From Malaciobacter pacificus (lineage in GTDB: Bacteria; Campylobacterota; Campylobacteria; Campylobacterales; Arcobacteraceae), in assembly GCF_004214795.1 (NCBI RefSeq), contig NZ_CP035928.1, positions 1,426,001 to 1,490,000 of the forward strand: a stretch of DNA of 64,000 nucleotides. Direction: 5' to 3'. The notes under the pieces are model-generated. The model saw nothing but the letters and a program-made list of their open reading frames with translations. It ran no database searches and had not been told where the DNA came from. Shown in pieces: positions 1 to 64,000 of this stretch. Made by a program: the position numbers and the translations under genes. Positions within the stretch are counted from its first letter, which is position 1. Every line of letters starts with the position of its first letter.

Positions 1-783
1 TTCAAAAACTTTTATTGCTTGATAGTGTTCTTTTACGTCATGGCATCTAATTATACTAGCACCATTTTGTATTGATTTTAAATGAATTGCTAATGTTCCA
101 GGAAGTCTTTGCTCAATTGAACTTGGAACAATTTTATCTATCATTGATTTTCTACTAGCCCCAATTAAAAGTTCATATCCAAAGTGTTTGAAGTGCGATA
201 ATTTATTTAATAGTGTTAAGTTATGTTCTAAATTTTTACCAAAACCAATACCAACATCTAAAACAATATCATTTATTCCAAAACTTTTTGCCTTTGAAAT
301 TTGATTTTTAAAGTATTCATCTATTTCTAAAACTACATTTTCATAATTTGGATTATTTTGCATATTTGTAGGGTCATTTTGCATATGCATAATTACAACT
401 TGAGCATTATATTTTGCTGCAATCTTACAAACTTCATCATTTTGTAAACCTGTAATATCATTTACAATTTTAAAGCCTTTATTTAAAACATAATCAATAA
501 CTTTTGGAGCATAAGAGTCAATTGAAAAATCTACTTTTTTATAATACTTATTTGTATAAATTGTATTAACAATATCTTTAATTCTTTCTAGTTCAGCATC
601 TTCACTAATGGCAATACTTCCAGGTCTACTTGAAACAGCTCCAATATCAATAATATCAGCACCATCTTCAATCATTTGTTCTATTTTCTTAGAGGCTTGA
701 GAATTATCAAATCTACTTTGTGAAAAAAATGAATCTTCATTGGCATTTAATACACCCATGATTTTATTATTGTATGTATTCAT
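1..783 (-). CDS. folP: Dihydropteroate synthase, partial (C-terminus beyond window edge)
   Basis: This enzyme condenses 6-hydroxymethyl-dihydropterin pyrophosphate with p-aminobenzoate in cytosolic folate synthesis. Translation from the ATG at 781-783 gives about 261 residues with the TIM-barrel landmarks of the family: MGVLNANEDSFF near the N-terminus (the usual form is MG-x-x-N-x-TPDSF), ADIIDIGAVSSRPGS, IVNDITG, VIMHMQ, DVGIGFGK and GASRKS. Several positions are divergent (NEDSFF for TPDSF, GAVSSRPG for GGESTRPG), which I read as normal divergence. The reading frame stays open to base 1. A typical length is 260-280 residues in many bacteria, so little may be missing. The gene follows holB, as in Campylobacter and Helicobacter. 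Confidence 0.9.
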   Translation of the reverse strand, partial: MNTYNNKIMGVLNANEDSFFSQSRFDNSQASKKIEQMIEDGADIIDIGAVSSRPGSIAISEDAELERIKDIVNTIYTNKYYKKVDFSIDSYAPKVIDYVLNKGFKIVNDITGLQNDEVCKIAAKYNAQVVIMHMQNDPTNMQNNPNYENVVLEIDEYFKNQISKAKSFGINDIVLDVGIGFGKNLEHNLTLLNKLSHFKHFGYELLIGASRKSMIDKIVPSSIEQRLPGTLAIHLKSIQNGASIIRCHDVKEHYQAIKVFE

Positions 784-801
784 TATATAATACCTTATTT
801 A

Positions 802-1425
802 TTAATTTTGTTTATTTGCTAAAGTTAAAAGTAGGGTAGTTAAAACATTAATTGGTTTTGAGTTTAAATCAATTAGTTTTATAGATTTTGAGAATATTTC
901 TAATTGGTTTTGTGATAATTCTAGGTTTTGAAGTTTTGCTTTCAATAAAATTGATTCAACTAATTCTTTTGCTTCATTTTTAGAAACTCTTTGATTATCT
1001 TTTAAAAAAGAGTACATATCTTTTAGATCAAGTTTTGCAATATCTAATTTACAAGGCTCTTTAGAAATAGAAGTTTTTAAATATTTATAGGGGATTCTTG
1101 AATAAATTGTAGGTAAAATTGATGATTTTGAATTTGTAACTATTATAAAAACAACATTTTTAGGTGGTTCTTCTAATATTTTTAATAAAGAGTTTTGTGC
1201 TTCTCTTCTAAATGTAGTTCCACATAAAAAGATATATTTTTTTTCATTTGAAGCTATATATGCCTCTTTTATAGTTAAATTTGCTTGGGCAATTTGAAAT
1301 TCATCTTTCTCTTCATTTTTAATTACTCTTGTATAATGAGTTGGATATAAAGGTGATAGCTTATTTAAAGTCTCTGTTATATCATTAACAATTAAAATAC
1401 AAGAATCATCTATAAAAGTTAACAT
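802..1425 (-). CDS. holB: DNA polymerase III delta-prime subunit, short form
   Basis: Delta-prime is the rigid stator of the clamp loader that places the beta sliding clamp on DNA. The protein is 207 residues and carries the family signature EAQNSLLKILEEPP around residues 75-90, followed by VVFIIVTNS and ILPTIYSRI (AAA+ sensor 1 region). There is no Walker A lysine, as is usual for delta-prime. It is much shorter than the roughly 330-residue E. coli protein: the C-terminal collar domain is reduced. Short delta-prime proteins are, from memory, normal in Campylobacterota. One base separates it from hobA and it lies just upstream of folP, an order conserved in the phylum. Confidence 0.85.
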   Translation of the reverse strand: MLTFIDDSCILIVNDITETLNKLSPLYPTHYTRVIKNEEKDEFQIAQANLTIKEAYIASNEKKYIFLCGTTFRREAQNSLLKILEEPPKNVVFIIVTNSKSSILPTIYSRIPYKYLKTSISKEPCKLDIAKLDLKDMYSFLKDNQRVSKNEAKELVESILLKAKLQNLELSQNQLEIFSKSIKLIDLNSKPINVLTTLLLTLANKQN

Positions 1426-1426
1426 A

Positions 1427-1978
1427 TTAATTTTCTACATTAATTTCAGCAAAAAGTGATGCACTTATAGTTTTATTATATAGTCTAAACATTTGAAGAA
1501 GTTTCATATCTAAGGCTTCATCACTGCTTTTTAGATTAAAAGCATCTTGTTTATCTTCATCAAATAACCATAAAAAAGAGTTTTTAGAAACTTTTGGAAT
1601 TGTTGCTCTAATATCTTGACTTTTACCAATGTACCAAAAACAGTATCCATTTGGGAAAGAAATCTTTAGCATATCTTTAATACATGATATATCTTCATCA
1701 GATTTAATTAAATCTATATTTTTAGAAAATGATTTAAAATCATAAAATGGTAAAAATGGTCTATTTAATTTTGTAGAGTTAATATTTGTTAAAATATACT
1801 CTAAAAACCATTCTCTATCTTTATCTGTAATAACAATTATAGAGCAACCTTTTTCTAAAAGATTATATATGTTTTTTGATACTAAAGGAGTCCATTCATA
1901 TTTTTTTTCTTCCAGCCAAGGAGATAGAAGTCTATCATCCCTGATTGTATCAACAGTCCAGTTTAAAAACTCTTGCAC
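1427..1978 (-). CDS. hobA: HobA, DnaA initiator-associating protein
   Basis: HobA is a Campylobacterota protein that tetramerises and binds domain I of DnaA to help build the initiation complex at oriC; it is a structural relative of DiaA. The 183-residue product matches the H. pylori protein at landmarks I recall: a WFLEYILTNIN block (H. pylori HWFLNYILSNLN), FLWLFDED (FLWLFEEL) and a late KLLQMFRLYN segment. Its position between holB and lysC is also the H. pylori and C. jejuni order. It ends one base before holB and starts two bases after the lysC stop, so it is clearly in the same transcript. This gene is one of the strongest pointers to the phylum. Confidence 0.9.
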   Translation of the reverse strand: MQEFLNWTVDTIRDDRLLSPWLEEKKYEWTPLVSKNIYNLLEKGCSIIVITDKDREWFLEYILTNINSTKLNRPFLPFYDFKSFSKNIDLIKSDEDISCIKDMLKISFPNGYCFWYIGKSQDIRATIPKVSKNSFLWLFDEDKQDAFNLKSSDEALDMKLLQMFRLYNKTISASLFAEINVEN

Positions 1979-1980
1979 TT

Positions 1981-3192
1981 TTACTTATCCAGTTCGTATG
2001 CATCATGTAGTGATCTAACAGCTAATTCTGCATATTTCTCTTCTATAATCATTGAAATTTTAATTTCACTTGTTGAAATTATTCTTATATTGATATTTTC
2101 ATTTGCAAGTGCTGTAAATGCTTTTGAAGCAACACCTGTATGAGATTTCATACCAACACCAACAATTGAAACCTTACAAATTTTATCATTGTAATCAATA
2201 TTCTCAGTCTCATCTTTAAACTTTTCCATAACTGTTTTACAGATTTCCCAATCAGTTGTAGGAATTGTAAAGTCTAAGTCAGTTTTTCCATCTACACCAA
2301 CAGTTTGTACTATCATATCAACATTTATATTTGCATCTGCAAGGGCAGTAAAAATTGCTGAAGCAATGCCAGGTCTATCATTTACACCATACATTCCAAC
2401 TCTTACTTGATTTCTATCTAAAGCAATACCACTTACAACTGGTTGTTCCATAATGTTTTCTTCCTTTGTTATTAATGTACCTTCAACTTCTGGCGTAAAG
2501 CTGCTTCTTGATACTAAATTTACATTTAATTTTTTCGCCATTTCTACAGATCTATTTTGTAGTACTTTTGCACCTAAACTTGCTAATTCTAACATTTCGT
2601 CATATGAAATTTTATCTAGCTTTTTAGCTTTTGGTTCAATTCTAGGATCTGTTGTATATATACCATCTACATCAGTGTAGATTTCACAAACGTCAGCTTG
2701 GATAGCCCCAGCAATTGCAACAGCTGTTAAATCACTACCGCCTCTACCTAGCGTTGAAACTCTATTAGTATTTTGTGCAACTCCTTGGAAACCTGCAACA
2801 ATGATAATATTACCTTGTGCAATTGCTTCTTTCATACCAGTTGTATCAATAGATTCAATTCTAGCTTTCGTGTGTGCATTATCTGTAACAATACCTGCTT
2901 GTCTACCACTCATAGAAGTTGCTTTGTATCCTTGCTCATTTAAGGCAATTGATAAAAGTGCAGAAGTAACTCTCTCTCCTGAACTTAATAACATATCTAT
3001 TTCATCTGCTTTTGGCTTTTTTGAAAAGTTTTCTGCATACTCTATTAATTTATTAGTTTCACCACTCATAGCTGAAACTACTGCAATTACATCATGACCT
3101 TCATCTTTTATATTTTTAATAATATTGGCAACATTTTGTATTCTTTCAAGTGTTCCTACACTTGTTCCACCAAATTTAAGTACTTTTAACAT
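1981..3192 (-). CDS. lysC: Aspartokinase
   Basis: Aspartokinase phosphorylates aspartate as the first step to lysine, threonine, methionine and diaminopimelate. The 403-residue length fits the monofunctional class that ends in two ACT domains. Visible motifs are KFGGTSVG at residues 6-13, the nucleotide-binding STLGRGGSDLTAVAIA around 145-160, IYTDVDGIYTTDPRI, and two C-terminal ACT repeats starting near MYGVNDRPGIASAIF and VGVGMKSHTGVASKAF. The ACT domains suggest feedback control by lysine and/or threonine. The gene lies between rppH and hobA with very short gaps. Confidence 0.95.
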   Translation of the reverse strand: MLKVLKFGGTSVGTLERIQNVANIIKNIKDEGHDVIAVVSAMSGETNKLIEYAENFSKKPKADEIDMLLSSGERVTSALLSIALNEQGYKATSMSGRQAGIVTDNAHTKARIESIDTTGMKEAIAQGNIIIVAGFQGVAQNTNRVSTLGRGGSDLTAVAIAGAIQADVCEIYTDVDGIYTTDPRIEPKAKKLDKISYDEMLELASLGAKVLQNRSVEMAKKLNVNLVSRSSFTPEVEGTLITKEENIMEQPVVSGIALDRNQVRVGMYGVNDRPGIASAIFTALADANINVDMIVQTVGVDGKTDLDFTIPTTDWEICKTVMEKFKDETENIDYNDKICKVSIVGVGMKSHTGVASKAFTALANENINIRIISTSEIKISMIIEEKYAELAVRSLHDAYELDK

Positions 3193-3209
3193 TTAAACTC
3201 TAATCCTTT

Positions 3210-3710
3210 TTAAATATAACCTTCTGATTTAAAATATTTTAAAACTTGTTTATAAACTGTTCTTTTAAAGAAAGTTATATAGTCATAAATATTTTTTGTT
3301 GGTACAAACTTATATTCACTGAATTCTGGAATTTCAGTTTCAATATTTATTTTTGCACCTTTTTTTAGTTTTACTAAATAGTATTTTTGTATTTGACCAT
3401 CGTATGGATGCATTTTTTTAGCAATTGCTGCTGGGAATTCATAGGAAACCCATTTTGGATACTCTGCAATGATTTCTACATCTCTTGTTCCTATTTCCTC
3501 TTCAAGCTCTCTAAATAGTGCCTCTTTTGCTGATTCCCCTTCATCAATTCCACCTTGAGGAAATTGCCAAGCATTTTCAACATCAGTTCTTGAAGCTATA
3601 AATATTTCGCAAGTATGAGGGTATTTTGCTGATAGTACAATTGCTGCTACATTAGGTCTATAATTTTTTTTTGTTTTATTTTCAGTCGTTGTGTCATTTT
3701 TATCAGTCAT
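3210..3710 (-). CDS. rppH: RNA pyrophosphohydrolase (Nudix)
   Basis: RppH removes pyrophosphate from the 5' end of mRNA and so opens transcripts to decay. The Nudix box GGIDEGESAKEALFRELEEE is intact, preceded by the RppH-typical WQFPQGG. I place the start at the ATG at 3708-3710 (166 residues), with AAGGGA upstream. A longer frame reaching 3749 would use TTG, add 13 residues unlike the family, and crowd the divergent hemW start. The gene is directly upstream of lysC in the same direction and is divergent from hemW, as in Campylobacter. Older annotations in the phylum call this gene invA or a dinucleoside polyphosphate hydrolase. Confidence 0.9.
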   Translation of the reverse strand: MTDKNDTTTENKTKKNYRPNVAAIVLSAKYPHTCEIFIASRTDVENAWQFPQGGIDEGESAKEALFRELEEEIGTRDVEIIAEYPKWVSYEFPAAIAKKMHPYDGQIQKYYLVKLKKGAKINIETEIPEFSEYKFVPTKNIYDYITFFKRTVYKQVLKYFKSEGYI

Positions 3711-3765
3711 AAATATATTTTCCCTTATAATTAGCCAAATATTATACAAAAACTAGGATTAAAAA

Positions 3766-4830
3766 TTGCTTTTATATATACATATTCCATTTTGTGATAG
3801 TAAATGTTTTTACTGCGCATTTAATTCATATACTGATAGGTTTCATTTAAAAAGTGAGTATATGAAAGCTTTAAAAAAGCAATTAAAATTTGATTTAAAT
3901 AAATATGACATAAAACATAATAGTATTGAAACGGTCTTTATTGGTGGAGGAACACCTTCAACAATAAAACATTATGAGTATGAAGAGGTTTTTGAAATAA
4001 TAAAACCTTATTTAGTTGAAGGTGCTGAAATTACAACTGAAGCCAATCCAAACTCTGCTAGTCAAGTCTGGTTAGAAAACATGAATAAATATGGAGTAAA
4101 TAGAGTAAGCTTCGGAGTTCAAAGTTTTAATAACGATAAACTTAAATTTTTAGGACGAGCACATAATGTAAATAGTGCAATAAATGCTATACAAAGAGCT
4201 AATAGTATAGGTTTTAATGGTATTAATTGTGATATAATTTATGGAGTTCAAGGAGATAGTATTCAATCTATAAAATCTGATTTAGATATGGCTTTTTCAT
4301 TGCCTATTACACATTTAAGTGCATATTCACTTACTATTGAAGAAGGTACTAAGTTCTTTGATAGAAGTAGTGTGAAAATTGATGATGAAGATTTATCTTA
4401 TGAAATATTTGATTATATTGATAAAAATTGTTTTAAACAATATGAAATCTCAAATTTTGCAAGAGATAAAAAATATGAATCAAAACATAACTATGGCTAT
4501 TGGGAATATAAGAATTATCTAGGAATTGGAGCAGGAGCTGTTGGTTGTATGAATAGTAGAAGATATTATCCCAATAAAAGTATAGAAGAGTATATTTCAA
4601 ACCCTACAAATTATGAGTATGAAGAGTTAAGTAATGATGATATTAAAACAGAAAAAATCTTACTTGGGTTTAGGTGTTCAAATGGAGTTGAAAAATCAAT
4701 ATTTACTGAAGATGAAATGATAAAAGTAAATGATTTAATAGAACATGATAAACTATATTTAAATAACGAAAGGGTTTATAATAAAAACTTCTTACTTTCA
4801 GATGAATTAGCTTTATATATATTAAGTTAA
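3766..4830 (+). CDS. hemW: HemW-like radical SAM protein
   Basis: The product belongs to the radical SAM coproporphyrinogen oxidase-like family. The CxxxCxxC iron-sulfur motif is at residues 10-17 (CDSKCFYC) and is followed by A-F, not by the extra cysteine of true HemN (CxxxCxxCxC). That points to HemW, a proposed heme chaperone, rather than the oxidase. Other family marks are FIGGGTPS, TTEANPNS, GVNRVSFGVQSF, YGVQGDS and LSAYSLTIEEGT. Translation starts at TTG (3766), with AGGA seven bases upstream; no better start exists. The length of 354 residues is normal. It is divergent from rppH across about 55 bp. Confidence 0.88.
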   Translation: MLLYIHIPFCDSKCFYCAFNSYTDRFHLKSEYMKALKKQLKFDLNKYDIKHNSIETVFIGGGTPSTIKHYEYEEVFEIIKPYLVEGAEITTEANPNSASQVWLENMNKYGVNRVSFGVQSFNNDKLKFLGRAHNVNSAINAIQRANSIGFNGINCDIIYGVQGDSIQSIKSDLDMAFSLPITHLSAYSLTIEEGTKFFDRSSVKIDDEDLSYEIFDYIDKNCFKQYEISNFARDKKYESKHNYGYWEYKNYLGIGAGAVGCMNSRRYYPNKSIEEYISNPTNYEYEELSNDDIKTEKILLGFRCSNGVEKSIFTEDEMIKVNDLIEHDKLYLNNERVYNKNFLLSDELALYILS

Positions 4831-4874
4831 TCATATAAATAATATAATGCATTTTTTAAAGGACTAAAAAATTA

Positions 4875-5699
4875 ATGACAATAAAAGATACTGTTAGAAA
4901 ATATACAAAAGATTTAAAAAATGTAACACATATTCCAGCTAAAGAAGTTGAGATATTAATGTTACATTTACTAAATAAAAATACAATATGGTTACACTTG
5001 AACTATACTCAAGAGTTTACCATGGAAAAAGAGCTTGAAAAGTTAGTTAAAAAAAGAGCCACAAACTATCCACTTGAATACATTATTAATAAGGCAACAT
5101 TTTATGGTGAGACATTTATCGTAAGAGATGGTGTTTTAATTCCTAGACCAGAAACTGAAATTTTGGTTGAAAATGCCTATGAAATATTAAAAGATATTAA
5201 AAATCCAAAAATATTAGAAATAGGAATAGGTAGTGGAATAATATCTGTAATGTTAGCTACTATGCTTCCAAATTTAAAAGTAATTGCAGTTGATATAAAT
5301 GAGAAGGCAATTGAATTAGCTAGTGATAATGCAAAGAAATTTGAAGTTGATGAAGCAATTGAGTTTAGGCTTAGTGATACATTTAAAAATGTTAGTGAAG
5401 ATGATTTTGATATGGTTATCTCTAATCCTCCTTATATTGCAGATGATTATAAACTGCCTGAAAATGTAAAGTATGAACCTACAAATGCACTTTTTGGTGG
5501 AAAAGTAGGGGATGAATTACTAAAAAAGATAATTGATAGTACAAATAAGAAAAAAATACCTTATTTGCTTTGTGAGATGGGTTATGATCAAAAAAAGCCT
5601 TTAGAAGAGTATTTTAAAAACTTTGATGTTGAGATGTATAGTTTTTATAAAGATTATGAAAACTTTGATAGAGGTTTTACACTAAAATTTAAATATTAG
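4875..5699 (+). CDS. prmC: Peptide chain release factor N5-glutamine methyltransferase
   Basis: PrmC methylates the glutamine of the GGQ motif in release factors RF1 and RF2, which speeds peptide release. The 274-residue protein has the N-terminal helical domain, RPETEILVE (residues 91-99), the SAM-binding EIGIGSGI (115-122) and the catalytic NPPY (184-187) that holds the substrate glutamine. It follows hemW by 44 bp and precedes the M3 peptidase by 13 bp, suggesting a shared transcript. Confidence 0.92.
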   Translation: MTIKDTVRKYTKDLKNVTHIPAKEVEILMLHLLNKNTIWLHLNYTQEFTMEKELEKLVKKRATNYPLEYIINKATFYGETFIVRDGVLIPRPETEILVENAYEILKDIKNPKILEIGIGSGIISVMLATMLPNLKVIAVDINEKAIELASDNAKKFEVDEAIEFRLSDTFKNVSEDDFDMVISNPPYIADDYKLPENVKYEPTNALFGGKVGDELLKKIIDSTNKKKIPYLLCEMGYDQKKPLEEYFKNFDVEMYSFYKDYENFDRGFTLKFKY

Positions 5700-5712
5700 A
5701 AAAGGAATATAA

Positions 5713-7680
5713 ATGTTTACAGAATTTAATTTAGAAAATTTAGAAGAATCGAAAAATTTATTAGAAGAGTTATTAAACGATAATAGAAAAAAAATAGAAG
5801 AGTTGTTAAGTATTGAAAACAAAACATACGCAAATTTTGTTTTACCGTTTCAAGAAATAGGGGAGAGTATCGGAGAATTTGTTACACCAATTTTTCATAT
5901 TGACTCAGTAAAAAACTCAGAAATAACGACAAAAGTGTACGAAGAATGTCTTCCAGTTTTATCAAAATATGAAACTGAGATTTCTCAAAATGAAAATATT
6001 TATTTAGCTTTAAAAGATATACAGTCTAATGAAAAAAGTACTTTAAACAATATACAAAAAAAAGTTCTAAAAAATGAAATTAGAGACTTTAAACTATCAG
6101 GTTGTCACTTAGAAAATAATGATAAAAAAAGACTTGAAGAAATTAGTTTAAGACTTAGTGAACTGTCTCATAAGTTCTCATTAAATCTTTTAAATGCAAC
6201 AAATGCTTTTGAAATGATTTGTGAAGATTTTGAAGATGTAAAAGAGATCCCAAAATCAGATTTAGAATTAGCTTCATTTGAAGAAGATGGCAAAACAAAA
6301 TATAAGTTCACTTTACAAATGCCATCATATTTAGCATATATTACTTATGGGACTAACAGAGCTAAAAGAGAAGAGATTTATAAAGCATATTGTACAAGAG
6401 CACCTGAGAATGGAAAAATTATTGAAGAAATATTAGCTTTAAAAGATGAAAAAGTTAAATTACTAGGTTTTGATAACTATTCACAATATTCCCTTGCAAC
6501 TAAAATGGCTTCAAAAGAGGAAGAGGTTGTTTCTTTTTTAAGTGAACTTGGACATAAAGCATTACCAAAAGCAAAAGAAGAATTAGAAGAATTAAAACAG
6601 TTAGCTTTAAAAGATGGAATAGAGGACTTTAACTCTTATGATGCATCATATTACTCAGAAAAATTAAAAAAAGCTCAATATGACTTTGATGAAGAGTATT
6701 TTAGACCATATTTTGAACAACAGTCAGTATTAAATGGTTTCTTTGACTTTTTAGAGCAAATGTTTAATATCAAATTCATAAAATCAGATACTCCTTCTTG
6801 GGACGATAAAGTTAAAGTATATGATTTAAGTGAAGATGGAAAAGTTATTGCAAGAATTTATATTGATTTAGAAGCAAGAAAAGAAAAAAGAGGGGGTGCA
6901 TGGATGAATAATTGGCACTCTCATTATAAAAACAGTGATGGAGATATTAAATTTCCTACAGCGTTTATTGTTGGTAATTTTCCTCAATCAAGTGAAACAA
7001 CTCCTTCTTTATTAAGACATAGTGATGTAGTTACACTATTCCATGAAATGGGTCATGCTTTACATCACTTGTTAAGTAAGGTTGAAGAGCCATTTGTAAG
7101 TGGTATTTCTGGTGTTGCTTGGGATACTGTTGAATTCCCTTCTCAGTTTTTAGAGTATTTCTCTTATGATAAAGAAGTATTAAAAATGTTTGCTAAGCAT
7201 TATGAGACAGGAGAAGTATTAGATGATGAAGCGATTGATAAAATAATCAAAGCAAAAAATTTCCAATCTTCAATGGGAACGGTTAGACAAGTTGAATTTG
7301 CACTGTTTGATTTTAAACTACATCAAAAATTATACAAAACAGAAAATGAAATACAAGATTTACTTGATACAGTTAGAGATGAATTTTCAGCTATGAAACC
7401 ACCTTCTTATAATAAATTTCAAAATGGTTTTTCTCATATCTTTGCCGGTGGATACGCTGCTGGGTACTATTCATACAAGTGGGCTGAAGTATTAAGTGCA
7501 GATGCATTTTATATGTTTATTGATTCTGGAAATATCTTTAATAAGGAGTTAGGTATCAAATATAGAGATTGTATTTTAAGCAAAGGTGGTTCAGTGGATA
7601 TGGACAAATTATTTTTTGATTTTGCCCAAAGAGAACCAAGTGTTGATTCTTTATTAAAAATTGATGGAATTATTAGCTAA
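5713..7680 (+). CDS. prlC: M3 family oligopeptidase (oligopeptidase A type)
   Basis: This is a zinc metallopeptidase of the M3 (thimet oligopeptidase) family, which in bacteria cleaves cytosolic peptides, including signal-peptide fragments. The zinc motif HEMGH lies at residues 444-448, and a downstream glutamate in VEFPSQFLEYF is the likely third ligand. The 655-residue length, the helix-rich N-terminal half and the C-terminal FAGGYAAGYYSYKWAEVLSAD block are typical of PrlC/OpdA. No signal peptide is seen. It is likely cotranscribed with prmC. The symbol prlC rests on family similarity only. Confidence 0.88.
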   Translation: MFTEFNLENLEESKNLLEELLNDNRKKIEELLSIENKTYANFVLPFQEIGESIGEFVTPIFHIDSVKNSEITTKVYEECLPVLSKYETEISQNENIYLALKDIQSNEKSTLNNIQKKVLKNEIRDFKLSGCHLENNDKKRLEEISLRLSELSHKFSLNLLNATNAFEMICEDFEDVKEIPKSDLELASFEEDGKTKYKFTLQMPSYLAYITYGTNRAKREEIYKAYCTRAPENGKIIEEILALKDEKVKLLGFDNYSQYSLATKMASKEEEVVSFLSELGHKALPKAKEELEELKQLALKDGIEDFNSYDASYYSEKLKKAQYDFDEEYFRPYFEQQSVLNGFFDFLEQMFNIKFIKSDTPSWDDKVKVYDLSEDGKVIARIYIDLEARKEKRGGAWMNNWHSHYKNSDGDIKFPTAFIVGNFPQSSETTPSLLRHSDVVTLFHEMGHALHHLLSKVEEPFVSGISGVAWDTVEFPSQFLEYFSYDKEVLKMFAKHYETGEVLDDEAIDKIIKAKNFQSSMGTVRQVEFALFDFKLHQKLYKTENEIQDLLDTVRDEFSAMKPPSYNKFQNGFSHIFAGGYAAGYYSYKWAEVLSADAFYMFIDSGNIFNKELGIKYRDCILSKGGSVDMDKLFFDFAQREPSVDSLLKIDGIIS

Positions 7681-7681
7681 A

Positions 7682-7699
7682 TTTTGTAATAATACAAAA
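7682..7699 (+). terminator. Weak hairpin after the M3 peptidase gene
   Basis: A perfect 7-bp stem (TTTTGTA / TACAAAA) with a 4-nt loop starts two bases after the peptidase stop codon. It is all A/T except one G-C pair and has only a mixed AT tail, so it may pause or end transcription weakly. Seen directly in the sequence; function inferred. Confidence 0.3.
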
Positions 7700-7733
7700 C
7701 TTAATTTATTATAACAACGAGGATTTAATAATC

Positions 7734-8270
7734 ATGACAAATGCAGAAACAATTACAAAATTAAATGAAGCTTTAAATACATTAATTAAAGCTTATGAAG
7801 AACTTCAAGAAGATAATAGTAGTTTAGAAAATAAAATAAAAAATTTAGAGAATGAAGTTTCTGAATTAAAGTCTGCAAAACATGACTTAGAAGTACATGT
7901 TGAGGAATTAACATCAACTAAAGAGAATTTAGAGAAAAACTTAAATGAATTTGAATCTCATAAAGAAGAGGATAATTCAAATATTAATTCTATGTTAGGA
8001 AAAATAGAGTCATTATTAAATAAAAAAGTTGATGGAAGTTCTACAAGTGAATTTAAAAAACAAGATGAATCTAATGTTTTAGAGATAAAAGAAGAAGAGA
8101 GTTTATTAGATTCAATTGTTGAGGAATCTAATGAGAATAAAATTGATGATGTAAAAAGTTCTTTATATGAAAAAGTAGAGGAAATTACAGAAAAGAAAGA
8201 TGATGAGAGTAAGGATAATAAAATAGACTTAAACAGAATGGCTTCATTGTTAAATGGGTTTAATAGATAG
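7734..8270 (+). CDS. Coiled-coil protein of unknown function
   Basis: I do not recognise a family. The 178-residue product is highly charged (Lys/Glu rich). It is predicted by eye to form a coiled coil from about residue 5 to 75 (heptad-like runs of L/I with E/K, e.g. ENKIKNLENEVSEL), followed by a disordered acidic region. The C-terminus ends in NKIDLNRMASLLNGFNR, which looks like a short amphipathic helix that could be a docking motif. No signal peptide or membrane segment is seen. It is followed 15 bp later by another small unknown gene in the same direction. Confidence 0.7.
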   Translation: MTNAETITKLNEALNTLIKAYEELQEDNSSLENKIKNLENEVSELKSAKHDLEVHVEELTSTKENLEKNLNEFESHKEEDNSNINSMLGKIESLLNKKVDGSSTSEFKKQDESNVLEIKEEESLLDSIVEESNENKIDDVKSSLYEKVEEITEKKDDESKDNKIDLNRMASLLNGFNR

Positions 8271-8285
8271 AAAAGATTTTATTTA

Positions 8286-8555
8286 ATGATTACTTTAATT
8301 AATAAAGAATCTTTGTATAACTCTTTTGGTGTAGATAAATTTATAAATTTAGAATTAGCTATAGAGTCTATGGCACCGTCCCTTGTAGAGTACTATTTAT
8401 CAAGTCTTTGTGAGTATGCAGAAGATATATACTTTAATAAAAGAGAGATTGAAAATAGTATTTCTTTAGGGGAATATAATTTATACAAAGATTATAATAG
8501 TAATATATATTTAGAGATTAACACTATAGAGCAAGAAACTGACTCTCTTTGGTGA
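8286..8555 (+). CDS. Small protein of unknown function (89 aa)
   Basis: Unrecognised. The ATG at 8286 follows the coiled-coil gene by 15 bp with weak upstream ribosome-binding sequence (AAAAGATTTT). The protein is acidic, helical by appearance and without membrane segments. It ends convergent to the chelatase gene, with only three bases between the two stop codons. It is probably co-expressed with the coiled-coil gene. Confidence that it is a real gene comes from the compact spacing and typical codon use, not from homology. Confidence 0.6.
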   Translation: MITLINKESLYNSFGVDKFINLELAIESMAPSLVEYYLSSLCEYAEDIYFNKREIENSISLGEYNLYKDYNSNIYLEINTIEQETDSLW

Positions 8556-8558
8556 GTT

Positions 8559-8918
8559 TTATGTTAAAGAGTTTTCTATAATCATCTCTTCAATACCTTT
8601 ACACATTCCTATATGTGGTAATAAAGTAAACTTAATTTCAGGGTTTAATTTTTGGAATTTTTTAACTTCTGTAGGTATATCTATCTTTACATGTTTACCT
8701 GCAGCTAGAAAATATGGAAATATCTTAATATGAGTACATTTTTTTCCAACAGCTTTTGTTAAAGAGTGAAAAATAGAGGGCTCAGTTAGTTCTAAAAATG
8801 CATATTCAACTAATAAGTTATCATTTGCTTGCTCTTTAATCTTATTAGCTATATTTATAATTTCTTGGTTTGATGACTCAAGTTTACTTCCATGTGCAAC
8901 AATAATTAAGGCTTCCAT
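8559..8918 (-). CDS. CbiX/SirB-type sirohydrochlorin chelatase family protein
   Basis: The 119-residue product belongs to the small class II chelatases (CbiX-S/SirB), which insert cobalt or iron into sirohydrochlorin for cobalamin or siroheme. It begins EALIIVAHGSK with the catalytic-type His near residue 9. A second His lies in FLAAGKHVKIDIP, followed by a late LLPHIG. Single-domain forms of about 120 residues are known. Metal and product cannot be told from sequence. No other siroheme or cobalamin synthesis gene lies beside it, but hemD (22386) and a B12-type uptake operon (55050-59330) are in the window. Confidence 0.8.
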   Translation of the reverse strand: MEALIIVAHGSKLESSNQEIINIANKIKEQANDNLLVEYAFLELTEPSIFHSLTKAVGKKCTHIKIFPYFLAAGKHVKIDIPTEVKKFQKLNPEIKFTLLPHIGMCKGIEEMIIENSLT

Positions 8919-8991
8919 ACTTATTCCTTTTATTTTAATTTATTTTATCAGAATAAATTATAAATAGATATCTATTTTTTGTCAATTGATA

Positions 8992-10092
8992 CTAAAAAAT
9001 ATCAGTAGTCTTTTTTAATTTATCTTTATCAAAGTGGGTATAAATACGAGAAGTATTTATATCTGCATGACCTAAAGATTCTTGAACTAGTATCAAGTCT
9101 TTATTTTTTTGATAAAGTAGGGTAGCAAAAGTATGCCGTAACATATGTGCACCATTTTTTTCTTTTCTAATACCTACACTTAAAAGAATTTTTTCTACAA
9201 TACTACTTATATATGCCTGACTTAAAGGTTTACCTTTTTGATTACAAAAAAGTAGATTATTGTCACAACATTTAACATCTAACCAAGATGATAAATCATT
9301 TTTGATAATGGACTCTTTTATCATTACAACCCTTGGTTTATTTCCTTTCCCGCTAACTTGGATAATATATGCATCATCATCTTTGTTAAAATCTTTTAAA
9401 TCAATATTTATAGCTTCACTAACCCTGATACCTGTATAAAGTATAGTTTTGATTATTAGTCTATTTCTAGCGGCAATTTTTGCGCTAAATGGATAATTAT
9501 TTATACCTTCAATAAACCTTTGTACTTCATCTTTATGCATAAAAGAGGGTAGTTTAGTACCGCTTTTACCTGCTAATCCACCCCAGTTTTTTAATTCAAT
9601 GCCATACCTATAAACGTAAGCATTTTTTTCTTCATTTTGTTTATCAATATAACCAAAAAAAGTAATTAATGCAATTCTATAATTTTTTTTAGTTGCGTCA
9701 GATAATGTACTTGTTTCGGTTGCTAAAAAGTCACTTAGAAGTTCTTCATCGATTTCTTTCATCGAAGAAGCTCCATAATTAGTCATAAAAGTGTATAGTT
9801 TTGATAAGGGTATAAAATAAACATGAATACTATTTATTCCAATATTTCGAACTTCTTTTACAACTGATTTTAAATCCTCAATAGAGTCATAACCTTTAAC
9901 TAACTCTTGTAAAATTTGTGCTAATCGTTCTTTATCATTTACTTGTCTATTAGATAGTGATGTTATTTTATTTCTAATAAATCTTGAAAGCCAAAATAGA
10001 TAAGTTTTGTTAAATGTAGATTCAAAGTCTAGTGGATATTTCAATAAAAAGCCTTTTAAATTTATTTTACTTTTGGAAACTATAATTTCCAA
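8992..10092 (-). CDS. xerH: Tyrosine recombinase XerH
   Basis: XerH resolves chromosome dimers at the dif site in Campylobacterota, which use one recombinase in place of the XerC/XerD pair. The 366-residue protein has an N-terminal SAM-like core-binding domain (about 60-160) and a C-terminal catalytic domain. The active-site set is visible: Arg in TGIRVSEA, HMLRHTFATLLY, LGHADINTS and the nucleophile Tyr in RIYTHF. No phage or integron context is present, which supports a housekeeping role. FtsK, its likely activating partner, is encoded at 26796-29033. In relatives dif often lies near xerH, but I could not fix a dif site here. Confidence 0.87.
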   Translation of the reverse strand: MEIIVSKSKINLKGFLLKYPLDFESTFNKTYLFWLSRFIRNKITSLSNRQVNDKERLAQILQELVKGYDSIEDLKSVVKEVRNIGINSIHVYFIPLSKLYTFMTNYGASSMKEIDEELLSDFLATETSTLSDATKKNYRIALITFFGYIDKQNEEKNAYVYRYGIELKNWGGLAGKSGTKLPSFMHKDEVQRFIEGINNYPFSAKIAARNRLIIKTILYTGIRVSEAINIDLKDFNKDDDAYIIQVSGKGNKPRVVMIKESIIKNDLSSWLDVKCCDNNLLFCNQKGKPLSQAYISSIVEKILLSVGIRKEKNGAHMLRHTFATLLYQKNKDLILVQESLGHADINTSRIYTHFDKDKLKKTTDIF

Positions 10093-10134
10093 ATTATATT
10101 ATATAAAGACTTAAGAAGCTATAGAAAAAAGGAA

Positions 10135-11214
10135 TTATCTCCTTTTCCCTGATGAAAACTCAATTATATATTGCGCAATATCATCTAAATGTACAATATC
10201 TTTAACTGCACCTGCTTTAATAGCTTTCATAGGCATTCCAAATACAACACAACTCTCTTCATTTTGTGCTATAGTATATGCTCCATTGTCATGTAGTTCT
10301 TTCATAGCAATTGTTCCATCATCACCCATTCCTGTCATCATCACAGCCATAGCTGCACTTCCAACACTATTATTTACAGACCTAAATAGAACATCAACAC
10401 TAGGTTTATGCTGGCTTACTTTTGATGTGTCTAATAGTTTTGTTTTATACTCATTTCCACTTTTTTCTATTGTTAAATGCATGTTCCCAGGAGCTAAATA
10501 TGCATGACCTTTTTCTAAAATCATTCCATCTTTTGCTTCTGCGACTATTACATCTGAATTATCGTTTAATCTATGTGCAAATGAATTTGAAAAACCATAA
10601 GGAATGTGTTGAGTAATTAATATTGGAGGTAAATTAGAAGGTAATTTTCTAAATACTTTTAATAAAGATTCAACTCCACCTGTTGATGAACCAATTGCTA
10701 TTAGTTTCATTCCAGGCATAAGAGCTTTTTTCAATGGAATTACTTCATCAGGATGAATTTTATACTCAATTTTAAGATTTTTAGTTGTGTTTTTAGGTTT
10801 ATTTTTTGCTTGAGGTTTTTTTAATGTATATCTTTTTAATAAAAATGTTAAATTTAATAAAGTGTCTTTAATCCTCTCTGCAAATACTGGCATTGGCTCA
10901 CCCGATTCTGGTTTTGGAATAAATCCAACTGCACCATCATCAAAAATGTCATTTCCTCTAACACTTTCACCTGATATAACAACTGCAGGCATAGGATGTA
11001 ATCTCATAAGATTTCTTAAAAATACTACACCATTCATTTTGGGCATATTAATATCAATTGTAACTAAATCTGGTTCATACTCTTTGATTTTTTCTCTAGC
11101 ATCATAGGCATCATATGCTGTAGTAACTACTTCAAATTCATCAATAGAATCAATCATATCTTTAATGATTCTTCTCATAGAAGGAGAATCATCAATAACT
11201 AGAACTGTATACAA
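10135..11214 (-). CDS. cheB: Chemotaxis protein-glutamate methylesterase/deamidase
   Basis: CheB removes methyl groups from chemoreceptors during adaptation. The 359-residue protein is full length: an N-terminal receiver domain (acidic pocket D8/D9, phospho-acceptor D54 in VTIDINMPKMNG, K101) and a C-terminal esterase domain with the triad Ser177 (GSSTGG), His203 (TQHIPYG) and Asp in MTGMGDDG. C. jejuni CheB lacks the receiver, so adaptation here may be under CheA control in the classical way. It is the last gene of the che operon, 26 bp after cheD. Confidence 0.95.
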   Translation of the reverse strand: MYTVLVIDDSPSMRRIIKDMIDSIDEFEVVTTAYDAYDAREKIKEYEPDLVTIDINMPKMNGVVFLRNLMRLHPMPAVVISGESVRGNDIFDDGAVGFIPKPESGEPMPVFAERIKDTLLNLTFLLKRYTLKKPQAKNKPKNTTKNLKIEYKIHPDEVIPLKKALMPGMKLIAIGSSTGGVESLLKVFRKLPSNLPPILITQHIPYGFSNSFAHRLNDNSDVIVAEAKDGMILEKGHAYLAPGNMHLTIEKSGNEYKTKLLDTSKVSQHKPSVDVLFRSVNNSVGSAAMAVMMTGMGDDGTIAMKELHDNGAYTIAQNEESCVVFGMPMKAIKAGAVKDIVHLDDIAQYIIEFSSGKRR

Positions 11215-11240
11215 GTCTAACCACCCTATTTCTTAAAATT

Positions 11241-11915
11241 TTAGAAAAGTTCGATTTCCATTTCAGGTTCACTTTTCTTATCATCAACACCAAATAAATC
11301 AACACCTCCAACGTATTCTTTGATAACTGGTGCTTTTGTAATCTCTTTTTGAAGATCTTTTTCTTCATTAAGAATTTTATTATCTGTTTCAGTTTTTTGC
11401 GTTACTTTTATAAATGTTTCAAAATCATTTGCAAGTAAAATTAGTCTACCATGTTCACCACGTGTATGTTCACTAACTAGTTTAAAGCCTTCTGCCTTAC
11501 AAAAATCTTTTGCAAACTCTACATTTCTTTGACCAATAGAAGAACCTATATTTAGTCGCATAATGTCTGCACCTCCAGATATCTTTGCAACTATATCTGA
11601 TTTATTACATCCAAGTTTATACATCTCATTTAGCATAGCTTCAACTGAATATAAGCCATATTTCATATCATCATTGTTATTGTTAGTTGTTGGTAATAAG
11701 AAATGATTCATTCCTTTAATATGTTTAACCTTATCATAAAACATAATAGCAACACAAGAACCTAAAAGTGTTTTAAATGCAACATGTTCTAAATCACTTC
11801 CAACTGCAAATTCACCGCCTATTACAGTATGAGTATTTAGTCCCTTTGTTTTTTGAGTAAATCTAACTGCAGATGCTTTCTCAATACTTCCATCTTTATG
11901 ACCAATAACTATCAA
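11241..11915 (-). CDS. cheD: Chemoreceptor glutamine deamidase CheD, with C-terminal extension
   Basis: CheD deamidates glutamines in chemoreceptors and in some species also interacts with CheC. The core (about residues 30-165) shows LGSCVAIMFYD with catalytic Cys54, and GMNHFLLP with catalytic His71. At 224 residues it is about 60 longer than a typical CheD. The extra tail is acidic and contains GGVDLFGVDDKK and a terminal EMEIELF, resembling the FG-x-x-DD motifs in the CheA linker of the same operon. It overlaps cheR by four bases. No cheC is seen in the window. Confidence 0.9.
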   Translation of the reverse strand: MIVIGHKDGSIEKASAVRFTQKTKGLNTHTVIGGEFAVGSDLEHVAFKTLLGSCVAIMFYDKVKHIKGMNHFLLPTTNNNNDDMKYGLYSVEAMLNEMYKLGCNKSDIVAKISGGADIMRLNIGSSIGQRNVEFAKDFCKAEGFKLVSEHTRGEHGRLILLANDFETFIKVTQKTETDNKILNEEKDLQKEITKAPVIKEYVGGVDLFGVDDKKSEPEMEIELF

Positions 11916-12754
11916 ACGATTTCCTTTTCTTTAATAAAGATATTTTGACCAATTCTTTTTACATAGTTGATTAAATCTTGAGGGTTCTCAGAGTGTCCTA
12001 AATATAATGTACCACCAATTTTCAAATGTTTAAATAGCTTTTTTAATATTGCATTTTGATCTTCTGTTGAAAAATAGATTAAAACATTTCTACAAAATAT
12101 TACATCAAATTGATTCTTTTGAAAAGGATAAGAAGGATTATTTAAGTTCATTACTTGAAAAGAAATCATCCTTTTTAAGTTATCATTAGCTTTTATTAAA
12201 ATATCTTCACCAGCTAAATTTTTTTCTATTCTTCTTTTAAAATATTTTTGTGGTTTTATCCACTCTGGGAACTCTTTTGAAGATTTTGAATATCTATAGA
12301 TGCCATTTGCTGCATATTGTAAAACATTAGTATCAATGTCTGTAGCAATAATAGTGGCATTAAATCTTGAATTAAGATCTTCTCTTACTTTTTCAACTGT
12401 CATTGCCATTGAGTAAGGTTCTTCTCCTGTTGAAGATGCTGAACAATACATATTGATTGTTTGATTATTTTTTGCAAATTCAGGTAAAACTCTATCTCTT
12501 AAATCTATAAAATGGAAATCTTCCCTAAAGAAATGAGTTTTATTTGTGGTAAATGAGTTTATGAATTCAGTTACATATTGGCCATTTTCGATAAGTTTTA
12601 GAAGCTCTTCGATTTCCCCTGAGTATTTACAATTTCTTTTTAGTTTTTCAATTCTATTTGAAATCATAATGTCTTTATTCTCAGTTAAGGTAATACCTGT
12701 GTGAGAATAAAGAAGTTTTTTTATTTTATCATGAATTTCTTTTACATTTTTCAT
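11912..12754 (-). CDS. cheR: Chemotaxis protein methyltransferase CheR
   Basis: CheR transfers methyl groups from SAM to receptor glutamates. The 280-residue protein has the helical N-terminal domain and the SAM-binding fold with MYCSASSTGEEPYSMAM and FDVIFCRNVLIYF, both standard CheR blocks. The C-terminus has no receptor-pentapeptide TPR extension. It overlaps cheD by four bases and starts five bases after the cheA stop, so it is tightly coupled in the operon. Confidence 0.95.
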   Translation of the reverse strand: MKNVKEIHDKIKKLLYSHTGITLTENKDIMISNRIEKLKRNCKYSGEIEELLKLIENGQYVTEFINSFTTNKTHFFREDFHFIDLRDRVLPEFAKNNQTINMYCSASSTGEEPYSMAMTVEKVREDLNSRFNATIIATDIDTNVLQYAANGIYRYSKSSKEFPEWIKPQKYFKRRIEKNLAGEDILIKANDNLKRMISFQVMNLNNPSYPFQKNQFDVIFCRNVLIYFSTEDQNAILKKLFKHLKIGGTLYLGHSENPQDLINYVKRIGQNIFIKEKEIV

Positions 12755-12759
12755 ATGTT

Positions 12760-14853
12760 TTAAGATACTTTTCTGTGTTCATTCATATCTTTTTCAATTT
12801 TTATTTGAGCATTGATAATTCCAACTACATCTAAAATTAATCCAATACTACCATCTCCTCTTACCGTTGCAGCACCTATTCCTTCAACACTTCTAAAGTT
12901 TTTATCAAGTGGTTTTACAACAACTTGGTGTTGATTTAGGAATTCATCAATAGATAATGCAACTTTTGTATTACCTGATTTAACTACAATTAACATACCA
13001 TCTTCAAGTTTTTCAAAACTTTTTTCTAATCCAAATAGTTGGTGTAATCTAACAACAGGAATAAACTCTTCTCTTAGCATTAGTAAGTCTTGAGTTCCAT
13101 CTCCAATTTTTTTAATCATATCAGAGGTTGGTTGAAGTGACTCTACAATTGAACTTAAAGGTAAAATATATTTGTGAGTACCAACTCTAATATCTAAACC
13201 ATCTAAAATAGCAAGTGTAAGAGGTAACATAATTGTAATTGTAGTACCCTCACCTAATTTAGTATCAAGTTTAATAGCACCACCTAATTTATGAATATTT
13301 GTTTTAACAACATCCATTCCTACACCACGTCCAGAAATATCAGTAATCTGATCTGCAGTTGAAACCCCTGCTCCAAAGATTAGTTCAGCTTTTTCATTAA
13401 GACTCATAGTGTTATATTGATTTTCATCAATTTGTCCTTGGTCTAGTGCTTTTAATGCAACTTTCTCTGCATCAATACCTTTTCCATCATCATCAATTGT
13501 AATAATCATTTGACCATTTGCTTGTTCTGCAGATATAGAGATCGAACCAACTTCTGGTTTTCCTGTTTGTTCTCTTTCAGCAGGTGTTTCTAAACCATGG
13601 TCTAAAGAGTTTCTAATAATATGCATTAAAGGATCTGTTAATCCTTCAATCATAGCTTTATCAATTTCAACACCATCTCCATAGTGTTTAAATTCTACTT
13701 TTTTACCAAGTTTTTTAGAAATATCTCTTACAACTTTAGGGAATTTAGAATAAATAGATTCCATTGGTACCATTCTAATACTCATAATTGAATCTTGCAT
13801 ATCTCTAATATGTCTTTCAAGTAATTCAAGTCTCTCTAAAACTGAGTTTCTAGTTTTTGTTTCTTCAATAGTTGAACTAAATTGAGTTAACATTGCATTT
13901 GTAATTACTAAGTCACCTACATTGTTCATTAATAAATCAATTTTATCAAGATTAACTCTAATATTGTTACTCGCAGATGCTTTTTTAACACTATCTTCTT
14001 TTGTTGGCCTTGCTGCCCTTTTCTCAGAATTTGCTACAGGTTTTTTAACTTCTTGACTAGAAGCTTCTTCTTTTACTTTAGCAGTCTGTTTTATTGATTC
14101 TTCTTTAGCTGGTTTATCTTCAATTTCCATAACTGACTCAGGTGAAATAGAAGGCATATCATCAAAGAATCCAAAGTTTTCATCTTCTGTATGCTCAATA
14201 TTTTTTACATCTTCAGTATTTTTAGAAATTTCTTCTAAATCATCATCATAAAAACCATAAGGTTTTTGTTCATCTTCTAAATCATCATCTGCAAATATTC
14301 CATACGCTTTAGTAGTTGATTCTTTTTGTTCTTCTAAATCATCATCAAAGAACCCAAAATTGTCATTAATCTCTTCTTCAACCTCTTCTACTGCTTCTTT
14401 TGTAACTGCAGAGTCTTTAACAACAGGTACTTCTTCTTTTTTTAAAGGAGTTTCTCCACTAGAATAAGCTCTAATATCTTTTAATAAGTCACTTGTCATT
14501 TCTTCAAAAGTTTCTCTAGTAAGCTCTTCAGCAACTTCTAGATTAAGAATCTCTTTCATTACATCTAAACCATCAATCAATGTTTCTACCATTTCTGGAA
14601 TGAATTCAATTTGGTGGTTTCTTAATTTATCCATTAAGTTTTCTACATCATGGGTAAATTCCGCGAATAAAGCCAATTCAACAGATGCTCCACTACCTTT
14701 TAGGGTATGAACATCTCTAAACAATTGACCCATTTCTTCATCAGTTAGTGTCCCATTGTTTTCAGCTTCTAATAGTACATTATCTGCTGATTCAAAAAGC
14801 TCTTCAGCTTCTTCAAGAAACATTTCTCTATATTTAGAAATATCAAATGACAT
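12760..14853 (-). CDS. cheA: Chemotaxis histidine kinase CheA
   Basis: CheA couples chemoreceptors to CheY and CheB by phosphotransfer. The 697-residue order is: HPt domain with phospho-acceptor His49 in VHTLKGSG; a long acidic linker (about 135-295) in place of a recognisable P2 domain; dimerisation helices (about 296-360); ATPase domain with HIIRNSLDHGLE (N box), DDDGKGID (G1), GRGVGMDVVK and GEGTTITIMLPLT; and a CheW-like domain to about 690. There is no C-terminal receiver, unlike the CheAY of Campylobacter and Helicobacter. The linker carries four FG-x-x-DD-type repeats, listed separately. It starts 10 bases after cheY. Confidence 0.95.
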   Translation of the reverse strand: MSFDISKYREMFLEEAEELFESADNVLLEAENNGTLTDEEMGQLFRDVHTLKGSGASVELALFAEFTHDVENLMDKLRNHQIEFIPEMVETLIDGLDVMKEILNLEVAEELTRETFEEMTSDLLKDIRAYSSGETPLKKEEVPVVKDSAVTKEAVEEVEEEINDNFGFFDDDLEEQKESTTKAYGIFADDDLEDEQKPYGFYDDDLEEISKNTEDVKNIEHTEDENFGFFDDMPSISPESVMEIEDKPAKEESIKQTAKVKEEASSQEVKKPVANSEKRAARPTKEDSVKKASASNNIRVNLDKIDLLMNNVGDLVITNAMLTQFSSTIEETKTRNSVLERLELLERHIRDMQDSIMSIRMVPMESIYSKFPKVVRDISKKLGKKVEFKHYGDGVEIDKAMIEGLTDPLMHIIRNSLDHGLETPAEREQTGKPEVGSISISAEQANGQMIITIDDDGKGIDAEKVALKALDQGQIDENQYNTMSLNEKAELIFGAGVSTADQITDISGRGVGMDVVKTNIHKLGGAIKLDTKLGEGTTITIMLPLTLAILDGLDIRVGTHKYILPLSSIVESLQPTSDMIKKIGDGTQDLLMLREEFIPVVRLHQLFGLEKSFEKLEDGMLIVVKSGNTKVALSIDEFLNQHQVVVKPLDKNFRSVEGIGAATVRGDGSIGLILDVVGIINAQIKIEKDMNEHRKVS
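14158..14358 (-). repeat. Four FG-x-x-DD(D)LE repeats in the CheA linker
   Basis: Residues about 166-232 of CheA contain four copies of a short aromatic-acidic motif: FGFFDDDLEE, YGIFADDDLED, YGFYDDDLEE and FGFFDD. They are separated by variable charged spacers in a region otherwise low in complexity. The copies are seen directly. A docking role (for CheY or CheB, replacing P2) is my inference. A related FGVDD sequence is in the CheD tail. Confidence 0.75.
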
Positions 14854-14862
14854 GATAACTCC

Positions 14863-15231
14863 TTATCTGCTTAAAACAATATTTACAGCTTTTAATAACT
14901 GATCTGGAACAAATGGTTTTACAATCCATCCAGTAGCTCCTGCTGCTTTTCCTTTAGCTTTCATTTCATCACTTCTTTCAGTTGTTAATACTAAAATAGG
15001 TTTTTTAGAATATTGAGGCACTTTTCTAAGTTCTCCAATAAGTGTTAAACCATCCATATTTGGCATGTTAACATCTGTGATAATTAAATCAAAATCATTA
15101 GCTTTTGCTTTAGCCAAACCATCAACACCATCAATAGCTTCAGTTACATCTGAGTAACCTCCTTCATTTAGTGCATAGTTAAGCATATCTCTTAGCATTG
15201 TAGAATCATCTACGATTAAAAGCTTAGCCAT
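14863..15231 (-). CDS. cheY: Chemotaxis response regulator CheY
   Basis: This single-domain receiver carries the signal from CheA to the flagellar switch. The 122-residue protein has the acidic pair in IVDDS, phospho-acceptor Asp in LIITDVNMPNMDG, TTERS (conserved Thr) and the Lys in IVKPF. It heads the che operon, with GGGG/AAGG-type Shine-Dalgarno sequence just upstream. A TAAAAT box about 30-40 bp upstream of the start is a plausible -10 element. A CheV-like role is excluded because no CheW domain is attached. Confidence 0.92.
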   Translation of the reverse strand: MAKLLIVDDSTMLRDMLNYALNEGGYSDVTEAIDGVDGLAKAKANDFDLIITDVNMPNMDGLTLIGELRKVPQYSKKPILVLTTERSDEMKAKGKAAGATGWIVKPFVPDQLLKAVNIVLSR

Positions 15232-15477
15232 TTTAGAACCCCTTAAGTTTTGTTAAAAAATTATTTTAACCATACTAACGTAACATATATTAATTTAATA
15301 TTAGAAGATATGGTAAATACATTATAAAATCAGTAAAATTATTAATTTTATTTAAAGTTTTGAATTATAGCTATTTTATTGCTATTAATCTTGACAATAT
15401 ATGATAACATAAAGTTGTTTTAATTTATTTAGAAAGAAAGATAATACTTAAATAGTTTATTGATATTTTAGATTTAC
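15232..15477. other. AT-rich intergenic region between cheY and pnp
   Basis: This roughly 250-bp stretch has no convincing gene. On the minus strand near cheY it holds a TAAAAT element likely to serve the che operon. On the plus strand, TTGACA near 15393 resembles a -35 box but no well-spaced -10 follows. I see no stable RNA structure except the hairpin next to pnp. Confidence 0.5.
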
Positions 15478-15493
15478 AACTCCAAAAGGAGTT
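15478..15493 (-). terminator. Hairpin after pnp
   Basis: A perfect 6-bp stem AACTCC / GGAGTT with a 4-nt loop lies 7 bp after the pnp stop codon. The following U-tract is poor on the minus strand (GTAAATCT), so it may be an RNA-end stabiliser as much as a terminator. Confidence 0.4.
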
Positions 15494-15499
15494 ATAAAA

Positions 15500-17674
15500 T
15501 TAGTTTGCCGCTGATAGTTCTATTCTATCTTTTTTTACTTTAAGAACTTTTATTTGAATCTCTTGACCAACTGATAAAACATCAGCTACATTATTTACTC
15601 TTTGTTTTGAGATTTTAGAAATATGTAGTAATCCCTCTCCACCTTTTGGTAGCGAGATAAATGCACCAAAATCAACAATTCTTTCAACTTTTCCTGTTAA
15701 TTCTTCTTCTAATTCATAAAGTTTTTCAAAATTTATTTCTTTTGATTCTTTTCTTGAAGTTGCATTATTTGAAATAGTTTTAATATGTTCACAAGCATCT
15801 AAAACATTTTGTTTATTTTCTCCACTTACTTTTACATTTCCACTATTTCTATCTAGGTCAATTGATACTGAGAATTTTTCAATTATTTCTTTTATTGTTG
15901 CTCCTGCTTTTCCAATAACAACCATTACTTTTCCTGGATCAATAGCAAATTGTTCAACTAATGGTAAAGCTTCACTTGGAACTATTTCACTTGCAGCTTC
16001 TTCCATTAAGCCTAAAATATGATCTCTTCCCTCTTTTGCTTGAAGTAAAGCTTCTTTTAATACTGATAACTCTATACCACCAAGTTTAATGTCCATTTGA
16101 AGAGCAGTAATACCATTTTTAGTACCAGCTACTTTAAAATCCATATCTCCATCATGGTCTTCTAATCCCATAATATCTGTTAAAACTGAGTAGTTATCAC
16201 CTTCAACAACCATACCCATAGCAACACCAGCAACTAGATTTGAAACAGGCACACCAGCAGCTTTAAGAGCTAAAGAACCACCACAAACAGTTGCCATAGA
16301 AGAAGAACCATTTGATTCTAAGATTTCAGATACTAATCTTACTGTTTCAGTATAATCATCATCAATAGTAGCTTCAAGTGCTTTTTTAGCTAAGTTACCA
16401 TGACCTAATTCTCTTCTACCAACTCCAAACATTGGTTTTGCTTCACCTACAGAAAATCCTGGGAAATTATAATGAACCATAAAGTTCTCAACAGAAGTCG
16501 ATTTTTCAGTTAATGTTTCATACATTTGACCATCTTTTGGACCAGCAATTGTACCAATTACTAAAGCTTGAGTTTCACCTCTTGTAAATAGACAAGAAGA
16601 GTGAGTTGAAGGTAAAATGTTAGTTTCTATTGAAATAGGTCTTACATCTTTTAAACCTCTTCCATCTGCTCTAACTTTTTCATTTACAATCATAGCTCTA
16701 ACTAATTCTCTTTTTACAATAGAAACAGCTTCATAAATTGTCGAGAATTCAATTTCATTTGAAGAACAATAATCATTTGCAGCAATTACTTTTGCTACAT
16801 CTTTAAGTTCTGTTGCTCTTTCACTTTTTGCAAGTTTTTTAATTGCATTTTTAATTTCTTCACTAAAATTATCTCTAACATAGTTTATAACAGATTCTTC
16901 AATAGTAAATTGAACTAATTCTACATTAGCCATCTTTTTTGAAGCTTCTGCAAAACCTTTTTCATATGTCTCATTTGCTTCTTTTAAAGCTTCTTGTGCA
17001 ACAGAAATTGCTTCAACTAAACTATCTTCATTCATTTCATTAGCATTATGGATTTTTGTGAATGCTTCAATATCAACTTCAACTAATTCACTACTTGAAA
17101 TAGTTTTCATTTCAATCATTAATAATTCATCTTTAGAACCTGCTACATATAAATCTAATGAAGATCCTTCTAATTGTTCTTCACTTGGATTAATTATATA
17201 CTCTCCATCAATTTTCCCAACTCTAACACCACATACAGATTTTTTAATTGGTAAATTTGAAGTATATAGTGCAGCATTTGCAGCGTTTAGGGCCAAAGTT
17301 TGTAAGTCAACATCTTTATCAGCACTTAAAACCATAACAGTAATTGTTGTTGGATAAACATATCCTTTTGGAAATAGTGGTCTTAAACTTCTATCTATTA
17401 CTCTTGAAGTTAATGTTTCAAAATCACTAGGTTTCCCTTCTCTTTTTATAAATCCACCTGGCAATTTAGCTGCTGCGTATGTTTTTTCTATATATTGAAC
17501 AGTTAAGGGTGTAAAATCCTCTTCTACTGGATTATCAAATTCACTAACAACTGTAGCTAAAACTACTGCATTTCCTAATTTTGCTAATACTGATCCATTA
17601 GCTTGTTTGGCTACTTTACCAAACTCATATATTTCTTGTTTATTATTTAACTCAAATTCACAAACTGTTGACAT
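15500..17674 (-). CDS. pnp: Polynucleotide phosphorylase
   Basis: PNPase degrades RNA 3' to 5' using phosphate and can also add tails. The 724-residue length and domain order are standard: two RNase PH-like domains (about 1-210 and 320-545) joined by a helical linker, a KH domain (about 570-630, VVIGKAGATIKEI) and a C-terminal S1 domain (about 650-720, GKVERIVDFGAFI, GLLHISKIS). Catalytic-side motifs FTRGETQALV and DIMGLEDHDGDMDFKVAG are intact. The start overlaps the end of the phosphoribosyltransferase gene by 17 bases. Confidence 0.96.
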   Translation of the reverse strand: MSTVCEFELNNKQEIYEFGKVAKQANGSVLAKLGNAVVLATVVSEFDNPVEEDFTPLTVQYIEKTYAAAKLPGGFIKREGKPSDFETLTSRVIDRSLRPLFPKGYVYPTTITVMVLSADKDVDLQTLALNAANAALYTSNLPIKKSVCGVRVGKIDGEYIINPSEEQLEGSSLDLYVAGSKDELLMIEMKTISSSELVEVDIEAFTKIHNANEMNEDSLVEAISVAQEALKEANETYEKGFAEASKKMANVELVQFTIEESVINYVRDNFSEEIKNAIKKLAKSERATELKDVAKVIAANDYCSSNEIEFSTIYEAVSIVKRELVRAMIVNEKVRADGRGLKDVRPISIETNILPSTHSSCLFTRGETQALVIGTIAGPKDGQMYETLTEKSTSVENFMVHYNFPGFSVGEAKPMFGVGRRELGHGNLAKKALEATIDDDYTETVRLVSEILESNGSSSMATVCGGSLALKAAGVPVSNLVAGVAMGMVVEGDNYSVLTDIMGLEDHDGDMDFKVAGTKNGITALQMDIKLGGIELSVLKEALLQAKEGRDHILGLMEEAASEIVPSEALPLVEQFAIDPGKVMVVIGKAGATIKEIIEKFSVSIDLDRNSGNVKVSGENKQNVLDACEHIKTISNNATSRKESKEINFEKLYELEEELTGKVERIVDFGAFISLPKGGEGLLHISKISKQRVNNVADVLSVGQEIQIKVLKVKKDRIELSAAN

Positions 17675-18326
17675 TATTTTCCTTTTTTAAATTTTCTAAA
17701 TCTTCAAAACTTACTTCTTTAAGTGAGTCGTAATAAAAATCAATTGAAATAAAATGATCTAAATTTTTTATAAAATATAAATCATCTGCAATTGATTCAA
17801 TTGTTGGGATACTTGCTGTTGGAAGTATTGGTGTTGCTACTGAAATAGATTTTGCTTTAAGATTAATAGCAGTTTTTATACAAGCCATCATTGTAAGGCC
17901 AGTATTTATACCTTCATCTACAATTAAAACATTTTTATTTTCAAATTTTTCAATTTTATTTCCATGTCTAAATCTATTAACTTCATTTTGTAATATCTCT
18001 TCATAAACTTTATTAGATTTATCATATATTTTATCTAAACTAATATCAAATGATTTGATTAATTCTTCATGAATCAATACTTCTTCATGTTCTGTTACAA
18101 CAGCAATTTCACATTCATCATTATTTGGAGCAGTGATTTTTGCTGAAAACATGATATCATACTTAGAATTTAATTCATCTGCAATAATTTTTGCAATCTC
18201 ATAACCACCATAAGAACTTGCAATTACAGTCCAATCTTCTAGTTTCATACTATCAATTGGAAGTATATCTAATAATCTAAATGCAGCAACTTCTCTATTT
18301 TTAAAATAAATTTTATCTGGACTCAC
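17658..18326 (-). CDS. Phosphoribosyltransferase-like protein
   Basis: The 222-residue product has the type I phosphoribosyltransferase PRPP loop NVLIVDEGINTGLTMMA (about residues 130-146) and an N-terminal ASSYGGYEIA segment. The substrate base cannot be told from sequence; related stand-alone proteins are annotated only as phosphoribosyltransferase domain proteins. Translation begins at GTG overlapping the lptD TAG stop, and the gene end overlaps pnp by 17 bases. The order pnp, this gene, lptD, RDD, purD matches what I recall for Helicobacter. Confidence 0.8.
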   Translation of the reverse strand: MSPDKIYFKNREVAAFRLLDILPIDSMKLEDWTVIASSYGGYEIAKIIADELNSKYDIMFSAKITAPNNDECEIAVVTEHEEVLIHEELIKSFDISLDKIYDKSNKVYEEILQNEVNRFRHGNKIEKFENKNVLIVDEGINTGLTMMACIKTAINLKAKSISVATPILPTASIPTIESIADDLYFIKNLDHFISIDFYYDSLKEVSFEDLENLKKENNVNSL

Positions 18327-20419
18327 TATTTATTCTCATTTATTTTATATTTTTGTTTTAACCCACCAAGAGGTTTTAATTCTAAGTTAATAAAAACAAC
18401 TTCTTGATCAATTGAAGTAGAGTTCTGAGCAGTTGATGGAACAACCTCTCTTTCATATTTTAAATCTAAATTCCAACAATTATCATTTATATTAAAACTA
18501 ACACCCTGCTTATTTCTAACTTTTTCAAGTAAATTGTAGTTTTCATAATAACCAATTTTATAATCTCTTGAGATATTATAATTAACTCCAAAGTTATATG
18601 ATTCTAAGTCCTCTTTATCTGAATTTGGACTTTCTTTAGATTTATAGTAGCCTGCATTTAGGGTTAAGTCTTTATACTTTAAATTAATTTGAGAATCATT
18701 TTCTATAAATTGTTTATCTTCAATATTATAAACTGTTTTGTTTGAAATATCTCCAAAATCATGATTGATTTTAATATAGTTTTCAAGATCTTGGAATTTT
18801 GGATTATTATTTTCATAAAGAATTGATTGAGATATTTTATGATTAATAAATTGTTTTAAACTATCTTTTTTGTATAAAGATTGATTTATAGATAGTTTTA
18901 TGTTTTTATCACCTTGAGTAATAGGAAAACTCTCAAGCTCTGTATTATCATTAGTTATTTTATATAAATCCCCATCTTCTTTTAAGTTTCTAGGGTCTGA
19001 ATAATTTGCATTTAAATTTATTGTATGCAAATAGTCTTCGTATGGTTTAATTAAATCACTTCCTAAAGAAATAGAAGACTCATTTTGAATTAAAGTACCA
19101 TTTTCATAACTACTATTTGTATTACCATAATTATATCTACTTAAAGTTGTTTTATTTTGAAGTGTAATATATAAATAGTCATCTAATAAATAGTGTGTAT
19201 ATGATATTGGTAAACTTAATTCATAGATATTTGCAGTTATTCCACTTTTTCTAGTGTAGTTATAGAATTTTGTATCAACTGAATATTGTAAATTATTTAA
19301 AAGAATTGAGTCATTATATTTATGAAATTGTAATTGTGGTAATTCCTGTAATGTATCATCATTATTATCTTTAGATGTATCTATATAGTACCTTGCATAT
19401 GCTCCACCATAATATTTTGGAGTATTATAAAAATAGTTTATTTTTGATTCTACTTTTTTATCCGTTGAAATTTCATCATCATCATTTTCAAGAGTTCTAT
19501 ACTCAATATCATTCATATAATTTATAGATGCATAAAATCCATCTTGAGTATCTTCATTAGAAAATAATTTAGTTCTTTCATATTCAGCATTCCAACCATA
19601 GTGTTTTTTATTTTCAAGTTCATAATCATTTTTATAACTACTATTCTCAATAAAACCACCCGTTTTCATTTTTAAAATTGAATAAGGTGAATCTACATAT
19701 CTTAAGTATGTATATGCCCCATACCCTCTTTGTGATCTGTATTGAGGAATAAATTCAATATCATAATTATCAGCAGGTGCAAAATAAATTGGTTGAGAGT
19801 AGTATAAACCTTCATTATTTGAATAACCTAAAGTTGGAATTAAAAGTCCTGTTCTTCTAGTAGTATCTGTTGGAAAACCAAAATAAGGACTATACAAGAT
19901 AGGAACACTACCTAGATATAATCTTGGATTATATGCATGTATCCATTTGCTTTTTGTATCATAAGTTGCAGAAGATACTTTTAAACTCCATGCAGGGTTG
20001 ATACAATTACAAGATGAAATTGTAGTATTGTCTAGGTTTATATCATTATTGATTTTATTAGAAGCTTTTGAACTTAACCATAAATTATTATCAGATTGAT
20101 GAATTAAAATTGGTGATTGTTTATATGATTCATCTTTTAGATTTAAATATGCATAATCACTTTGTGTTTGTATATTATTATCTTTAATAATTACTACATT
20201 ATTAAATAATTCAAAACTTTCACTCTGCTTATCATAAATTATTTTATCAGCACTTAAATAGTAAGTTGAAGAATAAACAATAACATTACCTTTTGCTGTT
20301 AAAGTATTATTTTGAGTATTGATATTCTCTGCAATTAATTCAAATTGTTCATTCTTTAATTCTTTACAAAAAGCTAAAGTTGAAGCAAGGGCTAGTGAAA
20401 GTAATATTTTTTTATGCAT
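18326..20419 (-). CDS. lptD: LPS assembly outer-membrane protein LptD
   Basis: LptD is the outer-membrane barrel that inserts lipopolysaccharide into the outer leaflet. The 697-residue protein begins with a signal peptide (MHKKILLSLALASTLAFC) and an LptA/OstA-like beta-jellyroll domain (about 25-130: LTAKGNVIVYSSTYYLSADKI). It then has the long aromatic-rich barrel, starting with the family block PYFGFPTDTTRRTGLLIP. It is encoded upstream of the phosphoribosyltransferase and overlaps the RDD gene by eight bases. Confidence 0.9.
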   Translation of the reverse strand: MHKKILLSLALASTLAFCKELKNEQFELIAENINTQNNTLTAKGNVIVYSSTYYLSADKIIYDKQSESFELFNNVVIIKDNNIQTQSDYAYLNLKDESYKQSPILIHQSDNNLWLSSKASNKINNDINLDNTTISSCNCINPAWSLKVSSATYDTKSKWIHAYNPRLYLGSVPILYSPYFGFPTDTTRRTGLLIPTLGYSNNEGLYYSQPIYFAPADNYDIEFIPQYRSQRGYGAYTYLRYVDSPYSILKMKTGGFIENSSYKNDYELENKKHYGWNAEYERTKLFSNEDTQDGFYASINYMNDIEYRTLENDDDEISTDKKVESKINYFYNTPKYYGGAYARYYIDTSKDNNDDTLQELPQLQFHKYNDSILLNNLQYSVDTKFYNYTRKSGITANIYELSLPISYTHYLLDDYLYITLQNKTTLSRYNYGNTNSSYENGTLIQNESSISLGSDLIKPYEDYLHTINLNANYSDPRNLKEDGDLYKITNDNTELESFPITQGDKNIKLSINQSLYKKDSLKQFINHKISQSILYENNNPKFQDLENYIKINHDFGDISNKTVYNIEDKQFIENDSQINLKYKDLTLNAGYYKSKESPNSDKEDLESYNFGVNYNISRDYKIGYYENYNLLEKVRNKQGVSFNINDNCWNLDLKYEREVVPSTAQNSTSIDQEVVFINLELKPLGGLKQKYKINENK

Positions 20420-20852
20420 TTACAACCAATGTTCTTCCAGTAATATCATGGAATGTTTTTCTACCTTCATTAAAGAATCCTATAGCAAATCCAACATAAA
20501 AGAACATTTCAGAAATAATTCTTCCAACGGCTCTTAAAAAAGATGAAAATATAGATACTCTACCCCAATGATTAGCATCAATAATTCTAATTTTTGCAAC
20601 AAGTTTACCAATAGTTGCTCCATAGTACCAAACAAAGAAAGTATGATAAATTACTTTTAAAGAGATTAAAGGCATCACCAAATCAACTTTTACTAATTGC
20701 ATCATCATATTCATATCATTACTTGCAGCAACAATATTTTCCCAAAAAATAACTAAAATAATAACTGTAACAATTAAATCATCAATCACAAAAGCCATTG
20801 CTCTTGATCTTAAACTTGCTAATTGTAAATCACTACTATTGTTTTCTTGCAT
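20412..20852 (-). CDS. RDD family membrane protein
   Basis: This is a 146-residue inner-membrane protein of the RDD family. It has the motif RAMAFVIDDLIV near residues 16-27 and about three hydrophobic segments (20-40, 55-75, 110-130). The late KTFHDITGRTLVV block is a hallmark of the family. The molecular role is unknown; some RDD proteins have been linked to ion exchange. It lies between purD and lptD with an eight-base overlap with lptD, a conserved neighbourhood in the phylum. Confidence 0.85.
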   Translation of the reverse strand: MQENNSSDLQLASLRSRAMAFVIDDLIVTVIILVIFWENIVAASNDMNMMMQLVKVDLVMPLISLKVIYHTFFVWYYGATIGKLVAKIRIIDANHWGRVSIFSSFLRAVGRIISEMFFYVGFAIGFFNEGRKTFHDITGRTLVVNA

Positions 20853-20864
20853 ATAAAGTCTTTG

Positions 20865-22130
20865 TTATTTTAATGCTTGATAAGCAATATCTGATCTACA
20901 TTTCTTACCAGCAAAATGAACTTGTCCACATAGTTCATAAGCTCTATCTCTAGCCTCTTTTATAGATTTACCAAATCCAACACAAACTAAAACTCTTCCA
21001 CCAGTTGCCATTAGTTTTCCATCCTCAAGTTCAACCCCAGCATATGAGATATGAGAATTGGCTGCAAGTTCTTTATCAACAATTTCATCAACAATAATTT
21101 CAGCAGGTTTTGAAGAAGAGTAAGGATAGTTTTCACTTGCCATTACAACACCAACACCAAATTCATTTTTAATTTTAATGTCTAACTTATCAAGTTGTTT
21201 TGTAGCACCTTTATAGAATAATTCAGAAACAGGAGTTTCTAATAAAGGCATTAAAATTTCACACTCAGGATCTCCAAATCTTACGTTGTATTCTAAGATA
21301 ATAGGCTCACCTTTTACTACCATTACTCCAATAAATAACACACCTTCAAAAGGTGCACCCTCTTTTTTCATACCTTCTAGTGTTGGTTTGATAACTCTAT
21401 CTTCAACTTTTCGGTAAATATCATCATTTACAAGTGGAGTTGGAGCATACGCACCCATACCACCAGTATTTGGTCCTGTATCTCCATCACCTATTCTTTT
21501 ATGATCTTGCGCAGCAGGTAAAACTTTGTAGTTTTCTCCATCACAAATAGCGAAAATTGATAATTCGTATCCATCTAAATACTCTTCAACTACGATTGAA
21601 GTTCCTGCATCACCAAAAGATGAACCACTTAACATATCAGATGCTGCTTGTTTTGCTTCATCTTTACTTTGAGCAATAATTACACCTTTACCTGCACATA
21701 AACCATCCGCTTTAACAACAATTGGTTCACTCATAGTATCAATAAAGTCATGAGCCTCTTTTTCATTTGTAGTTTCTATAAACGCTGCTGTTGGTATGTT
21801 ATATTTTTTAAGTATATTTTTCATATATACTTTAGAACCCTCTAACTGCGCTGCAGCTGCACTTGGTCCAAAAATTGTTAAATCATTTTCTTTAAATATA
21901 TCAACAACACCATCTACTAAAGGAGCTTCTGGTCCTACAATTGTTAAATCAATAGAATTATCTTTTGCCCAAACTGCTAACTCATTATAATCTTTAATAT
22001 TTATATTAGTTCCAAGTTTATTAGTTGCACCATTTCCTGGCATGAAAAATAAGTTATGAGCATTTTCTTTATATATTGCTAATCCAATAGAGTATTCTCT
22101 ACCCCCACTTCCTAGTATCAATATGTTCAC
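20865..22130 (-). CDS. purD: Phosphoribosylamine-glycine ligase
   Basis: PurD joins glycine to phosphoribosylamine with ATP, the second step of purine synthesis. The 421-residue protein starts [13 protein letters not shown] and has the ATP-grasp domain with [34 protein letters not shown] and [11 protein letters not shown]. Translation starts at GTG (22128-22130) with AGGAATT upstream. A structured RNA, probably 6S RNA, sits just upstream on the same strand. Confidence 0.95.
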
Positions 22131-22172
22131 GATAATTCCTTATATAAGTTTTATTAGTATAATAATTAATTT

Positions 22173-22344
22173 AATCCAAGTGGCCGTTAACCATCAAAAC
22201 GGCCCACATAAGCCACCAATAGCAGGCACGTGCAAATATTAGGAGCGAAAACATAATGAATCGCTGCACACCATTTGACGACAATTACCCACAAAAATTA
22301 ATTATTCGGACCCACAACAATGGAAATCCCGAACCACTTAGATT
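22173..22344 (-). ncRNA. ssrS: Structured RNA upstream of purD, probable 6S RNA
   Basis: This block is clearly richer in G+C than its surroundings and has no ORF. Its two ends form an 11-bp closing helix on the minus strand (AATCTAAGTGG with CCACTTGGATT, one U-G pair; on the plus strand the same position would be a C-A mismatch). Just inside are two hairpins: TTCGG/CCGAA on the 5' side (22305-22333) and GGCCGTT/AACGGCC on the 3' side (22182-22204). The roughly 172-nt length and the rod-like shape with hairpins near a central bulge fit 6S RNA, which sequesters sigma-70 RNA polymerase. I recall 6S lying next to purD in Campylobacterota, but could not check. A TAAAAT box ends seven bases before the predicted 5' end. 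Confidence 0.6.
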
Positions 22345-22350
22345 GTTTAT

Positions 22351-22356
22351 ATTTTA
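22351..22356 (-). promoter_or_regulatory. -10 box of the structured RNA
   Basis: TAAAAT on the minus strand, six to seven bases before the first base of the closing helix of the RNA at 22173-22344. Position and strand support transcription of the RNA on the minus strand. No -35 is evident, as is common in this phylum. Confidence 0.5.
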
Positions 22357-22385
22357 TCTAATTATGATTAAATTTGAGTTTAAAA

Positions 22386-23012
22386 CTATAAAGACTTAGC
22401 TAGTTTAATGCACTCTTGCATTGAAGTTTGAGGACTAATTAAATAATCAATATCTTTTGGCAAGTATTCAGCTGTTGTTTTCCCAATAGTTATAGCTTTG
22501 TAACTTTTATCCCATGTGTATTGATTAAAAAAGCATTCTATACTAGAGGGAGAAGTAAATATAAATATGGAATTTTTTTCTAAATTTGTTTTAGAACTAT
22601 TACATACTGTTTTATAGGCTATAGCTTTATCTAAATTAATTGAATTATTTTTTAAAATCTCAACTAAATTTGAAACAGTTTTTTCAGCTTTTACATATAA
22701 AACTTTTTTATTTTGCAAATAGGGAATTAATTCATTTGCAAATTCATTACCATGACCATTTGTACCAGTAAAAGCTAAATTACCACCTAATTGTTTTACG
22801 ACTTGTGCTGTTTTAGGAGCAATAACATAAGAAGGAATATCTTGCCAATTTATATTAAAATGATTTAAAGAATAAATAGCATTTTTTGAAGTAAATACTA
22901 ATGCATCATAATCTTCTATATTAATATTAGGCTTAATATATTGGATATTAAAAACCTCTAAATTTTCAACATCTTTAAATTTTTGACTTGATAGAAGGTA
23001 TATCTTATGCAT
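22386..23012 (-). CDS. hemD: Uroporphyrinogen-III synthase
   Basis: HemD closes and inverts ring D of hydroxymethylbilane to give uroporphyrinogen III, the branch point of heme, siroheme and B12. The family is very divergent. Support comes from the 208-residue length, the block DALVFTSKNAIYSLNHF (about 34-50), VIAPKTAQVVKQLG, a mid KKVLYVKAEKT segment and FIFTSPSSIECFF plus AITIGKTTAEYL near the C-terminus. It overlaps the SulP gene by eight bases. Confidence 0.85.
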   Translation of the reverse strand: MHKIYLLSSQKFKDVENLEVFNIQYIKPNINIEDYDALVFTSKNAIYSLNHFNINWQDIPSYVIAPKTAQVVKQLGGNLAFTGTNGHGNEFANELIPYLQNKKVLYVKAEKTVSNLVEILKNNSINLDKAIAYKTVCNSSKTNLEKNSIFIFTSPSSIECFFNQYTWDKSYKAITIGKTTAEYLPKDIDYLISPQTSMQECIKLAKSL

Positions 23013-24582
23013 AGTCTAATTCTCTTTTTTGTATATAATTTGTTGCATCATCAATTGTATGAAATATTTTAGTTTTTTTAAATAATCCATTTGAATCGAT
23101 ATCTAAAATAGCTCTTTTATGTCTGTATTTTAAAATAAGTATAACACTTAAGTCTTTTTCTTTTAATTTTTCAATAATATTTTCTATTGTAAATATAGCA
23201 GATAAATCTAACGACTGAGCATTTTTACAATCTATTATAATAGTTTTTGCGTTATTTATTTTATCAATTTTATCATCTAAAACTGAAGCTGTACCAAAGA
23301 ATAGCTCTCCAGTAATTTTTATAATTTGTGTATCTTTATTTTCTAAATCAATATCAAAAGAGGTTTTTGACCTAACTGTTTTAATTTGAGTTCCTTTTGA
23401 AACTTTATATACTGCTAAAATTGAAGCAATTGTTATACCAACACCAACAGCCATAATTAAATCAACAAAAATAGTTAGTAAAAATACAGTTACCATAACT
23501 AAAAGGTCTCTTTTATTTACTTTATTTACTATCTTAATAAATTTATAATCTAAAATATCAAAGCCTACTTTTATTAAGATTCCAGCTAGTACTGCAAGTG
23601 GAATTTCTGAGGCAAGAGGAGCTAAAAATAAAACAATAATTAATAGTGTAATTGAGTGAACCATTCCTGAAAGTTTTGTAGTACCACCACTATTTATATT
23701 TATTACAGTTCTCATTGTAGCCCCTGCTCCTGGAATTGCACCAAAGAATGAACAAACTGCATTTCCAATACCTTGACCTATTAATTCTTGATTTGGTTTA
23801 TGCTTAGTTTTTGTCATATTATCAGCAACTATAGATGTTAAAAGTGAATCAATAGAACCTAAAAGAGCTAGTGTTATTGCTAAAGTTATGATCTGGCTTA
23901 AATTAATAAAATCAATAGACAATGGCAAAATAAATTCAGGTAATCCCATAGGAATTTCACCAATTTTTGAAATATCATAATTCATATAATATGAAAAATA
24001 TGTAACAAATATTAAAGCAATTAATGCTGATGGTACAACTTTTGAGACTTTTTTAGGAGTTAAAAACATAATTGCTAAAGTAATTGATGCTACAACTAAT
24101 GCTTCATAATTTATCTGTTTTATTGTTTCTAAAAAATTAATTAGAGTTAAAACTATTGAAGGTTGGGACTCTACACCTAAAAATGGGTTTATTTGTAAGA
24201 TTATAATAATAACTCCAACTCCACTCATAAAACCTGAAATTACTGGATATGGAATATATTGTATCCATTTCCCTATTTTTACCAAAGCAAATGATATTTG
24301 AATTAAACCTGATAAAAATATAACAGTCATTACAGTAGAAAAGTCATTTGGGAATGCTGCAACTGCAGTTGCAGTTATAACCGTCATAGGACCAGTTGGT
24401 CCGGAAATTTGAGTAGAAGTTCCACCAAATAGTGCAGCAAAAAAACCTAAAATAATAGCACCATATAAACCTGCAATAGCTCCAGCTCCACTTGCAACAC
24501 CAAAAGCAAGTGCTAAAGGTAGTGCAACAACAGCAGCTGTAATTCCAGCGAAAATATCATTTTTTATACTTGCACTACTCAA
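23005..24582 (-). CDS. SulP family anion transporter with STAS domain
   Basis: This inner-membrane transporter belongs to SulP, whose bacterial members carry sulfate, bicarbonate or C4-dicarboxylates with sodium or protons. The 525-residue protein has 10-14 hydrophobic segments and the family blocks PLALAFGVASGAGAIAGLYGAI and GTSTQISGPTGPMT near the N-terminus. A C-terminal STAS domain (about 420-515) includes IIDCKNAQSLDLSAI. The substrate cannot be assigned. Translation begins at TTG (24580-24582) with a good AGGAGG five bases upstream. Confidence 0.88.
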   Translation of the reverse strand: MSSASIKNDIFAGITAAVVALPLALAFGVASGAGAIAGLYGAIILGFFAALFGGTSTQISGPTGPMTVITATAVAAFPNDFSTVMTVIFLSGLIQISFALVKIGKWIQYIPYPVISGFMSGVGVIIIILQINPFLGVESQPSIVLTLINFLETIKQINYEALVVASITLAIMFLTPKKVSKVVPSALIALIFVTYFSYYMNYDISKIGEIPMGLPEFILPLSIDFINLSQIITLAITLALLGSIDSLLTSIVADNMTKTKHKPNQELIGQGIGNAVCSFFGAIPGAGATMRTVININSGGTTKLSGMVHSITLLIIVLFLAPLASEIPLAVLAGILIKVGFDILDYKFIKIVNKVNKRDLLVMVTVFLLTIFVDLIMAVGVGITIASILAVYKVSKGTQIKTVRSKTSFDIDLENKDTQIIKITGELFFGTASVLDDKIDKINNAKTIIIDCKNAQSLDLSAIFTIENIIEKLKEKDLSVILILKYRHKRAILDIDSNGLFKKTKIFHTIDDATNYIQKRELDYA

Positions 24583-24602
24583 GTGTGCCTCCTAAGAAAG
24601 TT

Positions 24603-26033
24603 TTAATTTAGTAAGTCTATATATTCCTCTTCATCTACAACATTATCTTTTCTTCCCCTTGCAATAATGTGAATTGGAGTTCCTTCAAAGTTAAATTTAC
24701 TTCTAAAGAAATTAATTAAGTATCTTTTATATGAAAAGTGTAAAAGACTAGGTTTGTTCATAATTAAAGCAATTTTTGGAGGTCTATTACTAAATTGTGT
24801 AGCGTAATAGATTCTTAAGTATGCTCCATTTGGACTTGGAAGAGCATGTCTAATTACAGCTTCTTCAACTGTTTTATTTAATTGAGAAGTTGGTATTCTC
24901 TGTGAGTAGTTTTCAAAAATTTCTATTAGTTTATTTTTAAGTCTTTCAATACTTCTTCCTGTTTTTGCAGAAACAGCAATTATAGGAGCATAATATAAGA
25001 ATTTAAATCTTCCTCTAACAGCTTTTTCCATTTTTTCAAATGTTTCCATGTTCTCATCCCATTTATTTAAAACAATAATTGTTCCAAGTCCATATTGATC
25101 AACTAATCCAGCAATTTTTTCATCTTGGTCAGATAACTCTTTTGAAGCATCAAGTACTACTAAAGCTAAATTTGCTTTTTCTAGCATCTCTTTAGTTCTC
25201 ATTAAAGCATATTTTTCAATACCTTCAATTTTACCTTTTCTTCTTAAGCCCGCTGTGTCAACAAAAGTAATATTTTTATCAGCATATTCAAATGATTCAT
25301 CAACCGGGTCAATAGTAGTTCCAGCAATTGGAGAAACTACTGAACGCTCTTGCCCTACAATAGCATTTAATATTGAAGATTTTCCAACATTTACTTTTCC
25401 GATAATTGCAACTTTGATGTTTGTATCATCTACAAAATCTTCTTTTACTTCATCTTCATCATCTAAAATATCAAGATCTTCATTATCAAGGACTTCTGAG
25501 TTTTCTAAGTTTTCAATCTCTATATTAGGTGGAAGATGTTCATAAATCCAGTCAAATAGAGTTTTAGTTCCTCTATTGTGGGAAACAGAAATACCAAATA
25601 GGTTTTCATCCCCTACACCAAACTCAAAAAATTCCCAAAGTCTCTCTTTCTCTTTATCATTATCGATTTTATTTACAACTAATGCTAACTCTTTTCCTAA
25701 TCTTTGAAGCTCATAAAATAGTTCTTTATCTTTTTCATCTGGCATTTTTTTACCATCAACCATAAAAAGTATTATATCAGCCTCTTTTGCTGTTTCAATA
25801 GCTTTTCTTTTTACATGAGAAAATATTTCATCATTAGTTTCATCAATTCCACCTGTATCTAACATAAGTGCAGGTCTATCAATAATTTGAACTTCATGTT
25901 TTTTTATATCTCTCGTAGTTCCAGCCAAATCTGAAACAATAGCAATTCTCTTTTGCGCAATTCTATTAAATAGTGATGATTTACCAACATTTGGTTGACC
26001 AACAAGTGCAATTTTTTTAAGTGAGTTATTCAT
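24603..26033 (-). CDS. der: Ribosome assembly GTPase Der (EngA)
   Basis: Der has two tandem GTPase domains and a KH-like domain and is needed for 50S subunit assembly. Both G domains are complete: GQPNVGKSSLFN, DTGG and NKID in the first (from residue 12), and GKVNVGKSSILN, DTAGLR and NKWDE in the second (from about 212). An acidic linker (residues about 180-205) separates them. The C-terminal domain has the RPPKIALIMNKP block. The length of 476 is normal. The stop of this gene is 20 bases before the SulP start. Confidence 0.96.
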   Translation of the reverse strand: MNNSLKKIALVGQPNVGKSSLFNRIAQKRIAIVSDLAGTTRDIKKHEVQIIDRPALMLDTGGIDETNDEIFSHVKRKAIETAKEADIILFMVDGKKMPDEKDKELFYELQRLGKELALVVNKIDNDKEKERLWEFFEFGVGDENLFGISVSHNRGTKTLFDWIYEHLPPNIEIENLENSEVLDNEDLDILDDEDEVKEDFVDDTNIKVAIIGKVNVGKSSILNAIVGQERSVVSPIAGTTIDPVDESFEYADKNITFVDTAGLRRKGKIEGIEKYALMRTKEMLEKANLALVVLDASKELSDQDEKIAGLVDQYGLGTIIVLNKWDENMETFEKMEKAVRGRFKFLYYAPIIAVSAKTGRSIERLKNKLIEIFENYSQRIPTSQLNKTVEEAVIRHALPSPNGAYLRIYYATQFSNRPPKIALIMNKPSLLHFSYKRYLINFFRSKFNFEGTPIHIIARGRKDNVVDEEEYIDLLN

Positions 26034-26124
26034 TTGTGTTTAAAATCCTATAAAGTAAGTATAAATTAAAAAAGGTATTAGCCATATTATAGCTAATACC
26101 TTTTTAAGAAGCAAAAATTATGAA

Positions 26125-26667
26125 TTAGTATAATCCAAATTTACCTTCTATAGAGCTTTTATATAAAACTCTCATATTATCATCTTTATCATAGAAAACT
26201 TTAAATACTGCATCTGAAGCTTTTAATTCTTCTAATGCTTCTTCAATATCAATTGGTTTATAAGAGCTTAATCTTACAGGAGTAATCTCTTCCTCAAATT
26301 TTTCTAATTCTAAAGCTATTTGATCTTCAACTTCAGCTGCAACAACTTCAGTAAGTTTTGTAGCTTTGTGTCCTGAAATTTTATCATGGTGTCTTCTTAA
26401 AACTTTACAAACTCTATCAACTGCAATATCAATCGCTGAATATAAATCTTTATCTTTTTGTTTTACTACAATTGTATCTAAATGAGCAACATTTAATGTG
26501 AACTCAAAAGAGAATGCTTTTTTCCCATGTTTTTCATCTTGAGAAATAATTGAGTTTACAGAAATAATATCTAGATTATATTTTTTAAAAGCCTCAATTG
26601 AACTGTTAATATACTCTTTAATTGCATCTGTTAAATCTATATGTCTTCCTACAATACTTGTATTCAT
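26125..26667 (-). CDS. hpf: Ribosome hibernation promoting factor, long form
   Basis: Long HPF binds the 30S decoding centre and dimerises 70S ribosomes into 100S particles in slow growth. The N-terminal domain (about 1-100) begins MNTSIVGRHIDLTDAIKEYI, and the C-terminal dimerisation domain ends VLYKSSIEGKFGLY, as in other long HPFs. I use the ATG at 26665-26667 (180 residues): AAGGAG lies six bases upstream, while the frame upstream would begin at TTG inside that spacer. Followed by a roughly 90-bp gap before der. Confidence 0.9.
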   Translation of the reverse strand: MNTSIVGRHIDLTDAIKEYINSSIEAFKKYNLDIISVNSIISQDEKHGKKAFSFEFTLNVAHLDTIVVKQKDKDLYSAIDIAVDRVCKVLRRHHDKISGHKATKLTEVVAAEVEDQIALELEKFEEEITPVRLSSYKPIDIEEALEELKASDAVFKVFYDKDDNMRVLYKSSIEGKFGLY

Positions 26668-26795
26668 GACCAACTCCTTCTATATATATTTAAAATATTG
26701 TATCACATCTAATATTAAATTAATTATTAAGTGTGTAAAAATAACCCATATAAAAACTAGTAAATAACCAAAAGTTTTAAAATTATAGTTATATT

Positions 26796-29033
26796 CTAAA
26801 TTAAAATCTCTCTATTACCTTTAGCATTTGCTTCAGATAAAACACCAGTTTGTTCTAACTGCTCTACAATAGTTGCAGCTCTGTTATATCCAATTCTTAG
26901 TTTTCTTTGAATATATGAAATAGAAGTTTTTTTATCAGTTAAAACAACTTCTCTAGCATCATTATATAGTTCATCTAAATCTCCAAGTTCAGCATCACTT
27001 GAAGTAGAAGAAGAGCTTGTTGAATTTGAGTCTTTTATAAAGTTCATATCATATTCAACATCCCTTTGAGCTTTTAAGAAATCAACTACTTTTTCTATTT
27101 CTTCTTCTGTTGACCAAGGTGCGTGAATTCTAACAAGTCCTGACATTCCAGGAGGTGTAAATAGCATATCTCCACGTCCTAGAAGTGATTCTGCACCCAT
27201 TGAATCTAAAATAATTTTAGAGTCAACTTTTTGCCCTACTTTATATGAAAGCCTACTTGGTAAGTTTGCTTTAATAAGTCCTGTTACAACATCAACAGAT
27301 GGTCTTTGTGTTGCAACAATTAAGTGAATCCCTGAAGCTCTTGCCATTTGTGCAAGTCTTGCAATAGAGTATTCAACATCTTTACCACTTGTCATCATTA
27401 AATCAGCTAACTCATCAATAACTACTACAATATAAGGGAATTTATCATACCCTTCTCTTTTTGCTTTTTCATTATAGTTCTCAATATTTTTCGTTTTTGT
27501 TTGAGACATTAAAGTATATCTTCGCTCCATTTCTGAAACCATATTTGATAAAGCATTAATAGCATCACCTGCTTTTGTAATAACAGGAGTTAGTAAATGA
27601 GGAATATCATTATACATAGAAAACTCAAGCATTTTGGGGTCAATCATCACAAGTCTTAAATTATCAGGTGAATTTTTATATAGTAGCGATAAAATCATTG
27701 AGTTAATACCAACTGATTTTCCTGAACCTGTTGTTCCAGCTATAAGCAAGTGTGGAAGCTTCTTTAAATCAGTTACAAAAGGTTTACCTACAATATCTTT
27801 TCCTAAAATCATTGTTAAAGGTGATTTAGAGTTTTGGAAAAGTTCACTATCTAACATCTCTCTTAAATAAATAGTTTGAGTGTCATCATTTGGAACTTCA
27901 ATACCCACTACATCCTTACCTGGAATTGGTGCTTGAATTCTAATAGTTTGAGCTTTAAGTGCCATTGCTAAATCATCTTGAAGATTTAATATTTTAGATA
28001 CTTTAACATTAGGTGCTGGTTTAAACTCAAAAGTTGTAACAACAGGTCCAGTATATGTTCTAACAACATCACCTTCAATTTTAAACATTGATAGTTTATC
28101 TAATAAATCAGCAATTTTTTGGTCAATAAAGTTTTCAGAAACTTTTGATTTTTTCTCTTTTGGTGCTGGTTGAAAAAAAGAACTAGGTGGAAGTTCGAAA
28201 TTTTTTGGCTTTTCAGTTTTACCTAATTCAATATCCTCAAGAAGCTTTCTATTCTCTTCAAGTTCATCAACAATTACACTATGAGAGTCAGGTATTTTTT
28301 CTTCTATAATTTCTACAACTTCTTCTTTTATTTCATTAATTGTTTCAGTTTTTATATTTTCTTTAACTGGTTCAATATTATATTCATTAGTATCGTCAAG
28401 TAATGATGCTTGTTCTGTTTTTATAGAAGTATCAAGTTTTTCATTAATACTTTGCATTATTGAATCAGTAGTTTCAGTTTCTTTATCTACTAGATCGCTT
28501 CTCTTTTCTCTTCTTTTGTTTGTTGGTTTATTTTCTAGTTTTTTAATATCAATACTATTTTTTAATTTAATTTTATTTTTTAAATTTGTTTTCATATTTG
28601 ACACATCAAAATCAGAGTTTTCATATAAAACAATTCCAGAAATAATAAAACCGATTAATACAAAGATATATAGTCCAGCTGTACCAATTATAGGGGCTAA
28701 ACTATCAACTAATATTAAACCTATTTCTCCTGCATCATAAGGGTTTGAAATAAGTAATGCTTGTAAAATTAAAGAAACAAAAAGTACTAATAATACAATA
28801 CAAATATTTACTAATAAATCTTTAATTTCAATATTTTTCTTAAAGTTGTATATATATAAAGGGTATAAAAACAGTAATAAATATACATATGATAAGTATC
28901 CAAAATATTTATGTGAAAAGGCAGAGAAAGAATTTCCTACATTTCCAACTATATCTTTACTACTTTCAAAAGTAGAAAATTCAAAATAAACTATAATAAA
29001 TAGTAAAATTAGTGATAAAATTTTTTTAGCTAT
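26796..29033 (-). CDS. ftsK: DNA translocase FtsK, apparently with an ATA start codon
   Basis: FtsK pumps DNA through the division septum and activates Xer recombination. The frame open from 29033 to the stop encodes 745 residues. It has four membrane helices at the N-terminus (residues about 5-20, 42-65, 80-105, 120-145) and a charged linker. The motor domain follows with Walker A GTTGSGKSVGIN and Walker B VVVIDELADLMM. A C-terminal gamma winged helix (ISYIQRKLRIGYNRAATIVEQLE) recognises polarity sequences. The first ATG/GTG/TTG in frame is the GTG at 28604, which would delete all four helices. ATA at 29031-29033 gives M-A-K-K-I-L-S and lies seven bases after AAGGA, so I take it as the start. 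The gene follows lpxD by 10 bases. Confidence 0.85.
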   Translation of the reverse strand: MAKKILSLILLFIIVYFEFSTFESSKDIVGNVGNSFSAFSHKYFGYLSYVYLLLFLYPLYIYNFKKNIEIKDLLVNICIVLLVLFVSLILQALLISNPYDAGEIGLILVDSLAPIIGTAGLYIFVLIGFIISGIVLYENSDFDVSNMKTNLKNKIKLKNSIDIKKLENKPTNKRREKRSDLVDKETETTDSIMQSINEKLDTSIKTEQASLLDDTNEYNIEPVKENIKTETINEIKEEVVEIIEEKIPDSHSVIVDELEENRKLLEDIELGKTEKPKNFELPPSSFFQPAPKEKKSKVSENFIDQKIADLLDKLSMFKIEGDVVRTYTGPVVTTFEFKPAPNVKVSKILNLQDDLAMALKAQTIRIQAPIPGKDVVGIEVPNDDTQTIYLREMLDSELFQNSKSPLTMILGKDIVGKPFVTDLKKLPHLLIAGTTGSGKSVGINSMILSLLYKNSPDNLRLVMIDPKMLEFSMYNDIPHLLTPVITKAGDAINALSNMVSEMERRYTLMSQTKTKNIENYNEKAKREGYDKFPYIVVVIDELADLMMTSGKDVEYSIARLAQMARASGIHLIVATQRPSVDVVTGLIKANLPSRLSYKVGQKVDSKIILDSMGAESLLGRGDMLFTPPGMSGLVRIHAPWSTEEEIEKVVDFLKAQRDVEYDMNFIKDSNSTSSSSTSSDAELGDLDELYNDAREVVLTDKKTSISYIQRKLRIGYNRAATIVEQLEQTGVLSEANAKGNREILI

Positions 29034-29048
29034 TTTAAATTCCTTATT
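29034..29048 (-). promoter_or_regulatory. Ribosome binding site of ftsK overlapping the lpxD stop
   Basis: On the minus strand the lpxD stop TAA runs directly into AAGGA, followed by ATTTAAA and then ATA. The seven-base spacing is ideal for initiation at ATA and there is no other candidate start nearby. This is the main evidence that the ftsK membrane domain is translated. Confidence 0.6.
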
Positions 29049-29991
29049 TTAGAAGTTTTGCAATTCTTCCTTGTAATTTAAGCCATTGTCTATGCTCAAA
29101 TAAAGGAAAACCTGCCCATTGTTTTTTAGGTTCTTCAATTGATTTAGTAACTCCACCACGTGCTGCAATTGTAGTGAATGGAGCAATTTCAAGATGCCCT
29201 GCTGTAGCACTTTGACCACCCATAATTACATATTGATTTAAAATTGTAGAACCCGATAATCCAACTTGTCCAGTTAAAATACAACCAGTTCTTAAAATAC
29301 AGTTATGACCAATATGAACTAAGTTATCAATTCTAACACCACTTTCAATTATAGTTGATTTAAATACTGCTCTATCAATTGCACTATTTGCACCAATCTC
29401 TACATCATCACCAATAGTTACATTACCATTTTGATAAATTTTTATATATTTACCATCTTTAGTGTTTGCAAATCCAAATCCATCACTTCCAATAACAGTT
29501 CCAGCGTGAATGATACAATCACTTCCAACTTTACAATCTCTGTAAATTGTTACATTTGGATAGATAATAGTATTATTTCCAATAGTTACATTATCCCCAA
29601 TATAAGCACCAGACATAATAGTACAATCTTGCCCAATAACACTACCTTTTCCAATATAAACATTTGGCATAACTTTTGTTCCATTACCAATTAATGGTTT
29701 TTCACCATCAAGTTCAATAACATTTGGAGCAAATAATTTAGAAATTTTTGCTAAATTTAAATATGGTTCATCACAAACAATTGCGATAGTTCCACTTGGA
29801 ACTTTAGATTCATTATCTTTTGAAACTAAAATAGCAGCTGCTTTTGTGTTTTCTAAATCTTTTAAGTATTTTTTATTTTCTAAAAATGTTAGTTCGTTTT
29901 CGTTTGAATCTGTTAGCGTGTTTAGTCCAGTGATTTCAATATCACTATCAAGTTCAATATTAATTGATTTTGCGATCTCTTTAAGAGTCAT
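29044..29991 (-). CDS. lpxD: UDP-3-O-acylglucosamine N-acyltransferase
   Basis: LpxD adds the N-linked acyl chain in lipid A synthesis. The 315-residue protein has the N-terminal uridine-binding domain (about 1-95) and a left-handed beta-helix made of hexapeptide repeats (about 100-255, e.g. IGQDCTIMSGAYIGDNVTIGN). The catalytic His lies in DNLVHIGHNC. The C-terminus is helical (KQWAGFPLFEHRQWLKLQGRI). It stands between ilvH and ftsK; ilvB-ilvH-lpxD is a conserved Campylobacterota order. Confidence 0.94.
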   Translation of the reverse strand: MTLKEIAKSINIELDSDIEITGLNTLTDSNENELTFLENKKYLKDLENTKAAAILVSKDNESKVPSGTIAIVCDEPYLNLAKISKLFAPNVIELDGEKPLIGNGTKVMPNVYIGKGSVIGQDCTIMSGAYIGDNVTIGNNTIIYPNVTIYRDCKVGSDCIIHAGTVIGSDGFGFANTKDGKYIKIYQNGNVTIGDDVEIGANSAIDRAVFKSTIIESGVRIDNLVHIGHNCILRTGCILTGQVGLSGSTILNQYVIMGGQSATAGHLEIAPFTTIAARGGVTKSIEEPKKQWAGFPLFEHRQWLKLQGRIAKLLK

Positions 29992-30029
29992 TATTCATCC
30001 TTTAATAAGGAGAAGATAAGAGAATTTTC

Positions 30030-30527
30030 TTATCTTTCCATTGCTACAATACCACTTCTTACAACTTCAAGTGGATTGAATTTTTGCATAACTTTAATAA
30101 AGTTCATGATTCTAGCACTAGAATCAGTAGCTGAAACGATAATAGAATCATCAGTAACATTTTGAATAGAACCATGATATGCTCTTGCTATTACATCAAT
30201 GTCTGATAAATTATTATCAATTGAAAATTTCATTAATACAGTGTCTTTTTCAATTACATTTCTATGCTCATTTACTTTTAAAACAGGAATTAATTTATTT
30301 AATTGTTTTACAATTTGGTCAATTACTCTTTTATCCCCAGTTGTAACAATAGTCATTCTTGAATACTGTGTACCTTCAACTGGAGCTACTGTTAATGAAT
30401 CAATGTTATATCCACGTGCTGAAAATAATCCAACAATTCTAGATAAAACATTGTGCTCATTTAATACAATTACAGAGATAACCTGTCTTGTTGTTTCTGA
30501 ATCATAATAGTGATTAAAATTATTCAT
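30030..30527 (-). CDS. ilvH: Acetolactate synthase small (regulatory) subunit
   Basis: IlvH binds valine and regulates the catalytic subunit of acetohydroxyacid synthase in branched-chain amino acid synthesis. The 165-residue protein has an N-terminal ACT domain (about 12-90: VLNEHNVLSRIVGLFSARGYNIDSLTV) and a C-terminal domain (about 95-165) as in the full-size class. Its ATG shares one base with the ilvB stop, so the two subunits are translationally coupled. Confidence 0.95.
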   Translation of the reverse strand: MNNFNHYYDSETTRQVISVIVLNEHNVLSRIVGLFSARGYNIDSLTVAPVEGTQYSRMTIVTTGDKRVIDQIVKQLNKLIPVLKVNEHRNVIEKDTVLMKFSIDNNLSDIDVIARAYHGSIQNVTDDSIIVSATDSSARIMNFIKVMQKFNPLEVVRSGIVAMER

Positions 30528-32224
30528 TAGTTACCTCCTTCAATAAGTGTCATTTCATTTAATGCATGACCATTTGGTACCATTGGTAATACCTCTTCAT
30601 TTCTTGCAACAATTACTTCAATCATTGCAGGTTTTTTCTTCTCAACTGCATCTTTTAAAGCTGCATCGAATTCTTCTTTTGTTGTAACTCTATAACCTAA
30701 ACCACCAAATGCTTCAACTAACATTTTAAAATCTGGTTGCGCTGTTAAATCAGTTTCAGATAATCTGTTATCATAGAACATTGTTTGCCATTGTCTAACC
30801 ATTCCAAGATAGTTGTTATTTAAAATGATATTAATTACTGGTAATTCATATTCAACACATGTCATTAACTCTTGGATATTCATTAAAATTGAACCATCCC
30901 CTGTAAAGTTAATTGAAACTTTATTTGTATCTTTAAGTGCTCTTGCAACTCCCATAGCTGCTGGAAGTCCAAATCCCATAGTTCCTAAACCACCACTTGT
31001 AATCCATTGTCTTGGATAGTTAAATGGATAAAATTGTGCAGTCCACATTTGGTGTTGACCAACGTCTGTTGATATAACTGCTCTATTTCCTAAAATTTGT
31101 CCAACTCTTTCAATTGGCCATTGTGGTTTAATAACTTCATTTGAATCAATATATCTTAATGGTTCTTTTTCTCTATAATCAGTTAATAATTCAACCCAGT
31201 TTGTATAATCATTAAATTCATAATCTCCAACTGAAGCTAACATAGCTTCAACAGTAACTTTTAAATCTCCAACAATTGGATAATCTGGAGATACTAATTT
31301 ACCAATTGAAGTTGGGTCAATATCAACATGAATTACTTTTGCTTTTGAAGCAAACTCATCAAGTCTTCCTGTTACCCTATCATCAAATCTAGCACCAAGT
31401 GAGATTAATAAATCAGTTTCATAAGCTGCCATATTAGCAGCAAACTCTCCATGCATTCCTAGCATACCAAATAATAATGGATTTTCATGTCCCATTACAC
31501 CTCTAGCCATCAGTGTTTCAACTGCAGGAATATTTAACTTTTTAGCTAATTCTCTAATTTCATAACCACAGTTAGATAAAATTGCTCCACCACCAATATA
31601 TAAAAGAGGTTTTTTAGCTTTAGAAATCGCTTGCATTGCTTTTTTTAGCTGTCTTTTATTGTAGTTAATTGTTGGTTTATAAGTTGGTAGATTAATCTCT
31701 TTTGGATATTCGAAATCTGCCAACTCTGCTGTGATATCTTTTGGGATATCTACGTGAACAGGACCTGGTCTTCCTGTACTTGCTATATGAAACGCCTCTT
31801 TAATAATTCTTGGTAAATCTTCAATTTTATTAACTAAATAGTTATGCTTTGTACAAGGTCTTGAAATACCAACTGCATCAATTTCTTGGAAACCATCAGT
31901 TCCTATAATTGTAGTTGGTACTTGACCAGAAATTACAACTAAAGGAATTGAATCCATATATGCATCTGCTAATCCTGTAACTGCATTTGTAAATCCAGGT
32001 CCAGAAGTTACAATTGCAACTCCTGTCTTTCCTGTTGATCTTGCATAACCTTCTGCTGCAACAATTGAAGCTTGTTCGTGTCTATTTAGAATGTGTTGAA
32101 AATAGTTTTGTTTATATATTTCATCATAGACGTTCATAATAGCGCCTCCAGGGTATCCAAATACTACTTCAACCCCTTCTTGATGTAATGATTCTACAAC
32201 CATTTGTGCGCCAGTTATTCTCAT
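30527..32224 (-). CDS. ilvB: Acetolactate synthase large (catalytic) subunit
   Basis: The thiamine diphosphate enzyme joins two pyruvates, or pyruvate and 2-ketobutyrate, at the start of valine, leucine and isoleucine synthesis. The 565-residue protein has VVFGYPGGAIMNVYD at the N-terminus and the catalytic Glu in HEQASIVAAEGYAR. A central FAD-associated domain and the ThDP/Mg motif GDGSILMNIQELMTCVEYELPV follow. It has an upstream Shine-Dalgarno ACGGAG and heads the ilvB-ilvH-lpxD-ftsK run. Confidence 0.96.
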   Translation of the reverse strand: MRITGAQMVVESLHQEGVEVVFGYPGGAIMNVYDEIYKQNYFQHILNRHEQASIVAAEGYARSTGKTGVAIVTSGPGFTNAVTGLADAYMDSIPLVVISGQVPTTIIGTDGFQEIDAVGISRPCTKHNYLVNKIEDLPRIIKEAFHIASTGRPGPVHVDIPKDITAELADFEYPKEINLPTYKPTINYNKRQLKKAMQAISKAKKPLLYIGGGAILSNCGYEIRELAKKLNIPAVETLMARGVMGHENPLLFGMLGMHGEFAANMAAYETDLLISLGARFDDRVTGRLDEFASKAKVIHVDIDPTSIGKLVSPDYPIVGDLKVTVEAMLASVGDYEFNDYTNWVELLTDYREKEPLRYIDSNEVIKPQWPIERVGQILGNRAVISTDVGQHQMWTAQFYPFNYPRQWITSGGLGTMGFGLPAAMGVARALKDTNKVSINFTGDGSILMNIQELMTCVEYELPVINIILNNNYLGMVRQWQTMFYDNRLSETDLTAQPDFKMLVEAFGGLGYRVTTKEEFDAALKDAVEKKKPAMIEVIVARNEEVLPMVPNGHALNEMTLIEGGN

Positions 32225-32374
32225 AATAAAACTCCGTTAATATAAAATAAGCAGATATTTTACTAAAAATATAATTAATATAATATTAACGCAGTATTGC
32301 TAATTTAGGGATTTTAGGATAGATTTAGTTTAAGTTAATTATAATTTAAATAATTTACTAAAAAGGAGAGTATC
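32225..32374. promoter_or_regulatory. Divergent promoter region of ilvB and the flagellin-like gene
   Basis: The 150-bp AT-rich gap separates two divergent genes. TATAATTTAAATAA about 25-35 bp before the plus-strand start is a likely -10 region; TATATT/TTTATATTAAC before ilvB may serve the other direction. I see no ilv leader peptide or attenuator, and no clear sigma-28 or sigma-54 site. Confidence 0.4.
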
Positions 32375-33169
32375 ATGGATGTTAATAGTATAAATAACAA
32401 TATTAATACTTTGAATAATTCATCTTCTTTACAATTGGATAGGGTTGGTCAATCTAATCAAATAGAAAAGAAAGATAATAGTGAATTAAATTTAACTATT
32501 AATGAATATAATAAGCAAAGAGATGAGCTTTCTATTGATGTTCAATCCTTAAATGATGGCTTAGCCATAACAAAAATCTCTCAAAATGCAATTGATAAAC
32601 AAAAAGAATTCTTGAATAATATTCAAGATAAATTATCAAATGTAGAAAATTATCAAGACAAAAATGACATAAAAGCTGAAGTAAATCAAGAGTTAAGAAA
32701 TTTTAATCAAATTGCATATGAAACAAAATTTAAGAATCAAAATTTGTTAGTAACTAATGAATTTGATGAAAATCCTACTTTTGAAGTTAATACGTCAAAA
32801 GGAAATTTTACTATAGAAAAAGCAAATACTGCTCAAATAGCAAATGACATTTTTGAATCTGTAAATAATTATGATTTAAACAAAAGTGAAAATTTGAATG
32901 CTTCCGTAACAAAAATACAAAGTTCATATAATCAATTACAAAATACTTATGAACAATTCACAGAATTAGGAAATGCGCTAGAAACAAGTGCAAAAGAGAC
33001 TATAAGTGAGCAAAGAGAACTATACAATAATAATGTAGCTAATAAATTAAGAGATTTTGGAAAAGAATCAAGTGATTTTTCCAAAACAAATGTTAGCTCA
33101 AATGCTGGTTATTTAGCAGCTTCTCAATCAAATATAGTTCAAGATCAAACTGTAAGATTACTTTCTTAA
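32375..33169 (+). CDS. Flagellin-like protein (possible FlaC-like secreted flagellin homologue)
   Basis: The 264-residue product resembles a small divergent flagellin. The first third has the flagellin N-terminal helix pattern (SLNDGLAITKISQNAIDKQ, then LSNVENY and a NQIAYETKFKNQNLLV block like the flagellin EIDRIADTTEFNGKKLL). The last 25 residues (SSNAGYLAASQSNIVQDQTV) follow the flagellin C-terminal pattern (ILSQAGQAMLAQANQ-x-P). The central variable region is very short. It may be a minor or secreted flagellin like C. jejuni FlaC, or another axial protein; it is probably exported by the flagellar secretion system. GGAGAG lies before the ATG. Confidence 0.6.
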   Translation: MDVNSINNNINTLNNSSSLQLDRVGQSNQIEKKDNSELNLTINEYNKQRDELSIDVQSLNDGLAITKISQNAIDKQKEFLNNIQDKLSNVENYQDKNDIKAEVNQELRNFNQIAYETKFKNQNLLVTNEFDENPTFEVNTSKGNFTIEKANTAQIANDIFESVNNYDLNKSENLNASVTKIQSSYNQLQNTYEQFTELGNALETSAKETISEQRELYNNNVANKLRDFGKESSDFSKTNVSSNAGYLAASQSNIVQDQTVRLLS

Positions 33170-33181
33170 TTCTTACAGTTT
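33147..33181. terminator. Bidirectional terminator between flagellin-like gene and ppx/gppA
   Basis: AAACTGTAAGA pairs perfectly with TCTTACAGTTT across a 13-nt loop. The hairpin spans the convergent stop codons of both genes and is followed by T residues on the plus strand (TTTTC) and A/T sequence on the other, so it can end transcripts from both sides. Confidence 0.6.
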
Positions 33182-34086
33182 TCTAAGCAATAATTTATTG
33201 CAACCCCTTCTCTTAGTCCATCATCAAGTACAATTGACTCTTTTTTATTTAAAGCTTCAAAAATCATTTGATAAATCAATATACCAACTTCAATAAACTC
33301 TACTCTACCTCGACCAACAAGTTTCATAATCTCTTCTTCATTTGAATTTTTAAATATTTTTAAACAATTTTCTAAATCATTTAAATCAACAGTTGTTCCA
33401 TTGATTACTTCTTTGTCATATGAAAAAAAATCTTGTCCTAGTTTAATAGCAGCAATTGTTGTGGGAGTTCCTGCTGTTGCCACAAATGTAAATTCATCTG
33501 TATTGATATTTAAAGAGTTTATATATGATTTAATATCCTCTTTTTTCTTTTTTAAATCAGCTTTTAAATCATGACTTTTTAAATATTTTTGAGTTAATGT
33601 AACTATTCCAAAATCAAAACTATTTGAAATGTGTTTCTCCTCATCATTTAGAATAATTTCAGTTGAACCCCCACCAATATCAAGTAAAATAAATTTTGAT
33701 GAATCAATTTTTTCTCTTTTTAGCGCATATTTAACTGCAAGTAGTGTAAGTCTTGCTTCTTCTACACCATCAATAATATTAAATGTTACCCCTGTCTGGC
33801 TTTTAAAATGTTTTAAAACTTCAGCTGAATTAGTAGCTTTTCTCATGGCTGCGGTTGTAACTGCTACTGCTTCACTTGGTTCATAAACTATTTTTTCAAC
33901 TGATTTTTTTATAGCAGTTATTACTCTATTTTGAGCCTCTTTTGATATAAGTCCTGTATCTATTAATCCATCGGCCATTCCAACAACTTCATTGTGTTCA
34001 GCTAATATTCTATGATTTACACAATCATATTTTAAAACTCTAAAAGAATTAGAGCCTAAATCTATACTTACAACTTTTTCTGTCAT
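33166..34086 (-). CDS. Ppx/GppA family phosphatase
   Basis: Members hydrolyse inorganic polyphosphate or pppGpp and so touch the stringent response. The 306-residue protein has the ASKHA-fold phosphate-1 motif VSIDLGSNSFRVL at the N-terminus, AAMRKATN, and LLDIGGGSTEIIL in the middle. It has only the two core domains, without the C-terminal HD-like domain of E. coli Ppx, as in other Campylobacterota. It cannot be split into Ppx versus GppA by eye. Convergent with the flagellin-like gene. Confidence 0.88.
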   Translation of the reverse strand: MTEKVVSIDLGSNSFRVLKYDCVNHRILAEHNEVVGMADGLIDTGLISKEAQNRVITAIKKSVEKIVYEPSEAVAVTTAAMRKATNSAEVLKHFKSQTGVTFNIIDGVEEARLTLLAVKYALKREKIDSSKFILLDIGGGSTEIILNDEEKHISNSFDFGIVTLTQKYLKSHDLKADLKKKKEDIKSYINSLNINTDEFTFVATAGTPTTIAAIKLGQDFFSYDKEVINGTTVDLNDLENCLKIFKNSNEEEIMKLVGRGRVEFIEVGILIYQMIFEALNKKESIVLDDGLREGVAINYCLENCKN

Positions 34087-34087
34087 A

Positions 34088-34648
34088 TTATAAGTGTTTG
34101 ATTTTTATTTTTGAATTTAGTAAGTATCCAATTACAATCATTGCAATTAATACAAAAGTTTCAGAGATAATTCCAGTTAAAAATATTAAATAAACAAGCC
34201 ATAATAAAATAGCTCCAAGTGGTGTAGGAACTCCTACAAAATATTTTTCTACTTCACCCTCGTTTGAGTTAATATTAAATTGAATTAATCTTCTAAGACC
34301 TGATATTACATAGTAGATAAATGCAAATATAATTAATGGTGTTGATAGAGTTAATTCTTGTCCATCAATTACTGCAAAATATATAAACATTGTAGGAACA
34401 ATTACAAATGACAAAAAGTCAGCATATGAATCTAATTGAATTCCAAATTGAGTTGAAAGGTTATACTTTCTAGCGATTTTACCATCAACAATATCAAATG
34501 CTCCTGCTAACCATGCAAAAAGTGCTGCTGCAAAAAAATCATTGTGAGTTAAAAAATATATTGCAAAAATACCTGCAGCAATATTAAAAAATGTTGCAAT
34601 ATTTGCTAAGTTAAAGTGGCTGTTTTTGTTAAACAAAAAACTGATCAT
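34088..34648 (-). CDS. pssA: CDP-alcohol phosphatidyltransferase, probably phosphatidylserine synthase
   Basis: This membrane enzyme transfers a phosphatidyl group from CDP-diacylglycerol, most likely to serine, for phosphatidylethanolamine synthesis. The family motif D-x2-D-G-x2-A-R-x8-G-x3-D-x3-D appears as DIVDGKIARKYNLSTQFG followed by LDSYADF. The 186-residue length and about five to six hydrophobic segments fit the smaller type II synthases. Phosphatidylglycerophosphate synthase is the main alternative. It overlaps the GGDEF gene by four bases. Confidence 0.75.
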   Translation of the reverse strand: MISFLFNKNSHFNLANIATFFNIAAGIFAIYFLTHNDFFAAALFAWLAGAFDIVDGKIARKYNLSTQFGIQLDSYADFLSFVIVPTMFIYFAVIDGQELTLSTPLIIFAFIYYVISGLRRLIQFNINSNEGEVEKYFVGVPTPLGAILLWLVYLIFLTGIISETFVLIAMIVIGYLLNSKIKIKHL

Positions 34649-35757
34649 TTAAAGGTTCCTTTAATTAAATTGTATTGGTTTCTTCCATTTTGTTTTGATG
34701 CATATAAACACTCATCAGCTTTCTTATATAGTTTATTAGCTGAAATGTAAGTATTTGGCTCATAGATAACTGCACCAATAGAGATTGAAACAATGTCTAG
34801 TATTTTACTATTTTTATGCTCAATTTTAGCATCAGTTACTTTTTTATTTATATCTTTTAAGCAATCTTCTACAATTTTATCATTTATATCAAATAATACT
34901 ACTCCAAACTCTTCACCACCAAGTCTAAATACGAATTCATATTGTCTATCAAAATAGCTTTTTAAAATATTAGCAACTTTGATAAGTGTTTCATCACCTT
35001 TATCATGACCATAAGTATCATTATATTGTTTGAAGAAATCAATATCAATCATTATAAATGCACATTGCCAATTATTTGCATTTGCAATGAAAGGCATATT
35101 ATCAAAGATATTGTCAAAATATTTTCTGTTATAAAGTTTAGTTAATCCATCTGTAATAGAATCAATTTTATATTTTTTATTTAAAATTCTTAATTGATTA
35201 TCTTTTTTAATTACTTGAATAATAATATATGCAATTAATACAAATGCTAAAACTAAAATTAAAACATTACTATAAAATAAAGAGTTTTTCATTTGTTTAT
35301 ACTCTTCTATAAACACTTTTCTTTGCTTAAAAGCAACTTTTGTTTCATAATCAACTAAAAATTCTATTCTTTTTCTTACATTTTTAAATTTATGAAGCTT
35401 ATTTGATTTGAAAGCATCGATTATTTGTTCATTTATTGCTTCAACAACAATTCTTTCATCATCAGTTTTATATGTATTAAAATAGTAATCCCATTCTTGT
35501 GTAATAATATCTTGTTCTGATTTAAAGTCACAAAAATATTTTAATGTTCGGCATGTAATAATTTTTTGATAGTTATCAGATATTATTCTTAGTTTTACAA
35601 TTGGAACAAAATTTCCAAAATATAATTTATCTATTTGATTTTTTAATTTATCTATTTGATTGTTAAATAATAATGTAGAGCTTATTAGTGATAAAACAAC
35701 AACAATAACAAGAACTATTAATTTAAAAGTTGTTGATTTAAATATCCTATTTTTCAT
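34645..35757 (-). CDS. Membrane GGDEF protein (diguanylate cyclase)
   Basis: This 370-residue protein probably makes cyclic di-GMP. It has a membrane helix at about 12-30, a periplasmic helical sensor region to about 155, a second helix at about 158-178, and a C-terminal GGDEF domain. That domain shows SITDGLTKLYNRKYFD, IMIDIDFFKQYNDTYGHDKGDE and the active-site loop LGGEEFG. No RxxD product-inhibition site is seen five residues before the loop. The periplasmic region contains two cysteines in ITCRTLKYFC, a possible redox or disulfide feature. Confidence 0.85.
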   Translation of the reverse strand: MKNRIFKSTTFKLIVLVIVVVLSLISSTLLFNNQIDKLKNQIDKLYFGNFVPIVKLRIISDNYQKIITCRTLKYFCDFKSEQDIITQEWDYYFNTYKTDDERIVVEAINEQIIDAFKSNKLHKFKNVRKRIEFLVDYETKVAFKQRKVFIEEYKQMKNSLFYSNVLILVLAFVLIAYIIIQVIKKDNQLRILNKKYKIDSITDGLTKLYNRKYFDNIFDNMPFIANANNWQCAFIMIDIDFFKQYNDTYGHDKGDETLIKVANILKSYFDRQYEFVFRLGGEEFGVVLFDINDKIVEDCLKDINKKVTDAKIEHKNSKILDIVSISIGAVIYEPNTYISANKLYKKADECLYASKQNGRNQYNLIKGTFK

Positions 35758-35850
35758 TGTGTTATTTTAACAAAAAAAGATAAAAATCTATCTTTTATAA
35801 TAATTTAAAATATGTTATAATATTTAAATAATTGAAAATGAGAGTTAATA

Positions 35851-36345
35851 ATGGAAATATATGATAGTTATCAAAATATATCAAATATATATCAAGAATT
35901 AGCACAAAAGCAATCGCAACTTGCACAAATAGATAAAGATGAATTATCAAAGTCTACTTTTGAAAGAAATGATAGTGTATTACTTAGTGATGGAAATTAT
36001 GATGAAAATGACTATCAAAGAGTTTTAGATAGATTTCAAAATAGAGATCAAGAAGTTAAAACTCATGAGCAAGTTCATGCATCAAGTACAACTACCACAA
36101 GTGCTATGAACTATAATTATCAATTAGGTCCAGATGGTAAACTTTATGCTATGGGAGGAAGTGTTAGATTTGATACTTCAATACCACAGGATAAAGAAGC
36201 TGCTAGTACAAAACTAGAAGAGTTAAAAAAAGCAGCGAATGCACCAGGTAGTCTAAGTTCAGCAGATGCTCAAATAGCACAAACTGCAAATTTAAATAAA
36301 ATGCTAATAGATAGTTTAAGAGAAGGATTTAGTTATGACTATTGA
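35851..36345 (+). CDS. SprA-related putative metalloprotease
   Basis: The 164-residue product matches the SprA-related family (Pfam PF12118, named in databases as a putative metalloprotease, CJM1_0395 type). The conserved core is EVKTHEQVHAS, giving an HExxH zinc motif, followed by YQLGPDGKLYAMGGSVRFDTS. After it comes a region starting IPQDKEAASTKLEELKKAANAPGSLSSADAQIA. No signal peptide is visible. Activity and substrate are not established as far as I know. It overlaps the next gene by 11 bases. A TATAAT-like box lies about 30-40 bp upstream of its start. Confidence 0.8.
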   Translation: MEIYDSYQNISNIYQELAQKQSQLAQIDKDELSKSTFERNDSVLLSDGNYDENDYQRVLDRFQNRDQEVKTHEQVHASSTTTTSAMNYNYQLGPDGKLYAMGGSVRFDTSIPQDKEAASTKLEELKKAANAPGSLSSADAQIAQTANLNKMLIDSLREGFSYDY

Positions 36346-36574
36346 TAATAACCTAAATGCTATGGTTGCTGCACAAATGCAAGTTAACCAAAATGCACAA
36401 AATATTGCAAGTGTTGGGGCTGCTGTTGGAAGCAGTGAACTACAAGAAGTTTCACAAGAATTGATTGATTCTATCGTTGGTCAAATTCCTGAAGTAATTT
36501 CATATGAAGCAAATGCAAAAGGTATTCAAACTCAAAATGCAGTTTCAGATACATTTTTAAATTTAAAGGCTTAA
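36335..36574 (+). CDS. Small flagellar rod/hook-like protein (79 aa)
   Basis: The protein looks like the two ends of a flagellar axial protein joined together. Residues about 8-30 (NAMVAAQMQVNQNAQNIASVG) resemble the N-terminal rod motif (A-x-x-ANNIAN-x-x-T). Residues about 38-78 (EVSQELIDSIVGQIPEVISY, then EANAKGIQTQNAVSDTFLNL) closely follow the rod/hook C-terminal block (typically MTNLIIAQRAYQANAKAIQT then MLQTLLNLK). The D1 and later domains are absent. I know of no studied protein of this form. It overlaps the SprA gene by 11 bases and is followed by trxC after three bases, indicating one transcript. Family assignment is by eye only. Confidence 0.6.
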   Translation: MTIDNNLNAMVAAQMQVNQNAQNIASVGAAVGSSELQEVSQELIDSIVGQIPEVISYEANAKGIQTQNAVSDTFLNLKA

Positions 36575-36577
36575 TAA

Positions 36578-37009
36578 ATGTCAAAATTAAATATTGTTTG
36601 TCCCCATTGTAAAAAAGTAAATTCTATTCCAAAAAAAGATAGTTATTCTAAAGCAAATTGTGGTAGCTGTAAAAACTCCTTGTTAGATACAACGCCAATA
36701 GAATTAGATGAATCAAATTTTGACCATGTAATTGTAAACTCTGATATTCCTGTAATTGTAGATTTTTGGGCACCTTGGTGTGGACCGTGTAAAATGTTTG
36801 CTCCAATTTATAATGAAGTTTCTCAAAAATACCCATTAAAAGCACTTTTTACAAAAGTGAACACCGAAGCAGAGCAAAATTTAGGAGCTAAATTTGGAAT
36901 ACGTTCAATTCCTACACTAATAATTTATAAAAATGGAGTTGAAGTAAAAAGAGTTAGTGGAGCTTTAGATCCATTAAGATTATCAAATTTAATAAACGAA
37001 AATTTATAA
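36578..37009 (+). CDS. trxC: Thioredoxin 2 with N-terminal zinc ribbon
   Basis: TrxC-type thioredoxins reduce protein disulfides and respond to oxidative stress. The 143-residue protein has two CxxC pairs of the zinc ribbon near residues 8-11 (CPHC) and 28-31 (CGSC), then the thioredoxin fold with the active site WCGPC (about residue 67-71) and the cis-Pro in RSIPTL. The stop codon lies within the left arm of a large inverted repeat now interrupted by the insertion sequence. Confidence 0.93.
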   Translation: MSKLNIVCPHCKKVNSIPKKDSYSKANCGSCKNSLLDTTPIELDESNFDHVIVNSDIPVIVDFWAPWCGPCKMFAPIYNEVSQKYPLKALFTKVNTEAEQNLGAKFGIRSIPTLIIYKNGVEVKRVSGALDPLRLSNLINENL

Positions 37010-37015
37010 AAACTA
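37001..37015. terminator. Left arm of a bidirectional terminator split by the IS
   Basis: AATTTATAAAAACTA here is the exact reverse complement of the sequence at 38592-38606 (TAGTTTTTATAAATT). If the IS and one copy of its 7-bp duplication are removed, the two arms form a 15-bp perfect stem with a 5-nt loop (TTTAT) between trxC and the DUF523 gene, with T-tracts on both strands. The insertion therefore broke a shared terminator. Confidence 0.75.
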
Positions 37016-37016
37016 T

Positions 37017-37023
37017 TTATTAG
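37017..37023. repeat. Target-site duplication, left copy (TTATTAG)
   Basis: TTATTAG directly abuts the left inverted repeat of the IS and is repeated exactly at 38588-38594 beyond the right inverted repeat. A 7-bp duplication is seen in some IS4-family groups. Confidence 0.85.
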
Positions 37024-37037
37024 CTTAACTTTCGCAC
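37024..37037 (+). repeat. Left terminal inverted repeat of the IS
   Basis: CTTAACTTTCGCAC, an exact reverse complement of 38574-38587. Partial similarity continues for about six more bases inward. Confidence 0.9.
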
Positions 37038-38389
37038 CTAAAACCAAGCAATTTTCCAGTCACATCTCTTAATAGATCAATGATAGCTGTAAAATCCTCA
37101 TTTCTATTGACAACTTCTTCAATTTTTGCAATCTCATCTAAAATAGCTAAAAATGCTTGCATAGCTATTGCTAGAGTATGAAGTTCACATTCTAAATCTT
37201 TAAACAATCCACCAATTGTTTTAGGTTCATTGCTGATACGATTTATATAGCTAACAACATTGTATGTAAAAAAAGATAGTGTAATTCTGGCTATCAAAGC
37301 TTCATAGATTCGATTCTCTTCTTTTCCGAATCCAAAGTGTTCACGAAGTTCTTTATACCCTTGTTCTATATCCCATCGTCTTTTATAAATATCTATAATC
37401 TCTTCATCACTAAGTATAAGATTGGTTGATACGATTGGTATTAAATTCTCTTTTGTTTTTATAAAAACAATTTTTAATTTACCAGCTTTTTTATGTTCAA
37501 CTATGGTTGAAAAATACTCAAACTTTATCTTTTTGCCATATTGACCCATCTTGATAGATTTAAGCTTTTTAAATTTGTTATAGATGCCATCAAGGGTCTT
37601 TTTCTCTCCTGTAAAATTCCATATCCTGTCATTGTTTACCATTCTTGAAATGACTTGCAATCCAAGTTCATTCATAGTTTCTATAAATACAGGTTTAGAA
37701 TACCAGCTATCTACAAGCAGATAATCTGCATATATACCACTAGCTACTGCTCTTTTAATCATCTCTATAGCAATTTGTGATTTCCCTTTTAAGCTTTCCA
37801 ATCTTCGCTTATGTGCATTGGTTCGATGATCAATAATATTTGTAAACTCTTCTATCTTTACCCTTGCATAACTGTTCATAGCAATTGCAAAGTCCAACAT
37901 AAAATTTGAATAACCATCACTATAGTTTAGTGATACAACATTTACACCTCTGATTTTTCTCTTTGCTTTATTGCTCCAAAGGTTGTCACAACTTCCCTCT
38001 ATATTTTTACCAACTTTATCTTCAACAGTATCATCAAGTATAAGAACTCTTACTAGCTTTGAATCTTGCACTTTATGAAGTAGTGATAAGATCTTTAAAG
38101 AACTAAGAGATAATAGTTTTCTCCAATTATAAGAAGTATTGGAAAGTAATCGATAATATACATCTTTTTTGAAACTATCATTACTTTGATCCATAAAGGT
38201 TGATATTTTTTTATTCATAACCAGCATATATACAAAATGTAATACAACCATATGAACAGCAACTCCCTCTTTTTTAGAAAAATTGCTCTTGGTTAAAATA
38301 GTTTTCATATTTAACAAACGTAATGTTTCATAGATTGGATTTTTTAACTTATCGTTTATAATACCGATGATCTTGGATTCTATCTGCAT
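37025..38389 (-). CDS. DDE transposase, IS4 family-like
   Basis: The 454-residue enzyme would cut and paste the IS. Its DDE residues are visible: first Asp in VLILDDTVED (119/120), second Asp in LLVDSWYSKP (227), and Glu342 in YKRRWDIEQGYKELR. That last block is the IS4-type YREK signature (Y335, R338, E342, with Arg instead of Lys at the last position). The reading frame is intact. The stop codon lies inside the left inverted repeat. No other copy of this gene is in the window. Confidence 0.9.
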   Translation of the reverse strand: MQIESKIIGIINDKLKNPIYETLRLLNMKTILTKSNFSKKEGVAVHMVVLHFVYMLVMNKKISTFMDQSNDSFKKDVYYRLLSNTSYNWRKLLSLSSLKILSLLHKVQDSKLVRVLILDDTVEDKVGKNIEGSCDNLWSNKAKRKIRGVNVVSLNYSDGYSNFMLDFAIAMNSYARVKIEEFTNIIDHRTNAHKRRLESLKGKSQIAIEMIKRAVASGIYADYLLVDSWYSKPVFIETMNELGLQVISRMVNNDRIWNFTGEKKTLDGIYNKFKKLKSIKMGQYGKKIKFEYFSTIVEHKKAGKLKIVFIKTKENLIPIVSTNLILSDEEIIDIYKRRWDIEQGYKELREHFGFGKEENRIYEALIARITLSFFTYNVVSYINRISNEPKTIGGLFKDLECELHTLAIAMQAFLAILDEIAKIEEVVNRNEDFTAIIDLLRDVTGKLLGFRCES

Positions 38390-38573
38390 TCTTACCCTTT
38401 AATATAATAGATATTATAGCTAAAAGTGCCTATTTAAGGGCTTTATTGAGAGTTCAAAATAGAAAAATATCATAGAAAAACAACTAAATTATTTTTATGT
38501 CAACAAGGATAAGATTATTAACTAAAGGAGTAATGTTTTAGGGAGATTTAGCTACAATTTTAATCAATTTAAC
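38390..38573. other. Non-coding upstream part of the IS
   Basis: About 180 bp between the transposase start and the right inverted repeat. No ORF of note. It probably holds the transposase promoter and leader. No internal repeat or passenger gene is visible. Confidence 0.6.
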
Positions 38574-39078
38574 GTGCGAAAGTTAAGTTATTAGTTTTTA
38601 TAAATTTATTTAACTCTTTTAATTGATTTTCATTAAACACAGTAATTCCATTTTCATTTAAAAGTCTTGCAGTCATTCCTGAAGATTCAATTAGTTTTCC
38701 ACTAAAAGTTCCATCATAAGTTTGAATATTTCCACAAGAGGGTGAGTTTGATTTTAAAAGAGCAACTTTTATATTTTCTTCTTGGCAAATATCTAAAGCT
38801 TTTTTAGCACCTAATAAAAAGTTTATAGTTACATCTTCTCCATTTTCTTTTTGTATTTTAAATGGTTTTTCATGACTAGTTATTTCAGCTGGATCTCTAG
38901 GAACACTTAATCCTCCAGCAACTTCTGGACAAAAAGAGTATATTTCATTCTCACATAAAATATCCATAAATAACTCTTTTATACTAAAGCTAAATTTTGG
39001 GTCATATGCAACTGATGAGTTAGCCCCATCATACCTAACATCTTCACCTAATAAACAAGAAGAGACTAATATTTTCAT
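38569..39078 (-). CDS. DUF523 family protein with IS-altered C-terminus
   Basis: The 169-residue product belongs to the DUF523 family (function unknown; some members are fused to DUF1722). Marks are the N-terminal SSCLLGEDVRYDG, then FCPEVAGGLSVPRDPAEI and LLKSNSPSCGN with conserved cysteines. The last residues NLTFAR are encoded by the IS inverted repeat. Joining the sequence across the insertion gives KTNK followed by a TAG stop, so the native protein ended about five residues earlier. The change is at the very end and probably harmless. It follows ttcA by two bases. Confidence 0.85.
   Translation of the reverse strand: MKILVSSCLLGEDVRYDGANSSVAYDPKFSFSIKELFMDILCENEIYSFCPEVAGGLSVPRDPAEITSHEKPFKIQKENGEDVTINFLLGAKKALDICQEENIKVALLKSNSPSCGNIQTYDGTFSGKLIESSGMTARLLNENGITVFNENQLKELNKFIKTNNLTFAR
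38574..38587 (-). repeat. Right terminal inverted repeat of the IS
   Basis: GTGCGAAAGTTAAG, exact reverse complement of 37024-37037. It lies inside the last codons and stop region of the DUF523 gene. Confidence 0.9.
38588..38594. repeat. Target-site duplication, right copy (TTATTAG)
   Basis: Exact match to 37017-37023, directly abutting the right inverted repeat. Confidence 0.85.
38592..38606. terminator. Right arm of the bidirectional terminator split by the IS
   Basis: TAGTTTTTATAAATT is complementary to 37001-37015. It now lies about 1.6 kb away from its partner because of the insertion, and codes for the C-terminal residues of the DUF523 protein. Confidence 0.7.
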
Positions 39079-39080
39079 AT

Positions 39081-39845
39081 TTAATCTTCTATCCTATCTA
39101 AAAAATCTTTGTTAAAAAAAGTTGATGGTTGCATGTTTGAAAATGCCGATTTCATAGAAACAAATATTCTTGGGTTTTCTTCTTCTAGTTTTGCTAATAA
39201 CTCTTTTGTAGATTGTCTTGCATGGGGCATTTTAATATCAAATCTTAAACCTGGACAAGCTTCATCCCCAATCACTCTAATTTCGTTTGTATCAGCAAAT
39301 GCTCTTAACTGTCTTTCTCTACAAAAAATTAAAGGTCGAATTACTTCAAGACCATTTTCTGCTTTATAAATTGGAGGCATTGATCTCATTGTTCCATTAT
39401 AAAAGAAGTTCATAAAAAATGATTCCATAGCATCATCTAAGTGATGCCCAAGCGCAAGTTTATTGTAGCCTTGCTCTAAAGCAGCAGTATATAAATACCC
39501 TCTTCTCATTCTTGAGAAAAATGAACAAAATGAAGAGTTCTTTCTAATTTTTTCTCCTGCTAAGTCAAAAATTTGAGTGTCTACTATTTCATGTTCAATT
39601 CCATGCTCTTTACAGTGATTTGCTAAAAATTCTATTTGTTCACCCATTCCATACGTTACAGTTACGGCTTTAAATTCAAAGTTAAATGGAGCGACTCTTT
39701 TTAAATGATTTAAAGAGTGTAGTAGTGTTAATGAATCTTTTCCTCCTGAAAATCCAACTAATACTCTATCTCCTTCTTTTATAAGTGAGTAGTGTGCATT
39801 TGTCTTTCCAACAAGTTTTGATATTTTTTTACTAAGTTCAACCAA
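39081..39845 (-). CDS. ttcA: TtcA-like tRNA 2-thiocytidine synthetase, lacking one Fe-S cysteine
   Basis: TtcA thiolates cytidine 32 of some tRNAs using ATP and an iron-sulfur cluster. The 254-residue protein has the PP-loop VGFSGGKDS (residues 30-38), then FCSFFSRMRRGYLY, LALGHHLDDAMESFFMNFFYNG, RPLIFCRERQL and a late ACPGLRFDIKMPHARQSTKELL. In E. coli the segment reads CSLCSRLRRG. Here Cys107 is present but the second Cys of CxxC is Phe110 (codon TTC at 39516-39518). The C-terminal cysteine (EACPG) is kept. It could be a natural variant or a TtcA-family paralogue with another sulfur chemistry. Confidence 0.82.
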   Translation of the reverse strand: MVELSKKISKLVGKTNAHYSLIKEGDRVLVGFSGGKDSLTLLHSLNHLKRVAPFNFEFKAVTVTYGMGEQIEFLANHCKEHGIEHEIVDTQIFDLAGEKIRKNSSFCSFFSRMRRGYLYTAALEQGYNKLALGHHLDDAMESFFMNFFYNGTMRSMPPIYKAENGLEVIRPLIFCRERQLRAFADTNEIRVIGDEACPGLRFDIKMPHARQSTKELLAKLEEENPRIFVSMKSAFSNMQPSTFFNKDFLDRIED

Positions 39846-39908
39846 AATATTGTTCCTATTAATTTTTTGCGGATTATAACAAAAAAGTTCTCAAAACTAA
39901 ATTGATTA

Positions 39909-40328
39909 CTAATTTAATTTAAAACTAAAATGGTGAGATTCTATTTGAAAGTCTTGTGATAAGTAAAATTTATGAGCTGAATGTCTATCTACATTTGAAT
40001 CGATATGAATAGATTTACACTCTTGTTGTTTTGCAAATATTTTAATAAAATCTAATAGTGCTTTTGCAGCTGTTTCTGCTTCTTTATTTTTTGTTGTTAC
40101 AAAATCTTCAATTTGTATGTGTTTTCCTCTAGAAAGATTTTTAGAGATTGTAAAACCAACAACACAAATTATTTGATTATTATTTATTACGTATGCAACT
40201 TTGTATCCATTTTTTAATTGTTCAGATATTGTAGTTAAAAAATCATTTTCAGACATATCAGTTCGAATTTGATGTAAAAGATTATAACAATATTTTATCT
40301 CTTCTTCTGATGCTATTTTTATTTCCAA
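39909..40328 (-). CDS. GNAT family N-acetyltransferase
   Basis: A 139-residue single GNAT domain. The acetyl-CoA binding region shows IQIEDFVTTKNKEAETAAKALLDFI (usual Q/RxxGxG/A is degenerate), followed by CKSIHIDSNVDRHSAHKFYLSQDF, the typical strand 5 / helix 4 region. The substrate is unknown. It stands alone on the minus strand, upstream of ttcA by 63 bp. Confidence 0.8.
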   Translation of the reverse strand: MEIKIASEEEIKYCYNLLHQIRTDMSENDFLTTISEQLKNGYKVAYVINNNQIICVVGFTISKNLSRGKHIQIEDFVTTKNKEAETAAKALLDFIKIFAKQQECKSIHIDSNVDRHSAHKFYLSQDFQIESHHFSFKLN

Positions 40329-40472
40329 AAAATAATCCTTTTATTTTTAATAAATAATGATAACAAAATTTTCACATAATTAAACAAAAAAATTAGAAAT
40401 AATATAAATTTTACTAAAGTTTTAACTATTTAGTATATAATTTCAATAAAAAATAACAGGGATTTAAATTTT

Positions 40473-40670
40473 ATGACAGTTGAAGAACAAAAAGAGTTTA
40501 AAGAAAAAATAATTGAAACTATTATCCCTTTAGCTATAAATATGACTGAAGATCAGATTAAAAATATTATTAAAGTAGTTGAATCTGAAAATAAAGATAT
40601 TCCTAAGGGATTCGGTTCGATGCTTTTTGAACAAATAATGATACAAAAGTACAAAAATAATAAATTATAA
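40473..40670 (+). CDS. Small acidic/basic helical protein, unknown function (65 aa)
   Basis: Unrecognised. The protein reads as two or three amphipathic helices with no membrane segment or cysteines. CAGGGA about ten bases before the ATG is a reasonable ribosome binding site, and a TATAAT-like sequence (TAGTATATAAT) lies about 30 bp further upstream. This makes a real gene likely. It precedes moeA by 68 bp in the same direction but may have its own promoter. Confidence 0.6.
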   Translation: MTVEEQKEFKEKIIETIIPLAINMTEDQIKNIIKVVESENKDIPKGFGSMLFEQIMIQKYKNNKL

Positions 40671-40738
40671 TAACTAAATTTAACTATTCTTTTTTTAACT
40701 TTTGATAACATGTCATACTTTTAAACAGAAAGGTAGAT

Positions 40739-41959
40739 ATGAGAAATTTTATAAGTTACGAAAAATCTTTAGAATTAATAAATAATATAGAGTTATCAAA
40801 AAATACAACAGAAAAACTTTTTATAACAAATGCACTAGGAAGAGTAGTAGCAAAAGATGTTATTGCAGATCATAATAGCCCAGAAATTCCGACATCTGGA
40901 ATGGATGGATATGCAATAAAACATGATGATATAAAAAATGAATTTATAGAAATAATAGATAAAAATCCAGCAGGAACAGTAGTAGAATCAGAAGTATCAA
41001 ATGGCGTATGTATTAAAACATTTACAGGTTCTCTTATGCCTAAAGGTAGTGATACATTAGTTCCTATTGAAAATGTAGAAGTAATTGATAATAAAATCAA
41101 AATAATAAAAGAAGTACCAAAAGGTTTTGCTGTTAGAGCAATTGGTGAAAATTATGCAAAAGATGAAGTTTTAATAAAAGCTGGAACTGTAATTAGTTTT
41201 GCTGAAGTTGGAGTTTTAGCATCACTTAATATTTCTCAAATTGAAGTAATTATAAATCCAACAGTTGCAATTGCTAGTACTGGAAGTGAAGTTTTAGATT
41301 TAGGTGAAACTCAAACAAATGCTTCACAAATTAGAAGTTCGAATCACTTAACACTTGAAGCTTTATGCAAAAGCAATGGAGCAAATACAATTCAATTAGG
41401 TATTGTAAAAGATGATATTGATTCAATTACTGATATGTTTGAAACAGCACTTAGTAAAGCAGATATTGTAATTACAACTGGTGGAGTTAGTGTTGGAGAT
41501 TATGATTTTGTACAAGATGTTATTAAAGATAGATTAAAAGCTGATGTACTATTTCATGGGGTTACTATAAAACCTGGTATGCATTTATTAGCTGCTGTTA
41601 AAAATGGAAAAATCATAATTGCACTTCCAGGATTTGCATACTCTTCAACTGTATGTGCGATACTTTATGTTTTACCTCTTATTTACAAATTTAGAGGGAC
41701 AAATGAATCACTTCCAATAGTAAAAGCTACTATTGACCAAGATTTCCCAAAATTTATGAAGAAAACTATTTTTACAGCGTGTAATGTTGAGTATAAAAAT
41801 GGAAATTATCATATTAATTTTGAAGGAAAGAAAAAAGGAACAAGTGCTATTTTAACAAATATGCTTGAAAGCCCTGCTCTTTTAATTCAAAGTGAAGATA
41901 GTGAAAATATCAAAGCTGGAGATTTAGTAGATATCTTACTATTAAACAATATAAAATAG
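40739..41959 (+). CDS. moeA: Molybdopterin molybdenumtransferase MoeA
   Basis: MoeA inserts molybdate into adenylylated molybdopterin to form the molybdenum cofactor. The 406-residue protein has SGMDGYAI near residue 53, FTGSLMPKGSDTLVPIENV, ASTGSEVLDLGE, ITTGGVSVGDYDFV and GVTIKPGMH. The next block reads LPGFAYSS where most family members have LPGNPVS, a mild divergence. Many Campylobacterota have two MoeA genes. The DMT transporter gene starts at the base after the stop codon. Confidence 0.9.
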   Translation: MRNFISYEKSLELINNIELSKNTTEKLFITNALGRVVAKDVIADHNSPEIPTSGMDGYAIKHDDIKNEFIEIIDKNPAGTVVESEVSNGVCIKTFTGSLMPKGSDTLVPIENVEVIDNKIKIIKEVPKGFAVRAIGENYAKDEVLIKAGTVISFAEVGVLASLNISQIEVIINPTVAIASTGSEVLDLGETQTNASQIRSSNHLTLEALCKSNGANTIQLGIVKDDIDSITDMFETALSKADIVITTGGVSVGDYDFVQDVIKDRLKADVLFHGVTIKPGMHLLAAVKNGKIIIALPGFAYSSTVCAILYVLPLIYKFRGTNESLPIVKATIDQDFPKFMKKTIFTACNVEYKNGNYHINFEGKKKGTSAILTNMLESPALLIQSEDSENIKAGDLVDILLLNNIK

Positions 41960-42865
41960 ATGAATAAAAATCTATTTTATGTTTTAATGGTATTTTCCAT
42001 GGTGTTCTGGGGTGCTTCATGGGTAAATGTAAAAGTATTATCATCTTATATAAATGAATATGAATTAGTTTTTTTTAGAATGGGAATCTCACTTTTAAGT
42101 ATGATTCCTATTTTATATTTTATGAAACTATCATATAAAATTGATTTTAGAACACTATTTTTTATTATATTATCTTCTATCGTTTTAGTACTTTATTCTA
42201 TTTTCTTTTTTCTAGGAGTAGAACATGGAAATGCTGGCTTTGGAGGAGCACTTGTAACTACTTTAATTCCAATAAATACCTTTATAATTATTGCACTATT
42301 AAATAAAAAGACTATTAGTTTAAAACACTCATTTGCATTAATTCTTGGTGGATTTGGAGTTTTAACTATGCTTAATGTTTGGGCATTTAATCCAAGTGAG
42401 ATTTTTTCTAAAGATAATATCTATTTTATTATAGCATCACTACTTTGGCCAGTTTTAACAATACTTAGTTCAAAAGTAACAAAAGTAAATCCATTGGTAG
42501 TTACTTTTTATGTATATGTAATATCAACAATATTTATCTATATTTTTTATATAGATTCTTCTTTGGAAGCAAAAATTGCTAGTTTTGATTTATACTTTTA
42601 TTTAAATATGTTTGTAATTACTATTTTATCAACAACTTTTGCAACTTCAGTATATTTTGTAGGTATTCAAAAACTTGGAGCAAATGAAGTTAGTAGTTTT
42701 ATATTTTTAGTTCCTTCTAGTGCTTTGATTTTAAGTGCACTGTTTTTAGGAGAAGAGATAACTTTTAATGTGGTTTTAGGAACGATTTGTACAATAACTG
42801 CAATTTATATTTTAAATAACCTAAGTATTTTTAGGTTATTTAAGAAGAAGAACAAGAGTCTTTAG
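41960..42865 (+). CDS. EamA/DMT family transporter
   Basis: A 301-residue inner-membrane protein with ten hydrophobic segments arranged as two EamA repeats (about 8-135 and 150-290). It begins FSMVFWGASWVNVKVL, typical of the 10-TMS drug/metabolite exporter family; the substrate is unknown. Translation starts directly after the moeA stop (TAG-ATG). The C-terminal end overlaps the convergent permease gene by 26 bases, and a terminator hairpin lies in the overlap. Confidence 0.85.
   Translation: MNKNLFYVLMVFSMVFWGASWVNVKVLSSYINEYELVFFRMGISLLSMIPILYFMKLSYKIDFRTLFFIILSSIVLVLYSIFFFLGVEHGNAGFGGALVTTLIPINTFIIIALLNKKTISLKHSFALILGGFGVLTMLNVWAFNPSEIFSKDNIYFIIASLLWPVLTILSSKVTKVNPLVVTFYVYVISTIFIYIFYIDSSLEAKIASFDLYFYLNMFVITILSTTFATSVYFVGIQKLGANEVSSFIFLVPSSALILSALFLGEEITFNVVLGTICTITAIYILNNLSIFRLFKKKNKSL
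42814..42841. terminator. Bidirectional terminator inside overlapping convergent gene ends
   Basis: AAATAACCTAA pairs perfectly with TTAGGTTATTT over a 6-nt loop (GTATTT), an 11-bp stem. It lies in the last codons of the DMT gene and at the stop of the permease gene, so the coding sequence itself forms the terminator for both strands. Confidence 0.6.
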
Positions 42866-43904
42866 CTTTAGATTTTCTAGTAAGCCAAGGTTTGATTAGA
42901 TAGTAAGCTAACATTAAAAGCATAATTAAACTTGCTATTTGAGATATAATAGAACTATGTTCACTTTCTAAATCAAAATTAATTATGTTTATTTCGCTAA
43001 ACATTGTATCAAATAAATATCCAAAAACTAGCGAAAGAAATAATATAGTAGATAAATAAATCACTAACGATGTTTTCCCTAGTGTTTTATAAACTACACT
43101 CATTGTAATCATACTTGTAGCAGGTCCTGCTGTTAAGAAAATAAAAGCTGCACCTGGACTCATGCCTTCAATTATTAAAGCTGCTGCAATTGGCAGTGAA
43201 GCTGTGGCACAAATATATAAAGGCATGGCAAAAAGAATAATTACAAAATATGTTAGTATTTGGTTTTCAAAAAGCAAAGATGTATACTCTTTAGGGGCTA
43301 AAGTTGTAAATAAAGCACCGAAAATAAGTCCTATAAATAGAGGTTTAACCATATCTTTAAATAAAGTAACATAGGCATATGAGAATGCAGATTTGATTGA
43401 GAAGCTTTTTTTAGGTTTTTCATTACTACAACCTGAACTACAACATCCAGTTGAGCAAGAACTTTCAATATTCTTTAGTTTTGTATTATCCTCTTTTTCA
43501 ATAAAATTTTGAATAACTCCAACCAATATTGCTATAATTATTGATGAAATTAATCTAAATAGTGTAAAAACTAAGCCAAAAAATGAGAATGTAGCTAAAA
43601 TAGAATCAACTCCTGTAATAGGACTTGAGATTAAAAAACTTTGAACAGAACCTTTTGAAGCACCCTCTTTTCGTAAACCTTGAGCTAATGGTATAACTGA
43701 ACATGAGCAAACAGGTAGTGGAATACCTAAAATAGTTGATTTTATAACTAATGAAATTGAACCTTTCCCTAAATGCTTTATAATAAAATCATCAGGAATA
43801 AGCTGTTTTAAAATACCAGCTATTAAAAGGCCAATTAGAATATATATGGCCATTGCATCAAGCAATACTAAAAGATTATTAGCTATAGCTGTCATATATT
43901 CCAT
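42840..43904 (-). CDS. Permease of the PF03773 family (likely metal efflux)
   Basis: The 354-residue membrane protein belongs to the predicted permease family once called DUF318, some members of which export Cu/Zn or arsenic compounds. The hallmark GIPLPVCSCSVIPLAQGLRKEGASKGS is present, with a CxC pair. A cytoplasmic loop near residues 145-165 contains a cysteine cluster (SSCSTGCCSSGCS), and the C-terminus ends DSCSSS. These look like metal-binding sites. About eight to ten hydrophobic segments are visible. It follows rmuC by nine bases in the same direction. Confidence 0.85.
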   Translation of the reverse strand: MEYMTAIANNLLVLLDAMAIYILIGLLIAGILKQLIPDDFIIKHLGKGSISLVIKSTILGIPLPVCSCSVIPLAQGLRKEGASKGSVQSFLISSPITGVDSILATFSFFGLVFTLFRLISSIIIAILVGVIQNFIEKEDNTKLKNIESSCSTGCCSSGCSNEKPKKSFSIKSAFSYAYVTLFKDMVKPLFIGLIFGALFTTLAPKEYTSLLFENQILTYFVIILFAMPLYICATASLPIAAALIIEGMSPGAAFIFLTAGPATSMITMSVVYKTLGKTSLVIYLSTILFLSLVFGYLFDTMFSEINIINFDLESEHSSIISQIASLIMLLMLAYYLIKPWLTRKSKAKDSCSSS

Positions 43905-43913
43905 ATTTAACTC

Positions 43914-45338
43914 CTATTCATCACTTTGTAATAGTTTTGTACTATTTAATACTTTCTTAGGCTTAACTCCTAAGTCTAAAAACTCCTGTGAACGTCTTAG
44001 TAGATTACCTTTTCCTGTTGATAACTTATTCATTGCATTATCATATGATTTATTTGCTCTTGCGATATTTGTTCCTACATCTTCTAAATCACTTACAAAC
44101 CCTGTAAATTTATCATATAAATCAGCTGCTTTTTTAGAAATTAATTGAGCATTTTCACTTTGGTGTTCATTTCTCCAAATATTTTCTATTGTTCTTAATG
44201 TAACATAAAGTGTTGAAGGTGAAACTAACATAATATTATTTTCAAATGCCATTTTAAATAGATTATCATCTTGTGAAGTTGCTAAAATAAATGCACCTTC
44301 TATTGGAATAAACATTAAAACAAAATCTAAAGTCTCAATACCTTCTAAATCTTCATATTTTTTATTGCTTAAACCTTTTATATGAGCAGTTATTGATTTT
44401 ACTAGCTCTTTTGCTGCAAGCTCTTTTTTGTTTTTATCTTCTGTTTTATTATAAGCTAAATATGAGTTTAATGATACTTTTGAATCAATGATAATATCTT
44501 TTTTATTTGGTAAGTGTACTATAACATCAGGTCTAAGTCTTTTACCATTATTATCACTAAAAGAGCCTTGAATAGAATATTCTCTACCCTCTTTTAGACC
44601 AGTTTGTTCTAAAATAGATGATAAAATCATCTCTCCCCAATCACCTTGGGTTTTATTTTCACCTTTTAAGGCTTTTGTTAAATTAATAGCATCTTCTGAT
44701 ATTTTATTGTTTAATTCTTTTAGGTTTTTTATCTCTGTAAGAAGAGAAGTTCTTTGTTTTGTTTCATCATTGTAAATATCATTTACTCTTTTTCCAAATG
44801 ACTCTAATTGATCTTTAAATGAAGCTAAAACCTGAGTTAAATTAACATTTGATTTTTTTTGATTCTCTTCAAATAGTTTATTTGCTAAATTTTCAAACTC
44901 TAATTTCATTTGAACTTTTGATTCTTCTAAAAGCTGTATTTTTTCATTTAAATTATTCTCTTTTAGTTTGAACTCTTTTGATAAAGATACGAGTTTATAT
45001 TCATATGAATTTTTAATATTTTCTTGTGTTTCTAAATGATGTTTTTCTAAAAGTTTTAATTTATCTTCTAAATTTTCTTTGATTAGTTTTTTTTCTTCTT
45101 CTAGTCTTCTAGAAGTACTTGTTAGTATATTTATTTGACTATTATAAGAGCTATTATTTAATTCAATTTTTTCATTTAAAGACTTCAATTTTAGCATAGC
45201 TTCATCTTGTAAGTTTTTTAATTGAGTTTCATATTTTTGTCTGGAAAATTGAAAAACAATCAATATTCCAGCAAAAATAGAAATAGAAGCAAGTAACAAA
45301 GTTAAGTAACTCACTTCAATTACAGAATCTATTAGCAT
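43914..45338 (-). CDS. rmuC: DNA recombination protein RmuC
   Basis: RmuC family proteins limit DNA inversions and rearrangements and carry a nuclease-like fold. The 474-residue protein has one membrane helix (about 12-30), a long coiled coil (about 35-215) and the conserved C-terminal domain with QGDWGEMILSSILEQTGL, RPDVIVHLPNKKDIIIDSKVSL and MFIPIEGAF. The order membrane anchor, coiled coil, nuclease-like domain is standard. It lies between the M48 protease and the permease with short gaps. Confidence 0.92.
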   Translation of the reverse strand: MLIDSVIEVSYLTLLLASISIFAGILIVFQFSRQKYETQLKNLQDEAMLKLKSLNEKIELNNSSYNSQINILTSTSRRLEEEKKLIKENLEDKLKLLEKHHLETQENIKNSYEYKLVSLSKEFKLKENNLNEKIQLLEESKVQMKLEFENLANKLFEENQKKSNVNLTQVLASFKDQLESFGKRVNDIYNDETKQRTSLLTEIKNLKELNNKISEDAINLTKALKGENKTQGDWGEMILSSILEQTGLKEGREYSIQGSFSDNNGKRLRPDVIVHLPNKKDIIIDSKVSLNSYLAYNKTEDKNKKELAAKELVKSITAHIKGLSNKKYEDLEGIETLDFVLMFIPIEGAFILATSQDDNLFKMAFENNIMLVSPSTLYVTLRTIENIWRNEHQSENAQLISKKAADLYDKFTGFVSDLEDVGTNIARANKSYDNAMNKLSTGKGNLLRRSQEFLDLGVKPKKVLNSTKLLQSDE

Positions 45339-45342
45339 ATAG

Positions 45343-46575
45343 CTACTCTTTATTAATCAAACTATCACTATTGTTTGATACATCAAACCCTAATTCTTTG
45401 AATCTCTCAACTAAAGGAGGATGAGAATAGTAAAAGAAAATATATAAAGGATGAGATAAGGGAAATGATTTATTCTCATTTGCAAGTTTTAATAATGCGT
45501 TTACTAAATCTTCTTTTGACTGTAAATTTGAACCAAATTCATCTGCTGCATACTCATTGTGTCTTGAAATTAATGAGATTAAAGGCATTAAGAAAAATGA
45601 GAATATAGGTGAAAAAATCATAAATACAGCAATTATTGCATATGGTTCAGAATTTATTGATAACCCTAAAAACAACTCTTCGGGTAAGTTCCCAAAAATT
45701 GCAAAGAATACAAACATAACAACACCCATGATACCAATATTTTTTAAAATATCTCCATTTTTAAAGTGTCCTAGTTCATGTCCTAATACAGCTAAAAGTT
45801 CATTATGAGTTAGTTTTTCAACTAAAGTATCAAATAAAACTACTCTTTTGGTACTTCCAAGACCTCCAAAATAAGCATTTAATCTATTGTCTCTTTTACT
45901 AGCATCAACACTAAAAATACCTGAACTTTTAAAACCAACTTCATCTAAAAGTTTTTCAATTTTATCTTCTAACTCTTTATCTTTTAGCTTTTCAAACTTA
46001 TCAAACATCTTATCTCTAATAACTGGATAAAGCATATTTATAAGAATAATAATCCCAAAAATAAATACAAATCCCCATATCCACCAATTTGGGAAAGAGT
46101 TAATAATATAAGAAATACCAGCAATTACTAATGAACCAAATACTAAAAATAAAACACCAGTTTTTAAAGTATCTTGAATAAATAGTTTTGGAGTCATATT
46201 TGAGAATCCATACTTTTTGTTTAAAACAAATGTTGAGTATAACTCAAATGGTAAACCTAAAAACCAATTAATAATTATGAATAAATCTATAAAAACAATG
46301 GCTTTTACTAAATATGAATCAAAATTTAAAAGTGAATCTAAAAATGATAAACCAAATCCAATCCATAAGATAAACAGTACAAAATCATAAAATGTAGAAG
46401 CAATAGCCATTTTCTCTTTTTCTACTGAATAATTAGCTGCCTCAATATATTTCTTTGAGTCTAAAATAATTGGTTTTAATGCTTTTGCTTCTTTTACATA
46501 TCCAATTTGCATAAATGATGTATAAATATTTATAGCAATATAAATACAATATGCAATTACAAAAAATTCTAACAA
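45343..46575 (-). CDS. M48 family metalloprotease (Ste24/CAAX protease-like)
   Basis: This integral membrane zinc protease of 410 residues has about seven hydrophobic segments. The zinc motif HELGH is at residues 266-270, and the third ligand is in HNEYAADEFG. It resembles the eukaryotic CAAX prenyl protease 1 (Ste24), including the N-terminal block and the VDASKRDNRLNAYFGGLG segment. The bacterial substrate is unknown; membrane protein quality control is a common idea. It ends four bases before rmuC. Confidence 0.9.
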   Translation of the reverse strand: MLEFFVIAYCIYIAINIYTSFMQIGYVKEAKALKPIILDSKKYIEAANYSVEKEKMAIASTFYDFVLFILWIGFGLSFLDSLLNFDSYLVKAIVFIDLFIIINWFLGLPFELYSTFVLNKKYGFSNMTPKLFIQDTLKTGVLFLVFGSLVIAGISYIINSFPNWWIWGFVFIFGIIILINMLYPVIRDKMFDKFEKLKDKELEDKIEKLLDEVGFKSSGIFSVDASKRDNRLNAYFGGLGSTKRVVLFDTLVEKLTHNELLAVLGHELGHFKNGDILKNIGIMGVVMFVFFAIFGNLPEELFLGLSINSEPYAIIAVFMIFSPIFSFFLMPLISLISRHNEYAADEFGSNLQSKEDLVNALLKLANENKSFPLSHPLYIFFYYSHPPLVERFKELGFDVSNNSDSLINKE

Positions 46576-46642
46576 AATTCTATTCCTTTGAAGTATAAAT
46601 AAGTAATATGATACTAAAAAGATACTTCATCAGTAATAAAAA

Positions 46643-47647
46643 TTATCTGTTGATAAAATCTTCTTCAAATAAAACTACTTTATTTCTACCGCTGTGTTTT
46701 GCGTTGTATAAAGCTATATCTGCACGATGTAAAAGTGTATCAAGATTTATATCTTGTGAGTTAAGTGTTGCTACACCTATACTAATAGTAAATTTAATTG
46801 ATTGATTTTTAGAGCTTACATACTCAAGGTTTTCTATCTCTTGTCTGATATTTTCAGCAGCTTTTAGGGCACCTTGTTCTGAAGTATTTGGTAAAACTAC
46901 ACCAAACTCTTCTCCTCCTAATCGCCCAAAAATATCACTTTTTCTTAGATTTTTTTCTGTTTTTTGAGCCATAATTCTTAAAATATCATCACCTGCTGCA
47001 TGGCCATAAGTGTCATTAATATATTTAAATCTATCAATATCCATCATAAGAACTGCTAAAGGTTTTCTTTCTCTTCTGTTATAAGATATAATTGGACCAC
47101 ATGATTCAAAAAAACTTCTTCTATTTTTAATACCACATAATGAATCAGTTGTAGCTAGAATATTTAGTTTTACATTTATATTATTTAATTCTTTTGTTCT
47201 TTTATCAACAGCAGCTTCAAGAACATCTTGATACTCTTTTAATCTTCTTTCTTGAGCATTTAATTTAATGGCCTCAAGAATAATCAATTCAAAATCTATT
47301 TTTTTTAGTTGATTAGGTATTATTTTATAGATTGATGCATTATTTATGACTTCTTCAATAGATTCTAAAGTAATAGACTCTTTAAAAAAAATATTCTTTG
47401 TATTCGGTGATTTTTTATAAAGTTCTAAAATAAGTTTTTCACAAGATAAATCAGAAGTATTGTTACCATTTATAGTAATTAATATTTCATTCCCTATAAT
47501 TATATTGTTTAAACAAGCAACTAATGCTTGTTGTGCATTTATATAGCTTTCTATTATATAGTCACTATCAACGATTCTTGAAATTTTATTATATAGTGAA
47601 TCTAATATTTCAACATTATCATTTATACATACAATTATATACTTCAA
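46643..47647 (-). CDS. GGDEF protein with degenerate receiver domain
   Basis: The 334-residue soluble protein has an N-terminal receiver-like domain (about 1-120), a helical linker (about 125-165) and a GGDEF domain. That domain shows ATTDSLCGIKNRRSFF, MMDIDRFKYINDTYGHAAGDD and the active-site loop LGGEEFG. RKSD just before the loop is an RxxD inhibitory site. In the receiver the phospho-acceptor position reads ILITINGNN, with no Asp in the usual place, and the first acidic pair is reduced (CINDNVE). It is probably an active diguanylate cyclase with a pseudo-receiver input. Confidence 0.85.
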   Translation of the reverse strand: MKYIIVCINDNVEILDSLYNKISRIVDSDYIIESYINAQQALVACLNNIIIGNEILITINGNNTSDLSCEKLILELYKKSPNTKNIFFKESITLESIEEVINNASIYKIIPNQLKKIDFELIILEAIKLNAQERRLKEYQDVLEAAVDKRTKELNNINVKLNILATTDSLCGIKNRRSFFESCGPIISYNRRERKPLAVLMMDIDRFKYINDTYGHAAGDDILRIMAQKTEKNLRKSDIFGRLGGEEFGVVLPNTSEQGALKAAENIRQEIENLEYVSSKNQSIKFTISIGVATLNSQDINLDTLLHRADIALYNAKHSGRNKVVLFEEDFINR

Positions 47648-47714
47648 TTTCCTAACTCCATTGCGGAATCTTAGCTTAAAATATTTTAATTTATTATTTA
47701 AGTTTCTTAACTTT

Positions 47715-48203
47715 TTATAGCTTTAAAAGCTCATTCCTAATTTTAAATATTATTTTTTTCTCATCTGTTTTTAATATAAACTCTATATTTTCAGAGAATG
47801 ATTCTTTTGTCCAATTTGCTGAACCTAAAATTGCGTATTTTTGGTCAAATAAAGCTAATTTAAGATGCATTTTTTCTTTTGGGATTTTTACTATTATACT
47901 ATTATTTTTAAGTGTTTTAGAAAACTTTTTATTTTTAGAATTTTTCTCTTCATCTAAAATAATAGTTACATTTACACCTCTTTTTGCGGCTTTTATTAAC
48001 TCTTTTTGCAGTTTTTTATATGAGAAATTATAAATAGCAATAATAATTTCATCATTTGAATTTTTAATTAAATCTAAAATCTCATCTTTTGCAATATTAG
48101 CTTGTGATGGCAATAAATATATCTCACTATTGATTGTAGATGTTAAGTTTTTAGAGTATAGAGAAATTAAAAGTAATGGTAAAATTAAAAGAATTTTTTT
48201 CAT
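47715..48203 (-). CDS. Exported phospholipase D-like nuclease
   Basis: The 162-residue protein has a signal peptide (MKKILLILPLLLISLYS) and a single PLD-type HKD motif MHLKLALFDQKYAILGSANWT, as in the small Nuc-type endonucleases that act as dimers. It is likely periplasmic, where it could degrade DNA or phospholipid; Nuc homologues are nucleases. It follows the thioesterase by nine bases on the same strand. Confidence 0.85.
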   Translation of the reverse strand: MKKILLILPLLLISLYSKNLTSTINSEIYLLPSQANIAKDEILDLIKNSNDEIIIAIYNFSYKKLQKELIKAAKRGVNVTIILDEEKNSKNKKFSKTLKNNSIIVKIPKEKMHLKLALFDQKYAILGSANWTKESFSENIEFILKTDEKKIIFKIRNELLKL

Positions 48204-48212
48204 TTTTTATCC

Positions 48213-48575
48213 TTATTCAAATATTGTAAAAAGTTCACTTGGTATTTTTGAGGGTTTAAACTCTTTTAAATATGCAAGTCTAAACTCACCCGTAAATAAT
48301 AGTTCACCATCTCTTTTAACTTCTTGTAACATTACAATCGAAGCTGATTTTTTTTGAATTATTTTTGTTGATACATCCAATAAGTCACCAAAAATAGCAG
48401 ATTTAATATAGTCTGCTTTAACACTTTTAACTACAAAAAATTCATTTTCCTTGTGGGGTGATAAACCCTTTTGAAAGAAAAGCTCACTTCTAGCTCTCTC
48501 ACAAAATTTTAGGTAGTTTGCATAATATACAACTCCTCCAACATCTGTATCTTCATAATAAATTCTTATTTTCAC
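48213..48575 (-). CDS. YbgC/FadM-type acyl-CoA thioesterase
   Basis: A hot-dog fold thioesterase of 120 residues, with the catalytic-type block YYEDTDVGGVVYYANYLKFCERAR near the N-terminus. YbgC acts on short acyl-CoA in E. coli and on acyl-CoA/phospholipid metabolism in Helicobacter. No tol-pal genes are adjacent here. It is followed by the PLD-like gene nine bases later. Confidence 0.88.
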   Translation of the reverse strand: MKIRIYYEDTDVGGVVYYANYLKFCERARSELFFQKGLSPHKENEFFVVKSVKADYIKSAIFGDLLDVSTKIIQKKSASIVMLQEVKRDGELLFTGEFRLAYLKEFKPSKIPSELFTIFE

Positions 48576-48605
48576 CTATAAACCCCTTTTTTAATAATAA
48601 CTAAA

Positions 48606-48797
48606 TCATAATATTTCTTGAACTCTTCCAACTTGTCCATCTTCTAATCTTACTTTAATACCATGAGGATGAAATGGAGAGTTAGTTAAAATATTTTTTA
48701 CAATACCTTGAGTTAATTTATTTGTTCTTTGATCTGCTTTTAGGACTATATTTACTTTTAGCCCTTGTTTTATATTTATTCTTTTTTTTGAATCCAA
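48606..48797 (-). CDS. YwbE family protein
   Basis: The 63-residue product matches the YwbE family (DUF2196): KQGLKVNIVLKADQRTNKLTQGIVK near the middle, then HPHGIKVRLEDGQVGRVQEIL. It looks like a small beta-barrel, perhaps SH3-like; function unknown. The start appears to be TTG (48795-48797), with AAGAAG upstream. It precedes the thioesterase by 30 bases on the same strand. Confidence 0.82.
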   Translation of the reverse strand: MDSKKRINIKQGLKVNIVLKADQRTNKLTQGIVKNILTNSPFHPHGIKVRLEDGQVGRVQEIL

Positions 48798-48917
48798 TTT
48801 TTCTTCTTTTTCTTAAAATTTAATTTTACAGTTTATCTAAAAAATCTTTAACACAAAAGATTTAAATTTAAATATGTTAGTATTAAGATTAGATATTTAA
48901 ATTTTTAAGGTGTATTA

Positions 48918-49310
48918 GTGTCAATATTTGCTTTACAATCATTAGCTGGGGGATTCCTTGATGAAGATTTAGAACATTTTAATAAAAATTTTGATGATTG
49001 GTGTATACAATTTGATAGTTATGAAGATGCAATGGATATTGTCAAGACTTTAGAAAATCAAGAAGCTATTGATATAGTAGAAATAACTCCATTAAGTTAT
49101 CCAAAATATTTTTTTAATTCTTTACAAGGTACTATTTATGCCACAAGAGAAATTGATAATCAAATTATTTGTGTTGTTGAACCTGTAATGGGTGCTAGTT
49201 TTAGAATTGCTATATGTGATTTAAAAACAAAAAGTGTTAGATTAACAAATACTAGATATAAAAATATTCCTAGTATTGAAGGCGCATTTATTAATTTTGG
49301 AGTTTCATAA
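48918..49310 (+). CDS. Conserved-looking protein of unknown function (130 aa)
   Basis: No family recognised. Translation starts at GTG (48918) with AAGG upstream. The 130-residue protein is acidic in its first half (DEDLEHFNKNFDDWCIQFDSYEDAMDIV). It becomes beta-rich later (TIYATREIDNQIICVVEPVMGASFRIAI), suggesting a small alpha/beta domain. There is no signal peptide or membrane segment. It ends at a strong bidirectional terminator shared with the chemoreceptor gene. Confidence 0.65.
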   Translation: MSIFALQSLAGGFLDEDLEHFNKNFDDWCIQFDSYEDAMDIVKTLENQEAIDIVEITPLSYPKYFFNSLQGTIYATREIDNQIICVVEPVMGASFRIAICDLKTKSVRLTNTRYKNIPSIEGAFINFGVS

Positions 49311-49335
49311 TAAGAAGTTTTAAACTTCTTATTAT
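49307..49335. terminator. Bidirectional terminator with stop codon in the stem
   Basis: ATAATAAGAAGTTT and AAACTTCTTATTAT are perfectly complementary around a single base. The stem includes the stop codon of the plus-strand gene and lies six bases after the chemoreceptor stop on the other strand. Confidence 0.65.
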
Positions 49336-49340
49336 CTATT

Positions 49341-51899
49341 TTAAGAACAATTAATCTCTCTAATTTTATCTAGTTTTTCAAATACTATATTGATATTTTT
49401 CTCAATATAATCTGTTTCTTCAAATATTACTTCATTGTTTGCTTCTTTAGAGTAAAGATTAACTGTATTTTGAACACCTTTATGAACAATTTCATGGGCA
49501 GCTTTTAAGTCTTTCCATTCTTGTGTTTGAGCAAAAGGTTTATCTTCATTTGAATCAATCCATTTTCCTAAATTACACTGATGATGATTTGTAACAGTAA
49601 ATTCATTTCCTGGTTTACATTGAACAAAATTAGTATTTTTAAAATTAATATGGTCTGATTTTAATCTATTAATATCAATAATCATAGTTGTATCACAAAC
49701 CCTTTTTTCTGCACTAGGATCATAAGTTGTTTGATTAATAATATTTTGTAAATGGATTGCCAATTGAGAATTTTTATCTGCCATATCACTAATAGTTGTA
49801 GCCAAAGATGCATTTTGTTGTGTTGATTTATCTAGTGAATTTATTGTATCTGTAATTTGATCCATTGCAACTTCTTGCTCTTTTGCTGCATTTGATACAT
49901 CATCAATTAGTTTTATAGTTGAAACAATATTATCATGTAAATCATTATATCCCTCAATCATTTTTGAAGTAATATTTTTACCTTCATGTGCTTTTTTTGT
50001 AGCGCTTTCAACAATAGCTTTTATTTCATTTGCAGCTTCTGCACTTCTTGAAGCTAGATTCCTTACTTCTTGCGCAACAACAGCAAAACCTTTACCTGCT
50101 TCACCAGCAGTTGCAGCTTCAACAGCTGCATTAAGTGATAAAATATTTGTTTGGAATGCAATTTGATCAATTATTGTAATTGCATCAGCAATAGTACTTA
50201 CTTCATCATTTAACTCATCCATAGAATTAGAAGTTTTATAAGCTAAATCTTTACCTGCATCATTTGATTTTGTTACATTATGTGCATACTGTGCCATTTT
50301 AGCGGCTGTTTCACTGCTTTGTTTAACTGTTGCTGCGATTTGCTCAACGGCTGCAGCTGTCTCTTCTAATGATGCTGCTTGAAGATTAGATGAATCGCTT
50401 AAATTTCTTGATGCAGTTGATAATTCAGTTGCACTACTTGTTAACTCTTTATTTGATTGATCAATTAAACAAATAATTTCATTAATTGAAGATCTAGTTA
50501 CATTAACTCCTGAGAATAAAGAAGCTACTGTCCCACCTAATCCAGGAACAATAGGTACCTCTTTGTCATATTTAGCATTTGCCATAGATACTAGTACTGT
50601 ACTTAATTGAGTTAATATATCTTGTAGCGAATCAATCATTCCATTTATTTCAATAACTAAAGATTCAACTTCAGGAGAATTGGCATGACCCGTAATTCTA
50701 TCATTTAGTAAACCTTTTTTTGTTTTTTGAATAACATTTTTAGCTTCACTAATTACTTTTCTATCTTTTTCGATTCCTTGATCAATATAATCTAAGTAAG
50801 AATTAAAGCTTTTTACTAAATCTCCTATTTCGTCATTACTTTTAATTTTTATTCTATGTGCTTTATCGTTTGAGTTTTCATTGTTATCTAAAGAACCTTT
50901 AGTCATATTATTAATAGAATTTTTTAGATCAAATATAGGAGCTAAAACTGTTTTCTTCATAGAAACTAAAGTTGTAAAGGTACTTAAAAAAAGTGCAACT
51001 ACAAGAATAATTAATGCTGTCCAAATAATAGCAGATGTGTGTTCAATAGCATTATTAATAACTTTTATTGGCGTTCCAACTAAAGCAATACCTAGAATAT
51101 TATCGTTGAAATCTTTAATATCAATATATGTATAAAAATATTTATTACTAAGTGTAAAACCATTTTGTTTTAGTGAATTAAAATCTAATTTTTTAGAATC
51201 TTCTAAAAAATTCTCATCAATAAACTTTTGAGAAATTATATAGTTTTTCAGTTTTAATTTTTCATCAAATTGTGCAACTGAAACATTATCATCCATTAGC
51301 AATAAAAAACCATTTCCATTTTTGTTAAAGGCTTTTGCAACAGAATTAATTCCTTGCATAAACTCTAATGAACCTACATGAACTCCATCATTAAAAATAG
51401 GAACTACTGATCTAATAGATAAACCAGCTTTACCAACCTCAAATGTGTTAACAGCTTTTTTTGTTGAATTAACTTTTACTACACTATGTCTAAATGAACT
51501 TAAATCATCACCAAATTTATCTGTTTTCCATGATCTGACAAATGATTTATTGTCTTTTGTGTGAATGTGCACAGATATATTTTGAAATGGAGTTGATTCT
51601 TTCATAGCTTTAGAAAGATTTTCTAATGCATAAATTGCCATATCTCTGTCATTTTGAGCTAATGCTTTTTGAACCATATGGTCATTAGCAATTGAAACAG
51701 CGTTTGATATACCAACATTTAGTTTACCAATTATTTGATCTGAAGTAGTTTGATTTAGGTCAGTTTTTACATCTTGGTACAACTCTTCTATTAATTGATT
51801 TTTATTATTGTTTAATAATAAGTAACCAATCACTAACATTAATAACGTTATAATAATCGTTATTAATGAAAATTTTTTCGCAATGCTCATATTATTCAT
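49341..51899 (-). CDS. Methyl-accepting chemotaxis protein with C-terminal CZB zinc domain
   Basis: This 852-residue transmembrane chemoreceptor has a helix at about 13-30, a large periplasmic Cache-type sensor (about 32-285, with [15 protein letters not shown]) and a second helix (about 287-310). HAMP (about 315-385) and a second HAMP-like unit follow, then the signalling hairpin with the tip [20 protein letters not shown]. After the hairpin is a CZB domain with CNLGKWI and AHEIVHKG, the Cys/His set that binds zinc and can sense zinc or oxidants such as hypochlorous acid. It should feed the CheA encoded at 12760. Confidence 0.92.
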
Positions 51900-51955
51900 A
51901 TACTTCTCCTAGGTACTCTATAAGTATATGTTGGCATAAAAATTATAAATTTATT

Positions 51956-51994
51956 AAAAGTTATTATATAAGTTTTTCTTATGTAATAACTTTT
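51956..51994. terminator. Long hairpin between the aldo/keto reductase and chemoreceptor genes
   Basis: A 17-bp stem (AAAAGTTATTATATAAG with CTTATGTAATAACTTTT, one U-G pair on the plus strand) around a five-T loop, nine bases after the aldo/keto reductase stop. It likely ends that gene's transcript before the chemoreceptor promoter, although pairing on the minus strand has one C-A mismatch. Confidence 0.5.
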
Positions 51995-52003
51995 ATAGAA
52001 AAA

Positions 52004-53023
52004 TCATCCCATTGGATATAAAATTTCTTCTTGTATATTTTTTATTTTAGACATTAATTCATCATCAATTTTAAAATCAAAGGCAGCTAATGATTCATCA
52101 AGTTGAGATAATTCCCTTGCCCCAATTATTGTAGATGCAACAAAATTAAAATGCTTAGAATAAGCAACTGCTAGTGTCACAGGAGAAATTCCATACTCTT
52201 TTGCTAATTGTATATATCTATTTGTAGCTTCCTTTGTCTTATCATTTACAAATCTATTAGCCATAGCTTGAACTCTTGGACTTTTATTTTGAATATAACT
52301 TGTAAATCTTGCACCTTCAGGATAAAATCCACTATTGTATTTTCCACTTAAAACTCCACCTGCTATTGGAGAGTAAGGAAGGAGTGAAATATTTTCTCTT
52401 TCACAAACATTTGCTAATTCATCATGAAACCTTGGATTTAAAAGAGAAAAATTATTTTGAATAGATTCAAATCTTGCTAAGTTGTTGTATTTTGATACTT
52501 CATTTGCTTTTGTTAGTCCATAAGCCGTATCATTTGAAGTACCTATGTATCTTACTTTTCCCTCTTTTACAAGTTCATCAAAGGCTTTTAATGACTCTTC
52601 AATTGGTACAATAGTATCTGGCCAGTGCATTTGATAAAGGTCTATATAATCTGTATCAAGTTTTTTTAAACTTCCCTCAACCGCTCTTTTTATATGAAAT
52701 GAATCAATAACAGTAAGTCCATGTCTAATTGGTGGTACAAACCAACCTGAAGCAGCCCCTGCTACTTTAGTAGCTAAAATAATAGAGTCTCTTGATTTTG
52801 TTTTTAGCCACTGGCCTACCCACTCTTCAGTAATTCCTGCAGTATTAGCTTTTGGAGGTACTGGATAAAGCTCAGCTGTATCATAAAAGTTAATTCCTCT
52901 TTCATAAGCTTTATCCATAATTTTAAATGCTTCATCTTTTGAAGTAGTAGAACCAAAAGTCATAGTTCCCATACAAATAGAACTAACTCTTAATCCACTT
53001 TTCCCTATATATCTAAAATCCAT
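52004..53023 (-). CDS. Aldo/keto reductase
   Basis: An NADPH-dependent oxidoreductase with a TIM barrel, 339 residues. The catalytic set is visible: Asp and Tyr in NFYDTAELYP, Lys in LATKVAG and His in LYQMHWPD. The first strands begin MDFRYIGKSGLRVSSICMGTMTFG, typical of the AKR group near E. coli Tas/YajO (longer insert PPKANTAGITEEWVGQWL). The substrate cannot be predicted. It stands alone on the minus strand. Confidence 0.92.
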   Translation of the reverse strand: MDFRYIGKSGLRVSSICMGTMTFGSTTSKDEAFKIMDKAYERGINFYDTAELYPVPPKANTAGITEEWVGQWLKTKSRDSIILATKVAGAASGWFVPPIRHGLTVIDSFHIKRAVEGSLKKLDTDYIDLYQMHWPDTIVPIEESLKAFDELVKEGKVRYIGTSNDTAYGLTKANEVSKYNNLARFESIQNNFSLLNPRFHDELANVCERENISLLPYSPIAGGVLSGKYNSGFYPEGARFTSYIQNKSPRVQAMANRFVNDKTKEATNRYIQLAKEYGISPVTLAVAYSKHFNFVASTIIGARELSQLDESLAAFDFKIDDELMSKIKNIQEEILYPMG

Positions 53024-53093
53024 AATTATATAATCCTTTCATATTTAATAAAAAATTATTATAACTAGTATAAAAGGTAATTACAATTAAAGA

Positions 53094-54071
53094 TTATTCC
53101 ATTATACAAATTTCTTTTTTTCTCATATGAACTATTGTCTCTTTAGCTACTAATAGAACTACTAAAGTTGTAATAGTTGCTAAAATATAAGATAAAACTG
53201 CATAAACCCAAAAATTTGTTAAATCATACATTAAAATAGAACTTAATGTAACTGCTGCCATTGGGAATGTAAAAGCCCACCAAGAGATAAAGAATTTTAT
53301 TTTTATAAAGTTTTTATACATAATAAATACTAAAACTGTAAAGAATATCCCTAAATTAAATAAAATCTGTGCAAAGAAATCTAAGTTTCCAGTTAATTTA
53401 ATATATGATAAAAAACCAACAGCAGGTGGTGCAATTAAGATAAATAGTGTTGGCATAAACTTTGGTGCAAATTGATTATGAAATATAATTCTATTTAAAA
53501 TAATTGCAAAAAGAATTATCCAAAAGAAAATTCCAATTGAAAAATAAAAATATAAAATTGAATCATCAATAAAACCTTTTCCAGCAATTGGAACAATTAA
53601 ATTACCAACAATAGGAATAAACCAAGCTGGATTTGAATGTTGCATTTCTAAGTTATTATTTATCCAAAATTTAATTGTATAAAATGTAAAGAAAATATGT
53701 AAAACAGCACCGATTATGAAAAATATTTGAGATAATTCAACTATATAGTGTCTAAAAATAATTGACATAAGAAGTGTTGCTATTGAACTTGCTGCAAAGA
53801 AGTTTATTCTAACTGGATGCTTTAACTCTTTTTTAACTTCATCTTTATGTTTAATAATTTTTAAAACATAAAAATATACTACTAAAAAGTAAGCTATTGT
53901 TGTTCCACTAAGCATAAGTGTTGCAATAATTGAAGGGAAAAAGAAGATTTCATTTAATCTTTCATAAACCAAAGTAAGTCCTGCTAATCCCATGATTGTA
54001 GCAAACATCATGATTGGGAAAAATTGTAATCTATTTGAAGGGATTGATTTTATGCTTTCTTGTTCTTGCAT
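53094..54071 (-). CDS. TehA/SLAC1 family anion channel-like protein
   Basis: The 325-residue protein has about ten membrane helices and begins with the family block FFPIMMFATIMGLAGLTLVYER. TehA homologues form anion channels; E. coli TehA gives tellurite resistance when overexpressed, and plant SLAC1 is a guard-cell channel. The physiological ion here is unknown. No tehB is nearby. It begins 51 bp from the divergent small gene at 54126. Confidence 0.85.
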   Translation of the reverse strand: MQEQESIKSIPSNRLQFFPIMMFATIMGLAGLTLVYERLNEIFFFPSIIATLMLSGTTIAYFLVVYFYVLKIIKHKDEVKKELKHPVRINFFAASSIATLLMSIIFRHYIVELSQIFFIIGAVLHIFFTFYTIKFWINNNLEMQHSNPAWFIPIVGNLIVPIAGKGFIDDSILYFYFSIGIFFWIILFAIILNRIIFHNQFAPKFMPTLFILIAPPAVGFLSYIKLTGNLDFFAQILFNLGIFFTVLVFIMYKNFIKIKFFISWWAFTFPMAAVTLSSILMYDLTNFWVYAVLSYILATITTLVVLLVAKETIVHMRKKEICIME

Positions 54072-54125
54072 TTTTTTTCCTATAATGTAAATTTTTATAT
54101 AATAAATTAAAAAATTGGATTTTAC

Positions 54126-54332
54126 ATGGCAAAAAAAGCAATTATTGATTTAAAGAGTATGAATTTATCTTTTGAAGATAGAGGTGAAACAATAAAACTA
54201 ATTACTTTTAAAACATCTTCAATGAGTTTAGATATAGAAATCTATGAAAAAGATAAATTTATCAAAAAATCAAATATGGTTTATGCACACTTGCCGAAGA
54301 AATTAAAGGCAAAGTTAAATCCACTTTTTTAA
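54126..54332 (+). CDS. Small basic protein of unknown function (68 aa)
   Basis: No family recognised. The 68-residue protein has a beta-rich centre (IKLITFKTSSMSLDIEIYEKD) and a basic C-terminus (LPKKLKAKLNPLF). It is divergent from the TehA-like gene and ends 76 bp before the metallophosphoesterase. The ribosome binding site is weak (GGATTTTAC). It is accepted because the ORF has normal amino acid composition and fills an otherwise empty space. Confidence 0.6.
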   Translation: MAKKAIIDLKSMNLSFEDRGETIKLITFKTSSMSLDIEIYEKDKFIKKSNMVYAHLPKKLKAKLNPLF

Positions 54333-54408
54333 ATATTTTTATAATTATAACTTATTAATATTAAATAAATATTACTTATAATAAATATTATCAATTTTTA
54401 GGAAAAAA

Positions 54409-55053
54409 ATGAAAATAGCAATAATATCAGATATCAAATCAAATGTTTACGCACTAAAAGCTGTATTAGAAGATTCAAAACAAAGAGGTGTTGATGTAAC
54501 ACTAAACCTTGGAGATAGTTTATATGGTCCAATAGCACCTAAAGAGACATATAATTTAATAAGACAAAGTCAATTTGTAAACATTATGGGAAATGAAGAT
54601 AGAAAAATTTTAGAGGCTTCTTTGGAGCAATTAGAAAATGATGTGTTACTAAAATTTGTTTATAATGATTTAGGCGAAGAGGTTTTGTATTGGATTCAAG
54701 ATTTACCTTTTGAAAAGATTATTGGTGGAATTTATTATATGATTCATGGAACTTATTTTGATGATTCTCAATATTTATTAGAAAATAATGATGATAAAAA
54801 GATTATTGAATTAACTGATAATATTGAGGCTACATTTATCTTTTGTGGGAACTCAACTATTCCTAAAACACAAACTTTAAGTTCTGGTCAAATTGTTATC
54901 TGTCCAGGTTCAGTTGGTATAAGTAAAAAAGCTAGTTACTCAATACTAAGTGTTGAAGAAGATAAATATAGTGTTGAGCAAATTAGCGTTGATTATGATT
55001 ATGAAAGTGCTAAAGAAAAGATATTATTAAATGGTTTTAAAAGTAATCTCTAA
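54409..55053 (+). CDS. Metallophosphoesterase (YfcE/DHH-like calcineurin fold)
   Basis: The 214-residue protein begins MKIAIISDIKSNVYALKAVLED, a metallophosphoesterase start in which the usual D-x-H reads D-I-K (Lys in place of His), a notable change at a metal ligand. Later blocks are LNLGDSLYGP (GD), IMGNEDRKI (GNxD rather than GNHD), MIHGTYFDD (H) and CGNSTIPKTQ where GHTHxP is usual. So several metal ligands are altered. It may have changed metal use or be inactive. It ends overlapping the btuC-like gene by four bases, convergent. Confidence 0.75.
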   Translation: MKIAIISDIKSNVYALKAVLEDSKQRGVDVTLNLGDSLYGPIAPKETYNLIRQSQFVNIMGNEDRKILEASLEQLENDVLLKFVYNDLGEEVLYWIQDLPFEKIIGGIYYMIHGTYFDDSQYLLENNDDKKIIELTDNIEATFIFCGNSTIPKTQTLSSGQIVICPGSVGISKKASYSILSVEEDKYSVEQISVDYDYESAKEKILLNGFKSNL

Positions 55054-56009
55054 GGTTTTTTGGTTCTTTTTATAAGTAAATATACAAAAAATGGAGCTCC
55101 AATAAATGCTGTTACAACACCAATAGGAAGTGTTGAATCAGTGTTTAAATTTCTTGAAATTAAATCTGAAATCACTAAAAATACTCCACCATAATAAAAT
55201 ACTGGCCAAAATAGATTATGAGCACTTTTTTTATAAATTAATTTTATAATATGTGGAATAACTAAACCAATAAAGCCAATTGGTCCTACAAAACTAATAC
55301 TAACTCCAACACAAAGTGAAGTAATTATTAATAAAATCAAATTAACTCTATTTACATTTAAACCTTTTAAAAAAGCTGTATCATTACAAATTAACATAAG
55401 TTTTATATTTTCTTTATGTTTCATAATTACTAAGTAAAATATTGCACTAACAATAAGCATTATAAAACTATTAAAAAAACCTACTGTATCTAAGCTTCCA
55501 AGGGTAAATCTAACAATAGAATAGTTCTCCTGTAAATTACTCATATAAAAAACAAGCATTAAAGCTGATGCATAAAAGTAAGATAAGGCAATACCTGTAA
55601 GAAGTATGGAGTTTGTAGAGACTGCAATTGAGTCTTTATTTATTTTTTTTGAAATAAAATAAAGTATTAATACAGTAATAATAGAGCCAAAAACAGATGA
55701 AATTGTTAAATACATAAATGGGAAAAACACTATTCCAAGTGCTGTAAAAAGAGTCGTTCCACTTGCTATTCCAAGGGTATATGGTGTTATTAGTTCATTT
55801 TTGAATATGATTTGAAAAACTAAACCACTAAGAGCTAAAACTCCTCCCACAAAAAAGGCTAATAAAACTCTAGGAACTCTTAAATCCCAAAATATAGTAA
55901 AACTCATAGATTCTGAATCAAATATATCACTTAGTGCTAAATTTATCTCACCTAAAAATGGTGCAATAATTACAAAAAAAAGAGTTACTATATATAAAAA
56001 TTTTTTCAT
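55050..56009 (-). CDS. btuC: FecCD-type ABC permease, B12/siderophore uptake
   Basis: This is the membrane subunit of an ABC importer of the BtuC/FecCD family, 319 residues with about ten helices. The family block GALLALSGL appears as FVGGVLALSGLVFQIIFKNEL, and the late SFVGPIGFIGLVIPHI is the ATPase-coupling region. With btuB-, btuF- and btuD-like genes upstream it most likely imports vitamin B12 or another corrinoid; ferric siderophore is the alternative. It overlaps the ATPase gene by four bases. Confidence 0.82.
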   Translation of the reverse strand: MKKFLYIVTLFFVIIAPFLGEINLALSDIFDSESMSFTIFWDLRVPRVLLAFFVGGVLALSGLVFQIIFKNELITPYTLGIASGTTLFTALGIVFFPFMYLTISSVFGSIITVLILYFISKKINKDSIAVSTNSILLTGIALSYFYASALMLVFYMSNLQENYSIVRFTLGSLDTVGFFNSFIMLIVSAIFYLVIMKHKENIKLMLICNDTAFLKGLNVNRVNLILLIITSLCVGVSISFVGPIGFIGLVIPHIIKLIYKKSAHNLFWPVFYYGGVFLVISDLISRNLNTDSTLPIGVVTAFIGAPFFVYLLIKRTKKP

Positions 56010-56704
56010 AAATTTACTACCAAATGATTATTAATTTTTTGTATTGAATCATTATAAAATTTACTAAGATTTTTATTTTCAAAGAATTCTTCATGATTTC
56101 CAAAAAACTCTATTATTCCATCGTTTAAGAAGAGTATTTTAAATTTTAAAGCATAAGCTAAATCAAGATTATGTGTTATAATGATTTTTTGTTGAAGTAA
56201 ATTTGAGTTAAAAATATCAAAAACCTCTTTTAATCTACTAATATCAAGATTTGCAGTTAATTCATCAAAGATTGTAATTTTTGCATTATGTAAAATGGCA
56301 CTTGCTAGAAGCAATAATTGTTTTTCTCCAGAACTAAAAGATTTACAATATTTATGTTCTAATTTTTTTAGATTTAACAGTTTTATTATCTCATCAAGTT
56401 TTTTATTATCAACACTTGAAATAAAAGATAATTCCAAAAACTCTCTAAGTGTTATATACTCATCAAATATTGTTAGTTTTGGTGGAATGTAGTTTATAAA
56501 AGAGGCTCTTTTAGAATCACTTAATATTGAGATATTATTATCAAATAATTTTACCTTATCATTTTCAATTAGATTAGAAAGTACTTTTGCTAAGGTTGAC
56601 TTCCCGGCTCCATTTTGTCCAAGTATGATAAGATTTTCATTCTCTTTTAATGAAAATGAAATTTCATGTAAAATTGAACTATTGTAATCTTTTATTTCTA
56701 ACAT
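56006..56704 (-). CDS. btuD: ABC transporter ATPase, B12/siderophore uptake
   Basis: This is the nucleotide-binding subunit of the importer, 232 residues. Walker A is LGQNGAGKSTL (about residues 32-42). The signature is FSSGEKQLLLLA (LSGGQ variant) and Walker B is KITIFDELTANLD, followed by the switch His in IITHNLD. It overlaps the binding-protein gene by 26 bases and the permease gene by four, indicating coupled translation. Confidence 0.88.
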   Translation of the reverse strand: MLEIKDYNSSILHEISFSLKENENLIILGQNGAGKSTLAKVLSNLIENDKVKLFDNNISILSDSKRASFINYIPPKLTIFDEYITLREFLELSFISSVDNKKLDEIIKLLNLKKLEHKYCKSFSSGEKQLLLLASAILHNAKITIFDELTANLDISRLKEVFDIFNSNLLQQKIIITHNLDLAYALKFKILFLNDGIIEFFGNHEEFFENKNLSKFYNDSIQKINNHLVVNL

Positions 56705-57512
56705 CTTCTAATATCTTTCTAAAATCTTTTATGAAATAGACAACTCTATGGGAAGGGATTCCTGCATACTCTTTGTCTATTGCATATATATTGTTTTGTT
56801 TAGCTGCATTTATTGGAAGGTTTCTCCAAGCATTTTTTACAACTTCTAACTCTTTTGGTTTATTTTCAAAAAAAGCTCCTAATAGTATTATTATATCAGG
56901 ATTCATACTTATTATTTTTTCTGCATTTACTACAGGTTGCATTGTTGAGTTTGATTGGTAGGCATTTTTATTGTTTGAAGCTTTTATTATGTCTTCAAAA
57001 TATAAAAAATTTCCTGTAACATAGATTTGATTTTTTAAATCTTTTTTTGGACTAATTACTATTAAAATCTTTTTATTTTCAATAATCCCATCAAGACTTT
57101 TTAGTTCACTATTTATATTATCTATAAGCTTATTTGCCTTATTTTGTTTATTAAAATACTCACCTAAATCTAAAATTGTATCTTTGATATTATTTAGTGT
57201 TGTAGTTTTATAAACTCTCGTTTCAATTCCTAGTTTTTTAAGATTTGAATTTAGCTTCTCATCATAGTTTTGAGCTATTACAATAGAGGGTTTGTTTTTG
57301 AGAATCTTTTCTAAAGAGATAGAGGAATACCCCCCTATTTTCTCTTTAGTTTTAGACTCTTGTGGGTAATCACAAAACATAGTATTAGCTACCACATTTT
57401 CACCCTTGCCTAAGGCAAATACTATTTCATTTACTGATGGTGCTAGATTTACAATTCTTTGTGAAGCAAATAGTGATATTGTAAATATTGATAATAGTAT
57501 TAGTTTTTTCAT
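56679..57512 (-). CDS. btuF: Periplasmic substrate-binding protein, BtuF-like
   Basis: A class III binding protein of 277 residues with a signal peptide (MKKLILLSIFTISLFA). The BtuF-type start RIVNLAPSVNEIVFALGKGENVVANT is followed by DYPQESKTKEKIGGYSSISLEKI and a long spanning helix. It carries substrate from the outer membrane receptor to the BtuC/D-like permease. Corrinoid is the likely cargo because the receptor is BtuB-like, but a siderophore is not excluded. It starts one base before the end of the btuB gene. Confidence 0.82.
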   Translation of the reverse strand: MKKLILLSIFTISLFASQRIVNLAPSVNEIVFALGKGENVVANTMFCDYPQESKTKEKIGGYSSISLEKILKNKPSIVIAQNYDEKLNSNLKKLGIETRVYKTTTLNNIKDTILDLGEYFNKQNKANKLIDNINSELKSLDGIIENKKILIVISPKKDLKNQIYVTGNFLYFEDIIKASNNKNAYQSNSTMQPVVNAEKIISMNPDIIILLGAFFENKPKELEVVKNAWRNLPINAAKQNNIYAIDKEYAGIPSHRVVYFIKDFRKILEDVRNKRLQ

Positions 57513-59330
57513 CTAGAATGTTGCCTTTAATCCTATATATGCACTTCTTGGAGCTGTTGCATATCCATCAATAGTTTGGTAATCTTTATTAAATATATTG
57601 TCTAGTTTAAAATAAACTTTGTAATCTTTGTTTATATCATAGTTTATAACTGCATTCCATACTGTGTACTTACCTGTTTGTCTTCCACCTTTATTATTAA
57701 AATCATACCTAGTACCAATATAGGTTGCATTTGTGTTAAAATGAAGTTTGTTAATTCCATAATAATCTAAGTTTAATCCAATTTGATTTTTTGGTCTTCT
57801 TCCTAAATCTTGTCCAGATGCATTTTTAGCACTTAAATGTGTATAGTTTAGTGATAGTAAAGTGTCTTTTAAAATATCCTTGCTGTATTTTGCTTCATAA
57901 CCTTTTATTTTAGAAGTTCCAGGAGTATTATTATATCCACTAATTGTACTATCCCAAGAAATTAAATCTTTAACATCATTATTAAAATAAGTAAGTGAAA
58001 TTGATTTATATTCTAATGTTAAATCATAACTTTTTGTTTGTTCTGGTTTAAGATCAAGATTTGAAGCTCCCCAAGGGTTCAACATTTGAATAATATTTGG
58101 TGCATTATAAGCTGTACCATAGTTTCCATTTACAGATAAATCATTTGTAATAAAATATTTTGCTCCAATTTTACCAGTTACTTTTGAACCAAAATTAGAA
58201 TAATCATCTCTTCTTAATGATTGTGTAAAAATGAATTTATCAAAATTGTTTATGTTTGTTAAATAAACAGCTTTATTGCTATTTGATTCTTCATTTGTTG
58301 TAGAAGTTGTTGTTATATAATCTGCTTTATACTCTTCATATGAAGCTCCAATTATCAAATTACTATTTTTTGCATACGAAATATTATCTACTAATTCTGT
58401 AACATATGTTTTTCCATTATATATTTTAACACCAAATGTAGCATCTAAGTTCTCTTTTTGAAAGTCTGATATATCATGATTTAATTTAATTGAGTGATTG
58501 CTTATATTTTTGTTATAAGAAACTGAGTATAAAACAGATTCATTATCTGTTCTTTGAATAGAATCTGGTGCTGAAAAACTGTCATATTCTACAAAAGAGT
58601 TTATGTGATTTACGTTTAATGTTAATCTATCATTATCACTTATATTTAATCCAGCTTTTGCATTTATAGTTGTATTTCTATAACCATCATCTTCATATTG
58701 TCCTAAATCTTTTCCATATACAGCTTGTGCACTAAAACCATCAGTTATAACTCTATTTGCACTAACTTTCACATCATATAGTTTAGTTTTATTTGATACA
58801 GACAAACCATATTTTTTAGTCATAAAACTACCTATTTCTAGATTTGTAGAAATATTTGTTCCTATTTTTGCATCTTTTGTAATAATGTTAATTACACCAG
58901 CTGCTGCATCAGCACCCCAAATACCTGATTGTGCACCTTTGATAACTTCAATTTTTTCAATATCATTAATCATTAAATCAGAAAATGCTACACCTGAAGT
59001 ATTTGAAGGGTCTTGATATCTAACTCCATCAATTAAAACTAAAATTCTTTGAGTGTCCATACCTCTTAAAAATACTGAAGTTGTATTTCCTAAACTTCCA
59101 TTACTTACAAATGACACACCAGCAAGTGTGTTTAATGCATCTGCAATAGTAACAAAGTGTCTCTCTTCAATATCTTCTTTTGTAATAACTTCTACATTTG
59201 ATGTAACATCTTTGATTGATTGTTCTGATTTTGTAGCACTTGTAACTGTAATTTGATCTAACTCATTTGATAGTAGGTTTGTTGCTAATAGAAAGCTTGC
59301 AACTAAGCTTGTAGATAATTTTTTATTCAT
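57513..59330 (-). CDS. btuB: TonB-dependent outer membrane receptor, BtuB-like
   Basis: The 605-residue protein has a signal peptide (about 1-23), a TonB box (DQITVTSATK, about 26-35), a plug domain (about 40-150, with FLRGMDTQRILVLIDGVRYQDP and ADAAAGVINIITKDA) and a 22-strand barrel ending in the aromatic Phe (GLKATF). The plug sequence is close to that of E. coli BtuB, which brings in vitamin B12. The binding protein, ATPase and permease follow without gaps. No cobalamin riboswitch is visible upstream, so control may be by a protein or be constitutive. Confidence 0.85.
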   Translation of the reverse strand: MNKKLSTSLVASFLLATNLLSNELDQITVTSATKSEQSIKDVTSNVEVITKEDIEERHFVTIADALNTLAGVSFVSNGSLGNTTSVFLRGMDTQRILVLIDGVRYQDPSNTSGVAFSDLMINDIEKIEVIKGAQSGIWGADAAAGVINIITKDAKIGTNISTNLEIGSFMTKKYGLSVSNKTKLYDVKVSANRVITDGFSAQAVYGKDLGQYEDDGYRNTTINAKAGLNISDNDRLTLNVNHINSFVEYDSFSAPDSIQRTDNESVLYSVSYNKNISNHSIKLNHDISDFQKENLDATFGVKIYNGKTYVTELVDNISYAKNSNLIIGASYEEYKADYITTTSTTNEESNSNKAVYLTNINNFDKFIFTQSLRRDDYSNFGSKVTGKIGAKYFITNDLSVNGNYGTAYNAPNIIQMLNPWGASNLDLKPEQTKSYDLTLEYKSISLTYFNNDVKDLISWDSTISGYNNTPGTSKIKGYEAKYSKDILKDTLLSLNYTHLSAKNASGQDLGRRPKNQIGLNLDYYGINKLHFNTNATYIGTRYDFNNKGGRQTGKYTVWNAVINYDINKDYKVYFKLDNIFNKDYQTIDGYATAPRSAYIGLKATF

Positions 59331-59353
59331 TTTTATTTATTTTCCTATTTTAT

Positions 59354-59539
59354 TTATATATTATTTGTTGAATATAGTTTGATTGGTTTCAATACTTTTG
59401 ATAATAAAAGTCTAGTAATTTTTGGTATATTTTTAGTTATAATTGATTCAATCATACTAAAAAATGAATGCATTTTTGTATCTGCAGTTGCAGCTAAAAT
59501 ACCAAAAAATGTGAAGTATTTTTTACATTTACTAATCAT
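59354..59539 (-). CDS. Small protein upstream of the btuB-like gene (61 aa)
   Basis: An ATG at 59537-59539 follows a near-perfect Shine-Dalgarno AAAAGGAGGG with six bases spacing, which argues for real translation. The product begins MISKCKKYFTFFGILAATADT, with a short hydrophobic segment, and ends basic. I recognise no family. It lies 23 bp upstream of the btuB-like gene on the same strand. It may be a small membrane protein or a leader ORF affecting expression of the uptake operon. The overlapping plus-strand frame has no such ribosome binding site. Confidence 0.45.
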   Translation of the reverse strand: MISKCKKYFTFFGILAATADTKMHSFFSMIESIITKNIPKITRLLLSKVLKPIKLYSTNNI

Positions 59540-59572
59540 AATTAACCCTCCTTTTCTAAAATTTAATTTTAA

Positions 59573-60283
59573 TTATATATGACAGTTTAATATTGTTTTT
59601 GTTGGATCAACTAAATATTCATAACCTAAATAAGCGATATAAAATCCAAATAAAATTACAAGGATAGAGGCTAATTTAATAAATAAATCCCTTAAATTTG
59701 TTTGTTTAAATAAACCAACAAAAAATCCAACTGAAAATAGTGCTGGTATTGTACTAAGTCCAAATATAAACATAACAACTGCACCCCAAAACATACTACC
59801 TGTACTTGCAGCTGTTATTGCAAAAACATATACAAAACCACAAGGTAAAAGACCATTTAACATACCTAATAGATAAAAACTCATAAGTGATTGAGAACCT
59901 AAAAGTGCCTTAAATGTATTTTGATAAAGTGGTGATTTAGAACATGAGTGTTCTATTTTTGTAAGAAATTTTATTTTTCCTGTTAATGATAGTCCAACAA
60001 GTACCATCAATACCCCAGTAGTAATTAGAAAAATACCACTTGTCATATTATCAAAACTAACAACTCCACCAACAAGCCCAAAAAGAGCTCCTAGTACTGT
60101 ATATGTTGTAACTCTTCCAAAAGAGTATAAAAGATGAGCTATTGCTTGAGTTTGTTTAGACCATTGAGATTTTATTTTAGTACTTGAATAAGCAACTACT
60201 ATTCCACCACACATACCAATACAATGTCCAAATGAACCTAAAAATGCAATTGTAATAATTGAGATAATACTAATAGTTTCCAT
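59573..60283 (-). CDS. SafE/DsbD-like membrane protein, probable copper handling
   Basis: The 236-residue inner-membrane protein has six helices and the motif GHCIGMCGG (residues 20-28), with a second cysteine motif in GLLPCGFVYVF. This is the family annotated as sulfite exporter TauE/SafE family or DsbD_2-like, whose members beside cytochrome oxidase genes help copper delivery. A HSCSK sequence in a loop adds a possible metal site. It starts at the last base of the NosL-like gene, so the two are coupled. Confidence 0.82.
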   Translation of the reverse strand: METISIISIITIAFLGSFGHCIGMCGGIVVAYSSTKIKSQWSKQTQAIAHLLYSFGRVTTYTVLGALFGLVGGVVSFDNMTSGIFLITTGVLMVLVGLSLTGKIKFLTKIEHSCSKSPLYQNTFKALLGSQSLMSFYLLGMLNGLLPCGFVYVFAITAASTGSMFWGAVVMFIFGLSTIPALFSVGFFVGLFKQTNLRDLFIKLASILVILFGFYIAYLGYEYLVDPTKTILNCHI

Positions 60284-60786
60284 TATTTACCTAATAACTC
60301 TTTTTTAATATATGGATTATTTAGGTTTTCACCTCTTAGCATTTTAATTGACATTTCATCATAAGATATAAAACCATCTTGTTTATTTTCATAAGCTCCA
60401 AAACCATATCCCATAGGTGTGATATCATTTCTACTATACCAAGCAGTTCTTCCATCGATATATTTTTTAGTATCTTTAGTCATAACCCAAATTTTTGCAC
60501 TATCTTTAAAAGATTTATTTTGTATCCAATTTACTAATCCTCCATGATCATGGAAAAACCAAGTTTTACCATCTGGGGCAATTACTTGAGATACGTAAGT
60601 CATATTATCAATTATCATACCACAGTCACTATCTTGATATTTACCAAGTATTATTTCTAAAGGTTTTTGTTCTATATTTCCTTCTTTTAATACGACCATT
60701 TGTTTTTGATTAGACATTGATAAAAATATTATAATAATTATAATGATTATTGTTAAAACTGTTAATAAAGGTAAGATTTTTTTCAT
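60283..60786 (-). CDS. NosL-like copper-binding protein
   Basis: The 167-residue protein has an N-terminal hydrophobic helix with eight isoleucines in a row, acting as signal anchor. It then has the NosL family blocks SDCGMIIDNMTYVSQV (Cys55, Met57), DGKTWFFHDHGGLVNWI and DGRTAWYSRNDITPMGYGFGAYENK. NosL binds Cu(I) and helps mature nitrous oxide reductase. No nosZ is in the window, and the coupled SafE-like gene suggests a broader copper delivery role, for example to cytochrome oxidase. The lipoprotein cysteine of many NosL proteins is not seen. Confidence 0.8.
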   Translation of the reverse strand: MKKILPLLTVLTIIIIIIIIFLSMSNQKQMVVLKEGNIEQKPLEIILGKYQDSDCGMIIDNMTYVSQVIAPDGKTWFFHDHGGLVNWIQNKSFKDSAKIWVMTKDTKKYIDGRTAWYSRNDITPMGYGFGAYENKQDGFISYDEMSIKMLRGENLNNPYIKKELLGK

Positions 60787-60841
60787 ATAAACTCCAAGAG
60801 TGTTATTATATTCTCTTGATTATAAATTTTTCATTACAAAT

Positions 60842-60869
60842 AAAAAAAGCCCCACTTAAAAGTGAAGCT
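60842..60869 (-). terminator. Intrinsic terminator of the candidate small RNA
   Basis: On the minus strand AGCTTCACTT pairs with AAGTGGGGCT (with two U-G pairs) and is followed by seven T residues. On the plus strand the wobble positions become mismatches, so the terminator works in the minus direction. The upstream genes on that strand begin only at this point, so it must serve a transcript from the gap itself. Confidence 0.7.
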
Positions 60870-60957
60870 ATTTTTTAATTCTATTTCATAAAAAGTAATC
60901 ATCATAGGTATCTAATTCGTATTTAGTAGTAGGAGAATGTAAAAGTAGATATCCTAT
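60842..60957 (-). ncRNA. Candidate small RNA with anti-Shine-Dalgarno loop
   Basis: The gap between the NosL-like gene and the HAD gene has a complete transcription unit on the minus strand. TATAAT at 60969-60964 is followed six bases later by the start of a 12-bp stem with one bulged A (60946-60958 with 60903-60914). The loop contains ACATTCTCCTACTACT, complementary to a ribosome binding site plus start codon (AGGAG-AATG). A linker and an intrinsic terminator follow (60842-60869). Length about 116 nt, with no ORF. The pairs, box and terminator are seen directly; that it is a trans-acting sRNA is inference. Confidence 0.55.
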
Positions 60958-60963
60958 GGGAGT

Positions 60964-60969
60964 ATTATA
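60964..60969 (-). promoter_or_regulatory. -10 box of the candidate small RNA
   Basis: TATAAT, a perfect -10 element on the minus strand, ending six to seven bases before the predicted RNA start at about 60957. No -35 motif is required in this phylum. Confidence 0.55.
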
Positions 60970-61092
60970 ATAACTGATATTTTAAACTTTTCTTAAATTG
61001 AGACACTTTTTGTCTTATTTTGTAAAATTTAATGTATTTTTATCAATTTAATCATATAATCATCATTAAATAATAAATGAGGAATTAATTTA

Positions 61093-61719
61093 ATGCGTCT
61101 AATTATGTTCGATATGGACGGCACTTTAATAGATAGTGGCTATGCAATTACAAATACAATTAATTATGTTAGAGAAAATTTAGGTTTTGAAAGACTAGAA
61201 AAGAATTTTATTTTAGAAAAAGTAAATGACCCAAATATAAATGCGGCAGAATTTTTTTATGGAACAAAAGAGTTTACTCAAAAGCAAACAAAACTTTTTG
61301 AAGAGTATTACAATAAACACTGTTTAACAGATTTAGTAGTTTATGATGGAATTGCAAAATTGGTTGATGATTTAAAAAGTGATAACTTTACTTTAGCTGT
61401 TGCTACAAATGCAAACTCTGATTATGCTCACAAAATGTTAAATCATGTTGGTTTAGGAGAATATTTTTCTACAATCTTAGGTTACAACAGTGTTAAAAAT
61501 CCCAAGCCACATCCTGAAATGGTAAATAAAATTTTAGATACACACAGTATTAAAAAAGAAAAAGCACAATTAATAGGTGACTCACACAAAGATATAATGG
61601 CTGCAACTAATGCTGGAGTTGATTCTGTACTTGTAAACTGGGGTTTTTCTAACCATGAAGAAAATGCTATAGAAACAGTAGAAGAGTTAGAAAAAAGAAT
61701 TTTTGATAAATTTAAATAG
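61093..61719 (+). CDS. HAD family phosphatase (Gph-like)
   Basis: The 208-residue protein has the HAD motifs DMDGTLIDSG (residues 8-17, with nucleophile Asp), VATNANS (motif II), KPHPEMV (motif III Lys) and IGDSHKDIMAATNAG (motif IV). A helical cap between motifs I and II is of the phosphoglycolate phosphatase/Gph type. The substrate is uncertain. TATAAT about 30 bp upstream of the start, and TGAGGAATT before the ATG, give promoter and ribosome binding site. Confidence 0.9.
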   Translation: MRLIMFDMDGTLIDSGYAITNTINYVRENLGFERLEKNFILEKVNDPNINAAEFFYGTKEFTQKQTKLFEEYYNKHCLTDLVVYDGIAKLVDDLKSDNFTLAVATNANSDYAHKMLNHVGLGEYFSTILGYNSVKNPKPHPEMVNKILDTHSIKKEKAQLIGDSHKDIMAATNAGVDSVLVNWGFSNHEENAIETVEELEKRIFDKFK

Positions 61720-61727
61720 GTCTATAA

Positions 61728-61895
61728 ATGTTTGACAAAATAAAAAATATATTTAAAAAAGAAGAGACTTTTTCTTGTGTAATTTTTGATGGGAAAATGA
61801 TGAAATATATGGATTTAACTCAGAAGCAAATTGATGAAATTAAAAATGATGCAAAATATAAAGATTGGACTATTCAAAAAAAAGAGGAGTGTTAG
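61728..61895 (+). CDS. Small protein of unknown function (55 aa)
   Basis: The ATG lies eight bases after the HAD gene stop, in the same direction. The product reads MFDKIKNIFKKEETFSCVIFDGKM at the start and ends WTIQKKEEC, with a Cys near the middle and at the C-terminus. It is compact and charged, with no membrane segment. It ends overlapping the convergent rsuA gene by four bases. No family is recognised; it is too short for many gene callers. Spacing and composition support it. Confidence 0.6.
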   Translation: MFDKIKNIFKKEETFSCVIFDGKMMKYMDLTQKQIDEIKNDAKYKDWTIQKKEEC

Positions 61896-62572
61896 TCTAA
61901 GTTAATAAACTTATACTCACCCTCTTCTAAGTCTTTAACATCAAACTCACCAAAACTTACTCTATGTAGCTTTATAACTTTATTTCCAACTGCTGCGAAC
62001 ATTCTTTTTACTTGATGATATTTTCCTTCAACTATTTCTAGTCTTACTTTTGTATCATCTATAACTTCAAGAACAGCAGGAAGGCAAGGTTTATCTTCAC
62101 CTTTTAATATAAGTGTTCCACTTGCAAAAATCTCTTTTTCATTTCCATTTAATTCTTGAGCTAAAACTGCTTCATAAACTTTTGGAATATTACTTCTTGG
62201 GCTTGTTAATTTATGATTTAATGCCCCATCATCTGTTAGAATAATTGCACCTGTTGTATCTGCATCTAATCTACCTACAGTAGAAACTTTTGGATTTCTA
62301 TATTGCCATCTTTGAGGTAAAAGGCCATAGATTAATGCTCCTGCATCATCATGTGAGCAAATTGTTCTAGGTGGTTTATTCATAAGTACTACTATTTTTA
62401 AAGGGTCTAAATCTTCACCATTTAGTTTTAAATCAGCATGTTTTACTTTTAGTGCAGGATTTCTAATCTCTTCATCACCAATTGTTAAAGAATTTTTTCT
62501 TAAAAATCTTCTACTATCTTTTCTTGTACAATAACCTAATTGTGACAAAAGTGCATCAACTCTTTTTAGCAT
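61892..62572 (-). CDS. rsuA: RsuA-type 16S rRNA pseudouridine synthase
   Basis: The 226-residue enzyme has an N-terminal S4 RNA-binding domain (about 1-60: RVDALLSQLGYCTRKDSRRFL) and a RluB/RsuA catalytic domain with VSTVGRLDADTTGAIILTDDGAL, which holds the catalytic Asp. KVYEAVLA and EGKYHQVKRMFAAVGNKVIKLHR complete the fold. In E. coli RsuA modifies U516 of 16S rRNA; RluE/F-type targets are alternatives. It is convergent with the small gene at 61728. Confidence 0.88.
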   Translation of the reverse strand: MLKRVDALLSQLGYCTRKDSRRFLRKNSLTIGDEEIRNPALKVKHADLKLNGEDLDPLKIVVLMNKPPRTICSHDDAGALIYGLLPQRWQYRNPKVSTVGRLDADTTGAIILTDDGALNHKLTSPRSNIPKVYEAVLAQELNGNEKEIFASGTLILKGEDKPCLPAVLEVIDDTKVRLEIVEGKYHQVKRMFAAVGNKVIKLHRVSFGEFDVKDLEEGEYKFINLD

Positions 62573-62636
62573 ATATTCTCTTTAAATTTTTTGTGATACT
62601 AACATTTTTTTAGTTAAATTTGGGTATTTTTCATTT

Positions 62637-63308
62637 ATGGAATTACTTGATGAAGAACACAAAATATATCTACTAGATTTAGATAACTATAACTTTCCAA
62701 CACTTAGTATGATGGATGATGATTTAGTTGCCATTGGAGGGGATTTTCATCCTCAAAGACTTATAAATGCCTATGAAAATGGGATTTTCCCTTGGTTTAT
62801 TGATGATTATAACCATATACATTGGTTTAGTCCAAATAAAAGAATGGTTTTAAAACCAAATGAAATGAAAGTATCTAAAAGTTTAAAAAAATCTATCAAA
62901 AATAAAGGCTTTGAAATCAAATCAAATACTAGATTTTCAGATGTTATAAAACAGTGTGGACAAATAAAAAGAAAGCATGAAGATGAAACATGGATAGATG
63001 ATAACTTTATTATAGCTTATACAAATCTCCATCATTTGGGATATGCTCACAGTATTGAGTGTTATCTAGATGGAGAATTAGTTGGTGGATTATATGGTAT
63101 TTTAGTTCATGATAAAATATTTTGTGGTGAAAGTATGTTTGCAAAAGTAAGTGATGCTTCAAAAGTTGCCTTTTATTATCTTTGTAAATGGTGTGAAGAT
63201 AATAATATAGAACTTATTGATTGCCAAGTTTACAATGACCATCTAGCAAGTTTAGGAGCTTATGAAATAACAAGAAATAACTATTTTGACTATTTAATAA
63301 CAAACTAA
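62637..63308 (+). CDS. aat: Leucyl/phenylalanyl-tRNA-protein transferase
   Basis: Aat adds Leu or Phe to the N-terminus of proteins starting with Lys or Arg, marking them for ClpAP (N-degron pathway). The 223-residue protein has the typical start DDDLVAIGGDFHPQRLINAYENGIFPWF, WFSPNKRMVL, DETWIDDNFIIAYTNLHHLGYAHSIE and GGLYGI with FCGESMFAKVSDASKVAF. The ATG at 62637 has weak Shine-Dalgarno sequence. Confidence 0.95.
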   Translation: MELLDEEHKIYLLDLDNYNFPTLSMMDDDLVAIGGDFHPQRLINAYENGIFPWFIDDYNHIHWFSPNKRMVLKPNEMKVSKSLKKSIKNKGFEIKSNTRFSDVIKQCGQIKRKHEDETWIDDNFIIAYTNLHHLGYAHSIECYLDGELVGGLYGILVHDKIFCGESMFAKVSDASKVAFYYLCKWCEDNNIELIDCQVYNDHLASLGAYEITRNNYFDYLITN

Positions 63309-63413
63309 CTATATAGTTTATTAAAAGTAATTTGTTATTACTTAATGCTATATCTGTGCTACTTTAAAATTATAAAATAACTAATATTTACAGTATTTAT
63401 TAGGAGAGTTAGA
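63309..63413. promoter_or_regulatory. Promoter region of the soluble chemoreceptor
   Basis: This 105-bp gap holds a 7-bp hairpin (AAGTAAT/ATTACTT, 63325-63343) that may end the aat transcript weakly. Further on, TAAAATTATAAAATAAC gives a candidate -10 region and AGGAGAG lies before the next ATG. Confidence 0.4.
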
Positions 63414-64000
63414 ATGTTTTTTTCAAGTAAGAAGAAAGATGAAGAGATTGTTTTATTAAAAAGAAAAATTGAAGAGTTAGAAGCAAAACAAAACAATGAA
63501 GATATTATAATTAATGAAATTAATGATGTATTAAAAAAATTTGAAAAAGGTTTTTATGGAATAACAGTTAAGTCAGATAGTCAAAATGAAAAAATTAATC
63601 AAATAAAGAATACATTAAATTCAGCTCTTATAAAAAATGCTGAATTAGCAGATAGAGGGATACAAGCTTTAATCCAGTATGGAAACTCAAATTTTAGTCA
63701 CCCAATTGACACAAATGAATTAAGCGGTAAAATGGGATCTATAGTTTTAGGTGTTAGAGCTTTGGGTGAAACAGTATCTGAGATTTTAGCTTTATTGGAT
63801 GTTACATCTGATGAATTACATAAAGAAGTTGAAGATTTAACAAATGCTTCAAATAATTTAGCAAGTGCTTCAAATCAACAAGCTGCAAATTTAGAAGAAA
63901 CAGCTGCTGCTTTAGAAGAAGTTACAAGTACTATTGTAAATAACACAGAAAACACTCAAAAGATGGCCCAGCTTTCGCAAGAAGTTAATTTGTCTGCTCA
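63414..64000 (+). CDS. Soluble methyl-accepting chemotaxis protein, partial
   Basis: The first 195 residues are in the window and the frame runs off the right edge. It begins with a coiled coil (MFFSSKKKDEEIVLLKRKIEELEA) and shows no membrane helix, then a HAMP/PAS-less helical linker. The chemoreceptor signalling region follows, starting ASNNLASASNQQAANLEETAAALEEVTS, the methylation helix pattern. It is therefore a cytoplasmic receptor, similar to the type sensing internal energy or redox state, or interacting with partner proteins. AGGAGAG precedes the ATG by seven bases. Confidence 0.85.
   Translation, partial: MFFSSKKKDEEIVLLKRKIEELEAKQNNEDIIINEINDVLKKFEKGFYGITVKSDSQNEKINQIKNTLNSALIKNAELADRGIQALIQYGNSNFSHPIDTNELSGKMGSIVLGVRALGETVSEILALLDVTSDELHKEVEDLTNASNNLASASNQQAANLEETAAALEEVTSTIVNNTENTQKMAQLSQEVNLSA

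Follow-up and report, generated by a model that had tools for sequence, protein, structure and literature searches.

Organisation of the locus

The minus strand of positions 60841–60969 of the window (the whole stretch of 64,000 nucleotides of Malaciobacter pacificus DNA that was analysed) carries, in order, a TATAAT box, an 11-bp hairpin with one bulged A, a 31-nt loop, an intrinsic terminator and a tail of seven T residues (Table 1). Six bases separate the TATAAT box from the A at 60957 with which the hairpin begins; the predicted small RNA (sRNA) would have its 5′ end at or near this base and its 3′ end within the T tract. The hairpin is formed by ATAGG(A)TATCTA and TAGATACCTAT, while the terminator reads AGCTTCACTT-TTAA-AAGTGGGGCT and is the sole terminator-like site within 58000–64000. 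A sequence-only reading of this DNA had described an sRNA gene with a correctly spaced TATAAT and a T7-tailed terminator, and both elements are where it placed them. The 12-bp hairpin of that reading does start at the predicted first base, but it comprises eleven pairs plus the bulged A. Wobble pairs, which were said to fix the strand, do so in the terminator, whereas the first hairpin contains no G–U pair. No conserved ORF fits within the sRNA, again as had been noted.

The sRNA gene is bordered on one side by a divergent gene for a HAD-type hydrolase and on the other by a NosL-like gene, followed by a gene for a DsbD_2-type membrane protein. No Pfam or NCBIfam model matches the NosL-like gene, and its label comes from the judgement of the reader and the analyst. 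Two TATAAT boxes between the terminator and the NosL-like gene are likely to be that gene's own promoter or promoters. Elsewhere in the window (57513–59330, minus strand) lies a gene for a TonB-dependent receptor, followed by ABC transporter genes; among NCBIfam models it comes closest to TIGR01779, for the vitamin B12 receptor, though below the cut-off, and Rfam reveals no cobalamin riboswitch.

Table 1. Features of the sRNA locus and its neighbours, in window coordinates
Feature	Position	Strand	Basis or remarks
−10 box TATAAT	60964..60969	−	sequence; −10-like box retained at the same place in relatives
predicted sRNA gene, about 117 nt	60841..60957	−	covariance-model match, genome 1486841–1486957; homologues in at least ten genera
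hairpin 1, 5′ arm ATAGGATATCTA, one bulged A	60946..60957	−	fold and alignment
hairpin 1, 3′ arm TAGATACCTAT	60904..60914	−	fold and alignment
loop seed UUCUCCUACUACUAAAU, anti-Shine–Dalgarno core and extension	60921..60937	−	most constant part across homologues
intrinsic terminator stem-loop, then T7 tail (60847–60841)	60848..60869	−	compensatory changes at 9 of 11 consensus pairs in relatives
degenerate TTAACA-N5-TTAACA operator copy (TTAAGAAAAGTTTAAAA)	60980..60996	−	two mismatches; −39 from hairpin start
two TATAAT boxes between terminator and NosL-like gene	60805..60824	−	similar box retained in relatives
HAD-type hydrolase gene	61093..61719	+	PF13419
NosL-like gene	60283..60786	−	
DsbD_2-type membrane protein gene	59573..60283	−	

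Conservation and covariation

Related DNA was found by BLASTN at the same site in three genomes (G002, G026 and G010), and a search with the NosL-like protein led to a fifth copy, from a Campylobacterales MAG. A first covariance model, built from these four copies and that of the window, matched 49 of 104 Arcobacteraceae genomes at E ≤ 0.01. Six weak matches (L077, L091, L092, L095, L096 and L097) were rejected by eye, each being a terminator at the end of a gene; when 249 genomes of the order were searched, L077 was also the one weak match beyond the family. Further copies, in genera g19, g17, g13, g10, g15 and g9, were added by another model and by reading the site itself, which also gave a plausible additional copy in g16. 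In total, the sRNA is present in about 50 of the 104 family genomes by model and in more by site inspection.

The alignment of 48 copies was fitted to the covariance model, a bias toward the structure; within it 94.1% of stem cells are paired, both sides have changed in 16 of 21 pairs (6.7 expected in shuffles), and shifting the stem partners abolishes pairing. Free of the model, covariation is seen in genus g19, where the stem is GAAAATTAAAA/TTTTAATTTTC in place of ATAGGATATT/AGTATCCTAT. The covariance-model search suggested by the sequence-only reading has in this way returned homologues whose stems and terminator covary. Nothing in Rfam matches at the gathering score, the best sub-threshold match reaching 32.5 bits of the 60 needed; by comparison with the Rfam library, the RNA belongs to a new family.

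In AT-rich DNA a terminator and a TATAAT box might meet by chance, with no gene at the site. Folding of the minus strand, which the sequence-only reading had also suggested, gives a modest signal for the single sequence (z = −2.6, with equally good folds in 4 of 200 shuffles), and promoter-like sites in this DNA are as frequent as in shuffled DNA (32 found, 41 expected). The element is nevertheless judged to be above chance because it is conserved throughout the family with covariation. This refutes a chance pattern, to which we attach a negligible probability. The element has its own promoter and an intrinsic terminator, both conserved in place, and a covarying structure with an unpaired conserved seed; it is near certain to be a real gene.

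The neighbourhood bears on a further explanation, in which the element acts in cis as the 5′ leader of the NosL/TauE-like operon and controls it as an attenuator or a terminated leader. It often lies 5′ of such an operon on the same strand. In one genome (G021, L433) the operator described below stands directly before a DsbD_2/TauE-like gene with no sRNA seen between, and the RNA may stem from that leader; the arrangement suggests that the leader of a copper-regulated gene either gave rise to the RNA or has lost it. The HAD gene adjoins the sRNA in nearly all copies, while the opposite side varies: there is a NosL-like gene and then DsbD_2, DsbD_2 alone (G002 and G026, which retain the RNA without NosL), an unrelated gene (g13) or no NosL/TauE gene downstream (g15). 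The RNA is therefore not bound to one downstream gene. Control in cis is further opposed by the TATAAT boxes between terminator and downstream gene, no alternative anti-terminator pairing was seen, and an attenuator has no need of a conserved anti-Shine–Dalgarno loop. Neither the constant downstream gene nor the common promoter of an attenuator or riboswitch leader was found, and we consider a leader function decidedly unlikely.

The operator and its regulon

Just 5′ of the −10 box, nearly every sRNA promoter beyond g11 and the window's genome carries an exact direct repeat, TTAACA-N5-TTAACA. It is found at −38 to −46 from the hairpin start in g3, g6, g10, g13, g17, g19 and two g11 copies, and the chance of an exact repeat is 0.00025 per shuffled 70-mer. 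The exceptions, L348 and L357, have the operator with one mismatch each, and the sRNA copies of g9, g15 and g16 also carry the TTAACA repeat. In the window the operator, with its two mismatches, is not significant by itself, and the repeat is not recognisable in the sRNA promoters of most of g11. These promoters (e.g. L050–L068) have in its place a different sequence that is likewise strongly conserved, (G)GACAAATTTTATCTTATTTTAATA, where another regulator may bind.

When sought at the right distance from a −10 box in 12 genomes, the operator occurs at one to five sites per genome, compared with none or one for the reversed pattern. The genes behind it include the PCu(A)C copper chaperone in five genomes (PF04314 confirmed for one, the other four assigned by evident similarity), NosL (PF05573), ExbB, TonB, TonB-dependent receptors, PepSY_TM, a Campylobacter-type porin, an EF-hand protein and a few others. 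One of these receptors has the TonB-copper model TIGR01778 as its best match, below the cut-off. The sRNA gene itself usually stands beside NosL-like and DsbD_2/TauE-like genes, and in most genera its promoter has the operator in common with genes of the copper-uptake type (PCu(A)C, NosL and the TonB system). As copper chaperones, PCu(A)C and NosL serve oxidases and nitrous oxide reductase (PMC7558416). In C. jejuni the PCu(A)C/Sco operon has a role in cbb3 oxidase assembly (PMC8267372), and one copper-starvation operon of Bordetella encodes a PepSY_TM protein and a TonB-dependent receptor that serve copper oxidases (PMC12914433, PMC13038864). Since its partner genes are copper-related, the operator is read as marking a copper-limitation regulon, in which copper would be the signal and the site would serve activation rather than repression. 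The porin, and receptors without an assigned substrate, count against the copper reading.

The spacing of the operator is that of OmpR/PhoB-type regulators. The site of HP1043/HsrA, TTTAAG-N5-TTTAAG, is spaced like TTAACA-N5-TTAACA (PMC5253667), but the family-wide site is TTAACA and the regulon is copper-related, and HP1043/HsrA is not claimed as the regulator.

The loop seed and its predicted pairing with ccoN

The constant element in the loop of the first hairpin is (A)AUYCUCCUACUACUAA, in which the core, CUCCU, is near-invariant. Across the predicted structures of 53 copies this seed is exposed, with a mean P(unpaired) of 0.83 compared with 0.47 elsewhere. The sequence-only reading had taken the complement of the loop to be AGGAG-AATG, a Shine–Dalgarno (SD) sequence plus start codon; this is unusable, having one base of spacing, and the conserved complement is instead an SD with the bases 5′ of it (UAGUAGUAGGAGG). 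Exact matches to CTCCTACTACTAA elsewhere than in the sRNA are mostly coding. In many g11 copies and in G002 the terminator loop is often UUUUCCCUC or CUCCC, and this C-rich, unpaired loop could be a second seed.

Across homologues the core varies less than the sequence on either side, as might be expected of a conserved copper-regulon sRNA whose loop binds a protein or the ribosome and not specific mRNAs; the core, as CCUCCU, resembles the 3′ end of 16S rRNA. Against this, the flank extension ACUACUAA has likewise been kept by most species, and it pairs with the SDs of mRNAs, which leaves such a role highly improbable.

The mRNA on which attention falls is that of ccoN, identified by its best model, TIGR00780, and encoding the copper-containing subunit of the cbb3 oxidase. 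In the window's genome the loop is complementary to the ccoN SD at nine of nine positions. The ccoN SD is TTAGTAGGAGG or TTTTGTAGGAGG in nearly all sRNA-bearing genomes; the region around it reads AATTAGTAGGAGGAGATTGATG in most of them and TTTTGTAGGAGGAAATTGATG in one g11 clade. Among the genomes read, SDs of the TTTAGGAGG type occur in g2, g5, g7 and g9, and other SDs lacking GTAGG in g4 and g16. Some changes in the loop have a counterpart in ccoN. The loop CUCCUACAA of G010, G066 and G067 pairs with ccoN UUGUAGGAG, and that of G073, CUCCUACAAAAUU, matches ccoN AAUUUUGUAGGAG at 15 of 15 positions; within g9, the loops CUCCUAAU (G025) and CUCCUAAA (G008) each fit their own ccoN, AUUAGGAG and UUUAGGAG respectively. 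The match is broken in other genomes (G082, G062/G071 and G009). Over 40 distinct pairs, cognate duplexes of loop and ccoN are stronger than permuted ones (p = 0.004, relatedness uncontrolled), and a stricter run-length score gives p = 0.05, again with relatedness uncontrolled; the two permutation statistics, duplex energy and run length, thus differ in strength. The pairing of the loop with the ccoN SD appears to be conserved and partly covarying, in that it tracks some of the lineage-specific loop changes.

The operator is also found near ccoN. In 25 of 30 genomes (L264–L293) its reverse, TGTTAA-N5-TGTTAA, lies about 95–128 nt 5′ of the gene, compared with 2% by chance, which suggests that the regulator of TTAACA-N5-TTAACA controls the cbb3 oxidase gene directly. 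The regulator and the sRNA therefore appear to act on one gene.

Other candidate targets

Possible targets in the window's genome were ranked against a background of 20 × 20 kb of genome plus the window, in which the sampled ORF starts are approximate. By duplex energy ccoN falls only in the top 8% of this gene sample, and pqqC comes first. The pqqC SD (G000:C1:376697, L099) is complementary to the sRNA loop at 17 of 17 positions, and its duplex energy of −36.3 kcal/mol is unmatched among 379 sampled genes; the SD duplex of a chemoreceptor gene is in the top 0.3%. The exact ten-mer GTAGTAGGAG occurs seven times in this genome: once in the sRNA, once in a further sRNA-like element, twice as part of an SD (pqqC and the chemoreceptor gene) and three times at seemingly coding sites.

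These matches raise the possibility that the trans-acting sRNA has several main targets, or one other than ccoN (for example pqqC, fdhA, cytochrome c peroxidase or a chemoreceptor), and that ccoN matches the loop simply through having a strong, generic SD. CUCCU is able to pair with many SDs, and ccoN need not be the main target; in some species of g11, fdhA and cytochrome genes have TAGTAGGAG SDs, and such SDs are present too in genomes where the sRNA was not found. The ccoN match, however, is conserved across the genera that keep the loop, and none of the alternatives was seen to be so; moreover, where a genus has no sRNA, or an sRNA without CUCCUAC in its loop, the SD of ccoN is not extended. 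We consider this possibility rather unlikely. Messenger RNAs with an extended matching SD, such as pqqC in the window's genome, are probable additional targets, and PQQ synthesis may be a species-specific one.

Two further candidates were set aside. nosZ was rejected as a conserved target, GTAGGAGG being confined to nosZ of the g11 type and absent from other genera. Five TACAAAATTTATTAGTAGGAG SDs in the window's genome, at first sight a target regulon, are ends of one repeated element with identical upstream sequence and were dropped. Each of the five copies of this element (G000:C1 91954, 420572, 662969, 970830 and 1659962; L113, L160, L163, L165 and L166) ends in TTATTAGTAGGAG, and within a few bases there follows the ATG of a gene unrelated to the other four. 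The element is a probable insertion sequence, and would seem either to insert at ribosome-binding sites or to supply them.

The second sRNA-like element lies on the minus strand at about G000:C1 986420–986560 (L102, L240), between genes of the HAD and LOG types. It consists of a TATAAT, an CUCCUACUACUAAAAUAC stretch as in the sRNA, and a strong terminator, in that order, and is possibly a sibling sRNA with a common seed.

A possible copper-sparing circuit

The central proposal of the sequence-only reading, an independent minus-strand sRNA gene whose loop pairs with SD regions, is supported by the family-wide conservation, the covariation of the stems, the exposed core of the loop and the retention of the RNA when either neighbouring gene changes; the observation itself is confirmed. 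The operator with its proposed copper link and the connection with ccoN are additions to that reading. In the best explanation that we can offer, and one for which we put the chances at about even, the RNA is a trans-acting copper-limitation sRNA, co-induced with copper-acquisition genes, that represses the translation of ccoN. When copper is short, a regulator binding TTAACA-N5-TTAACA would switch on expression of the sRNA together with the copper-acquisition genes. The exposed anti-Shine–Dalgarno loop (CUCCUAC...) would then pair with the ribosome-binding site of ccoN and block its translation, and scarce copper would not be spent on the cbb3 oxidase. The most economical account would be a feed-forward circuit, in which the regulator induces the genes of copper uptake and delivery as well as the sRNA, and the sRNA blocks the main copper enzyme. 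The fuller proposition, that this is a copper-sparing sRNA, retained throughout one family of Campylobacterota, that is induced in copper limitation with import and chaperone genes and silences the cbb3 oxidase through the ccoN ribosome-binding site, is put forward tentatively, at slightly less than an even chance.

Relation to known systems and significance

The iron-sparing sRNAs RyhB, PrrF and FsrA are induced with metal-uptake genes, pair with mRNAs and reduce metal-using enzymes (PMC9294342). Their metal-sparing logic is the one proposed here, which would make the present RNA a copper counterpart of RyhB; they respond, however, to iron through a Fur box, whereas copper (as proposed) and a TTAACA direct repeat are involved here, and no sequence relation is seen in Rfam. 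In Helicobacter pylori, whose cells have neither Hfq nor ProQ, NikS (HPnc4160) is a metal-responsive trans-acting sRNA that represses mRNAs via their leaders (PMC8322730). Compared by description, NikS resembles the RNA proposed here as a metal-linked trans-acting sRNA of Campylobacterota, but it is repressed by NikR with nickel and its targets are outer-membrane and virulence genes. RepG of H. pylori has a C/U-rich terminator loop, a likeness to the UUUUCCCUC terminator loop of several homologues of the present sRNA. RepG, too, is a trans-acting sRNA that pairs with mRNA leaders (PMC8322730). Its binding site is a G-repeat in the tlpB leader, whereas the present RNA carries its constant CUCCUAC in the loop of hairpin 1 and is predicted to target an SD. 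Non-coding RNAs of Campylobacterota have been described as species-limited, 6S RNA excepted (PMC3847290), in contrast to this sRNA with its range of at least ten genera.

Post-transcriptional control by copper is known from Bordetella, where the upstream ORF CruR governs a TonB-dependent copper importer (PMC9426467). CruR differs in being a cis-acting nascent peptide that works with Rho termination, not an sRNA. The same 2022 paper described such mechanisms for copper as yet to be characterised (PMC9426467). Metal-linked sRNAs exist for iron, manganese and nickel, and a 2022 review reports none for copper while predicting one (PMC9294342). No earlier report of a copper-linked sRNA was found in the open-access literature, a scope in which one in subscription papers could be missed. 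If the copper reading holds, the sRNA described here would extend the metal-sparing kind to copper.

The question can be put directly to the test: the RNA is defined, the operator is rare and names the members of its regulon, and the predicted target is a base-paired one. If the proposed circuit is true, Campylobacterota would gain a family-wide sRNA besides 6S, the regulation of their main respiratory oxidase would be tied to copper supply, and the regulator of TTAACA-N5-TTAACA would be a new sensor of copper limitation.
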